A stretch of 64,000 bases of DNA from Tetrahymena thermophila SB210 (taxonomy: Eukaryota > Ciliophora > Oligohymenophorea > Hymenostomatida > Tetrahymenidae). The stretch spans positions 186,001 through 250,000 of the forward strand of contig NW_002476433.1 in NCBI RefSeq assembly GCF_000189635.1. The letters run 5' to 3'. The first letter of the stretch is position 1, and each line of letters begins with the position of its first letter. Positions 1 to 64,000 of the stretch are shown piece by piece. A program made the translations under genes and the position numbers. Under the pieces are notes generated by a model. The model searched no databases. It saw nothing but the letters and a program-made list of their open reading frames with translations, and was not told the origin of the DNA.

Positions 1-2040
1 TACGTCATCTAATACATAATTTAGTAAACAGAAGTAAAATAGTAATAAACTCTATAATAAATTTACTTTACTATTAAATCACAATAATTTATCTAAATTA
101 TACAATTATTAAACATTTTAATATTTAATTTTATTTAATCTAAAAATAATTAAGCCATATTCTATTATTTTTACTTGCTTTTTTTTCATATTTTTATTCT
201 TTTTAAAATCTATAAATATCAATTATGATGATCATTAACATGAGCCTATCGCATATTTATATTTATCAGACTATAATTTTAAAATTACTCTCTATCTATA
301 TCAATCATCCTCAACATCAATCAATCTGATACTTTGTAAATATTTTTTTAAAAATTATCAAATTTAATTCCATCATATTACTTCTATTTTCCTAATTATC
401 AACACTAATCCCAAAAAGTAGATGCATAAAAAAGGTTTAGGAGGTAAGAAATTAAATGTTACTTTAATTTAATTAAAAACGTAAAAAGGTTTATGATTTC
501 AAAATTATATTTAATTTTTTTAATAAATGAACAAATATGTAATGATTTATTGCTAATTATTATTTTATGTATGCTAAATTTATTTAATTATTATAGCTTT
601 ATTGATAGCTATTGAATGGTCTGAGTAATAAGTATAGTTTTTTAGAAAAAAGCAGCTGAAGATTTAAAGGAAGGTTAATAATTAATAACCATTCAAAAAG
701 AATTAGTTTTACAATTTAATTTAATTAACTTAAATAGAAGAAGCTCTAATTCTAGAAGCAAATAAAATAAAAAATTCTTTTCTATATTAACACTTGATGT
801 TGAATTTTTTGGGTTACTCCAGATCAAGATCTTAACTTAGCCATTCAACATGTAGAAAGAAAGTAAATATCTAAATAAAAATATTTTAATTTCTTAGCAT
901 TTTTCATTAATCAAATATTAAATTTTTCTCATTAAGACATTGAAAACAAAAAAAGCACTCAAATGTAGAAATAGAATCAAAAAATCATAACTGTAATAGG
1001 AAGAAATTATCAAAGAATGAATAATTTCTAATTTTTATTCTTAATAAGCTATGAAACTTACACAAACAAACCCAACCAAAATATTTAAATTTAAAATTTA
1101 AAAGCGATTTATTTTACATCTAAATTGTATTTATTTTATTATGAACAAAAAAGTTAGTCACCTTTATATTTTGTAATTAACTTATGAAAGTTTTATTTTT
1201 TTCATTCGTAAATTTAATTTACTGTTTGAATATATCCTCTTCAATAATTGCATTTCATTGCTTTTTTATCTTATTTATCAATTATAAATTCTCAAAGCCC
1301 AAATATTTAACAAAGTGACAAGATTAATAACATTATTATTTAGTGTTTTTTTCATTTTATTTTAACATTTTATGAATTAAATAATTTATGAAAAGAAAAT
1401 TTAATAAAAAAACATTTATTACTTAAAAACAAAATATATTTTAAAATATAAATTCTACTGCAAAAACAGTGAAATATTTAAGATGTAACAACAAAAATGA
1501 ATATTTAAGAACTATTATTAAGATAATACATCAAAAATTAATAAATAAAATTGTAATCTTAAAGGTTTTTTTATTTTGTTATATCATGAACAAACCTACA
1601 TTTTTTTAAAAGTTATTTATTAAGATTAAAATTTTTACATAGTGATTCATAGAAAAAGATGAAGATAATAATATAATTTTGCTTTATTTAGTTTGGAAAC
1701 TAATAAAAATAATTAAGATAATTGCAAATTTAAATATGCAATTACCAAATATATATTTGGTTTCTAAATTTAAATTGAATTAAAAATTAAAATCGTTACC
1801 ATGTATTGCTGCTGCAAAGCTATTTGATTTGAACTTTTATATTTATCTATTCTTGTTATTTATTGATTCGAGCATTATAAGCATTATAATAAAATTTAAT
1901 TTTCGCACCTCTTTTGATCCTAATTAATGTTATTGTAATTATAGGAAAAAAATTTGTGAAAATCAATTAATTATTAGGTAAAAATTTAAAAACAATAAGG
2001 TCAAGTAAATTTAATATATTGTAAATTAAGTTGTAGATTA
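1..2040. repeat. Segmental duplication, copy 1
   Basis: This stretch aligns along its length with about 16870-18900 and 29390-31390, with scattered substitutions and small indels. It carries the SR-gene fragment S1 followed by the same AT-rich tail as the other two copies. By analogy with those copies, an RWNMK-family gene would lie just beyond the left edge of the window. Similarity stops near 2040, after a short motif about an intron-like TTAGGTAAAA. No intact gene is visible in it. Confidence 0.85.
411..1022 (+). pseudogene. SR splicing-factor gene fragment S1
   Basis: This is a non-functional 3' copy of the SR gene at 7195-9593. It begins inside the sequence matching exon 2 (AAAAAGTAGATGCATAAAAA) and keeps, in order, the exon 3 block (597-672), remains of the RS exons and the last exon tail. 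Introns are retained at the same places, so it arose by DNA duplication rather than from mRNA. The first exon, with the start codon and the N-terminal half of the RRM, is absent. Much of the arginine-serine coding region is lost and frames are disrupted. S2, S3 and S5 start at the same point. Confidence 0.8.
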
Positions 2041-2804
2041 TGGAGTAATCAATAAATAATTTTACAATTAATTGTTTATGTTATTTTAATAATATGTGAA
2101 TTATTTTTATATAGTGTATTGTAGTAAAATATTTGCCAAATCTGTTATTTGACTTGTAGTAATTGTGTAATTAGAATATATTATAAAAATCTTTAAAAAG
2201 TAGTCTAAAAAGTTTAGTTCCAGCCAGACCACACTTTTCCTCTTGTATAATATCTTAAAGAAAATATTAATTAATTACTATTCAAATAAAATCAAAATTC
2301 GTTTTGAAAATATTTTTAAAGAAAAAAAGAAGTTTTGAGTTAGCTTTATAAATTAAATAAAAATATTTTGTAATAAAATAAAAGAAACTACTAATAAATC
2401 TCATAAAATTACAGATTCCAATCTGAAATATGAGTTTATTAAATTTTACTATTTTGATTTTAACTTCAATAAAAATATTAAAAAAAAAAAATAAACAATG
2501 TTACTTATAATTATAAATTTTATTTTATAAACTTTAAAAAAAGGATTTAATTTTTAAATTTAATAAATTTTATCTAATTTATAGTTATTTTTTATCTAGG
2601 ATGCAGAGTATCAATCAATTTTAAAAACCATTATCCTCAACTATCGAGAAAGGCTACAGATCAGTATATATCATATAAGATATAGCATTTGTTATTTTTA
2701 TATACTTATTATTAGTTAAAGAGTATGGATTTGTGGATATAAAATATTCTAATATTTATTTTTGTTTTTTATTTTACTATTTTAAATTTTCAAGTTCTTA
2801 AAAT

Positions 2805-2852
<48 letters not shown>

Positions 2853-3038
2853 AGTAACAAGTATTTATGGTATTATCAGTTCGACTAATTTAGTATTATA
2901 GAAGATAGTATTCTATAATCAATTACATCTAGATTTTGTCTGTTTTCACATTTTGATAAGAAGAGTTTAATTTATTCTAATTGTAACTCTTTTGATTAGA
3001 ATATTTTAAATTACTCTTAGAGGTGATTTAAATTCATT
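2041..3038. other. AT-rich intergenic DNA with a GATA repeat
   Basis: I see no supported gene here. The stretch contains a GATA tetranucleotide run of about eleven units at 2807-2851. It otherwise consists of AT-rich sequence with no long frame in the ciliate code. It separates the duplicated block on the left from the 3' end of the minus-strand membrane-protein gene. Confidence 0.6.
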
Positions 3039-5171
3039 TCATCTAGTTAAAATAAAAATTAATAAACTTTAAGCCTTTAATTAGATAAATAGAAGAATAC
3101 CTGATAATTTACTCGTCGATGTGTTACCCTAATTTGGCCTTATTGATTCAATTGCTATTCCTACAAGATTTAAAGCAGCAAGTTATTCTTTACTTAATAA
3201 AATCATCACAGCTTTTTTTAAAAATAATATTTCCTTGTAAAACTTAAAAAAATCTAAACTATCATCTATAGATTTTTCTAATTAAACTTAAGCATCTTGA
3301 TCAAATCCTACAGATTTTAAAAACTCCTTACGCTTGAATAATCTATTAAACAGTTGAAAGTAATAAATATTTAATATATTTATTCAATAAACTTAAAAAT
3401 AATTGAATAAAATTTTAAGCTTTGCTTGCCAAATTAAAGTTTATTGAAAATTAAGTAAAGAATTTTACCTATTTGAAAATAGAATTTTCTCAAGTCTCTG
3501 CTAGATAGAAATATTATTTAAATTTTTGAAATTCTAGTATATTTGCTATTTAATAACATTAATATTTTTAATCTAACTTTTTTAAATACCAGGTTGATTT
3601 AGTTAGTTAACATTCTTAAAAATGTTATAATTGTTTTGAGTTTTTGATAGATCCTTAATTTTTATATTATTAGATCCTTTCTGTTAGAAATTTGATTTTT
3701 ATTAATAAAATGATTCATTTCTTTAAACATTTGGGACAAAAACTCTCAATTTTTTTTCTAACTTTATAGAATTCTAAAATGTCTCTACCCTATTTAGATT
3801 TAGTTTGAGGTTTTATTATTTATCCTAATTTTTTTATTTAAAAATTTCATTTGGCTGTTCTTATTCATACTCTTCTTTAATAAAGTCATTTTCTTTTTTT
3901 TCGCTATTGCTAGTCAATAACTACCGAAATACAATTTAACTAGATTTTGGTGTCAAACTCTATGGTAAAATATTATGTTGACTTTCTTATTCTTATTCTA
4001 ATTCAGTTTAAGTTTGCTAATTTTCATGATTTTAATTCATTTATTATTCTTAAAATTGTTCATTAAAATTGACAATCTTGTTACAATTAATGACTTTTAA
4101 ATATGTACCTAAAAATAAGTTTTGTAATAATATAAAAAAAATGTCTCTTCGAATAAAACTTTGTGCCATCTTTCTGCAAAAATACCCTAAAAGTAGAAGC
4201 AAAGCTAAAACACTATTACAAAGAGCTAAAACTTGAGTAAATATTGGGTATTAAATATTATAGTAAATAATGCTCTCATCTAATCTAAATGTTATTTGAG
4301 ATAACATTTTATTACTTTTATTTTAAATTAATTCTGAACGAGAATAAGCATAGGTTTAATGATTAAACGAATTTAAAAAAGAGTAAATTTCTTTTTATTA
4401 AATTAAAAACCCTTTCTTAACTTAAGTAATTGCTTTTTAAATTTGTAATTCTTCATAAATAAATTGATTTTTCATAGACGGACTTTATATCAGCTTATAT
4501 TGATCTTAAACGACCTATGAAGATGTGTTAAAATAAGAAGTTTATATCTTATAAAAAAATCCATAACTTAAATCAAATTAGTCTATTGATTATTAGTCTG
4601 CACAATTATCTGGAACAGTGGTTTTGTATTAATCAGTATCTTAGCAATTATATGTGATTAGAGTTAAGTATGAAAATAATTTACTAAAGTCTGCTAAATT
4701 AGTTAACTTAAGATCAGGATTTTAACTCAAATCTAAGCAGTAAAAGCCTTTTAATTATGGATTTTAACATTTTACTATATTCAATCGTATAATTTGAAAT
4801 TTATTATTATTTGAGGATATATAATAACTCAAAAATACTTTATATATTTTATTTTACTCTTCTTCTAATTCCATTAAAGTTTTACCCTATAAGAGTGAAT
4901 AATAACCAAATGCAAACATATCACTATTTAATTAAACATCAATCCCATCAGATACTATACCTTGTTATCTAACATTAGGTTCCATCTATCCATCAAAGTA
5001 GAGGTATGATTAATAAAAGAAGTAAATGCCAGTTAAAATAACAATTATGATTGTTAAAATAGAACCGAAAATAGTTCTTTTTTTTAATTATTATTTACTT
5101 GCATTAAATTAAATTGATTCAGAGAATATGTCTAAATTCTTAAAAAACTCCAATACCTTTATTTTTGGCAT
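3039..5171 (-). CDS. Ciliate-specific membrane protein, 668 aa, two exons
   Basis: Exons are 5171-3469 and 3342-3039, joined by a 126-nt GT..AG intron; lengths 1703 and 304 nt keep frame and give 668 residues ending in TGA. The N-terminus (FFKNLDIFSESIQFNASKQQ) is followed by a hydrophobic segment at residues 34-53, then a long, probably extracytoplasmic domain with cysteines at about 135, 145, 176 and 190 (motifs CQNPQLKGFYCLD, TVPDNC). A second, strongly hydrophobic segment lies at about 310-332 (LALCNSVLALLLLLGYF), followed by a charged, glutamine-rich cytoplasmic tail. From memory, this layout matches a large ciliate family annotated only as putative transmembrane proteins; I know no function for it. 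Met 5171 was chosen because it directly precedes the family-like N-terminus. The reading frame is uninterrupted, so it looks like an active gene. Confidence 0.85.
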
Positions 5172-5429
5172 TTATTTCTACTTTTCTTTCTCAAATTTTT
5201 GTTTCAAATAATCAATCTAATTTACTAATTTTTTGAATAAAATGATGATTATATAGATTTGTGAAATAGCAAAATCACTAAAATTAAATAATACATATAA
5301 TTAATAAAAAAAATTGAAAGCAATATTATACATTATCATAACAGAAATAAAATATTTTAATAAAACTCCACCTTATTAAATAAAAACTTTTAAATAGCAA
5401 AATTTATTTATGCTAAGATAATCTTGAAA

Positions 5430-6775
5430 TTTTAGCAGAAGGTAAAACTCTCAATCCTAATCTTCTTTAATTTACTACCTAAATGAATAAATTTCCTAAT
5501 TTAACATCATTCAAAATGAACTTATTGTAAGAGCTTTCTTTTACATTTCTTAAAATAACAAGCGAGTAAGAATAAATAGCAGTAATAATATTTTAATAAT
5601 TAAAGCAACAATTAGCTAGAAGTATCAAACAATGCTTTAGTAAATAACTTATAAAACTTTGCTCATCTAAAGAAGCTTTTCTTAAATTTCGGGTAAATAT
5701 TTACTTTTAAAATAAATTAAACGTCTGAAAAGAAATTTTATATATTTATTTGATAAAGGTTTACAGGACTTAACTCTGTTGAAATAAAATCATTAGATAA
5801 AGTTTTAAGAAAGATTTGTTTTTTAGAGAAGCTAACAGTAGTGAGAATGTAAATATAAATAATTAAAGGAAGTAAGTATACATATTCAAGTAAATAAGTT
5901 AATATAAAAAGAGATTCAAACTGTTAGGATATTGGTGCAGGGTTTTAATTTTGATAAGGAATTGAGTCTTTACATAATTTAAGATCTTTTTTTTTACTTA
6001 TGGAGTAAATTTATTATTTGCTAAATTTTATTTTAATTAAAAAATATAAAGTCTTTCAAATATTTCGCATGAAGTTGTTGCTATGATAGCTAACTTATAT
6101 AAAGAATTAGTTTAGCTGAGAAAACTTAAATTATGGTTGAGGTAAACTAAAAAGATAGATTTATTTAATCACTAATGAAAAATTAATATCAAAAAAGATT
6201 AAATGAGATTAAAACTGACACTGCTCTTCTCTTTGTGAATGCATTTTAAAAATTAGTTAATTTATAACAATTAGATTTATAACTAGATTAATTTTAAGAA
6301 AGTTATTTCATCCCTATTTATATACTAACTAATATTTTAATAAATAAAAGGCATAATTTGATTTTAGATAGATTAGCATTTAAAATAGCAATATTGATGA
6401 TAGTATCTTCATACTAAACATCAACTAGCTTTTTATGGAGTATTTAAACCATTTTTTTTTTTCTATTCTCTAATCAAATGCACAATTAAAAGAGGAGAAG
6501 CAGAAGATATAGGTGGTACTACTGAAGCCACTTTAGACAAGATAGATGAAATTTTAGATCATTTTGGTTAAGATATGAGAAAAAATATACTTTCATTAAT
6601 AGCTTATAAAAAAAAGATTTCTGATTAATTACTTTTTATATTTCTAAGAAAAAAGTCTAGAATTCAGAAAATTCTAATTAAAAAATATTTTTATAATTTT
6701 CTTCTTATTATTTATATAGTGATTTTAATTTATCCTGATTTAAAATGGTGTTTGTTTGTTTGTTTGTTTGTTTGA
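5430..6775 (+). CDS. Probable multi-exon gene, model incomplete
   Basis: Several short stretches read as coding in the ciliate code and sit between plausible splice sites. They are a leucine-rich stretch about 5430-5693 open in two frames, 5767-5848 (SLDKVLRKICFLEKL), 5928-6004 (QGFNFDKELSLYIIQDLF), about 6050-6125 (EVVAMIANLYKELVQLRKLK), and a last exon 6404-6775 of 124 codons ending in TGA (GGTTEATLDKIDEILDHF). The end of that last frame runs into a TTTG microsatellite, which is unusual and may mean the true end is earlier. I could not find a single set of splice sites that joins all pieces in frame, so this may be a decayed gene. No family was recognised. Confidence 0.35.
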
Positions 6776-7194
6776 TTGTTAGTTTGTTTTTTTATGTAGG
6801 ATTTTTATTTTATGAATGTAAGAATTGAATACAAAAATAAATAACATTTTATAAGTTTGGATTAAAGGTAGATTTAGCAAGAGAAATAACTAAAGAAATT
6901 TATATTAAATTTGATAGAATACGAAATTATTTTTGTAAAGTGAAATAATGAGTGCATCTAGAAAGAAGATATTATTATAAATTGAATTATAATAAAATGA
7001 TTTATGATAAATTGATTGATTATTTATTTATGTATATATGCATGCTTTGATTTGGGAGAGTGAATGAAATTTGAGGGATATTTATTTATTTGTTATTTTA
7101 AATGAAAAAATATATTGTTTTTTATAAGTATTTGTTATATAAAAAATATATAAATCAAATAAGATATTAAGAAACATATTTCAAAAAAAAGAAC
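6776..7194. promoter_or_regulatory. Intergenic region upstream of the SR gene
   Basis: AT-rich spacer of about 420 bp, following the TTTG microsatellite and leading to the start codon of the SR splicing-factor gene. It presumably contains that gene's promoter and 5' leader. No motif could be identified with confidence. Confidence 0.4.
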
Positions 7195-9593
7195 ATGAGC
7201 TAGTTTAGTTTATTTATAGGGAATGTTTCAAAGAATGTAGATTAAAAACGTTTAGAGAAAGAGTTTTCTAAGTTTGGCGAATGCACTGTCGATTTGAGAG
7301 TAAATAGATTCATTTTATTAACAAATTTAGCAATAAACTGAAGATTTTTATTTAAAAATTTTTAAACTTTGAATAAAGTGACCCATAAATCAACTGCTGG
7401 ACAAGCAATCAATAAAATACCATCATCTTATTTTATTGATCTTGTATTAATTTAAATAAATCATACATACATGATTGCTAACTTCAGAAATTTGAAGCTA
7501 AGCACTTTTCAATTTTTCTAAGATTATGATTGCATCAGCTCGGAACAAATATTCCTACCTAGCGATGACTGACCCTCGGGCAGCTTTTCAATAATATCCT
7601 CCCATTCTTTATTGCCTACTCCTATATTTAGAGTCAGTAGAATTACCCTAAAATATGATTAATAAATGATCATAAATTGAATTCTGCTTAGATTACTTTG
7701 ATTTATAATTCTTCTTAAAATGAGAGTATCTATCGACCAACTACCCACACACCCTTCCTACCAATATCAACCCACCAGTCGATTCAACCAATCATCAATA
7801 ATTTTCTATGCTAAGAGAAACATTTGGGTAATGAAAAATCAACAACATCATCATCAAAATACCAAGCAACAAGCATCTATCTACCCATCCATCCTTCCAT
7901 CCACCCATTCAACCAACATGTTCATATTCCCTAGATTAAATACCACCCAAACAGCAAAACAATAAGCTTACCATAATATAGTAAAATCAACAAAAAATTT
8001 CTTTTAATTTAAAATCATCATTGTTGAGAGAAAGAAAGCATAATATATAATATGAATTTTTTCAATAAACAAAATTATTTATATAATATTTAATATTTTC
8101 GATATCTAAAAATAGATGCTAATAAATAAATTAGCCATATTAATTGCTTACTTAATCAAATGAATTAAAAAATGTATTGTGAAAAAATATTTTTTAAGCA
8201 AATTGGATTGATTCATTATTTTTGCTCTATTTAACCAAAAAATGAAAATTAATAAGCAAAATAAACTAAAACATGATAAAATAAGTAGTAATTAATTATT
8301 TCAGAAATGGCTATTTTTTATTTATTGATATAATTAAGTAACTTGTTTGATTATAAAAAAAGGAGATATATTAAGCTATTTTATCCATTATTACTTTACA
8401 AATAAAATAGAAGGAAAATAAATAATTTCTCTTCATTAATTTCACTTTTTATTAATTTATTGTTAAATTGTGATTTTGTAATAATATATTCAAATTTAAT
8501 ATTAGAGAAAGTACGCATTTGTTTCTTTTAAAGAAGTCAGAGACGCAGAAGATGCCAAAAAGTAGATGCATAAAAAAGATTTAGGAGGTAAGAAATTAAA
8601 AATTTACATCCAACAATAGAAAACAAAAAAATATTTTATGATATAAAAATAATAATAAATAGTTAATTTTGTAATAAATAAACAAATATTTAAGGATTTA
8701 TAATGAATTATTATTTTATGAGTAATAAATTTATTTACTTATTTATTTTAGGTTTATTGGTAACTGTTGAATGGTCTAAGTAATCAGGAAGGTTTGAAGA
8801 AAATAGCAGTGGAAGATTTAGAGGAAGGTAAATAAATAAATAATACCAATGCAAAAGAAGTAAGTTTTTTATTTTAATTTAAATAATTTAAATAGAAGAA
8901 GAAGCTCCCGTTCAAGAAGTAGGTAAAATAATAACATTTTTTTTAATATCCACGCTTGAATCATTTTCTAATTAATAGAAGAAGAAGCTCATCAAGAGAT
9001 AGAAGTAGAAGAAGAAGATACTCTAGATCAAGATCTTCAAGCAACCATTCATCAGATAGAAAGTAAATAACTAAATAAATAATTTTAATTTTCTAAGTAT
9101 TTTTTATTAATTAAATATTTAATATTTCTTTGTTTATTTCTTTAGAATTTCAAGAAGAAGAGATAGAAGCAGAAGTGGAAGTAGAAGAAGAACTAGAAGA
9201 AGCAGCAGAAGTGATAGTCGAAAAAACAGTAGAAAGAGAGATGAAAAAAAAACTAATGGGTCTGATAGAAGAAGAAGAAGATCTGAGTCCTCAAAGAAAA
9301 AAAAATCCTCTAGAGATGACAGAAGTCCTAAGAAAGATAGCTCTAGCAAAGATAAGAAGTCAGAAAATGGAAAAAGAAAAGACTCTAGTCTATCTCCTAA
9401 AAAATAAATCAGCTCAGAAAATAGTAAAAATTGTATTTATTTGTTGAAAAAATAATATCTTAAAATATTAACAAATTTAAAAGAATCTGAATTAAAAGAT
9501 TAAGACATTGAAAACAAAGAAAGCACTCAAATTGAGGAATAGACTCAATCTCAATAATAGTAACAACAATAAGAAGAAATTATCAATGAGTGA
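7195..9593 (+). CDS. SR-type splicing factor (RRM plus RS domain), 273 aa
   Basis: Six exons: 7195-7299, 8506-8587, 8752-8827, 8896-8922, 8979-9062 and 9146-9593. Lengths sum to 822 nt and all junctions keep phase. The N-terminal RRM shows RNP2-like LFIGNV and RNP1-like RKYAFVSF, then AEDAKKQMHKKDLGG and LLVTVEWSK, the usual pattern of SR-protein RRMs. The rest is an arginine-serine domain (RRRSSSRDRSRRRRYSRSRS) and a lysine/serine/glutamine-rich tail. Such proteins bind exonic enhancers and promote spliceosome assembly in the nucleus. It is the only copy in the window with exon 1; fragments S1-S5 are partial copies. Intron 1 is 1206 nt, far longer than its neighbours (68-165 nt), and contains a GC-richer island, which suggests regulated splicing. 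The acidic frame overlapping exon 6 is only the shifted reading of the RS repeats. Confidence 0.9.
7480..7970 (+). other. GC-rich island inside SR intron 1
   Basis: This part of intron 1 is much richer in G and C than the surrounding DNA. Its first half (7480-7640) contains small hairpins, for example CTTCA..TGAAG and GGAA..TTCC, and the strings CGATGACTGACC and CTCGGGCAGC. Its second half holds a frame open from 7720 to a TGA at 8053, 111 codons in the ciliate code, rich in CCA/CAA/ATC codons and unlike known proteins. It could be an alternative (poison) exon, a structured intronic RNA, or simple low-complexity sequence (CCAT/CATC runs at 7880-7910). Confidence 0.4.
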
Positions 9594-10842
9594 ATTATTT
9601 GTAAATTTTTTTGATTAAAATGTGAAACTTACACTTATCCAAACCATAAAAGCAAAAATCAACTCTTAAAATTTAAAAATGATTTATTTTACATTCAAAG
9701 TTGTATTTTATCTGTATTTTTTTAAAAGTTTGTCACCATTATATTTTATTATTAATTTAAGTAAGAGTGCTTTTTTCTTTCTTTAATTTTATTTATTGTT
9801 TTAAAATACATTCTTCAATAACTACAAGTCATCATTTATTCATGTATTAAACATATTTTTTTATGAAAATTATCAAAATGATAAAATTAATGATATTATT
9901 TTTTTAAATTGTAATTACAATAGAATAATTTTATCGAAATATCAATATTTTAATGTTTCTTTTTATTCTATTTTTTCAATTTTATAATTTTATGAATCAA
10001 ATAATTAATGAAAAGAAAATGAAGTAATTAACCAACCTATGATTTAAAACTAAAAGTTACTTTCATTTATATATATTCTACCAGAAAAATGAGGAAATAT
10101 TTATTTAAGATACCACTAAAGAAATAAGTATTTATGAACTGAGAAGGCAATCCATTATTACTCATTAATTAAAAATATATTCCTTCAGGTTTTTTTTTCA
10201 AATATCAAAATACTTTATAAAGGAGAAAGTTTTTAGAAACAAACCTCAATTTTATGAAAACTCAAATATGTCAAATAGATTATTTAAAATATTAGAAAAA
10301 ATGATTGTCAAGTATTTTTAGTGATAATTTTATATATTGAAAATTAATAATTAATGAATTTTTTTGTAGTTAATTAATAAAATATTCAAATAAACTGAGA
10401 AATAAATAACAAATTGACGCAACCTTAAATTTTGATATAAAAAAGATAAATCCAAGGGATAAATATTTAAAAAGTTCTTATTTTATAAAAGAATTTTAGA
10501 ATTGGCAGATAAATCAGGTAAAAAGCAAAAAGAAATAATTGTATGACCTCACAAAATTATTTTTATTGATATTATTCCTAAGTAAACTAATAAGCAGAAA
10601 AATCTGCTGCATACATCAAACCTTTTTTTTTATTATAAAATAAGATAATAAATTTAAAAGATTTTATAATACTACGCTAGGATAATGATCTTATGAGAGT
10701 TTGATTATAAAATTTATGTGAGTCAACATACAAAAAGTTATTTTTATAAATATAAACAAAGAAATAATTTCATATGAATGTATGTAAAAAGTTATTTACA
10801 TTTTTTATAAAGGAATAATTATTGTCAATTATATTAATAAAG
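9594..10842. repeat. Repeated 3' flank of the SR gene
   Basis: This holds the 3' flank of the SR gene and AT-rich DNA. The same sequence recurs behind S1-S5, and without an SR fragment at 26810-27650 and 37540-38450. No gene was found. The repeated flank leads, in the modules, to the 3' end of an RWNMK-family gene on the minus strand. Confidence 0.7.
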
Positions 10843-11098
10843 ATTACTCTAAAATCTTAGTCAATATTCCAGTGCCCCCTTAATATCCCATGTATTAAAA
10901 ATTTACAATTTTTTTAATACCACTCAAAAAAGTTTTTAATTAATCTTGTACTTAATTAACGAGAATCTACGGTAATTTATCTCATTAAAAAATTATTATA
11001 AATATATCCAATGGGAAATTGAGTAAAATTTAGACAGACAAAAAATGACAATCACCATCCCAGTAGAATGGAGATATTGAGTAGGGATTTAGAGTAAT
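10843..11098. mobile_element. MITE-like element, 256 bp, with terminal inverted repeats
   Basis: The ends are inverted copies of each other. The left end reads ATTACTCTAAAATC and the right end, reversed, ATTACTCTAAATC. The similarity continues with mismatches for about 30 bp (CTCAATAT in both). The corresponding place in the related modules near 15430 and 27990 lacks this sequence, so it is an insertion. The interior has no open frame and is slightly GC-richer than its surroundings (AGTGCCCCC, CCATCCCAGT). TA is a possible target duplication if the element starts at CTCTAAA. The superfamily is uncertain. Confidence 0.65.
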
Positions 11099-11235
11099 AT
11101 AGAAGTTTATAATCAAATATTTAAAAAATATAAGAGAATATAAGAGAATATGAAATATTGATTGTATTTTAAATATTCTTTATTTCCATACTTTAATAAC
11201 TTGAATAGAGCATTTTCTACATAATATATTTTGAA

Positions 11236-12150
11236 AAATGAATGGATAAATAAATAAATAAATAATTAGTATTTAACAAATTAAAAATAGATAAAGAGAG
11301 TAGGAGGAAATAAAATCAATAAAAAATTCATTACATAGTAACAAAATATTATAATTTATTTTTAAGATTGAAGTCCATAAAAAACTGATTTAATTGTTAA
11401 TTTGTAAAGGCAAATACATAATTGCTCAAGTAGACTTGATAGATATATTAAATTATAAAGGAATAAAGTATTATTAATATTATTATATATTTAAATTTTA
11501 TATCAATATATTTTTTAAATAATTGATTTCTTTTTCTGGTAAAATCTTATTTCCTAACATTATTTATTTTGGATTCTCAATATAATTTAGTAAAAACTAA
11601 CTTAATTCTTCATGCTATTTCTTATTTATTACTTTACTGTTATCTAACCATAATTTTTTAATATTTTTTAAAATGAATAGATAAATAAATAAATAATTAG
11701 AATTTAACAAATTAAAAATAGAGAAAGAGAGTACGAGGAAATAAAATCAATATAAAATTCATTACCTTAATATAGCAACAAAATATAATAATTTATTATA
11801 AAGATTGTAGTTGCCCTTAAAAAACTGATTTAACTGTTAATTTGTAAAGGCAAATAAATAATTACTCAAGTAGACTTGAAAGATAGATATATTAAATTTT
11901 AAAAGAGTAAAGTATTATTAATATTATTATTTTTTTAAATTTTATATCAATATAATTTTTTTATAATTGATTTATTTTTTTAAATTTTATATCAATATAA
12001 TTTTTTTATAATTGATTTATTTTTCTGGTAAAATCTTATTTCCTAACATGATTTTGGATTCTCAATATAATTTAGTAAAAACTAACTTAATTCTTCGTGC
12101 TATTTCTTATTTCTTACTTTACTATTATCTAACCATAATTTGTTAATATT
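11236..12150. repeat. Local tandem duplication, unit about 437 bp
   Basis: Sequence 11236-11672 is repeated directly at 11673 to about 12150. Each unit runs from the spacer (AAATAAATAAATAATTAG) into the 3' end of an RWNMK-family gene. A second, smaller direct duplication of about 50 bp lies at 11934-12015. The event left one truncated gene end (11510-11665) downstream of the intact copy A. Confidence 0.75.
11510..11665 (-). pseudogene. Truncated 3' end of an RWNMK-family gene
   Basis: It matches about the last 45 codons of copy A and ends abruptly at the duplication junction, TAATATTTTTTAAA. It contains a 4-nt insertion relative to copy A (ATTATTTATTTTGG against ATTATTTTGG), so it is also out of frame. 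It is a by-product of the local tandem duplication. Confidence 0.8.
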
Positions 12151-12663
12151 TTTTAAATAGTATTAAAACAATGGTTTTAAATTTGATTTCTCAACCAAAT
12201 TTTTAGCCTTCAAATTCCATCTTCTTCCTTAATTTTTTAGACTGAATTTAATAAATTTGCATAAATCAGGATAGCCGTAGGTGACTTTTGCAAGTTTGCA
12301 AAATAATTATTAAATTTTTAAATCCTTTTCATTTTCAACAAATCTCTAGAATGACTTCAAAATATTTTTCATTAGATTGGAATTTTTAGTATTGAAAATC
12401 ATCTAAAAAGTATGATTGCTTGAATCACAATTATCCACAATCTATCTATCTTCACTCTTGAGAATCTCTTTACTCTATTATATATTCATAGAGTTGCATT
12501 CAGTTAAACAATTTATATCTTAAGCATTCTGCTAATCTTTTTGTTGTGCAAAGCTCTCTGCAACATCAAGAAACAATTAAATTGAAAAAACTGAATTATA
12601 GCTATTAACAGCTTTTTAGCAGCAATTTAATTCGACTTAGTTAAAAATGTTACTAATTTACAT
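11992..12663 (-). CDS. RWNMK-family protein, copy A, 223 aa
   Basis: Single-exon frame of 224 codons with TAA/TAG as glutamine and a TGA stop; no interruption. The start (MQISNIF) is shared with copies D and G. Family landmarks: LFLDVAESFAQQ at about residue 40, KNSNLMKNILKSFQRFVENE near the middle, a cysteine-bearing block (FCKLAKVTYGYP..LCKF), a basic block that here reads GRRWNLKAKNLVEKS, then QLWLDNSKV-like and a C-terminal RFYQK. No signal peptide or membrane segment is seen. I recognise no known domain; the basic, helical look would suit a nucleic-acid or protein-binding role, but that is inference. It is divergently arranged with SR fragment S2, about 700 bp away. Confidence 0.8.
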
Positions 12664-13367
12664 TGCAATTAATAGAAATAATCAAATTTTTTTTCCTTTA
12701 TTTCTTGTTTTTATTTTTATTTTTTACTTTTTATTTATTGTTAATTTATGATTTGTTCATTTAAGTAATTACCTTCCTTCCTGTATATAATAGAATACTT
12801 ACCCATATTTCTCATTCAACAACTTTTTCCCACTTCTTATTCAATTTATTATACTTTTTTGAGTTTACATTTTCTGCAAGTGTGATAAATGAATTATTAA
12901 GTCCTTTTTTTAAATTAAAAAGTTTTTCAAAATAACAGTACAATTTTTTTCAGGATTATGTCTAATAAATATTATTAGTTAACAAATTTATCTAAGTAAA
13001 GTAGTAATAAACTATCTTATAAATTATTTTATTATTAATTTACAAAAATTTATCTCAATTATACAATTATTAAACAATTTAATCGGTGTAATTTTATTTA
13101 ATCTAAAAACAATAAAGTTAAAAAAAATATTTTTACTTTTTTTTTCCCTATATTTTACTTTTTATAATTATTTTCTATATAATCGAATTGCCTGATCAAT
13201 CTATAATATATTTAAACATATTAGGCTATAATTTTAAAGTTATTCTTATCTATATCAATTAACCTTATCATCAACAACAATCTATTAAATAATTTATCAA
13301 CATTTTAAAAAAAATTATCTAATTTAACTCCATTTTATTATATCTATTATCCTAATCATCAATATTA
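12664..13367. promoter_or_regulatory. Divergent spacer between copy A and fragment S2
   Basis: This is the 5' flank of copy A (minus strand) and the left flank of S2 (plus strand). The same spacer recurs at 16533-17270 and 29061-29752 with good conservation, including CTTCC runs near 12775. It probably holds the promoter of the family gene. No coding sequence was seen. Confidence 0.55.
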
Positions 13368-13369
13368 AT

Positions 13370-13826
13370 CCAAAAAATTAGATACATAAAAAAGGTAAGA
13401 AATTAAAACTTATTTTAATTAAATTCAAAAATAAAAATGTTTATAATATCACAATTATAGTTAGTTTTTTTAATAAATGAACAAATATTTAAGGATCTAT
13501 TGTTAGTTATTATTTTATATATAGTAAATTTATTTAATTATTCTAGTTTTATTATAGTTTTTGAATGATCTAAGTAATCAGGAAGGTTTGAAGAAAATGG
13601 CAGCTGAAGATTTAAAGGAACGTAAATAATTAAAATTCATAAAAAATATCTAGTTTTACAATTGAATTTAGTTAAACTAAATAGAAGGAGCTCTCATTCT
13701 ATAAGCAGGTCAAATAATAAAGAAACTTATTAAAAAGATTAAGATATTCAAAATAAAGAAAGCACTCAAATGGAGAGAATAAATCTACCTCGAAGAATCG
13801 TAACAGTAATAGGAAGAAAAGTGAAA
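13370..13826 (+). pseudogene. SR splicing-factor gene fragment S2
   Basis: A diverged copy of the SR gene 3' part, starting at the same exon-2 position as S1, S3 and S5. The exon 3 block is recognisable near 13545-13622 (GAAGGTTTGAAGAAAATGGC). The middle RS exons are almost gone and the tail is present. It has no start and frames are broken. Its flank continues as repeated AT-rich DNA to the next family gene. Confidence 0.75.
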
Positions 13827-15683
13827 AATTTATAAATTTTTTTTTGAAATACGCAATGAAACTTACACAAACCCAACCAAGATATCTAAATTTTAAAGTG
13901 ATCTATTTTAGATCCAAAGTGGTGGTATTTTTATAGTACTTTTTAAAAAATTAGCCAGCCAGTCAGTCAGTCGCCTTATATTTTATGAAAGATTGACTTT
14001 TCATTCGTTGTTTATTTTATGTACTATTTGAAAATACCCACTTCAATAATTACATTTAATTGCCTTTTTATCTTATTTTATAATTATAGATTCTCAAAAC
14101 ACAAATATTTAACAAGATGACAAGGTTAATAATATTATTTTTTAATTTTTTTCATTCTATTTAAACATTTTATGAATCAAATAATCTATGAAAAGAAAAT
14201 TAATTAAAAAACTATTTGTGATTTAATAATCAAAATACACTTTAAAATATAAATTCTACTTCAAAAAAAGTGAAATATTTAAGATATTGCTACAAAAAAA
14301 ATATTTAAGAACTCTTATTTAAATAATCCATCATGATTTAACAAATAAAAATGTAGTCTTAAAGGTTTATTATGAATAAACAAACCATAATTTTTAAACA
14401 GTTATTTATTATGATTATATTTTTTACCTCGTTGTTTATTGATAGAAAGTTGAAGACAATAATATAATCTTGAATTTATTTTGCATAGAAATTAGTAAAA
14501 ATATATAAGAAAGATTTAAAAAAATTAAATCCATCACCAAATATTCCTACTGAATAGCTATTTTATTTGAACTTTTATAATATCTATTCTTAATATTAAT
14601 TGATTCAAGCACTGTAAACATTATAATAAAATTTACTTTCCCTACATCTTTTGATACTAATTAATGTAATTGAAATTATAGGAAAAAAATTTGTGATAAT
14701 CAATTAATCATTAGGTAAAAAATTAAAAAAACATAAGGAATCTAAAATTCTTTAAATAAATTCAATAAACAGTTTTTTTATATCACTTAGATAAATAAAC
14801 CATCCTAAAAAGTACCAAATAATGAATACTTTATACTACCATTACTATTTGATTTGAGGTACTAACTACAAAAAATGCTTAGATTAAAAAATATTATTAT
14901 TATTTCAGAATTCTCTTAACATGATAGAATAACAAAAAGTTATGAAATAACCATATTTTTCATAAGTATGGTGGGCAATAATTAATTTTTAATTTTATAA
15001 TAATATAATATGTGCAAATTTGAAAAAATGGTTTACTACTCTAATTGGTTCGTATTCTTATTATCTATTATATGTTTGTTATTTTGATACAAAAAATTTA
15101 GAATAGGCAGATAAATCAGATAAAAAGCAAAGAGAAATTATTGGGTAACCTCGCAAAATTTGTTAGATTGAAATTTTAAATAATTAATTGGTATTACTCT
15201 TAAAGTATACTAATAAGCAACATAATTTACTGCATACATCAAGCCTTATTTGTTTTTATAATAAGGTAAAAATTCAATAATTTTTATAATACTTGGTATG
15301 GATAAAGATCTTTCGAGAGTTTAATTATATAATCTATGTGGATTAGCATACAAAAATTTATTTTTATAAATATAAGTAAAGAAACAATTTCATATGCATC
15401 AATTAAAGAAACTATTTAGATTTTATAAAAGAATAATTTAATCAGTATATCATCTACTTTTTTATTAACAATTGATATTGAGTTGTATGGAGGTTTCATA
15501 ACTAAATATTAAAACAGTATAAGAAAATATGAAATAGAGTTTTTATTTTTATATATCCTTTATTTCCATACTTTAATAGAGCAACTTTATACAGAATATA
15601 TTTTTTTAAATTAATAGATAAATAAATTAATAATCAGCAGTTAGCAAATTAAAAACAGAGAAAGAGAGGTGGAGGAAATAAAA
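13827..15683. repeat. Duplicated AT-rich spacer between S2 and copy B
   Basis: It corresponds to 17890-20286 and 30366-32798, but is shortened and more diverged. There is no supported gene. The right part (from about 15110) begins the large duplicated block shared with 27660-35420. Confidence 0.65.
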
Positions 15684-16532
15684 TCAATCTAAAATCCATT
15701 ACTTAACAAAATTTAATAATTTATTATAAGGATTATAGTCCATAAGAAACTGATTTAATTGTTATTCGTTAAGCCAAATAAATAATTGCTAAAGTAGGAC
15801 TTGATGGGTATATTATATAAAAGAGTTAGGTATAAATTCGAATTGTTAGATAGATATTTAAATTTTGTTTATATATATTTTTTTAATAATTGATTTCTTT
15901 TTATGGTAAAATCTTATTTCCTAACATTATTTTGGGTCCTCAACATATTTTATTAGAAACTAACTTAATTCTACATGCTATTTCTTATTTATAACTTTAC
16001 TGTTATCTAGCCATAATTAGTTAATATTAGTTAAATAGTATTAAAACATGGGTTTTAAATTTGATTTCTCAACCAAATTTTTAGCCTTCATATTCCATCT
16101 TTTTCCTTAATTTTTTAGACTTAATTTAATAAATTTGCATAGCTGAGGATAGCCATAAGTGACTTTGGCTAGCTTGCAAAATTGTTATTAAACTTTTAAG
16201 TCCTATTCATTTTCAACAAATCTCTAGAACGACTTCAAAATATTTTTCATTAGATTGGAATTTTTAGTATTGAAAATCATCTAAAACACCTGCTTGCTTG
16301 AATTACTTTCTTCCAACATCTATCTGTAGAGAAGCTCTTCGCTCTAGTATATATTCATAGAGTCGCATTCAGTTAAAACATGTATATCTTTAGCAATCGG
16401 TTAATTTTTTTGTTGTGCAAAGCTCTCAGCAACATAAAGAAACAATTAAATAGTAAAAACTTATTAATTGTTATTTACAGCTTTTTAGCAGCTATTTAAT
16501 TAGATTTAGTTAAAAATGTTGCTGATTTGCAT
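15684..16532 (-). CDS. RWNMK-family protein, copy B, with a long C-terminal extension
   Basis: Starts with MQISNIF and is open throughout the family region (VAESFAQQ, NLMKNILKSFQRFVENE, AKVTYGYPQLCKF, GKRWNMKAKNLVEKS). At the usual end the other copies have TGA after KKIY; here the codon differs and the frame continues about 60 residues through former 3' flank to a TGA at 15684-15686, giving 282 aa. This looks like loss of the original stop. Whether the longer product is stable cannot be told from sequence. It is paired divergently with fragment S3. Confidence 0.7.
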
Positions 16533-17270
16533 TGCAATTAATAAAAATAATCAAATTTTGTTTCCTGTATTTCTTGTTTTTATTTTGTTTTTTCCTTTTT
16601 TGTTTATTGATAATTTATGATTTGTTTACTATTTAAACAATTACCTTCCTTCCTGTTTTGAATCATTTAATACTTTTCCATAACTAATTATTTCTTTTTT
16701 ATTCATTCAACAACTTTTTCCCACTCCTAGTTCAATTTAAATAACTTTTCTAGCTAGAGTTTACATATTCTTCATATGCTAAAAATGAATAATTAAATAC
16801 ATTTTTAAAATTATGATTAGTTTATCACAACAACAATCCATTTTTTTCTTCAGATTATGTCAAATAAATAATTTAGTAAACAAAAGTAAAAAGTAACAAA
16901 CTCAATAATAAATTTATTTTATTATTAAATCACAAAAATTTATCTAAATTTTACAATTATTAAAGATTTTAAAATGTAATTTTATTTAATTTAAAAATAA
17001 TTAAGTTGTATTCAATAATTTTTACTTGCTTTTTTTTCATATTTTTATTCTTTTTAAAATCTATAAATATCAATCAATTATGATGATCATCAAAATGAAT
17101 CTATCGCATATTTATATTTATCAGACTATAATTTTAAAATTACTCTCTATCTATATCAATTATCCTCATCATCATCAACATCAATCAATCTGATACCTTA
17201 TCAATATTTTTAAAAAAATTATCATATTTAATTCCATTATATTTCATCTATTATCCTACTTATCAACACT
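16533..17270. promoter_or_regulatory. Divergent spacer between copy B and fragment S3
   Basis: It corresponds to 12664-13367 and 29061-29752. It is likely the promoter and 5' flank of copy B. It contains no gene. Confidence 0.55.
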
Positions 17271-17885
17271 AATCCAAAAAAGTAGATTCATAAAAATGAT
17301 TTAGGAGGTAAGAAATTAAAGGTTACTATAATTTAATTAAAAACATAAAAAGGTTTATGATTTCAAAATTATATTTAATTTTTTTAATAAATGAACAAAT
17401 ATGTATGTAATGATTTATTGCTAATTATTATTTTATGCATGCTAAATTTATTTAATTATTATAGGTTTAAAGATAGCTATTGAATTGTCTAAGTAATCAG
17501 GAATGTTTGTAGAAAATAGCAGCTGAAGATTTAAAGGAAGGTTATTCAAAAATAATTAATTTTACAATTTAATTTAATTAATTTAAATAGAAGAAGCTCT
17601 AATTCTAGAATAATTCTAGAAGCAAATAAAATAAAAAAATTCTTATCTATATTAACACTTGATGCTCAAAATTTTTCGGTTACTCTAAATCAAGATCTTA
17701 ACGCAGCCATTCATCAGGTAGAATGTAAATATCTAAATAAATAAATTTAAATTTCCTAACATTTTTCATTAATAAAATATTGAATTTTTCTCATTAAGAA
17801 ATTGAAAACAAAGAAAGTACTTAAATGGAAATATAGAATCTACCTCAACAATTGTAACAGTAATTGGAAGAAATTATCAATGAAT
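17271..17885 (+). pseudogene. SR splicing-factor gene fragment S3
   Basis: The same partial structure as S1 and S5: the end of exon 2 with its GTAAGAAATT donor, the exon 3 block around 17463-17540, degenerate RS exons and the last-exon tail. It lacks exon 1 and the start codon, and its frames are disrupted. It includes a short internal duplication (AATTCTAGAATAATTCTAGA) not seen in S5. Confidence 0.78.
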
Positions 17886-20286
17886 GAATAATTTCTAATT
17901 TTTATTCTAAATAATCTATGAAACTTACACAAACAAACCCAATCAAGATATTTAGATAGATCTAAAATTTAAAAGCAATTTATTTTACATCTAAATTGTA
18001 TTTTTTTCAGTATTTATAAAAAAATTAGTCGCCTTTATATTTTGTAATTAATTTATGAAAATTTGATTTTTTTCATTCGTAAATTTAATTTACTATTTGA
18101 ATATATTCTCTTCAATAATTGCATTTCATTGCTTTTTCTTCTGATTTATCAATTATAAATTCTCGAAACCCAAATATTTAACAAAGTGTCAAGATTAATA
18201 ACATTATTTTTTAATGTTTTTTTCATTTTATTTTAAAATTTTATGAATTAAATAATTTATGAAAAGAAAATTTAATAAAAAACCATTTATGACTTAAAAA
18301 CAAAATATACTTTAAAATATAAATTTTACCTGAAAAACAGTGAAATATTTAAGATATAACAACAAAAATGAATATTTAAGAACCATTATTAAGATAATCC
18401 ATCATAACTTAATAAATAAATTTGTAATCTTAAAGGTTTTTTTGTTTTGTTATATTATGAAAAACCATAATTTTTTTAAAAGTTATTTATTAAGATAAAT
18501 TTTTACATAGTGATTTATAGAAAAAGATGAAGATAATAATATAATTTTGCCTTTATTTAGTTGGAAACTAGTAAAAATAATGAAGATGATTGCAAATTTA
18601 AATATGCAATTACCAAATATATATTTGGTTTCTAAATTTAAATTGAATAAAAAAATTAAATAAAGCTATTTGATGTGAACTTTTATATTTATCTATTCTT
18701 GAAATTTATTGATTCAAGTATATTAAGTATTATAATAAAATTTAATTTCCCCACCTCTTTTGATACTAATTAATGTTATTGAAATTATAGGAAAAAAGTT
18801 TGTGAAAATCAATTAATTATAAGGTAAAAATTTAAAAACCATAAGGTATCCAAAAATTCTTCAAGCAAATTTAATATATTGTAAATTAAGTTGGATAATG
18901 AAAAACCTCCAATATTTTTAAATAATATTTTATATATTATTGAATAATTTTAACGAATTTAATTAGCTGTCTATCTGAAAAGCATACAAAATTTATATAT
19001 CAATACACTTTATAAAAATTTTTTTTTTTATGAATTACTTTAAGATAAAAATACAACTAAATTTGTTTAACAAGTATTTTTAAATATAATTTAATTTATT
19101 GAAAACTCAAATATTACAAATATTTCATTTAAAAGATAAGAAAAGCTATTGTTAAGATTGTTTAGTGATAATTTAATAGACTTATAATGAATTAGTATTT
19201 AACTTGCAAATATTTTGTTAATTAAAATTACAAGTAACAAAGTAATAATATAAGTGATTATCACAAATTATGATCAATTGATACATAATCTTACATTTTT
19301 GATATAAATGAAATAAATTTAAGAAACTTATAGTTAAGAAGTCCTTATTTTGATAAAACGATTTATAAAATAGGCAGATATAAAGAAAAGAAATTTATTG
19401 GGCGAGCTCGCAAAATTTTATTGATTAAAAAAATTGATTAATCTATATAACTCCTAATTAATATATTTAACAGTATAATTTGCACTTATACGTACGAACC
19501 ATATAATTATCATAAAATAGGTAATTAATTTAATGAAATTTGTAATGCTATGTATGAATAATGGTCTTTTGAGAGCCTTTAAATATAATTTCTGTGGACC
19601 AAAAAATAAAAAGTTATTATTAAAAATATGTTTTAAGAAAAAGAAACTATTTCATATGCCTCTATTTATGAAGCTATTTAAATTGTAAATAGAAAAATAA
19701 TTTAATTAATATATCCTTATTTTTATTAATAACAATTGATATAGAATAGTATAGAAGAATAATGATTAAATAAAAAAAAATATAAGAAAATATGAAATAG
19801 AATCTGTTTTTTTATACTGTTAATTTTCATTAATTAAGACACTCTCCCCTTTTCCTCGTATTCCCTTCTACATCCTCCTAAGTGAGGCCTCTCAAGTGAG
19901 AGGTTTAATTGATAGGAGTCTTTTTTATTGAGAGTTTACTGTATATTCTTTATTTCCATAATTTGATAAAGAAATTTTTGACAGAATATATTTAAAAAAG
20001 TAAATAGAAAGATTAATAAATAAATAAGTAGTAATTAAAAAATTAAAAGTGTGAGAGAGATACAGAAAGGTAATAAAATCCCTTATTTTGATTTAGAAAA
20101 ATAAATTTAATAATTTTTGTAACGATAATAATCATTAATTGATTTGATTTTTTAAATTATCTTTATAAAGGAAAATAAATACAAATTAATTTAGAAAGTA
20201 GATAAATAGATTGAGTGAGTGAGTACATTAAATTATGATAAAATGAAATATTATAAATATTTTTTGAAATTTAAATAAATTATGTA
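17886..20286. repeat. Duplicated spacer between S3 and copy C
   Basis: An AT-rich spacer nearly identical to 30366-32798. Apart from the MITE at 19817-19941 it holds no supported feature. A conserved inverted motif lies near 18610 (CCAAATATATATTTGG), which is present at the same place in the related blocks near 1745 and 31087. Confidence 0.6.
19817..19941. mobile_element. Tc1/mariner- or pogo-like MITE, 125 bp, copy 1
   Basis: A GC-richer insert flanked by TA on both sides. The left end CTGTTAATTTTCATTAATTA and the right end read inward (CAGTAAACTCTCAATAAAAA) can be aligned as imperfect inverted repeats, both leading to AAGAC. The interior is pyrimidine-rich (CTCTCCCCTTTTCCTCGTA). The related modules at about 15555, 28115 and 38605 keep an uninterrupted TATATCC-type site, so this is a clear filled versus empty comparison. 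TA duplication and a CAGT end fit Tc1/mariner or pogo-like MITEs. It is non-autonomous; no transposase was found in the window. Confidence 0.75.
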
Positions 20287-20955
20287 TCAATATAATTTTT
20301 TAATAATTGATTTCTTTTTCTGGTAAAATCTTATTTCCTAACATTATTTTGGGTTCTCAATATATTTTAGTAGAAATTAACTTAATTCTTCATGTTATTT
20401 CTTATTTATAACTTTGCTGTTATCTAGCCATAACTAGTTAATATCTGTTAAGTAGTATTAAAACAAGGGTTTCAAATTTGACTTCTCAACCAAATTTTTA
20501 GCCTTCATATTCCATCTTTTTCCTTAGTTTTTTAGACTGAATTTAATAAATTTGCATAGCTGAGGATAGCCATAAGTGACTTTTGCTAACCTGCAAAATA
20601 ACTATTAGATTTTTGAATCCTTTTCATTTTCAACAAATCTCTAGAAAGATTTCAATATATTTTTCATTAGATTAGAATTTTTAGCATGAAAGATCATCTA
20701 AAGTATCTGTTTGCTTGAATCACTTTCTTCCACCATCTATCTATCTTCACTGTAGAGAAGCTCTTCGCTCTAGTATATATTTTTAGAGTAGCATTCAGTT
20801 AAAAAATGTATATCTTTAGCAATTAGTTCACCTTTTTGCTGTGCAAAACTCTCAGCAATATCGAGAAACAATTAAATTGTAAAAACTTATTAATTACTAT
20901 TTTTAGCATTTTAGTAGCTATTTAATTAGATTTAGTTAAAAATTTTGATATCCAT
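20287..20955 (-). CDS. RWNMK-family protein, copy C, 222 aa
   Basis: An intact 223-codon frame to TGA. It starts MDIKIFN rather than MQIS, as in its sister copy F (MDIS). The core is conserved (DIAESFAQQK, NLMKNILKSFQRFVENEKD, LFCRLAKVTYGYPQLCKF, GKRWNMKAKNLVEKS). It differs from F at few positions, in line with the block duplication. Function is unknown. Confidence 0.8.
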
Positions 20956-22431
20956 ATCAATTATTAATAATAATCAAATTTTGTTTCGTATTTTTTTTTT
21001 TATCTTATTTTGTTTTCTTTATATTTTAATTATTGACAATTTATTATCCTATTATAATTTAAACATTTACTTTGCTATTTATCTTTAGACAGTAAAATCT
21101 ATTTTAAAAAATTATGTAAAAGGTAAAAATTACAAAAAGAGTCCCTCTATTTATAACTAATAAACAGTTTTTTTAACATCATTTAGAAAAATACAACATC
21201 CTAAAAAGAACCAAATATTGAATACTTTATACTATTATTCCTTTTTGAATTGAGGTTCTATCTACTAAAAATGTTTAAGTAATAGAGTATTATTATTATT
21301 TCACGATTATCTTAACAAGATTTATAGAATAGGAATGGTGGGGCAATAATTAATTTTAGATTTTATAATAATTTTTTATATGTGTAAAATAGAATGGGTT
21401 TTTCATAATTCTTAATTACTATAAAAATATATACCCCTATCTTAAAAGATTAGTTGACTCTAAAGAAAATATTGATAATACACTTTTATAGTTTTTATTA
21501 TAGAATGAATGATGTAATTGATTATTTTTGATTCAAAAACGTGTTTCAAAATATATTTAAATAATAATTTGTAAAAGTAATCTTATTTGGGATTATTATG
21601 GATTAATTAATTGTTGCTTCTGTGAATAATTTCGAGTTAAAATCAAATTGTTTATATTTAGATAATAAATAGCATTCTTAGACTCAATTTTGTGAATATA
21701 TTTGCATTTATTATAAAAAGAGTATTATTAGAATTTCATCAAAAATTCTAGTTAAGCCAATCAAAATAATCCATATATTAAAATAAAAACTTACATTACT
21801 CCACTATTTAAAAACTATTTATAGAGAAATGTATTAGTTTTATACTCTTATTTACTTATCATACCAATTATTTTTGGTGTTAAAAAAATAAATAAGGAAA
21901 AATTTATATCTTCTAACATAATATGTATAAGACTTTTTACTTTTTTTACTGTTCTATTAATTTAAAATAATATTTAAACTAAATAGATCTCTCTTTTTAG
22001 TTTTTATGCTTTAAAATCATCTCTAATCAAATTTTTTTTCTTATGATTGAATGATTTTTATAAAAATAAATTTCTAAAATTGGTTTTCTTTACTTAATTT
22101 GATTGCCTTTTTTAGTTTAAGATTAAATTTTCTTATCTCCCTCCTATTTTATTGGAAAGGCTTTAACTACTTTTTGATTTTTAAATAGATAATTTAATTT
22201 ACTTTTGATAAGGAAAATATAATTTAGCTCTACAAAGAAGCTATGAGTTAATAATATATATGACGCAAATTAATTATAATATATTTATTATATTTTTCTT
22301 TTTTTTGAAGTACATCATAATTTTAATTTGGCTTAGCTTTTATTCCTATTATACATACATGATTATAATATAGAAAAAATTGATTATTAATTCATATATG
22401 ATATTTATTATCAAATATAGTGAATTTTTAA
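20956..22431. repeat. Spacer downstream of the large block
   Basis: It matches 25139-26640 and 33471-35420. At about 22010-22260 it holds one unit of the 220-bp element that is tandemly tripled at 34600-35255. I see no gene; it is very AT-rich. Confidence 0.6.
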
Positions 22432-23258
22432 CTAATGAACAAATATTTAATAATTTATTTCTTATTATTATTTTTTTGTACTAAATTTATTTAAATAATT
22501 ATTCTATGTTGATTGATAAATGTTGAATGATCTAAGTAATTAAAAATTTGAAGAAAATAGTAATGGAAGATTTAGAGGAAGGAAAATAATTAACATCCAT
22601 TCAAAAAAGTTAGTTTTACACTTCAATTTAATTAATTTATATAGAAGAATCTCTCATTCAATAAGCATATAAAATAAAAATATTCTTTTATATATTCACA
22701 CTTGATTCTGAATATTTTTTAGAAGATGAAACTCATCAAGAAATAGTTACTCTCATTCAAGATTTTCTCACAGCGATTAGCCAGAAAGTAAATAAGTAAA
22801 TAAATCATTTTAATTTTGCAAACGTTTTTCTTTCTTTCTTTCTTTAGAACTTCAAGAAGAAGAAATAAAAGTAGAAGTAGCAGAAGAGGTGATAATCGAA
22901 AAGTAGTAGAAAGATAGATGAAATAAAATTAATGGCTCAGTTAGAACAAGAAAAAGATATGAGTGTTCAAAGAAAAAAAAAATCCTCTAAATTAGGTGAC
23001 GTAAATACAAGAAAAATAGCAATAGCAAAGATAAGAAGTAAGAAAATGGAAAAAAAAAGGACTCTAGCTTATCTCCTAAAAAATAAATTGACTTAAAAAA
23101 ATGTAAAAATTACACTTGCGTATTTAAAAAACAATACCTAAAATATTTTAAAGGAATCTGAATAAAAAGAATAAGACATTAAAAATAATGAAAGCAACCA
23201 AGAACTCAAATCGAGATCAATGATAATAATAACAATAAGAAGAATTTATCAATCAGTG
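22432..23258 (+). pseudogene. SR splicing-factor gene fragment S4
   Basis: A more diverged but longer partial copy of the SR gene. The exon 3 block (22505-22585), two RS-exon remnants, a CTTT-rich acceptor at 22835-22848, and a large part of the last exon (22849-23100) can be aligned to 8752-9593. It starts further 3' than S1-S3 and S5, and has lost the arginine repeats in several places. It comes from an older duplication than the other fragments. Confidence 0.75.
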
Positions 23259-24465
23259 AATCATTTCTAAATTTTTTTGATTTAACAATGAAATTTATAC
23301 AAACTCAAGCAATAAATGGAAAAAACTAAACTAGATTTTTAAAATTTAAGAATGATTTATTTTAAATGCAAATTTATTTTTTAGAATTTATCAAAAAAGT
23401 TGATAACCTTTACATTTTTTAATTTATGACTCTAGAATGATATATTCTTTATTTAATTTAATTTACTGTTTACAGATATCCTCTTCAATAATTGCAATTT
23501 ATTGTTAATTCATCATATATAACAAATTTAAATTTGTAAAATTTATACTCTTAATAAAATGACAAATTAATAATTTTTTTGTTTAATTTTATTTACTATA
23601 AAATAATTTTTATCTAAATATCAATATCAATCAGATTTAGATAAAAATAAAGAGAAACTATTTGGTGGAATAGAAAAATTGTGTTGATTATAATTTTAAA
23701 AATAGATTAATTAGTATTACTCCCAAACAATTTACTAAGTAGTACATACACAATCTTTATTCTTATTATGAAAATTAAATAAATTTTTTTATGCTATGCA
23801 TAGAAAATGGTTTTTTAATAATCTAATTATATAATTTCTTTGATTAAGTAAGCAAAAGGGTATTTATAATAAATATATTTTTAAAATAGAGAAGCCAATT
23901 CATACTCATCTTTTTTGAAGCAATCGAAAGTTTATATAAACGAATAACTTAATCAAGATATCCTTTGATATATTAATCTAAATTAATATAGAATAGTATG
24001 GGAGAATAATAATAATAATAAAATAAATGTAAATTTAGAAAATAAGAATTAGAAATTTTTTTTTTCTATTATTTATTTCCATGTATTAATTGAACAATTT
24101 TATTCAGAATATTGGAAATTGATTTATTCCTTTTTCAGAAAAATAATTTGATTAATTAAGAAATCTTTTTTTTTTCTCAAATTTTATACAGGATATATTT
24201 AAAAATAAATAAATAATCAGATTAGCAAATTAATAGAGTGAAATAGGGAGAAAGGAAAAAAAATCAACTTAAAAATCCTTTATTTTGATTTAGAAAAAGA
24301 AATTTAATAATTTGTAAAAATGATCATAATTCATAAGTAATTGATTTAATGATTAAATTGTGAAGGTAAATAAATACAAATAAATTGAGAAAATAAACTT
24401 AAAGAGTACAATAAATTATAAAAAAGTTAATTATGATTAATATTATTTGTTACTTAAAGTTTGTA
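23259..24465. repeat. Duplicated spacer before copy D
   Basis: AT-rich and related to the spacers before the other family genes, but with deletions. No gene or MITE was seen. Confidence 0.5.
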
Positions 24466-25138
24466 TCAATATATTTTTGAAAAATTGATGGATGTACTTT
24501 TCTTGTAAAATCTTATTTCCTAACATTTTTATGGATTTTCAATATATTTTAATAAAAACTAACTTAATTCTTCATGCTTTTTCTTATTTATAACTTTGCT
24601 GTTATCTAGCCATAGTTATTTAATAGTTGTTAGGTAGTATTAAAATAAGGGTTTTAAATTCTACTTCTCAACCAGATTTTTAGCCTTCAAATTCCGTCTT
24701 TTTTCTGAATATTTTAGACTGTATTTAATGAATTTCCATACTTGAGAAAAGCCATATGTGATTTTTGCTAGCTTGCAAAATAATTATTTAATTTTTAAAT
24801 CCTTTTCATTTTCAACAAATCTCTAGAACGACTTCAAAATATTTTTCATTAGATTGGAGTTTTTAGCGTCTGAAATCATCAAAAATAGTAGTTTGCTTGA
24901 GTCATTTTATCCAACATCTACATATCTTCACTTTAGTGAACACTTTGTTCTATTAGATATTTTTAAGATCACATTCAGTTAAAAGATGCAGATCCTTAGA
25001 AATTGGTTTATCATTTTGTTGTAGAAAACTCTCAGCAACATCAAAAAATAGTTAAATTGTAAAAGCTGATTAATTATTATTTACAGGGTATTAGTAACTA
25101 TTTAATTAGAACTAGTTTAAAATTTAGCTAATTTGCAT
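24466..25138 (-). pseudogene. RWNMK-family gene, copy D, frameshifted
   Basis: It begins with a good start (MQIS) and follows the family for about 85 codons. Then a small insertion near 24920-24935 moves the frame into a TGA (about 24901). The rest of the family region (NLMKNILKSFQRFVENEKD, KLWL-type block) is still readable in another frame down to the usual TGA at 24466. It also carries substitutions at otherwise constant positions (KRWN is changed to KRRN; GYPQLCKF to GFSQVWKF). It appears to be a recent pseudogene. It is the only broken full-length member among ten. Confidence 0.75.
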
Positions 25139-28100
25139 TGCAATTAATAAAAATAATCAAATTTTATTTCCAGTTTATCTTATTAATTTTATTATGTTTT
25201 TTATTTTAATCATTGATAACTAACTTATCATCCTTATATCATTTATATGTTTACTTTTCTTAAATTATATTTTAAAAAATATAAGTAAAAGGTAAAAGTT
25301 AACAAAAAAAGGATTGTATTTTTAACTAATAAATAGTTTTAATATATTATTTAGATTAAAGCAACATAGAAAATATTCTAAATAATCACTATTTTGTATG
25401 TAGTAAAAGAATTATTTTAAGTGCGGTTTTTATTACAAAAAATATTTGGAATATTAAGAGTTAATTATCATTTCAGAATTCAATAAACAAAAATTGTTAA
25501 TAGACAAATAAATTTATAAAGCTAAAATATATTTCATGGGTATGGTGGGTAATAATTAATTAAATTTTGATTTTATAATTATTTTTCATGTGTATAGAGC
25601 TGTTTGTTTTTTATGATTTTGAATATTCATCAAAAAAAAACAAACCCCATCTTAAAAGATAAAACGACTCAAGAAGAATATTAATAATGCGTTCTTATAA
25701 TTTTTAATAAATATTGAATGATGCAAATCATTATTTTTAATTCAAAAATGTTTAAAAAAAATATTTATATAAACAATAATTTATAAAAATAATCTTATCA
25801 GGGTACATTATGAATTAATTAATTTATGATTATGTGACTAATCTCAATACAATATCAAATTTTTTATAAACAAATCAAAATAAATAGCAATCTTATACTA
25901 TATTTTGTGGATATATTCACAATTACCATAAATTAGTAATCGCTCACAAATTTCAGTTTATAAATCAAAATAATCCACATATTTAAATAAATGTTTACAT
26001 GACTCTAATACTATTTAAAAGCTATTTATAATGAAAAATACTAGTTATATATTCTTATTTAAATATTATATCAGCAATTTTTGGCGTTAAAAAAGTAAAT
26101 TAGGTAAAATTAACAACTTTTAAGTTTACATATGTAAAGCTTTTTACTATTTTACTATTCTATTAATATAAAATAATATTTCAACTATATAAAGATCTCT
26201 CTACTTAATGTGTATACTTTTAAATTATCTCTAATTAGATTCAACTCTTCTGATACAGGGATTTTCATAGAAGTAAATTTCTAAAATTAGTTTTATTTAC
26301 TTTTTTAGTTTAAGATAAAGCATATTTATCTCCTATTTTATTGAAGAAGTTTTAGATACATGGTTTTGAAGCAAATACAATATTTTATTTTTGATATAGA
26401 AAAAATAATTTAGTTTTAAAAGAAGCTATGATATTAAATCTATGACGTAGTAAATTGTTTATATGACGATATTATATTTTTAATTTTTTGTTGAAGTATC
26501 ATAATTTTAATTTAATTTAGCTTTTATCCTTATTATTACAATTATCGTAATAGAAAATATTGATAATTGATTAATATTTGATTTTTATTATCAAAAAATT
26601 TAATAATATTGATTGATTCCATATTGATATATTAAAAAATGTAATTCTATAATATACTAAGTATGTCAAAAATTTAGGAGCCCATTTATACCAACTTTTG
26701 ATTAACCTTCGGTTAAATATTATTTATATATTAAAATAGAGAATTGTTAACTCTGTAAAGTGTAGTTTTAAGATAGATTTGAACTGTGAGTTTTAATAGA
26801 AAAAATATGATTTAAAGTGGCATAATAATTTTATTTTACATTAAAAATTGTATTTTATCTGTATTTATAAAAAAGTTTTTCACCATTATATTTTATTAGG
26901 TGAGAATGTTCTTTCTTTCTTTCTTTCTTTCTTTAATTTTATTTATTATTTACAAATAATCTCTTCAATAACTGCAAGTTCATCATTTATTCTTCTATTA
27001 AACATATTTATATCTGAAAAATAGCAAAATGACAAAATTAATGATATTATTTTTTTAAATTGTATTTACAATAAAATAATTTAATCGAAATATCAATTTT
27101 TAATGTTTGTTTTTATTACATTTTATAAATTATATGAATTAAATTATTTATGAAAAGATAATTTACTAATTAACCAATCTATGATTTAAAACCTGAATTT
27201 ACTTTCATTATATATATTCATTCTACCAGAAATTTAGTGAAATATTTATTTAAGATATCACTAAAGAAATAAATTTTATCAACTGAAATAGGCAATCAAT
27301 TATAACTCAATAAATAAAAATGATCCTTTAGATTTTTTTTCGCATATCAAAATGCTTTACAAAACAGAAAGTTTTTAGAAATGAATTTTAATTTTATGAA
27401 AAACTAAAATATCTTTAATATTTATTTTATATATAATATTAGAAAAGTTATTGCAAAATACTATTAGTGATAATTTAACAATTTGAAAATAAATAACTAT
27501 TTAACTTGATTGTAGTTGATTAATACATATTTAAAGAAACTGAGTAATAATATAAATGATTATCAGAAAGTAATAATCAATTTACGCAACCTTAAATTTT
27601 TGATAAATCCAAGAGACTTATAACTAAAAAGCCCTTATTTTGATAAAAAAAATTTAGAATAGGCAGATAAATCAGATAAAAAGCAAAGAGAAATTATTGG
27701 GTAACCTCTCAAAATTTTTTAGATTGAAATTTTTAAAAATTAATTAATTGGTATTATTCCTAAGTAAACTAAAAAGCAGTATAATTTGCTGCATACGTCA
27801 ACTCTTATATTTATTATTAAATAAGGCAATAAATTCTAAAAATTTTATAATACTAGGCATGGATAAAGATCTTTAGAGAGTTTAATTATATAATCTATGT
27901 GGGTTAGCATACAAAAAGTTATTTTTAAAAATATAAATAAAGAAATAATTTCAGATTCATCTATTAAAGAAACTATTTAAATTTTATAAAAGAATAATTT
28001 AATCAGTATATCATCTACTTTTTTATTAACAATTGATATAGAATAGTATGGAAGTTTCATAACAAAATATTAAAACAATACAAGAAAATATGAAATAGAG

Positions 28101-28397
28101 TTTTTATTTTTATATATCCTTTATTTCCATACTTTAATCGAGTAAATTTATACAGAATATATTTTTTTAATTAATGGATAAATAAATTAATAATCAGTAG
28201 TTAGCAAATTAAAAATAGAGAAAGAGAGGTGGAGGAAGTAAAATCAATCTAAAATCAATTACTTAACAAAATCTAATAATTTATTATAAAGATTATAGTC
28301 CATAAGCAACTGATTTAATTGTTAATTTGCTAAGCCAAATAAATAATAGCTAAAGTAGGACTTGATGGGAATATTAGTTAGATATTTAAATTTTGTT
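25139..28397. repeat. Composite spacer: C-type distal spacer plus SR 3' flank
   Basis: 25139-26640 matches the spacers after copies C and F. From about 26810 it switches to the SR-gene 3' flank (as 9670-10500) without any SR exon. From 27660 it enters the right copy of the large block. A CTTT microsatellite lies at 26905-26937. There is no supported gene in this 3.2 kb. Confidence 0.6.
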
Positions 28398-29060
28398 TCA
28401 ATATATTTTTTTAATAATTGATTTCTTTTTCTGGTAAAATCTTATTTCTTAACATTATTTTGGATTCTCAATATATTTTAGTAGAAATTAACTTAATTCT
28501 TCATGTTATTTCTTATTTATAACTTTACTGTTATTTAGCCATAATTAGTTAATATTAGTTAAATAGTATTAAAACAAGGGTTTTAAATTTGATTTCTCAA
28601 CCAAATTTTTAGCCTTCATATTCCATCTTTTTCCTTAATTTTTTAGACTGAATTTAATAAATTTGCATAGCTGAGGATAGCCATAAGTGACTTTTGCTAG
28701 CTTGCAAAATTCTTATTAAACTTTTAAGTCCTATTCATTTTCAACAAATCTCTAGAACGACTTCAAAATATTTTTCATTAGATTAGAATTTTTAGAATTG
28801 AAAATCATCTAAAATGTCTGTTTGTTTGAATTACTTACTTCCAATATCTATCTGTAGAGATGCTCTTCGCTCTAGTATGTATTAATAGAGTCGCATTCAG
28901 TCAAAAAATGTATATCTTAAGCAATCTGTTAATTTTTTTGTTGTGCAAAGCTCTCAGCAACATCAAGAAACAATTAAATAGTAAAAACTTATTAATTGTT
29001 ATTTACAGCTTTTTAGCAGCTATTTAATTAGATTTAGTTAAAAATTTTACTTATTTGCAT
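28398..29060 (-). CDS. RWNMK-family protein, copy E, 220 aa
   Basis: An intact 221-codon frame from MQISKIF to KKIY and TGA. All family blocks are present: LFLDVAESFAQQK (about 36-48), NLMKNILKSFQRFVENE (about 100-117), FCKLAKVTYGYPQLCKF (about 126-142), GKRWNMKAKNLVEKS (about 151-165), LFQYYLTNINQLWL (about 170-183), RFYQKKK near the end. It is taken as the reference copy. The preserved stop contrasts with sister copy B. It lies divergently about 690 bp from S5. Confidence 0.82.
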
Positions 29061-29752
29061 TTCAATTAATAAAAAATAATCAAATTTTGTTTCCTGTATT
29101 TCTTGTTTTTATTTTATTTTTTCCTTTTTATTTATTGATTATTTATGATTTGTTAACTATTTAAACAATTACCATTCTTCCTGTTTTTAATCATTTAATA
29201 CTTGTCCATATCTAATTATATCTTTTTTATACATTCAGCAACTTTTTCCTAATCATAGTTCAATTAAAATAAATTTTCTAGAGTTAACTTATTCTGCATA
29301 TGCTAAAAATGTATAATTAAATACATTTTTAAAATTAGGATTAGTTTATCACAACAAAAATACATTTTTTTCTTCAGATTATGTCTAATAAATAATTTAG
29401 TAAACAAAAGTAAAATAGTAAAAACAAACTCAATAATAAATTTATTTTATTATTAAATCGCAAAAATTTATCTAAATTATTCAATTATTAAACATTTTAA
29501 AATGTAATTTTATTTAATCTAAAAATAATTAAGTCATATTCTATAATATTTAATTGTTTTTTTATGATGATCATTAACATGAATCTATCGCATATTTATA
29601 TTTATCAGGCTATAATTTTTAAATTACTCTCTATCTATATCAATTATCCTCATCATAAACATCAATCAATCTGATACTTTATCAATATTTTTTAAAAAAT
29701 TATCAAATTTAATTCCATCATATCATCTATTATTCTACTTATCAACGCTAAT
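29061..29752. promoter_or_regulatory. Divergent spacer between copy E and fragment S5
   Basis: This is the third copy of the conserved divergent spacer (see 12664-13367 and 16533-17270). It probably drives the family gene. It is not coding. Confidence 0.55.
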
Positions 29753-30366
29753 CCCAAAAAGTAGATGCATAAAAAAGGTTTAGGAGGTAAGAAATTAAAG
29801 GTTACTTTAATTTAATTAAAAGCATAAAAACGTTTACGATTTCAAAATTATATTTAATTTTTTTAATAAATCAACAAATATGAAATGATTTATAGCTAAT
29901 TATTATTTTATGCATGCTAAATTTATTTAATTGTTATAGATTTATTGATAGCTATTGAATGGTCTAAGTAATCAGGAATGTTTGTAGAAAATAACAGCTG
30001 AAGATTTAAAGGAAGATTAATAGTTAATAACCATTCAAAAAAGATTTAGTTTTACAATTTAATTTAATTAATTTAAATAGAAGAAGCTCTAATTCTAGAA
30101 GAAAATAAAATTATAAAATTCTTTTCTATATTAACACTTGATGCTGAAAATTTTTCGGTTATTCTAGATCAAGATCTTAACATAGCCATTCAACAGGTTG
30201 AAAGTAAATATCTAAATAAGAAAATTTAAATTTCCTAGCATTTTTCATTAATCAAATATTGAATTTTTCTCATTAAGACATTGAAAACAAAGAAAGCTCT
30301 CAAATAGAGAAATAGAACCTACCTCAACAATCGTAACTGTAATAGGAAGAAATTATCAATGAATGA
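29753..30366 (+). pseudogene. SR splicing-factor gene fragment S5
   Basis: Nearly the same as S3 and S1. It starts at the shared exon-2 point (AAAAAGTAGATGCATAAAAA), with the exon 2 donor, exon 3 block (29940-30016), degraded RS exons and tail present. There is no start, and the RS reading is broken. Confidence 0.78.
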
Positions 30367-32798
30367 ATAATTTCTAAATTTTTTTCTAAATAAGCTATGA
30401 AACTTACACAAACAAACCCAACCAAGATATTTAGATAGATCTAAAATTTAAAAGCGATTTATTTTACATCTAATTTTTCAGTATTATAAAAAAGTTAGTC
30501 ACCTTAATATTTGTAATTAATTTATGAAAGCTTTGATTTTTTTCATTCACTAATTTAATTTACTGTTTGAATATATCTTCTTCAATAATTGCATTTCATT
30601 ACTTTTTCATCTTATTTATCAATTATAAATTCTCAAAACCCAAATATTTAGCAAAGTGACAAGATTAATAACATTATTTTTTAATGTTTTTTTCAATCTA
30701 TTTTAACATTTTATGAATTAAATAATTTATGAAAATAAAATTAAAAAAAAACCATTTATGACTTAAAAACAAAATATACTTTAAGATATAAATTCTACCT
30801 CAAAAAAAGTGAAATATTTAAGATGTAACAACTAAAATGAGTATTTAAGAACTATTATTAAGATAATACATCAAAACTAATAAATAAAATTGTAATCTTA
30901 AAGGTTTTTTTATTTTGTTATATCATGAACAAACCATAATTTTTTAAAAACTTATTTATTAAGATTAAAATTGTTGCATTGTGATTTATTGAGAGAACGA
31001 TGAAGATAATAATATAATTTTGATTTTATTTAGTTTGGAAACTAGTAAAAATAATTAAGTTGATTGCAAATTTAAATATGCAATTACCAAATATATATTT
31101 GGTTTATAAATTTAAATTGAATAAAAAAATTAAATACTTCACCATGTATTGCTGCTGAAAAGCTATTTGATTTGAACCTTTATATTTATCTATTCTTGCT
31201 TTTTATTGATTCAAGCATTATAAGCATTATAATCAAATTTAATTTCCCCACCTCTTTTGATACTAATTAATGTTATTGAAATTATAGGAAAAAAATTTGT
31301 GAAAATCAATTAATTATAAGGTAAAAATTTAAAAACCATAAGGTATCCAAAAATTCTTCAAGTAAATTTAATATATTGTAAATTAAGTTGGATAATGAAA
31401 AACCTCCAATATTTTTAAATAATATTTTATATATTATTGAATAATTTAAAGGAATTTAATTAGCTGTCTATCTGAAAAGCATACAAAATTTATATATCAA
31501 TACACTTTATAAAAATTTTTTTTTTTTTTATGAATTACTTTAAGATAAAAATACAACTAAATTTGTTAAACAAGTATTTTTAAATATAATTTAATTTATT
31601 GAAAACTCAAATATTACAAATATTTCATTTAAAAGATAAGAAAAGCTATTGTTAAGATTGTTTAGTGATAATTTAATAGATTTATAATGAATTAGTATTT
31701 AACTTGCAAATATTTTGTTAATTAATATTACAAGTAACAAAGTAATAATATAAGTGATTATCAAAAATTATGATCAATTGATACATAATCTTACATTTTA
31801 GATATAAATGAGATAAATTTAAGAAACATACAGTTAAAAAGTCCTTATTTTGATAAAACAATTTATAAAATAGGCAAATATAAAGAAAAGCAACTTATTG
31901 GGTGAGCTCGCAAAATTGTATTGATTAAAAAAATTGATTAATCTGTATAACTCCTAATTAATATAATTAGCAGTATAATTTGCACTTAAATATACGAACC
32001 ATATAATTATCATAAAATAGGTAATTGATTTAATGAAATTTGTAATGCTATGTATGAATAATGGTCTTTTGAGAGCCTTCAAATATAATTTCTGTGGATC
32101 AAAAAATAAAAAGTTATTATTAAAAATATGTTTTAAGAAAAAGAAACAATTTCATATGCATCTATTTATGAAGCTATTCAAATTATAAATAGAAAAATAA
32201 TTTAATCAATTTATCCTCAACTATATTAATTATAATTAATATAGAATAATATGGAAGAAAAATGATCAAATAAAAAATAAATATAAGAAAATATGAAATA
32301 AAATCTGTTTTTTTATACTGTTAATTTTCATTATTTAAGACCCTCTCCCCTTTTCCTCGTATTCCCTTCTACCTCCTCCTAAGCCTCCCAAGTCAAAGTG
32401 AGAGGTTTAATTGATAGGGGTCTTTTTTATTGAGAGTTTACTGTATGTATATCCTTTATTTCCATAATATGATAAAGAAATTTTAGACAGAATATATTTA
32501 AAAAAGTAAATAGAAAGATTAATAAATAAGTAATCAGTAATTAAAAAATTAAAAGTGTGAGAGAGAGATACGTAAAGGTAATAAAATCCCTTATTTTGAT
32601 TTAGAAAAATAAATTTAATAATTTTTGTAACGATAATAATCCATAATTAATTAATTGATTTAATTTTTTAAATTATCTTTATAAAGGCAAATAAATACAA
32701 ATTAATTTAGAAAGTAGATAAATAGATTGAGTGAGTACATTAAATTATGATAAAATGAAATATTATAAATATTTTTTGAAATTTAAATATATTTTGTA
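30367..32798. repeat. Duplicated spacer between S5 and copy F
   Basis: It is close to 17886-20286 throughout, including the MITE. No gene was found. Confidence 0.6.
32318..32443. mobile_element. Tc1/mariner- or pogo-like MITE, 126 bp, copy 2
   Basis: The same element as 19817-19941 at the same place of the duplicated block, flanked by TA. The ends form a slightly better inverted repeat here: AAGACCC on the left faces GGGTCTT on the right. It was carried by the block duplication rather than by a second insertion, because the flanks are also shared. Confidence 0.75.
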
Positions 32799-33470
32799 TC
32801 AATATATTTTTTTAATAATTGATTTCTTTTTCTGGTAAAATCTTATTTCCTAACATTATTTTGGGTCCTCAATATATTTTAGTAGAAATTAACTTAATTC
32901 TTCATGTTATTTCTTATTTATAACTTTGCTGTTATCTAGCCATAGCTAGTTAATATCTGTTAAGTAGTATTAAAACAAGGGTTTCAAATTTGACTTCTCA
33001 ACCAAATTTTTAGCCTTCATATTCCATCTTTTTCCTTAGTTTTTTAGACTGAATTTAATAAATTTGCATAGCTGAGGATAGCCATAAGTGACTTTTGCTA
33101 ACCTGCAAAATAACTATTAGATTTTTGAATCCTTTTCATTTTCAACAAATCTCTAGAAAGACTTCAATATATTTTTCATTAGATTAGAATTTTTAGCATG
33201 AAAGATCATCTAAAGTATCTGTTTGCTTGAATCACTTTCTTCCAACATCTATCTATCTTCACTGTAGAGAAGCTCTTCGCTCTAGTATATATTTGTAGAG
33301 TAGCATTCAGTTAAAAAATGTATATCTTTAGCAATTGGTTCATCTTTTTGCTGTGTAAAACTCTCAGCAATATCAAGAAACAATTAAATTGTAAAAACTT
33401 ACTAATTATTATTTTTAGCGTTTTAGTAGCTATTTAATTAGATTTAGTTAAAAATTTTGCTGATATCCAT
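32799..33470 (-). CDS. RWNMK-family protein, copy F, 223 aa
   Basis: An intact 224-codon frame, sister of copy C. It starts MDISKIFN and ends KKIY before TGA. All family blocks are kept. Most differences from C are single substitutions and one extra codon near the start (ISK against IK). Confidence 0.8.
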
Positions 33471-36400
33471 ATCAATTAATATAAATATTCAAATTTAGTT
33501 TCCTGTTTTTTTTTTAATCTTATTTTGTTTTCTTTATATTTTAATTATTGACAATTTATTATCCTATTATAATTTAAACATTTACTTTGCTATTTATCTT
33601 TAGGTAGTAAAATCTATTTAAAAAAACGATATAAAAGGTAAAAATTTATAAAAAGAAGCCCTCTAATTTTAACTAATAAACTGTTTTTTTTATATCATTT
33701 AGAAAAATACAACATCCTAAAAAGCACCAAATAATGAATACTTTATACACTTTATACTACCATTACTATTTGAATTGAGTGAGGTACAAACCAAACTTCA
33801 AAAAATATTTGGATTAAAGACTATTATTTTATTTCAGAATTCTCTTAACAAGATTTATAGAATAACAAATAGTTATGAAATAACCATATATTTATTTCAT
33901 AGTATGGTGGGGCAATAATTAATTTTTGATTTTACAATAATTTTTGATATGTATATATAGAACGGGCTTTTCATAATTCTTAATTACCATAAAAATATAT
34001 ACCCCATCTTAAAGGATAAATTGGCTTAAAAGAAATATTGATAATACACTTTTATGATTTTTAAAATAGAATGAATGATGTAATTGATTATTTTTGATTC
34101 AAAATCATATTTCAAAATATATTTAAATAATAATTTATAAAAGTAATCTTATTTGGGAAAATATGGATTAATTAATTAATTGTTGCCTCTGGAAATAATC
34201 TCAACTTAAAATCAAATTTTTTATATTTAGATAATAAATAACATTCTTAGACTCAAATTTGTGAATATATTCGCATTTATTATAAAAAGAGTATTATTAG
34301 AATTTCATCAAAAATTTTAGTTAACCAATCAAAATAATCCACATATTTAAATAAAAACTTACATTACTCCACTATTTAAAAGTTATTTACAAAGAAATGT
34401 ATTAGTTATATACTCTTATTTACTTATTATACCAATTGTTTTTGATGTTAAAAAAATAAATACGGGAAAATGTATATCTTCTAACATAATATGTATAAGG
34501 CTTTTTACTTTTTTTACTATTCTATTAATTTAAAGTAATATTTAAAATATATAGATCTCTATTTAGTTTTTATACTTTTGAATGATCTCTAATCAGATTC
34601 GATTCTTATCAACGAAGGATTTATATAAAAATAAATTTCTAGTATTGGTTTTCTTTATTTTTTTGAAAGCCTTTTTTAGTTTAAGATTAAGTTTTCTTAT
34701 CTCCTATTTTTTTGTAAAGACTTTACCTACTTTTTGATTTTTAAATAGATACTTTAATTTATTTTTGATAAGGAAAATATAATTTAGCTATACAAAGAAA
34801 CTATGAGTTAATTAATATTCAATTCTTATGATGAACAATTTATATAAAAATAAATTTCTAAAATTGGTTTTAATTACTTTTTTTGATTGCCTATTTTAGT
34901 TTAAGATTAAGTTTTCTTATCTCCTATTTTGTTGTAAAGACTTTACCTACTTATTGATTTTTAAAAAGATACTTTAATTTATTTTTGATATGGAAATATA
35001 ATTTAGCTTTTCAAAGAGATATGAGTCAATTAATATTCAATTCTGATGAATGAAGGATTATAAAAATAAATTTCTAAAATTGGTTTTCATTACTTTTTTT
35101 GATTACCTTTTTTAGATTCAGATTAAGTTTTCTTATCTCCTATTTTTTTGTAAAGGCTTTACCTACTTTTTGATTGTTAAAAAGATACTTTAATTTATTT
35201 TTGATAAGGAAAATATAATTTAGCTTTACAAAGAAATTATGAGTTAATATTCATATATGACGCAAATTAATTATATGATATTATTATATTTTCCTTTTTT
35301 TTAGAAGTATATATATCATAATTTTAATTTGATTTAGCTTTTATCCCTATTATACATGATTATTATTATAGAAAAAAATTATTAATGATTAATATATGAT
35401 ATTTATTATCAAAAATTTTAATCTTATTGACACAATTAAAAAATTTAAATATATATCCTATTTTCTATTATTTAAAAAAAAAATATTAAAATTGATAATT
35501 ATTCATTGGTATTTTTTATGTATGTAATAAGCCCAATTAAAAATATTTGAACACATGTAAATTTAAGAATAAATAAAGTAGATAAATTATAATTAAAAAA
35601 TAATAATAATAGTATAAATATTTGATGTATTTATTTAATCTAGTTTGTTTAAGTCGCAATTATTGTAAATTTATCAGATGAATTATTTAGTATTGATGAT
35701 TGATTTTTCACCTGATTTAAATATATTATTGAGGTTCGATATTTGATCTAATAAAAATATTTTTTTGAATTTTTTGTATTTAGTATCAAGGTAAAATTTG
35801 TTATTTAGATTAATTTTAAAATATAAAGTTAAAAAGAAGAATTCATATATAACAATAATTCAAATATTTGTATTTAGTCAATTTTAGTATATCCTTTCAT
35901 AAATAAATAATGTTAGTTTGATAGATATAATTAATATGCAATTAAAACATTCAAAATTGTCTTATTATTATTGATGTAAATAAAAAAAATATTTATTTTA
36001 ATTTTCTTATTATTTCGCTTTAAATAAAAAATAAAATATTTTTTTGAAATGAAATTGTATTTAAGTTTATCATAATAATTCTAAAATATTTTTAAAAAAG
36101 CATCAAAAATTCTATTTTTAGTTTATTGTCTCTCTTATTTCGCAAATTAATATTTTTGAATAATAAATAACATGCTGAATTACAAATATTTTTAAATAAA
36201 GATGAATTTATTATTAAAAATTCAATGCTTTAAAAAAGAAATTTTATTTGATTCTCATTTGGGATGTCCTCTTTACAAATATTTAGCTTTTCAATTTTTA
36301 TGTATCGGAAAAAACTTTATTGATCATGTCATCAAAAAATTTTATTCTTTCACAATCTTAAATTAAAAATCTTTCTAGTAATTGCTAATTTCCCTTTATT

Positions 36401-36522
36401 TTATTAATTTATGATATTTAATTAAAAAAAATGAAAAATAATTTAAAGACTAATATCTTGAAATTATTTATAAAACAATAAAAAATTAATTATTAAGAGT
36501 TGAGTACAGAAAAAAGTGCAGT
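33471..36522. repeat. Spacer with tandem repeats, end of the duplicated block
   Basis: 33471-35420 is the distal part of the large block. 35421-35980 is AT-rich DNA without a recognised partner. From about 35980 it is the 5' flank of the truncated gene copy at 36523, related to 41120-41656. No intact gene was seen. Confidence 0.55.
34600..35255. repeat. Tandem repeat, three units of about 220 bp
   Basis: Units begin near 34600, 34825 and 35045. Each contains AAAAATAAATTTCTA, then AGTTTTCTTATCTCCTATTTT and GATACTTTAATTTATTTTTG. Single units stand at the matching places after copies C (22010-22260) and D (26230-26440). The expansion therefore happened only in the right block. No coding frame is present. 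Confidence 0.8.
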
Positions 36523-37094
36523 ATGTTCCTTTTAAAAGCATTTATTTTTGTAATAATTTAATTGATGTAAATATACAGAAGCTAGCAATAAAATCTAGTA
36601 AAATATTTGATTAAGACTTAATCTTTGATTGTGATTAAAGTATAGCTTAATAGCTTTCATAATAGAATGTATATTTTAATTGTTTGAACAGTGATGTTTT
36701 CATTTAGAATAAAAATCAAGTAGAGTTTAGTTTGACAATTTAAAATGAAATTATAAGCTCTTCAATTAGAATTAAAGACATAAATTATGTCTAAATAAAT
36801 TATATTATTATTGATAGCGCTTAATTAAATAATAAGTTTACCTTTATTAAGATTCAATGAATATAGTGGCTCTAAATTTAATAGCTCAATATCAATGACA
36901 TTAAATAAGCCTATAGATTTAACCAAATTTTATTTACTAAAGATATTGCTAACCTCAAAATAAATTAAATGCATTTAAGTAATCAAATAAAATATCTAAA
37001 AGAATCAACGTACTTAACATTTAATTCTGAAATATTAGAATTAGAAGATATTCAACTATAACATTTTATTGAGTTTAGTTTGTTTCATTTTTTC
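36523..37094 (+). pseudogene. Truncated copy of the 41657 membrane-protein gene
   Basis: It matches the first 190 or so codons of the gene at 41657, beginning with its start codon and signal peptide (MFLLKAFIFVII), and the 5' flank is duplicated too (from about 35980). The frame is lost early, with a TGA in the shifted reading after about 50 codons. Similarity stops at about 37094, at GAGTTTAGTTTG, where unrelated sequence begins. It is a broken paralogue of a host gene. Confidence 0.8.
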
Positions 37095-37510
37095 TCAAAA
37101 GTAATATCGATTTAAAAGTTTCAGGAGATATCAGATAATATTTTTTCAGATGACCACCATGTTAACTTATTGCGTTTTGAAAACGCAGTAAGTCTTGAGG
37201 CATCTCATCTTTTGAAATTTCTATAAAATCAACATTTTCTGTAAAAAACATTTATAAATATCTACCTAATTAATTCGTTCTTTCGTATTAAAGGTATTGT
37301 TATGCAATTTCAGAATCTATCCAAACACTGACTGACCATTAAAGTATTTTGGAACATAAATGGATAAGGAGGGTTTTTGGTACATCTGACTATATATGAA
37401 TTATTGACCAGTTTATATATTTTACACATTTTCTTAATAATTTGAGTTGCTTTATCAGAATAAAGAGTTATATTTAATGAAAGGTTTTTCGTTTCCAACA
37501 TTCTTAACTT
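37095..37510 (-). pseudogene. Fossil fragment with a KilA-N/MSV199-like domain
   Basis: An island of different composition between two repeats, with two short open segments on the minus strand (37501-37310 and about 37240-37095). The second reads DFIEISKDEMPQ and later YYLISPETFKSILL, a pattern like the BRO/MSV199 DNA-binding domain common in large DNA viruses and some mobile elements. The first shows no clear relative. Both use ordinary CAA/CAG glutamine codons, unlike host genes here. The piece is broken and incomplete. A virus-like or transposon origin is inferred and the family is not settled. It abuts the truncated gene copy at 37094. Confidence 0.4.
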
Positions 37511-38952
37511 TACAATAATTCAATCTAATAAAGCAAAATTCTAGACTTAAAATTTAAAAAATGATTTACTTTACATTCAAAGTTATATTTTATCAATATT
37601 TATTAAAAGGTTAGTTAGTAACCACAATATTTTATTATTAATTTGCTTAAAAATTTTTTTCTTTCTTTGATTTTATTTATTCTTTAGAAATACCCTCTTC
37701 AATAACTAAACTTCAGTATATTCATCTATTAAAGATATTTATATTTGAAACTCAGTAAAATTACAAAATTAACCATATAATTTTTTAAAATTGTATCTAC
37801 AATATAATAATTTTATCTAAATATAAATTTTTAATTGTTTCTTTTTATTCTATTTTATAAATTTTATGAAAAGAAAATTAAATCTATGATTTAAAACCAA
37901 AATTTACTTTAAAGATATATATTCAACCTGAAAAATTAAATATGTTTTATAAAACAGAAAGTTTTTAGAAATAAACAAACTTAAAATAAAAATATTTTAA
38001 ATTTGTTAAACAAGTATTTTTAAATAAGGCTTAATTAATTTTATGAAAACTCAAATATCACAAATATTAATTTAAAATTTTAGACAAGTTATTGTAAACT
38101 ATTTTTAGTGATAAATTAATAGATTGATAATAAATAAATAATTATTAAACTTGTTTGTAGTTGATTAATAAATATTGCAAATAAATTGAGTAATAATATA
38201 ATGATCAACACAAAACAATAATTAATTTATGTTATCTTAAATTTTTGATATAAAAAAGATAAATAAATCAAAATGGTTAACAATTAAAAAATACTTATTT
38301 TGATAAAAAAAGTTTTAGAATAGAAAGATAATCAAATCATATATAAAGTAAAGTGATATAAATTATTGGATAACTAACCTTCACAAAAATTTTTATATTG
38401 AAATATTTAAAAATTAATTAATTAATTGTATTTTTCCTTAGTAAAATAAGTAAGCTAATAATCTTTTATCAGTATAATTTGTAACATACAATCAAGCAAG
38501 ACTTATTTTTATTAACTATATTTATAACAATTGATATAGAATATTATGGAAGTAAAAATAGTCAAATATTAAAAAAATATAAGAAAGAAAATATGAAATA
38601 GAGTTAGTAAATCCTTTATTTCCATACTTTCTTTAATAGCTTTAATATAGCAACTTGAAACAGAATATATTTAAAAATAAATGGATAAATAAGTAAAAAA
38701 TCAGTAATTAACAAATTATAAACAGAGAAAGAGAGGTGGAGAAAATAAAATCAATCTAAAATCTATTACTTCAATTGTAAAAACAAAATTTAAAAATATA
38801 TTATAAAGATTATAATTCATAAGCAATTAACTGATTTAATTGTTATATTGTAAGTAAAGGCAAATAAATAATTTCTAAGTAGATTTGATGAGCATAAAAA
38901 AATTAAGTTTAATTTATATTATTTTGTTTTTAAATTAATTAATTTGAATCAT
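37511..38952. repeat. SR 3' flank copy leading to copy G
   Basis: It is related to 9650-11990 and 26810-28397 but more diverged, and has no SR exon. It leads into the 3' end of copy G. No MITE is present at the place where copies C and F carry one. No gene was found. Confidence 0.6.
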
Positions 38953-39624
38953 TCAATATATTGTTTTAATAATTGATTTCTTTTTCTGGTAAAACTTAAT
39001 TTCTTAACATTGCTTTGGATTCTCTATATATTTTAATAGAAACTAACTTAATTCTTCATGCAGTTTCTTATTTACAACTTTACTGTTATCGAGCCATAAT
39101 TAGTTAATATTCGTTAAATAGTATTAAAACAAGGGTTTTAAAGTTGATTTCTCAACCAAATTTTTAGCCTTCATATTCCATCTTTTTCCTTAATATTTTA
39201 GACTAAATTTAATAAATTTGCATAGATTACGATAACCATAAGTGACTTTTGCTAATCTGCAAAATAACTATTAAGTTTTTGAATCCTTTTCATTTTCAAC
39301 AAATCTCTAGAACGACTTCAAAATATTTTTCATTAGATTTGAATTTTTAGTATTGAAAATCGTCTAAAGATTCTATTTGCTTGTATCATTTTTTTCCACC
39401 ATCTATCTATTTTCACTATATAGAAGCTCTTCACTCTAACATATATTCATAGAATTTTTTTCATTTAAAAAATATATATCTTTAGCAGTCTGTTAATCTT
39501 TTTGTGGTGCAAAGCTCTCAGCAACTTCAAGAAACAATTAAATAGTAAAAACTTATTAATTGCTATTTACAGCTATTTTAGAGTTGTCTAATTAGATTTA
39601 ATTAAAAATATTACTAATTTGCAT
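38953..39624 (-). CDS. RWNMK-family protein, copy G, 223 aa
   Basis: An intact 224-codon frame with TGA. It is moderately diverged from A-F but every block is conserved (FLEVAESFAPQ, NLMKNILKSFQRFVENEKD, LFCRLAKVTYGYRNLCKF, GKRWNMKAKNLVEKS, FYQKKKSII). The gene is single-exon. The neighbouring sequence (39870-41100) continues the SR-fragment flank but the SR exons themselves are deleted. Confidence 0.8.
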
Positions 39625-41656
39625 TGGAGTTAAAATAATAATCAAATTTTATTTTCTGAATTTTTTGTTTTTATTTTATTTTTTAATTTTTTAATTATTG
39701 GTAATTTATGATTTGTTCACTATTTAAATAATTAGCTTCCTTCCTGTTTTTAATCATTCAACTCTTCATTTCTTTATTCAACAGCTTTTTCTCACTTCTA
39801 ATTTAATCTAGTTTACTTTTCTTGATTGAGTTTACAAATTATGAAAATGCAATAAAGAATAATTAAATGCATTTTCATCTTATTTTGCAATCACAAATTC
39901 TCAAAACCCAATCATTTAGCAAGGTAACATGATTATTATATTATTTATTAATGCTTTTTTCAGTTTATTTTAAACAATTTATGAATCAAATAAATTCATT
40001 ATGAAAAGAAAAATAAATAAAAAGCTATCTATAATTTTAAATTAAAAATGCACTTTAAAATATAAATTTTTTCCTTCAAAAATAGTGAAATATTTAAGAT
40101 CTTACAACTAAAATAAATATATATGAAATTTTATTCAAGATAATCAATTAATTCATCATAATTTAATCAATAAAAATATTTTCTTAAAGGTTTTTTAATT
40201 TTTTTATATTATGAACAAACCATATTTTTTAACAGTTAATTATTATTATTATTATAACTATTACTTAGTTGTTTATTGAGAGAAAGATGATGGATGATAA
40301 TAATATAATTTTGAAATTATTTTATTTGGAAATTAGCACAAATAATTAAGATTATTGTAAATTTTAATATGCAATTACTAAATAAATATTTAATCGGTTT
40401 ATAAATTTAAATTCAATAAAAAAATTAAATCCATCACCATATATATACTCCTACTGAATAGCAATTTGAATTTAATTTTTATAATTATTTATTTATTCTG
40501 GATATTTATAGATTCAAGCATTACAAACATTATAATAAAATTTAATTTCCCCACCTGATTTGATACTAATTAATGCTATTAAATTATAGGAAAAAAATTA
40601 TGATCATCAATTTATTATCAGTAAAAATTTAAAAAAAACAATAAGAAATTCAAAAATTCTTAAGTTAATTCAATATGTTATAAATTAAGTTGAATAATGA
40701 AAAACTCATTCTCCAACATTTTTAAATAGTATTTTATATATTTTTTAATAATTTAAAATAATTTAATCAGATTTATATAAGAACATACAAATTTTATATA
40801 TCAAAATACTTAATAATTTTTGTTAAAATGAGTCACTTTTAGATAAAAAAATACTAATAAATTGGTTAAACAAGTATTTTTAAATATAATTTAACTCAAA
40901 TAAAGCAAATATTTCATTTAAAAGAAAAGCTATTGTTAAGAAAGCTTGATGATAATTTATTTAATAGGCTTATAATGAATTAGTATTTAACTTGAAAATA
41001 TTTTGTTAATTAATATTACAAGGAAACAAAGTAAGAATATAAATTATTATCACAAGAACGTTAGTTAGTTTGAAAGTAATAATTTATGTGTAATTAATTA
41101 ACGTTTTCATATCATATTATTATTGTTTGTAAATAAAAAAATATTTTTTTAAATTTTAGTTTATCATAATAATTTTAAAAACTATTTATAAAAAACACTA
41201 AAAGCAGACATTATTTATTTTTAGTTTTGTGTCTTTCTTTTTTTGCAAATTAATATTTTTGAATAATACTTAATTAACATGCTGAATTAAAAAATTTCTT
41301 AGTAAAGATGAATTTATTATTAAAAATTTAACACTTTAATAAAGAAAGAAATTTTATTTGATTCTCATTTGAGATAGATGTCACCTTTAAAAATATTTAG
41401 CTTTTCAATTTTTATGTATCAGAAAAAACTTTATTGATCAAAAATGCCATCAAAAAATTTTATTCTTTAACAATATTAAATTAAAAATCTTTTACAAAAT
41501 AACTAATTTCCTTCCCTTTATTTTATTAATTTATGACATTTAATTAAAAAAAATGAAAAATAAGTTAAAGACTAATTAATATCTTTGAAATTATTTATAA
41601 AACAATAACAAATTAAATTAATTATTAAGAATAGCTGAGTACAGAAAAAGTACATT
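39625..41656. repeat. Diverged module flank upstream of copy G
   Basis: 39625-39860 is the family gene 5' flank. 39870-41100 resembles 18150-19250. From about 41120 it is the 5' flank shared with the truncated gene at 36523, and includes the probable promoter of the gene at 41657. No other gene was seen. Confidence 0.55.
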
Positions 41657-44600
41657 ATGTTCCTTTTAAAAACATGTATCATTGTAATAATTTTATTGAT
41701 ATAAATATACAGAAGCGAGCAATATAGTCCTAGTAAAATATTTGATAAAAACTTTATCTTTGACTGCGATTAAAGTATAACTTAATAACTTTCATAATAG
41801 AATGTATAGTTTAATTGTTTGAACAATGATGTTTTCATTTAGAATCAAAATTAAGTAGAGTTTAGTTTGACGATTTAAAATGAGACTATAAACTCTTCAA
41901 TTAGAATTGAAGACATAAATTATGTCAAAATTAATTGTATTATTATTAATAGCGTTTAATTAAATAATAAGTCTACCTTTATTAAGATTCAAAGAATATA
42001 GTGGCTCTAAATTTAATAACTCAATATCAATCATATTAAATAAGCAGATATATTTAAGCTAGTTTTATTTACTAGAGATATTGTTAACTTCGAAATAAAT
42101 TAAATGCATTTGAGTAATCAAATAAAATATCTAAAAGAATCAACATACTTAACATTAAATTCTGAAATATTAGAAATAGTAGATATTCAACTACAAAATT
42201 TTATTGAGTTTAGTTTAGAACTAATAGGTAAAAAATTACTGAAAATAGGAAACATTACTTTATTCGACTCAAGATATTTAAACATAACTTACTATTCAGG
42301 TTTTTAACTTATTTCTTCATAATAAATTATTGTGGATTAGATTAATATTTAGATAGATGCTTTAGAAAGTTAGAACTTATATTTGATTGATTTTAAAATT
42401 GCGAATTAGGAAATTTAAAAAGCAAGTATAGATATTGGATTAATAATATTTAAAACTCATCATATAAATTCTTATTTAATTGGAGAATTGAAATTTTATG
42501 GTGATTAAAACTCATAGTAGTCTATCGATAGTAGTTAAAAACAAATAGTTAATATAGGATAAATATCTTATAAATAATAGTCTCTATAATCTTATTTAAA
42601 AATTTAACTCTCTAATATATATGAATGCAACATAGGCAGAGTAGAAATTAATAATTTAAAAACTAATTTTTACCAAAAAGATGCCATTATTAACTTGTCT
42701 AAAGTTGAAAGATTTAAAATGAAATCACTTTATTTCTTGCAAAATTCAAAAATAGATGGAATGATATTTTTAGGAGGTGTAAAACATTTTGAAATAGAAG
42801 AAATAATTGTGCAACCATATAGTTTATTTTTATCAGATTTGATTAATTTATCTAATTGCTAACATATTTTAATTGGGAAAATTGTAGCTGAAAAAGCATA
42901 ATTTAATAAATATTTATTATTTCTTACATAAATAGACTAATTTGAATTAAATAATACAACAATTTTAAATACAAAATTTAGTTAAAAGTCACTTTTTTAA
43001 TTAAGTAATATACAAATTATCAGTTTAAATAGCAATTATTATTAAAAGATTCAAAGTTCTTAAAATCAATCAAGTATTTTTAAGATTGATAATACTGTAA
43101 ATTAGTCAGAGAAATATTATTTTTCTATTATAAATTTATTTGCTGATTTGGAGAATACTTAAAATCTATAATTTATTCTATCTCATTAAGTCTTTAAATA
43201 CTTTATTATTAAAGATTCTATATTTCTAAATGGGTCTTCTATTACTTTTGGAGGATGCATGTAGTTTGTTGTTCCTTAATTTGGAGATAGTAGCCAAATG
43301 TATATTTCAAACACAACATTTGGTTATTGCTAAAGTAAGTATCTTGGAGGAGCGGTATATGGTGTACAACTGATTTCAGCATAAAATTCTACCATATTTA
43401 ATTGTGAAAGCAGGATTGGTGGAGGACTCTATTTATATGGCAATGTCAATGTTCAAGAATTAAATAAAATAGATTTTTAAAATAATAAAGGTTTATTATT
43501 AAATGATAATTATAGCAATTAGATTTAAAAATTTATAGTTGAGGAAGCTTTAGAAGTATTTTCAATAGGTAAGGAACCACTTAAACTTATTCCTAATTAA
43601 AAATATTTATACCCTGGTTTGACTTATGTTTTCAGACTATCAATAGTAATTGACAATAAAAAATATGACTAATTTAATAGTTATAATTCTTTTGGAAATA
43701 TATATTCTTTCTTATTTTAACCTTCTGAAAATTATCTATCGTCAACATAAGCAGGGTTAGAAGCAATGTATTATCCATACATTTTGTGGTAGGCAACTAA
43801 TATTGATTTTTTTGGAAATGAAAATACCTAATTAAAGCTCGAAACAGTTATTTCGAGTTTATAATTTTTTTACTTAAATTAAGAATATTCCATTTAAAAT
43901 GGATGCAAAGATCAAGGTATGGAAAAAATATTTATTAGTATGTATTAAAATAGATTTTCATGCTAATATTGTGATAATATGAAAGTTGGTTATTCATCTA
44001 CTTGCTAAATATGTCACTAAGACTACTTTAAAGAATGTTATGCTAATTACTCAAATTTAAGAGAATCATATTGGAGATCGAGCTATTCTGTGAATCCTTC
44101 TGATATAGAATATTGCTCCTTAAATCCTTCTAGTTGTCTAGGAGGTAAATACATTTTAATTAACAAAACAAAAATTTTATTATTATTAGACAAAAATTTT
44201 ATTTACTTTTTTTATTGATTAATTAAGGTGTTGGCATATAGAATGAGCTATGTCATGAAGGCCATGTTGGAGCTTAATGCCTAGATTGCGATATTAAAGG
44301 AATTTACTGGGATGATTAATATGCCTCTTAGGGTGTATTTTAATGTACTAAATGCAGTTCTATTGAATCAAATACAGCTAAGATAATAGTTTTAATAGTT
44401 TTCCTTATTATCAGTTTAGTAATAATTATGGTTTCTACATTTAGAAGATAATAAAACTTACTTTATGCCTTTTATCTATCTAAATTGGGTGTTTTCTTTA
44501 TAGGAAGAACTCTGAGCAAAAGGAGTCTTACTTCTGTTTATGTGAAAATATTCATTTTTCATATTTCTATATACATGATCTCTAACTATCTTAGCAATGT

Positions 44601-45699
44601 AGATATAATTTCTTCAATTTCTTCTGTCTAGCTACTCATTTATAACCCAATAAATTCGCCTTAAATTTCGTTAAACTGCTTCCTTGCTCATTTTCAGACT
44701 GAATCAACAGGAATAGGATTTTTGAATGTCTTATTTACATTTTTAATTCCAATTATTCTCTGCAACTTAATCCTTATGCTTTTAGGTTTGCTTTTATTAA
44801 TTAAAAAAATATCATTTAAGAAATCACTATATGTGGCAAATCTCTCTTTTATTTACATATTTATTACAGTTTTTTATTCTCTTCTTTTAGAAAACTTACT
44901 ATCTAGCTTTTTCTGTCTGAAATTAGATAAAGATAAGTCATATTCTTAGATAGATCTTAGCCTTTAGTGCGGTGTCTCAGATGAACTTTATAAAATTCGA
45001 GTATTAAGTTTGATTATCCTATGCTTGTTCTAAATAATTTTCCCACTATTTACATTTTATAGGCTAATATAATCTAAGAATAAACTATAAAAGGTTTAAG
45101 TGATGTTTTCTTATGGTTTTTTATTTAATGAATATAAGAGTAAGTATTATTATTGGGAATTTGTAAGATTTGTAGTTAAAACAATATTAGTTATTCTAAA
45201 AATATCTTTAAAGTAATATGCCTTAATTACAGGAGTTTTGACTCAGCTTTTACTGATTTTTTACCTAGTAGCTTTGCAAGCTTATAAGCCATTCATTTCT
45301 CTTTTTTTAAATAAGCTTGAAAAAGTATCTGTAATAATATCAATTTTATTATTGAGTTCAACAGTTATTTTTAATTAATTTAGCATAAAATAAAATTAAT
45401 CAGCAGAAAAAATCTTTAGTTAACTCTTCTTTTTAATTACATAACTTTTAAATTTATTATTTTGCGCTTATAGCATTTGGATTATACTGACATCTTTCAT
45501 AGAGCAAAAAATATCTAAGTTCAAAAGATTTTTAAAAAAACTGAGATTATACAAATATGATAAAAAACCTTCTTCGCTGATCAATTTAAATAGAAATGTT
45601 AAAAAGTTAATCTCATGTGTAAATAAATTGAGATTTGAATAAGAAAAAGTTAATTAAGAAGCCATACCTCTCTATTTTGAATAATATAAAGAATAATGA
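41657..45699 (+). CDS. Large secreted/multi-pass membrane protein, 1319 aa
   Basis: Exons 41657-44144 and 44228-45699, with an 83-nt intron at a Gly codon; 3960 nt in frame with a TGA stop. A signal peptide is clear (MFLLKTCIIVIILLIQIYRS). Residues about 25-760 are asparagine/isoleucine-rich repeats with short hydrophobic strands, as in beta-helix-like ectodomains. A cysteine-rich stretch follows at about 780-875 (CQYCDNM, CQICHQDYFKEC, CLDCDIKG, CTKCSS). At least six hydrophobic segments begin at about 881 (IIVLIVFLIISLVIIMV). The tail is short and basic, ending EQYKEQ. The plan fits a ciliate family of unnamed surface/membrane proteins; the role is unknown. The start at 41657, not the internal Met at 42104, is chosen because it alone gives the signal peptide and the upstream frame is open. 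A truncated copy lies at 36523. Confidence 0.85.
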
Positions 45700-47848
45700 A
45701 GTCAAATAATAACAATTAATTTACCAAAAAGCTTTTAAAATTATTATACTAAATCAATATTATTTAAATACATTTGTGTGAAGTATTAATTATATTTTTT
45801 ATAAGTCAAAATTTTTTAAATAGATTTTAATATTTGAATTTACCCCATTTAAAAACAAGAAAAATATTAAAAGGATAAAAAAATACAATCATTCATAACT
45901 ATTTTTTTAAAATAAAATGGTAAAAAATATTTTTGAAAGCTTGTAATATTAATTTATAATTTCTCCAACTTAAATTTATTCCAACAACCAAATAAATTAA
46001 CAACTTAAAATTATTAATTAAAATCAAATGTTTTTTTTTAAATATATTTTATTTTAATTATCTAATAAAAATATTTTAAAATCTATTAGAATAATTTTTT
46101 ATGTGAAAAGATAATTTGCAGACTCAAAATATACTATTTTTTCTTCTAAAATTTAGAATTTATAAAAGAAATTTCAACATTTTAAGTAAAATTTTATAAT
46201 TTAATAAAAAATGTAATCTTAACTCAATTTTTATATAGTATTTATATTAAATTAATTCTTATTTTAAATACTATAGCATCCATTACTGATAAAGCATTCT
46301 CTTTTTTATTTGAAATTAACAAAATAAAAAAAATGGCTTCTTTTAGATTGAATTGCTTTGCTTAAATAATATTTGGGTAAAATAAATATTGCCAAGATAT
46401 CTAACTCAAGCAACAAATATTTGGTTAAATTATGAAGTATTAGGAAAATTAATGATTCAGATGATTTAATTAATATTTTTTATGGTAATTATTTAAACAA
46501 AACTTTGGATTAATTTATTTAACTAATTAAATATTTTGGAGAACTCTTTATCATTGTTTAAATAAATATTGATTCAGTATTTACTTTTGATTATTTATCA
46601 AATAAATAATCTAATCAATTTTTCCGTTTAAATCAAATTATTTTTTTAATTCTTCTTTCTAGTTTTCTTATTGAATAGATTATCTTTATAAAGTATTAAA
46701 CAAAAAAAGTATATATCTAATTAATATCGTGTGATATCTCTAATTTTCGTGGGTTTACATTAAAAAGCACTAATTTAAGTTGAAAAAGTAAATTATTTTA
46801 AAACAATCAAGCTATAAAATTATTCAAAATATTTTAGAGCATATTTATTCTTCATGCTTTTGCTTTAAAAACTTATTTAATCATTTATCATTCAATTTTA
46901 AATGAAAAAAACCAACTTTACTTTTTTTTTAACTTTTTGTAAATTTCCCCTTTAATTTATTATTTTTAAATATAATTTTATATGATTAAGGCTATTAATT
47001 TAGATTCAAATAAATAAATAATTATTATTTTTTTACCTTTATAAAATTATTTAAAAAATATTAAAAATATTATAATTCCTCAATAATTAAAATAATTAAG
47101 ACATAAATATATTAACAAAAAAAAAAAAAACTTAGGCACTTTTTTTTGGGCAAAAAGGATACTTAGGGAATGCCTTAATTAATGAGCATTTACAGTATTA
47201 TTTAAATATTAATACATACTAGATTCAATTTTATGTTAAAGGAATTTATTTTTAACTGTTTTAATATTTTTAAAATACTATTTAAAATTAAATATTATGA
47301 AAAATTATAAAGACAACAAACAAACAGCTCATTTATTTTACAGATATGAAATAAAATAATATATATAATATGAAATCGGAAGAGAAATGTTCTGTTTGTT
47401 TATTTATGTATTTTTCATAAAATAAATTGCTAAATTACTATATATTTCTATTTAAAATGATATATTACATCAATTTAAAAAATTAAAAGATTATTTTCTT
47501 TAGAACAATTCTGCTATTATAAAAAATGTAAAAAGTAAAATAAGTTTTTAATAGAATAAATGAAGAATTTTTAATTGAGAAAATATATTATAAATCTTAA
47601 AAAGAATAAGTAAAGAAAAATGTTTAAAGATTTCTCTTTAAAATAAAAAGAACTAGATATATTTATGATTTATTACAAATTAATTTCAAAAAGCTTACAT
47701 AAATGTGATTTAATAAATTTAGATAAAGAAATAATCTAGAAAAAGAAGAAAATATTATAAGAATTGTTGTTGTTTTTTATTTTGATTATAAACATATAAA
47801 AACAAACAAAAAACAGAAAAACACTAAAAAAAGGTTATAAATAAAAGA
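45700..47848. other. AT-rich intergenic DNA
   Basis: About 2.1 kb with no supported gene on either strand, very low GC and many homopolymer runs (for example A12 near 47120). It presumably includes the 3' end signals of the upstream gene and the promoter of the glutathione transferase gene. Confidence 0.5.
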
Positions 47849-48687
47849 ATGTCTTAATTAACATTATACGGTTTTCTCCTCTGCCCTTATGTATAAAGAG
47901 CGAGATTTGCTTTAGAAAACATTGGAGTTAAGTATGACTACAAAGAAATTGATATATATAAATTTAAACATAGAGAGTAGGCATATTTAGATATCAATCC
48001 TTTTGGAAAGGTTCCTTCAATATCTTTCAACAACTAGGTATTTATAAATTCTTGAACAATTAATCAATCTAACTAAATATATACTCAAATAATTAGATTA
48101 TTTATGAAAGTCTCCCCCTTCTTGAATTCCTAGAAAATGAATTTGGTGGTGTCTTCCCTTAAGATAACATTAGAAAAACATAATAGAGAATATGGGCAAA
48201 TTACTTTAATTCAAATTTTATTGATAGAATGTGGGCTATCTTTGGAATTATAAAAAAAAAGGATGCTGAAGGATCTAAGAAGCTTGCTAACGAATTAGCT
48301 GAAGTTCTGAGATTCTTTACAAAAAATTCCAAGCTATCTGAAAGAATTAAATTAAACCCAAATAGCTATTTCGAAGGAGAAACATTAACTTATGTTGATT
48401 TTGCTATTGGTCCTCATTTCAAAATGCTTGATGCTATGTATAGAGTATTCTTTAAAGTCAACTTCTTTGATTAAATTGAAAATTAGGATGAACTAATCTA
48501 GAATTTCAAAATTTACTTTCAAAATGTTGTTTCATCCGACTCTTTCAAAAGGACTGTAACTAATCCTCTTAATCTTCCTGCCTAAGGAGATAACTTCCTT
48601 TTAGATCAATTATAATACACTCCTAAAAGCTATCATTTTGATAATTTTATAGAATTTTATATTACTAAAAGATACGTAGAAGCTTGA
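47849..48687 (+). CDS. Glutathione S-transferase, omega-like, 259 aa
   Basis: Exons 47849-48037 and 48097-48687 around a 59-nt intron with an in-frame TGA, so splicing is required. The N-terminal thioredoxin-like domain has LYGFLLCPYVQRARFALE, with the CPxVQR motif and Cys12 in the catalytic position, as in omega and lambda-class enzymes. NPFGKVPSI supplies the cis-proline, and IIYESLPLLEFLE the glutathione-binding Glu-Ser pair. The C-terminal part is an all-helical domain (TYVDFAIGPHFKMLDAM) of normal length. Such enzymes are cytosolic and act as thiol transferases, dehydroascorbate reductases or glutathionyl-substrate reductases; which of these applies cannot be seen. Glutamines are often TAA/TAG. 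Confidence 0.92.
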
Positions 48688-49147
48688 GCGTATTAATATT
48701 CAATTTTAAAATGTAAACTGATTTATTTATATTTTATTTTGTTTATTCAATCATTTTTATTTTAATAAATATTCCATTTTTTAGCTTTTAAATCATTTTT
48801 TCATTACAAAAATGTAAGTTGAATTATAAATGGTAAAAAATTTAGGGGTGTGGGTAGATCCTAATTATCTCGAATTAAATTATATCATTAATACATATAA
48901 AGTATTGAATGACTTAGAAATAAAAATTAAGTATAATTTATATTTAATGGTTGTAATTGATTTCAAATTTTAATAATTTAGAGATAGATATCTTTATATT
49001 TTTTTCATAAATGAATAAGATACTTTTTATACATATTAATAATAATTTTACACAAATAATATATAATTGAAAAGGCAATATATTAAAATATGATTTTTAA
49101 TTATCTGATCACTTTTTATAAGATTTAAAAAATTTTTATTTCTATTA
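48688..49147. other. Intergenic DNA between two convergent genes
   Basis: AT-rich spacer of about 460 bp between the 3' ends of the glutathione transferase gene and RWNMK copy H. Nothing specific was seen in it. Confidence 0.5.
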
Positions 49148-49810
49148 TCATACACAGCTTTTAATAATTTATTTGCTTTTCTAATAAAACCTTATCCTGC
49201 AAGTATCACTAGGATTTTAAATTTAATTAAGCAAATAAATAACTAAATCTTCATGCTCTTATTTATTTGAGACTTTGCTATTGTCTAGCCACAATTTATT
49301 AATATTTGTTAGATAATATTCAAAAAGCGATTTCAATTTAGATTTTTCTACCAAGTTTTTAGCTTTCATATTCCACCTCTTTCCTTCAGTTTTCAGACTT
49401 AATTTTAAGAATTTGCACAACTAGGCGTGTCCATAAGTAACATTACTGAGATGGCAAAAATTCTATTTTTATTATTCGTCTTGCTCATTCTCGATACACC
49501 TTTAAAATGACTTTAGTATGTTTTTCATAACATTTGAATTTTTTAAATGATATGATGTCTTGCTCTTGTGCTTATCCTTGCTAATATCATCCTAATTAGA
49601 TCTAATTAAAGAACTTTCAGCCTATTTGCACATAAATGTATTTTTAGTAGAAAACTCTATTTTATATTGATTATTTTCAGCAACAATAGATTATTATTGA
49701 AGAGATTAGATGTCAACAATATCAAGAAACATTTAGATAAGGGAATTTTAATTAGAATTAGTCTAATTCATTTCATTTTTTAGTTAAACTTTATCAGCTC
49801 TTTAATCCAT
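49148..49810 (-). CDS. RWNMK-family protein, copy H, 220 aa (diverged)
   Basis: An intact 221-codon frame outside the duplicated field. The N-terminal third is largely different (MDQRADKVQLKNEMN), though FLDIVDIQ matches FLDVAES. The C-terminal two thirds match strongly: NVMKNILKSFQRCIENEQD, SNVTYGHAQLCKFLK, GKRWNMKAKNLVEKS, LFEYYLTNINKLWLDNSKV, RFYQKSK. Nucleotide identity is low while the protein core is kept, which indicates purifying selection. Copies H, I and J are dispersed older members of the family. Confidence 0.82.
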
Positions 49811-51203
49811 CATCTCTTTTTTTTTTATCTTTTGATTAATAATCAGATTTAAAATTTCTTTATAGTTTTTAAATTTAATCTTTTATCACTTTCTTTAATT
49901 TACTTATGTAAAAAACAAACCGGACTCCTAAAATCTCCTTCTGTTGATTAATAGTTAAAACAACTTCTTTCTTTAATTACTCAAAGTTTTTTATTTTGAA
50001 TTTGTAACTTTATTTATTATCAATCTCATATTTTTCTTTCTTAAAAAATGATTTAAAAAAAAAATTAAAACAAAAATATGAAATTAATTCCAAAATTTAA
50101 TGATTTTAATATCACCAATCAAATAATTAAATTGACTTTTTTAGCTAATTTTAGAGTGAATTAAAAAATATATCTACATTTAGCTGAATAAATTTCTTAT
50201 TTTCATAATAAATAGAGTTTAAAAATTGGAGACAATACATTTAATAAGAAGTGTATAATAATAATAGAGATATTATATTGATAATTTGATTTTTAAAAAT
50301 CATTCAATTTTTGGAATTAAACAACAATAGTCTTAGGAATAATATTACCTGTTTTATTGAAATTAATTCAAAATCAATAACACAGAAGACTAGAAATATA
50401 ATGTTAATGATCTATTTTGTGACGCATTACCTTCCAATTTAATTATTTAATTAATTTTTTACTGATTCATGCTTTTTTGATGTTTATTTAACTTTTTAAA
50501 GATTTAAAAATATATTCCCCACTATGCTATTTATCATATATAGCTGTAAAAGTAAATAAAACAAAAAAAATATTCACTGCTAATCCTTAGAAATAAGGCA
50601 TTTTTTAAATTATTAATCAATTCTTTTTCTAATCTACAATAAATTCAATATAATTATTGTAAAAATACATTTTTTTGATTATTTATTGCCCTCCTTTAAA
50701 AAATTTTTAAACTGTTATTTGTACCCTATTTTTTTATAATTTAATTTTAAAACATATTATAAACAACTGTAATAGAGATAATAGAAATAAAAAAAAATAA
50801 ATGACTATGTGCTGTTTACCAGCAATAGCCATTTTTTTAATTAGCAAAGTGCTATATTTTAATAATTTAAATATCAATATAATACATACTTGCAGGAGAT
50901 TGCCTTATATTATTAAAAAGGATTTAACTTCACTTTTAATAAAAGAAAATTTAAAATTATAACTAATTAATAATAATGACAAAATAAATATGATGTCATA
51001 TTGATAACTTAAAAGAATAGGTTTGTTTGTTTATTTGTTTGTTTTTTTCTCTTAAACTATTTAAACCAAAATAAAAATAAAATGTTATATAGATAGAATT
51101 TTATATTTATTTTTAGTGTTTTGAACATTTTTAGTAGTTAATAGTAGAATGAATTATTTTAAAAATGACTTTTCACATACATATAAACAATTTCTTTATA
51201 AAA
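49811..51203. other. AT-rich intergenic DNA with a hairpin
   Basis: No gene is supported. At 50800-50833 an imperfect hairpin (left arm AATGACTATGTGCTG, right arm CCAGCAATAGCCATT) is followed by a T run. A GTTT microsatellite lies at about 51018-51043. The 3' part ends at the TGA of the B-box protein gene. Confidence 0.45.
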
Positions 51204-53213
51204 TCAATCACTACTAATTTATTCATAATCTGATAGACATGAAGAACAATTTATTAAAGTATTTGTAGGATGATTAACTTGAAAGATGGCTAAACAGTCA
51301 ATACAGTATCTCCGACTTGGGGATGTAAAGAAAATTTTATGATCTTTGCAAGTATTTTTGTGACAATCAGGACAAGGAAATGCTTGATTGCAACATTCAT
51401 ATATTTAAATAGTGTTGCACTAAATATTAACATGATCACATAAACCTCCATATAATTTATACGGGAAAGGATTAGATATTTTTTCTATTTTAAGTATCTA
51501 AATTTCTCTATTTATTTACTTTATTTAGTCTTACATTTTCTTTGCCTTCTGAATCTTATTTTGTAGTGATTTTTTTTGCTCACTTAGATAATGAATAGTG
51601 TTTTCGCTAGAGTTAATATTTAAATATAATTAAAGGTTATCTAGCTTCTACAAAAAAGTACTTAACTTATCTTTTAAGTTTTTTTGAAAATTTTAAAACG
51701 ATGCTTCTAATTATTCGCTAATGTTTTCATTTATATTCACAATTTCTTCTATCCTTTTTTCTATTTTTACTATTTCTGCATCATTATAAAGCCTCATGAA
51801 AACATCTCTTTGTTCTTCATTCATATTTAGTATATTAGCTTACATAACCTAAAATTAATTAGATAAAAAAATATCAAAATATTTTTAAAATAAATTTATA
51901 TTCATTAAAAACAAAACTATAAAATTAATTTTAATAAAAAAAAATGAATGATTTTTTAATTAATAATTTAACTCCAAGCTTAAAAATTAACTTACTTTTT
52001 CAATTTAGGAAGAGAAAAACTTTTGGTCCTAAACTAAATGAGCAGTTTTAATATTATCCTAAACAAAAAACTATTTATATTATTCTTAAATTTTTGAATT
52101 AATTTGATCTAATTTTTAACACAAGCTCTGCTTAACTTAATTAATTTAGAATGATATTGTTTATAGTATTTAAGGCTCTTCATATTATAGTAAGGTCTAC
52201 TAAAAGTTTCTTATGCTTTGATAATAGTTATCATATTTGTATTAGATTATTTATAAAAAGTCTTCTATCTATATTTTAAATTCTGCATGGTCAGCATGAT
52301 CATCTAGCATACAATAAGCACATCCAATTTTTAATCTGCAATTACATTCCTATTTTGTGCAAAGAAATAAAATAGGAGATCTTTAATGTCTTTCCCTTAT
52401 TAATATAAACAACTTTAATATACTAATTTGAAATTGTATATACCCATTTCTAAATAAATTAATTAATTGAAATGTCATTTTCTATTTCTAAAATTAGATT
52501 AAAATTTGAAACATAAATAATTGATGAAAATATTTTAAAAATTATTATTTAATTAGTTATGTATATTTTAAAAATTATTTTAAAGTTAATAAATTGAATA
52601 TTATTATTTTTTACCTTGTGCATATGTGCTCTAACGTTAATCCTAATTTAGAAAATTAATTATACTAGTTATTTGGTTTACTATTGCTTGATATTACAAC
52701 CTATTAAGAAACATAATTTAAATGAAATGTTTTTAAAAATATAAAAAGTGTTACAGAGAATAGGGGATTACTAGAATGATTGAATATATCTTTGCTTTTA
52801 GGTGATCTTGAATTACACCTATTAGAAACATATTTTTTATTGTTACTGTTATCAAACGATTGCTATTCTTAGTAATGTTAGTTGAGATCTCTATAATTTA
52901 AGTTAAAAATATTTATAATTCTGCAATTTTAAAAATTTAAATACCTATTTTTAAGTATGCTGGGACTGTTTTAATATTTTATATTCTCCTTACTTCTTCC
53001 TGATTAATTTTGTTTTAATTAATGAGACCTTTTATTTTGAGAGCACCTTTAATAAGCAAAGTCATTATCTTTTGGGACTTTCAGTAACATAGGAGAAGCT
53101 CTTCTTTGAGAAGCAGTTTATTCTAATTAGAGCTCATCCAAATTAACAGGCTATTAGCTAATATCTAAATAATTATTTATCTAATAATCTATTCTGTTAA
53201 TGATTTCTTTCAT
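51204..53213 (-). CDS. B-box-like zinc finger, coiled-coil protein, 509 aa
   Basis: Five exons: 53213-52945, 52890-52755, 52700-52615, 52389-51996 and 51848-51204. Introns are 54, 54, 225 and 147 nt; all phases agree and total 1530 nt. Residues 1-155 are polar and likely disordered. A Cys/His cluster at 159-198 (LEHICTRH, FLCTKQECNCR, CAYCMLDDHADH) has B-box-like spacing. It is followed by about 200 residues of probable coiled coil (KIEKRIEEIVNINENISEQL). A second cluster near the C-terminus (GGLCDHVNIQC, CCNQAFPCPDCHK, RYCIDCLAIF, CSSC) resembles part of a CHY-type zinc finger. B-box plus coiled coil recalls TRIM-like scaffold proteins, but no RING domain is seen. Exon 3 to exon 4 joins the two halves of the first zinc cluster, which supports the model. 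Confidence 0.78.
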
Positions 53214-53661
53214 TATTTATTTTTTTACTTGAGAAATGAATTGATGTAATAATAAATATAATTTAGAATGAAATTACTTACTTACTTCTACTTATATTAA
53301 TCAAGAAGAAATAGCTATTTTAAAAACTAAAATTTTTAATACTTGAAAAGAACGTTAAAACAAAATAAATGAAATATCTCATCTTTCTTATAGCTATTTA
53401 TTTTACAAATAATTAATAATTTTTTATTATTATCTCTCTATAATATTTCAAAATAAATCAAAATTTATTCTTATTTAATTATTTGAAATATAAAAAATAA
53501 ATGTTTAAAAAAATAAATAATTTTTTTAAAAATTAAATAATAAAAAGATTTTAAAAAATACAATAAAATAAAATTATTTATCTAATAAAATCATACAAAA
53601 TAAGAAATATTATAATTTGATTAGTAAATAGTATTTAAAAAGCTTTTAAGATTTGAGATGA

Positions 53662-56600
53662 TCAAATATCCTTGATTAAATGTTATTTGAATCCAGGTTT
53701 AACATACTCAGTAAGCTTTTCAGCGTAGTATTCGTGTCTACCTGTCATAGTGAAACCCCACTTATCTTTAATTTATTAGCAAAGGTTAAGATCAACTTCG
53801 ACAACAAGGAGACCATCTCTAGTTCTAGAAAGACCTGGAGTTCTACTACCATCAGGAGCAGCAACATATGAAGAACCATAGAAGTGACCGAAGTCGTTTC
53901 TAGCTTAACCACCATCACCACTAGTGAATTTATTAGGGAAGATTTCAGTTCCAACACGGTTAATTCCTACAGAGAAATAGTGATTGGCAATAGCAGCGTT
54001 TCTTGCTTCAATAGGCCACATAGGTTCAGAAAGACCACCAACAGTAGCAGATGGGTTGAAGACGATTTCAGCTCCATTCAATCCGAGTTATTACCAAGAA
54101 AGAGGATGATGTCTATCATAGCAAATGTTTACACCAATTTTACCAAATTCAGTTTCGAAAACAGGGTGACCAGTGTTACCTTCCATGTAGTAAGTAGATT
54201 CATTGAAATCTCCAACACGAGGGATATGATTCTTTCTATGTTTACCAAGGAACTTACCCTTGCTAGAAATAACAACAGTAGTGTTGTAAATTGTGCCTCT
54301 TTCGTCGTCACGTTCCAAAATAGAGTTGACAATTACCATATTATATTTTCTAGCTAATTCTTAAAGCATTTATGTGGTAGGACCATGCTCAGCAGATTCA
54401 GCTAGTTCAATCCATGGGTATTTTTCACGAGTAGCTACAAAGAAGGGGCAAGTCCATAATTCTTGGAAACAAATAACATTAACTCCACTATGGTAAGCTG
54501 CTTCAACTACCTTCTTATTATAATCATGTATTGCTTATCTTTATTCTTAAATTGGTTGACTTGGAGAAGCTTTGTAAATATTTTATACAGCGCCAATACG
54601 AACTAATCTTGGTGGTCTTGTTTATTCTTTATTTGCTTACACTCTGAAACCTTTAATTTCAAAGTTGTGTTCTAAGGCCATTTCATGAGTTCTTAAAGCA
54701 AGATCAAGAGGTTTGTAGTTTTATCCATATAAAATTCTATAGACTTCACTACGCACCTTCTCAGGTATATAAGTATCGAAAGCCTATTCAACTGAGTTCA
54801 ACTCTTTAGTATTTTTGCAGAAAATTTCACTATCTTAAGTGCTGCATGAAGAGTGATTATGGTGATGATGATTATTATTGTTGTTGTGTTTTAATTGATT
54901 TTATAAAGATTAAATAGTAGAATTAGCAATGTTTAATTCAGTTTAGAGTTTTTGGATTTAGAATTCAGGAGTTTCCTAGTTAACTGATCTATCTATTATT
55001 TTAGTTGAGTAGTCTCTTTCTTATTCAAGATACTTAGATCTTTCATAAGGATAACCAAATGCAGTTCTGCCTATGTATTTTCCTGAACCCTTATGAGGAA
55101 TAAATGTATCATTCTCCCAAACAACATTACCTGCAGCAATTGTAGTATGAGATTTACCAGTTACACACATTCCTTCAAAAACATTATGGTCATGAGCATG
55201 GTGATGAGTTTTAGCAGATATAGTATGAGTTCTTTCAGGATCCCAAACTACAATATCTGCATCACTACCTTCTTAAATTCTACCTTTTTGAGGATACACA
55301 TTGAATATTTAAGCTGCTTGAGTGGAAGTTACTCTAACGAAATCCATAGGAGTTAAAATTCCCTTTCTAACACCGTTATTCCAAACAATAGACATTCTAT
55401 CTTCAAGGCCATTGCATCCATTAGGAATCTTAGTGAAATCATTAATACCCTTCCTCTTTTAGGCTTCAGAGAAAGTACAATTATCAGTACCAACAGTATG
55501 AATAGAACCCATAGCAAGGTATTTCATCATTCTAATTTTGCATTCTGGATCCATTGATAAAGCAGGAGACATAACAGCACCAGCAGCTACATCCCAATTC
55601 TTATCTAAATAATGTCTGCCATCAATACCTTATAAATATGTAAAATATATTATTATTATTTTTGACAACAAATATAATTTGTATTTTAAATAGTAAATAT
55701 AAATGGATGGATTTTCGATTATTTATATTTATTAGGTAGAATTGAGTGTTTAATATTTGTAATATCAAGTATTTTGTTTTTTAATTAAAAATATTTGTTT
55801 GGAAATAAAATCTTGTTTGCCTTCTAATTTTATTTAATCTTGTAAAAAAATCAATTTTCTTTAACTTAAATCTTAATAATAAACAAAATTGAGGTAAATA
55901 TCAAAAAAATTTTAGATATCAAAATTTTTAGGGCTTGGAATGTATGTATGACTGGATTTTTTTCAAATTAAAAGAAGTAATCTATCTGATTTAGTAAAAG
56001 ATCAAAATAAATAAATAAATTGACACGTTTATTAGATATTTTTATGAAAATTAAATTAATTGAAAATTTTCTAAAAAGAGTGGGGAAATCTTTATTGAAA
56101 TCAAGTTAGAGAAAAATAACAAACAACTTTTTACGATCGACTGACTGAAAATAAATATAATCAAAGATACTTCTTTTAATCAGAAATTTGATTTTGCGAC
56201 GAAGGTGACGAGATTTTAATTTACAGCCAAAAATTGTAGAGAAAAAATTAAAAATAAGTCAGATTTTTAAAATCAAAGTTTTTATTTCATCTTTAACATA
56301 GCTTATTCAAAAATAAAAATGTTAAAGTGAGATTGTTTTTAAAGTTAGTTAGTTAATTAGTTTGCCTATTTAAGCTATTTATTTCTAATTTCAAAAACGT
56401 ATAATATTAATTCAATAATAAATTGTCTGCATTTAGGATTTATTAAATTATTTGTAATTGATCTCTCTAATCTTATTAAATTGTTATTAACCCACCTTTC
56501 TACCACATTGGCTAATAATAAACGAAGTATTTTTTTTGAATCTATATAGTTACCTAATGTTGAAGCGAGAGTCTCACCAAATACTTAGCAGCCTTTCTAT

Positions 56601-57409
56601 CTAGCTCTAATAACTTCCTCAGCAGCTTCTGTACCCATTAAATGAACTACATAAAGAGGAGTACCTATTTCGTTTGCAAAAACGATTGCTCTATGAGTTG
56701 CTTCGGCTTCTACATCCTTGCTTCTGCTAAGATAATGGCCTTCAGGTCCTGTAACGCCAGCTGCTAATATTTTTTTCTAGAGATGATCTATCAAATATCC
56801 ATTTTCTGCATGAACCATTGAAAGAGCACCTAATTCTTTACATCTTTCTAAGCATCTAATCATTTCGTCATCTGTTACCATCAATGAACCTTTATAAGCA
56901 AGGAAAAATTTGAAACTAACAACACCAAGCTTGACAAGTTCAGCCATTTCTTTTTCTACTTACTCACTCCACCAAGTAATGCAGCAATGTAAACCAAAAT
57001 CGTGATGAACCTTTGGATCAGCCCAAGCCCTCCACTATTCATAGGCTTTAAGTAGTGATTCACCTGGTTTAGGAACTATAAAATCTAATAAAAATGTGGT
57101 ACCACCAGCAGAGGTTGCACGAGTACCAGTATCAAAGCAATCTTAAGAAACGGTTCCCATGAAAGGCATTTGTAAATGAGAATGAGTCTCGATACCTCCT
57201 GGAATAACAAATTTGTTTGTTGCATCTATTATTTTAGAGCCTGCTAATGGTTCTAGACGACCAGTGGGAGCTATCTTTTAAATTTTTCCATCAACTACTT
57301 AAACATCAGCATCAAACTTACAGTCGTGGTTCACTACTGTACCCTTTTTAATGAATATGGGAGTCTTTTTTGTTGTGGAGAATTTTAACCTTCTGATACC
57401 AGCTAACAT
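53662..57409 (-). CDS. Bifunctional dihydropyrimidinase / beta-ureidopropionase fusion, 940 aa
   Basis: Exons 57409-56554 and 55628-53662 (925-nt intron at a Gly codon; 2823 nt in frame). Residues about 15-500 are dihydropyrimidinase: metal ligands His76 and His78 (GIETHSH), Lys173 for carboxylation (FFLAYKG), His200 (VHAENG), His256 (VVHLMG), Asp334 (GTDNCTF). A linker at about 505-560 has a short coiled coil and an Asn/His tract. Residues about 565-940 are a full-length beta-ureidopropionase of the nitrilase fold: Glu675 (CFQELWT), Lys751 (HRKNHIPR), Cys788 (NICYDRHHP). The two domains catalyse successive steps, dihydrouracil to N-carbamoyl-beta-alanine to beta-alanine. No stop or splice signal separates them. 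The N-terminus [13 protein letters not shown] is basic and may target mitochondria. All expected catalytic residues are present. Glutamine is often TAA/TAG, so standard-code frames break it up. Confidence 0.93.
55629..56553 (-). other. Long intron (925 nt) inside the dihydropyrimidinase domain
   Basis: It lies between the STLG and IDGRHY parts of the dihydropyrimidinase active domain; the joined reading matches the family (SLG.DG.HY). It is much longer than other introns in the right part of the window. A less AT-rich stretch at about 56130-56260 (GCGACGAAGGTGACGAGAT, CGATCGACTGACTGAAAA) could hide a small RNA, but I see no complete snoRNA signature. Confidence 0.6.
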
Positions 57410-58580
57410 TAATACCTACTTTTTAAAACAATTATCTTATTTGATTAACTTTATTATTTTTTGTTGATTTATTTGATTATTAATTTTGAAATATTTGGTG
57501 TCACTTTTAATATCCTCAAATTTTATATCATATTAATGATACAAATCAACAAACATATCCAATTATTAAAATCAAATAAATCTTTTTATAAGATTTAGAG
57601 GATTTAATAATAAATTTAATTTTTCAGTATTAATCTCAACATTTGTTCAGATATAATAAAGGTTTTCAGCTTTTTTTTTTTTTTCTTTTACGTTTTTTAT
57701 CTAAAGTTATTAGTATCCCATCCCGCTTGGTAATAAATAATATTGTATCTATGATAAAAAAATATAAATATATTAGGATATGATAAAACGTCTTTAATTA
57801 GAATAAAATATACTTTATATATTCATACCTTAAGAAATAACAAGTATATACTGAATAAAATTTCAACTAATATTAAAGAGATCAAATTTAAATAAAAAAG
57901 TTTTTCATATTTGGCCTTATAAAATGAGAAATTACATTTTTTCTTCTAAATACAATAAAATTTTGAAAATAGTAAAATTATTAAGAAGTACATTTTTTTG
58001 AATTGAACTAATTTTATATTTGAAATTGATAAAAATAAAAAGAATTTAAAATAATTCCTATTAGTTTATTAAAGTAAGCTATAGAACAAATAAAAGCTTT
58101 TGTATAATTAATAATTAAATAATAAAAAATATATTATTTTTTAATTTTATTTTCTCTCTTTCTCCTTTATTTATTTATTCAAAGTTGTGAGAAAAAAATA
58201 AAGGAGCAAACTATTTTGATTATTATAAAAATTACAAATTAATAATAATAATGTTTGTTATGATTTGTAATTGTTTACATTGAATCAAAAAAATTAAAAA
58301 AAATAGACAATACAGATATTATAGCTTGAAATTAAATAGTTTTCTATAAACAAATCGTTTAACTCAAATATTAATTATATTTAGAAACTAATTTACTTTT
58401 TGTGGTAATTAATCTCTGTCTTTTTTTTTGATTTTTTTATTTATTGAATTGTATGAGTTAATCATGTAAAGAAGATTAGAGGGATGATTTAATTTCTAGA
58501 AGGTTAGTTAGTTAGTTAGTTAATACTTATATTATAATATTGAATTATTTAAAATACAAAATACCACATATATTTTATAT
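57410..58580. promoter_or_regulatory. Intergenic region upstream of the fusion gene
   Basis: AT-rich DNA holding the presumed promoter of the fusion gene and the 3' flank of RWNMK copy I. It contains a GTTA run at about 58504-58522. No gene was seen. Confidence 0.45.
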
Positions 58581-59225
58581 TCAATTGCTTTTAATAATTG
58601 ATTTATTTTTTTTGTAATATCTTATTTTGCAACAATCTTCAGGATTTTGTATTTATTTAAGCAGTTGTTAAATAATAATTTAATGCTCATTTTTATTTGA
58701 GACTTTACTATTATCAAGCCAGAGTTTATTGATGTTTGTTAAATAGTATTCAAAAAGAGGTTTTATTTTAGACTTTTCAACTAAATTTTTAGCTTTCATA
58801 TTCCATCTTTTTCCTTCAGTTTTCAGACTAAATTTTAAAATTTTACACAACTAAGAGTGACCATAAGAGACTTTGCTAAGATAACAAAAAAACTGCTTTT
58901 GTTTTTCGTCTTCTTCATTTTCAATGTATCTTTAGAAGGATTTTAGTATATTTTTCATTATGTTTGAATTTTTACTATGAAAATGAGTTATAGTCTGATA
59001 GCTATCTGACTATATTCCTTGTGAATTCACTTAGCAAATTGAGATCTAAATCTACTCACGTTCTTTGGATTCTTTGTTTATTTATTAAATTTGAGTATTG
59101 CTTTTCTTAGTGTTTTACAACTCTTTTTCAGAAAAGTAGATTTCCACAATATCAAGGAATGCTTAGATTGAGAATTCATAATTATTATTTGTTTAAATTT
59201 AATTAGCATATGAGTCCATCTACAT
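58581..59225 (-). CDS. RWNMK-family protein, copy I, 214 aa (diverged)
   Basis: An intact 215-codon frame with a TGA stop. It is closest to copy H: FLDIVEIY, NIMKNILKSFQRYIENEED, SKVSYGHSQLCKILK, GKRWNMKAKNLVEKS, LFEYYLTNINKLWLDNSKV. The N-terminal and middle thirds are free to vary. It starts MQMDSYANQ; two Met codons lie three residues apart and either could be used. It is a dispersed older member of the family. Confidence 0.82.
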
Positions 59226-61713
59226 TTTTATTTAAAATGAAAGATTAGTTTTTTAGTAAAAAGTTTATTTTGATTTTGGTTTGATTTAAATATTTATATT
59301 CCAAATTCAATTCAATAATTTTTTTTCAAGATAAAAAACTTAAAAAGAATATTGATCTCTAATCATTAGATAAGTTGTTTATATCCTCAAATATTTATAA
59401 ATTTATTAATTTTTGTTATTAATTACTGCGCTACCTTTCGTTTCTTACCCGTGTTTTTTTTATTAATAATTTAACCATATTTTGAATATAATTTTTTTAA
59501 AAATGAATCATTTTTTAACATTTTTAATGGCGGTGAGAGATTATATAGTATATTTAAGTTTTTTTGTAAAAGTTTTATATGAAATAAATATTTAAAATAG
59601 ATTATTTTAAAATATTTAAATTATTTCTAATTGTATAAAAAGAACAGTTTATTTATTTAATAAATTCAATACTGTTAATTAAAGAAATTGTAAATAATTA
59701 TCTGTTTGTAAAAATTAAAAGTTATGAATGATTTAAATATTCGTAATTGATAAGAAACTTTTAAAAATAAATTGATTGATTATTCTAAATTTTATAATTA
59801 AATCATCTCCTTAAAAATTTTAATATACATATTTCTTTTCAATAATTAAAAATAGTTTACTTGAATAATTTTTATCCAAATTATATCTAGCTATTTTTTC
59901 ATTTCATTTATTATCTTAAATATATCGATTTTTGTAACAACAACAAAGATTTTTTATTCTTAAAGCTCTATTTTGTTTATCCATATATGGGCTAAGAGAA
60001 AGTGCATGAATAATTAAAAAAGTCTGCAATTATTTAAATATATTTCAATTAGGGGATAAATAATGATATTAGATAAAAATTAAGAGTTACCAAATAAATT
60101 ACTCTTCAAATAAAGTCAAAAAAATTAATCAACTCATCAATCAATCACTAATTTACTTTTTGCAAATTTTAAAATTTGTTTTCTAAAAATTATTTTTATT
60201 GTAATATAATTTTATAAATTAATTTCAAAGTTATCTAAATTTTTATAAATTGTTATGTTTGTTTAGTTAACTAAATTCAAATTGATATTTTTTATTTAAA
60301 GCAAGCAATAATAATACACCTAAAAATGAAATTATACGTTTAGTTAATATGTTAAACTTGAATAGATATTTTTAAATTATGTATAATGGTTAATAACGAT
60401 GACGCGTTCTTCTTTGAAAATATTTAAATAATCAAGCATCTTGATCTTATTTTAATTACGTAATTAATTAAGTTTTCATCAGATCAATAATTATCTTCTT
60501 ACTTAAAAATAAAATTGAATCAAAGCCTATTAATGTTTAAAATAAAAATTTAAAAATATTTTAAATAAATGGATGAGGAATTAATAAATTGATTATATAA
60601 ATAAATAAATGCACAAAATAATTCTTTTAAAATAAAAAAGAAATGATGAAAATTTTACTTCATATTAATAAAAATTCTTAACATTTTGTTAATAATTTAA
60701 TATTTAATTTATCTAGTAAATATTAATATTGCGTTTGATGTAAAACAACTATTAAAAATATTTTTTACTTGATTAAATAACCAAAAATTTTATAAAATTG
60801 ATTTCACTTAGCGATAAAAATAATATTATTCTGCGATGAATGAACCTATTGTTTTTCTAAAATACAAAATTTAAAGAGTTTAACTAAAAATTCAAGTATG
60901 ATAAAAAATATTAATACAGTTAAACAAGCATAGGTCATGTAAATGAACATTTTTAAAAGTAAAACAATAATAGAAATAAATTTTTAAAATAGGATACATA
61001 TAAAAAATGCTTTTCAAATACTTAAAATACTAAAATTTTCAAATTTTTTTTGGTAGAACTAAATTAATTTATAGTTCATATGTTATTTATTATATGTTTT
61101 ACTAAAATTTATAATAAAAAAATTAAATTAAACAAAGAGTTTAGTGTAGATTGGTTTATTTTTAATTAAAATATCACATAAAATATTCATTTATTTATAG
61201 TTTCCAATATTTATCAAAATATTTATAAACATTTTTTTATTTTTTATATTTTAAAGCAATATTCTCTTTCAATTTTTTTAATTAAAAAAATTAGTTAATA
61301 CTTATGATTTAAATTTGATTTAAGATTCTTACGATTAATCTTAATATAAGAAAATTATCCAATAAAAATGGGAGTCACTTAATAAATGATAAAATATTTT
61401 AAAAATTTTAATAACAAAACACAAAAATTATATTTTTTATTATTCTTTGAAGTTACATCTGAAAAATATTTTGTTTTATTAAATGCATGGACAACAAACC
61501 AAGCTTTTTGCTTATTTTAACCTATATTAAGCTTTTAGGTTAGGCAAGCAAATTAAGAAATATCAGTATTTTGAGAGATAAGATTATGAAAAATTATTAT
61601 ACAAGACAATATAAAGATAGATTTAATTTAAATTAAAAATATAAACTAAGATATAAAAATTATTTGACAAATAAAGCACTTAGCTTATTAATAAAACTAA
61701 TAAAAGCATTGCT
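59226..61713. other. AT-rich intergenic DNA
   Basis: About 2.5 kb without a supported gene on either strand, with many A/T homopolymers. Nothing else was recognised. Confidence 0.5.
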
Positions 61714-62340
61714 TCACTCTAATTTTTTAATTATAGATTTTTTTTTATGATAATATTTGATTACTTAACATTCTTCTGGATTTTATATGTATTTTATAAT
61801 AATTTTAACAGCTTCTTCATGCGATTCTCGATTAGAAACTTTGCTATGATTTAGCCAGTAGATGTCTATATTTAAAAGATAATGTTCAAACAAAGGTTTT
61901 AGAATAGATTTCTCAATTATATTTTTAAGTTTCAGGTTCCATCTTTTTCCATTTACTTTCAGACTACATTTTATATATTTACTTAGCGAATTATAGCTGT
62001 AAGAAACATTAGCTAATTTACAGTAAAGCTTTTAATTTTCTTGATCCTTTTCATTTTCAATAAATCTTTGAAAAGATTTTAAAATATTTTTTATTAAATT
62101 TGAATTCTTAGTATGAAAAATAGTTTCTTTATTTTTAATCTACTACCCTAATTAATTATCGTATATTCCTTGTATTTCAGTATTTTCAAATAGTCTATTA
62201 GTATTTTGAGATATTTATTCAGAAGGAGTTATCTAATTAGAAGTGTAGAATTAAGCAATTTCAAGAAATAATTTAATAGAAAAACTTTAATCTTGTTAAA
62301 TTATTTGTTCTTAATTGTCCTATTTCTTTAATATTTACAT
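61714..62340 (-). CDS. RWNMK-family protein, copy J, 208 aa (most diverged)
   Basis: An intact 209-codon frame with TGA. The core is still clear: HTKNSNLIKNILKSFQRFIE, CKLANVSYSYNSLSKYIK, GKRWNLKLKNIIEKS, LFEHYLLNIDIYWLNHSKV, KYYHKKKSIIKK. Several positions constant in A-I differ here, including loss of the Cys in the LCKF block. It is the member farthest from the duplicated field and probably the oldest branch in the window. Confidence 0.82.
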
Positions 62341-64000
62341 TTTTAAACAGATATTTTTGATTTATGATTTAATTAATTTCTTATTTATTATTTGATTATA
62401 CAAATAAAAAATTAATCATGGGAATTTATACAAATATTATACATAATTTGCTATTTGAGTCTAAGTCTTATTTATCACAAAAAGTGAAGGTTCTTTAAAC
62501 GTTTACACTTTTTTCTTTTTATTAAAAAAAATTACAAATAAAATATAATGATTAATCATTTTAAATTTATGATTATTGTATTTATTTAATTTATTGATTC
62601 ATCTTATGTTTGTTTACTTACTTACTCTCTTTTGTGTTTATTCTAAAAAATTACAAATAAAATATAAGGGTTAGTTTTTTAAATTTCAGGTTATCTTATA
62701 TGTATGTTTAATGAATGGTTGATTCTTCTAACTGTAAAATTAAATTAGTACTGTCAAATTAAAATTAATTTAATTTTCACTTATGAATTGAGAAATATTA
62801 AAATATTTACAGAAATAATATTTTGATTTTATTAAATATTATATTAAGAATATTACTAATATTGCTATATCAGTTTTAATTGGATTCCATTAAAGTATCA
62901 AGTAATTAATTATTTAAACTCAGAGTATATGATATGAAAAGTTTTCTAATAAAATACAAAGACTTTCAAAAAAGAAAATTGCAACCCTTTTCATATTTTC
63001 ATTTCAATAACTCTTTTTACTTAAAATCATTTTTTTCCTTTTTTGCAATTTTATTAAATACTAATTTTTATATTAATGCTTTCAATAATTTAAATTATTC
63101 AGTTATATAATAAATACAAGATGAAATAAAATTAATGCGTCATATTTAAAAGTAAAAACCTTTTTAATTCTGATGTAAATCTAAGTGATAATAATGAAAT
63201 AACCATTAAATCTTGTTTCAAAAAAAACTTAATATTTTGGTTGATAAAATAAAAACATAGTTTAAAAATGCTTTAATAGTATTTTAAACGAACAAAATTT
63301 ATGTAACTTCTTAAAAAAATATTTTAATATCATGCTTGCATACAAAATTTCAATTATGTTTGTTTAACTAATTCGCTTTATACCACTAATTAAAGTTATT
63401 CTTTGATAATCTTTAAATTTTTAATATTTGCTTGCCACTAATTAAACATCTGAAAAACTTATATTTATCAATTTCTGCTTTTTTTGGGGAAAGAATTTCT
63501 TTTTTCTTCATTTCTTCCTTTCTAATAATATACAATAGCCCGAGCTATTACAATTTTTTCATAACTTTAGAAACTCATAAAGAATGAAAAATATTCATTA
63601 TTTAAATTAGCTCCTTAGATCCTTACCTCATCTTTTTTAATTAGAAATCCAAGCAACCAATTAATCATAAAATTTTTTAGATTAAGTAAATAATTCAAAA
63701 TTTAATAAGATAAATCTATCTATTCAGAATTTTTAAAATGCCTTATTGAGTTTTGCCAAAATGTATTTGAAAAAGTAGCATTTTAAAATTGAATAAAATT
63801 GTTTTCTTACATAAATTAATAAGAAATTTGATAATTTATTATCTATTAGATTTAGTTTGTTGTATTTTACCAAATCAATGTATTTTTGACATAAATATTA
63901 TTAATTATTATCATTATTATTTACTAATAAATTAAAAAATAGTTAGATGAAACATCATAACAGCTTAATTTCATTATATATAAGATGAATTATTCAAACA
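62341..64000. other. AT-rich DNA to the window end
   Basis: It holds the 5' flank of copy J and then AT-rich sequence. I see no coding frame of convincing length and no repeat shared with the rest of the window. A gene may begin beyond the right edge. Confidence 0.45.

Follow-up and report, generated by a model that had tools for sequence, protein, structure and literature searches.

A single Tetrahymena thermophila gene joins predicted dihydropyrimidinase and beta-ureidopropionase enzymes in one reading frame

Introduction

Dihydropyrimidinase (DHP) and beta-ureidopropionase (bUP) act at consecutive steps in the breakdown of uracil and thymine. The metal centre of DHP consists of four histidines, one aspartate, and one lysine that can be carboxylated, and the known DHPs are described as tetramers, with the exception of the pseudomonal ones (PMC5832032). 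Human bUP carries a catalytic tetrad of Glu, Lys, Glu, and Cys, and functions only in assemblies larger than dimers (PMC10741476). The same study places H173 and H307 of the human enzyme at the interface between dimers, describes both as strictly conserved, and makes the case that assembly requires the two to be protonated; Ala and Asn mutants of either histidine are inactive dimers (PMC10741476).

Fused enzymes of one pathway are a known kind of protein, and several have been described in Tetrahymena. Table 1 of a genome-wide survey of T. thermophila fusions covers 27 families, none of which is a DHP-bUP fusion (PMC3143110). Among the titles and abstract openings listed in literature searches, none reports a natural fusion of these two enzymes; protein databases may well already carry a gene model of it. 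Here we describe such a gene in a 64,000-nucleotide stretch of the T. thermophila SB210 genome (NW_002476433.1, positions 186,001 to 250,000), hereafter the window.

Results

Gene structure

Under the ciliate genetic code (code 6), one 940-residue protein is read from the minus strand of the window between 57409 and 53662 once a single intron is spliced out (Table 1). An earlier note, made from the letters of this DNA, had described one uninterrupted reading of 940 codons with one intron, and its coordinates were reproduced exactly. The 940 codons are followed by a TGA stop, and Gln is read from 29 TAA and five TAG codons. When four acceptor offsets were tried, one gave the 940-residue frame, while the rest stopped after 287, 318, and 319 residues; homology to known DHPs crosses the chosen splice without a gap. 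By a codon-usage score trained on the DPD gene of the same genome, the intron looks non-coding whichever of the strand's three frames is taken (-0.56 to -0.63 per codon). GC content is 36% in the coding part and 5-28% in 120-bp windows of the flanking DNA. The first 20 residues of the protein include five Arg or Lys and no Asp or Glu. With a helical moment of at most 0.47, the N-terminus is unremarkable against the protein as a whole (mean 0.27, SD 0.14), and a mitochondrial location of the fusion protein is only a lead.

Table 1. Coordinates of the fusion gene and its parts in the window.
Feature	Position	Strand	Evidence
ATG start of the fusion gene	57409	-	spliced translation
Exon 1: codons 1-285 plus one base of codon 286; basic extension of 16 residues at the N-terminus, then first part of the DHP barrel	56554..57409	-	spliced translation, alignment
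Exon 1 residues: metal ligands H76, H78, K167, H200, H256; also Y172		-	alignment
Single intron, 925 bp, GT..AG, 20% GC; within the DHP domain, not between the enzymes	55629..56553	-	
Exon 2, including the TGA stop	55628-53662	-	spliced translation
Exon 2, first part: residues 286-486, remaining DHP, including metal ligand D334, S306, N358	55027..55628	-	
Linker, residues 487-556; in frame without TGA and without ATG, coding-like overall	54817..55026	-	
Predicted 31-residue helix, residues 506-536	54877..54969	-	structure model
Asn/His tract, 12 residues, 533-544; end of helix and start of disordered stretch	54853..54888	-	
bUP domain, residues 557-940 and stop	53662..54816	-	PDB match, alignment, model
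M602, first in-frame ATG after codon 439; 41 residues into the bUP homology	54679..54681	-	

Two further regions of the window were noted. Small paralogous predicted proteins are encoded at 58581-59225 and 61714-62403, both on the minus strand; BLASTP aligns them with 97 of 203 residues identical, and the segment ILKSFQR.IENE is common to both. At 41657-45699 on the plus strand, two long open reading frames overlap in different frames. Neither of the two has a Pfam match, and they are perhaps parts of one large intron-containing gene for a membrane protein.

The two enzyme domains

The earlier note had read this frame as two full enzymes with the catalytic residues of both families present, and both statements held, the second for the residues checked, when the protein was compared with sequence families and structures. 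The DHP domain is full length (residues 17-486) and is 52% identical (246/471) to PDB entry 2vr2, which we take to be the human enzyme. The top PDB match of this part of the protein is 2ftw, presumably from Dictyostelium, over residues 17-500 (E 2.4e-173). Pfam places Amidohydro_1 at residues 67-455. The NCBIfam dihydropyrimidinase model TIGR02033 scores 516.3 bits over residues 18-472, above its cut-off of 393.25, and a second model, PRK13404.1 (NF009941), stays below its own (347.3 against 647). Alignment to 2vr2 shows that all six metal ligands are kept (Table 1); among them is K167, the lysine that is carboxylated in DHP homologues.

The bUP domain is likewise full length. Its match to PDB bUP entries spans residues 561-939 (E 9.6e-159 for Drosophila 2vhh), and residues 561-938 align to residues 5-383 of 8pt4, which we assume to be human bUP, with 226 of 378 positions identical (60%). 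Pfam finds CN_hydrolase at residues 650-906. A structure model of linker and bUP together, built from 33 rows and with a mean pLDDT of 79.4, reached a TM-score of 0.93 to 8pt4 by target length; a model of the whole exon-2 product, built from 14 rows, had a mean pLDDT of 43.8 and was not used. The catalytic residues E675, K751, E762, and C788 align with human E119, K196, E207, and C233, and F205 (human bUP position) is also kept.

Genome context

The genome was searched as a 101-Mb assembly of 445 contigs, with the window on contig C115. Telomerase exons on C60 are identical to a PDB TERT chain (6d6v), presumably that of T. thermophila, over the coding parts that align, except for residues that look like intron read-through, which makes T. 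thermophila the very probable source. The whole fusion protein matched its own two exons in the assembly and gave three weak matches besides (E 2.3e-13, 1.1e-6, and 2.7e-5). No second DHP or bUP was found when the best candidates in this assembly, which may be incomplete, were scored exon by exon. Of the three weak matches, two are other CN hydrolases and one resembles allantoinase, in each case by a best NCBIfam model that stays below its cut-off. For the CN hydrolases on C173 and C332 these models are deaminated glutathione amidase and N-carbamoylputrescine amidase; on C65 the likeness to allantoinase lies in the C-terminal half. Matches to PF01979 on C398, C428, C179, and C184 and to PF00795 on C309 and C198 include none that hits the fusion protein at an E of 0.001. 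The fusion gene is apparently the only copy of either enzyme in the genome. On C65, in one open frame (L050:1894-4488, plus strand), a long low-complexity N-terminal stretch precedes the allantoinase-like C-terminal half, and the N-terminal half of an amidohydrolase was not matched in that frame.

DPD, which catalyses the step before DHP, is encoded separately in the same genome. Its gene on C217 (L049:343-3414, minus strand) is one long open frame of 1023 residues from the chosen ATG. The Pfam domains Fer4_20, DHO_dh, and Fer4_21 are as expected for DPD, and the best match is 1gt8 (E 4.1e-246); the best NCBIfam model, that of bacterial PreA, scores 308.6, below its curated cut-off of 335. DPD and the fusion protein together thus appear to cover the whole route from uracil to beta-alanine in two polypeptides. 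The N-terminus of DPD carries a basic stretch with a helical moment peak of 0.74, stronger than that of the fusion protein, and offers a lead towards an organellar location.

Departures in the beta-ureidopropionase domain

When bacterial and archaeal genomes were scanned for relatives of the bUP domain, 28 loci with 57-62% identity emerged, and the catalytic tetrad is identical in all of them. At the positions of the human interface histidines H173 and H307, however, the fusion protein has R729 and R862. Human and fly bUP have His at both positions, as do most of the bacterial relatives: position 173 is His in 26 and Asn in two, and position 307 is His in 25 and Lys in three. Conservation of the two histidines, which are a regulatory feature, is therefore high rather than strict. 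Moreover, the fusion protein differs at human positions 59, 120, 123, 126, 127, 128, 138, 235, 241, and 267, ten positions at which the 30 other sequences in the comparison do not vary. Six of these ten positions fall within human 120-138, after the catalytic Glu.

These changes could mean that bUP activity or specificity is altered. Taken further, they raise an alternative in which only DHP is catalytically competent in vivo, while the bUP part is structural or changed in its substrate, and Arg at both of the histidine positions that control assembly speaks for it together with the ten changed positions. Yet the four catalytic residues and F205 are kept in a domain with 60% identity to human bUP, and the genome search found no other bUP. 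In addition, all four of the more distant CN hydrolases compared (from six loci, L080-L085) have Arg at position 173, Pro at 307, and Asp at 235, which indicates that Arg 173 and Asp 235 are tolerated in the superfamily. We consider loss or change of the second activity unlikely on this balance, and favour a protein in which both enzymes work.

The joint between the enzymes

The joining segment had been described as containing a short coiled coil and an Asn/His tract, and a predicted helix and the tract were recovered in the linker. The predicted helix has heptad spacing as read by eye (I510, L513, L517, A520, I524, L527, L531), and its mean pLDDT is 84, 85, and 76 in three blocks covering residues 507-536. 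It runs into the Asn/His tract, and residues 538-559 are predicted to be disordered (pLDDT below 50).

Low-complexity linkers are accessible to proteases. The disordered stretch lends some weight to an alternative in which the single chain is cut in the linker, leaving two separate, equally abundant enzymes. By contrast, helix is predicted with fair confidence for much of the linker's first part, and we regard such cleavage as rather improbable.

By its score, the linker as a whole also resembles coding sequence. In the shared frame it scores 0.04 per codon, compared with -0.44 and -0.59 in the other frames; its second half (residues 520-556) scores -0.08, slightly negative as low-complexity sequence would be. 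None of 1260 windows of 70 codons drawn from 57500-64000 on both strands and in all frames, which take in two open reading frames that look coding, reached the linker score (highest -0.005), nor did any of 1052 windows when these two frames were left out and the intron was added (highest -0.25). The open frame itself is weak evidence, because 511 of 1798 comparable 70-codon stretches in 57500-64000 are also free of TGA, the only stop in code 6. Codons 440-601 were scanned in frame and contain neither TGA nor ATG. The earlier note had named an internal start as a possible refutation; the next Met, M602, lies within the bUP homology, so that translation of a full-length bUP cannot begin at any in-frame ATG. 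In sequence terms, it is the missing ATG and the in-frame coding score that carry the case for a fusion. An internal start at the joint was accordingly judged unlikely.

A cryptic intron at the joint was also considered. Codons 440-660 contain 489 GT..AG pairs of 40-500 bp, and for 163 of these the length is a multiple of three. From the letters alone, an intron that preserves the frame is therefore possible in the linker, and the fusion would remain if there were one. A cryptic intron at the joint was nevertheless judged unlikely.

The remaining alternative, two adjacent genes misread as one, with DHP ending in the linker region and bUP starting separately, gains from how often stretches of this length stay open under code 6 and from the survey in which 25 of 80 candidate Tetrahymena fusions were judged annotation artefacts, 24 of these 25 with an intron longer than 413 bp between the domains (PMC3143110), but it is very improbable here, since the bUP homology begins at residue 561 with no in-frame ATG between codons 439 and 602, the linker has a coding-like score in the frame common to both enzymes, the DHP part lacks a stop codon, and the long intron, the survey's warning sign, sits within DHP while the joint needs none.

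Bacterial relatives

Three of the 28 loci found with the bUP domain (L021, L025, and L039) have a separate DHP gene downstream of bUP in their flanks; the other 25 have no DHP match within the flanking DNA examined. A total of 64 bacterial loci were compared (L021-L048 and L056-L091); in many cases the first and the second set cover the same place, and several loci end early at contig ends. Of the 64, 12 loci, or nine distinct places, hold both a bUP or CN hydrolase gene and a DHP gene. The bUP or CN hydrolase gene comes first in 11 of the 12, and in L087 the two genes are on opposite strands. All eight distinct places with both genes on one strand thus have them in the order reverse to that of the fusion. 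None of the 12 is itself a fusion, because stops or frames separate the genes. Both matches lie in one frame in five of the 11 same-strand loci; in three of these five, a stop intervenes between the first gene and the DHP match, and in the other two, L082 and L089, which are the same place, the genes are separated by a stop and three more codons. At L089:1926-4250 (minus strand), the spacing of one stop and three codons before the DHP ATG makes a very tight operon of the two same-frame genes.

The exon-2 product was also searched against 282 genomes of one phylum, of which at least 148 have matches at an E of 1e-30 or better. Among the matches listed, none spans both domains. CN-hydrolase and DHP matches occur together on at least 16 contigs, each time on one strand with CN hydrolase first, and six loci with long open frames were taken from this search for a closer look. 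That bUP or CN hydrolase and DHP genes are neighbours in some bacteria fits a functional pair. The reverse gene order observed in these bacteria gives no support to an origin of the fusion from a bacterial operon.

Discussion

The fusion of DHP and bUP in one reading frame is confirmed. Family membership suggests that the two halves have DHP and bUP activities, and the bifunctionality of the protein is well supported by its sequence. Very probably, then, one gene encodes one bifunctional DHP-bUP protein, which completes the reductive pathway together with a separate DPD.

In such a protein, the N-terminal DHP would use its binuclear metal centre to open 5,6-dihydrouracil or dihydrothymine, giving N-carbamoyl-beta-alanine or N-carbamoyl-beta-aminoisobutyrate. 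The C-terminal bUP, with its nitrilase fold and Glu-Lys-Glu-Cys residues, would cleave both products to beta-alanine or beta-aminoisobutyrate, CO2, and NH3. Helix and flexible tract most likely tether a DHP tetramer to bUP dimers. Each DHP tetramer would present four tethered bUP chains, which could pair into dimers and higher assemblies, and the intermediate would arise close enough for the second active site to reach it. Tethering would thus provide a fixed 1:1 ratio and a high local concentration of the intermediate rather than a closed tunnel, which proximity of this kind would not need.

The two arginines invite a more tentative proposal, in which hard-wired assembly of the fused bUP replaces control by ligand and pH, through Arg at both His positions and tethering to DHP. 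A permanently charged Arg would stand in for a protonated His, which predicts that bUP assembles without substrate; it would then stay assembled and active without substrate as an allosteric activator, and the outcome would be a self-assembling two-step particle, possibly mitochondrial with DPD. We regard this proposal as rather doubtful, and the opposite, a bUP that is unable to assemble with Arg at these positions, is possible as well.

On the favoured reading of a bifunctional protein, the gene is a natural coupling of cyclic-amide hydrolysis with decarbamoylation on a single polypeptide, in a model organism that is amenable to genetics. Because it is the only source found of both activities, its role can be tested by removing one gene. 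The joining of a DHP, from a family with almost exclusively tetrameric known members (PMC5832032), to a bUP, whose human form depends on assembly beyond dimers (PMC10741476), bears on how oligomeric enzymes tolerate fusion, and it makes concrete the question of whether bUP allostery can be bypassed. The gene also bears on why a route for degrading pyrimidines is retained in ciliates, in which de novo synthesis of pyrimidines is reportedly absent (PMC3341644).

Compared with eukaryotic dihydropyrimidinase (EC 3.5.2.2; 2ftw, 2vr2), the N-terminal part of the fusion protein has the same full domain and metal ligands and, by homology, the same ring-opening chemistry. The stand-alone chains matched by this part have 521 and 541 residues, whereas in the fusion the DHP domain is followed by 70 residues of linker and then by an entire second enzyme. 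With eukaryotic beta-ureidopropionase (EC 3.5.1.6; 8pt4, 6ftq, and Drosophila 2vhh), the C-terminal part shares full length, N-terminal region, tetrad, and fold, but it lacks its own start codon and has Arg where the human enzyme has H173 and H307. That both enzymes occur as stand-alone PDB entries agrees with their being separate proteins in animals, plants, and fungi, as the earlier note had stated. The bacterial bUP or CN-hydrolase and DHP neighbours are the same kind of enzyme pair, but as separate genes, and in the opposite order wherever both lie on one strand. In Tetrahymena itself, FSF1 (FALDH-SFGH), MBD1 (mtnB-mtnD), and DTS1 (DHFR-TS) are also fusions within one pathway, each in a pathway other than the one described here (PMC3143110).
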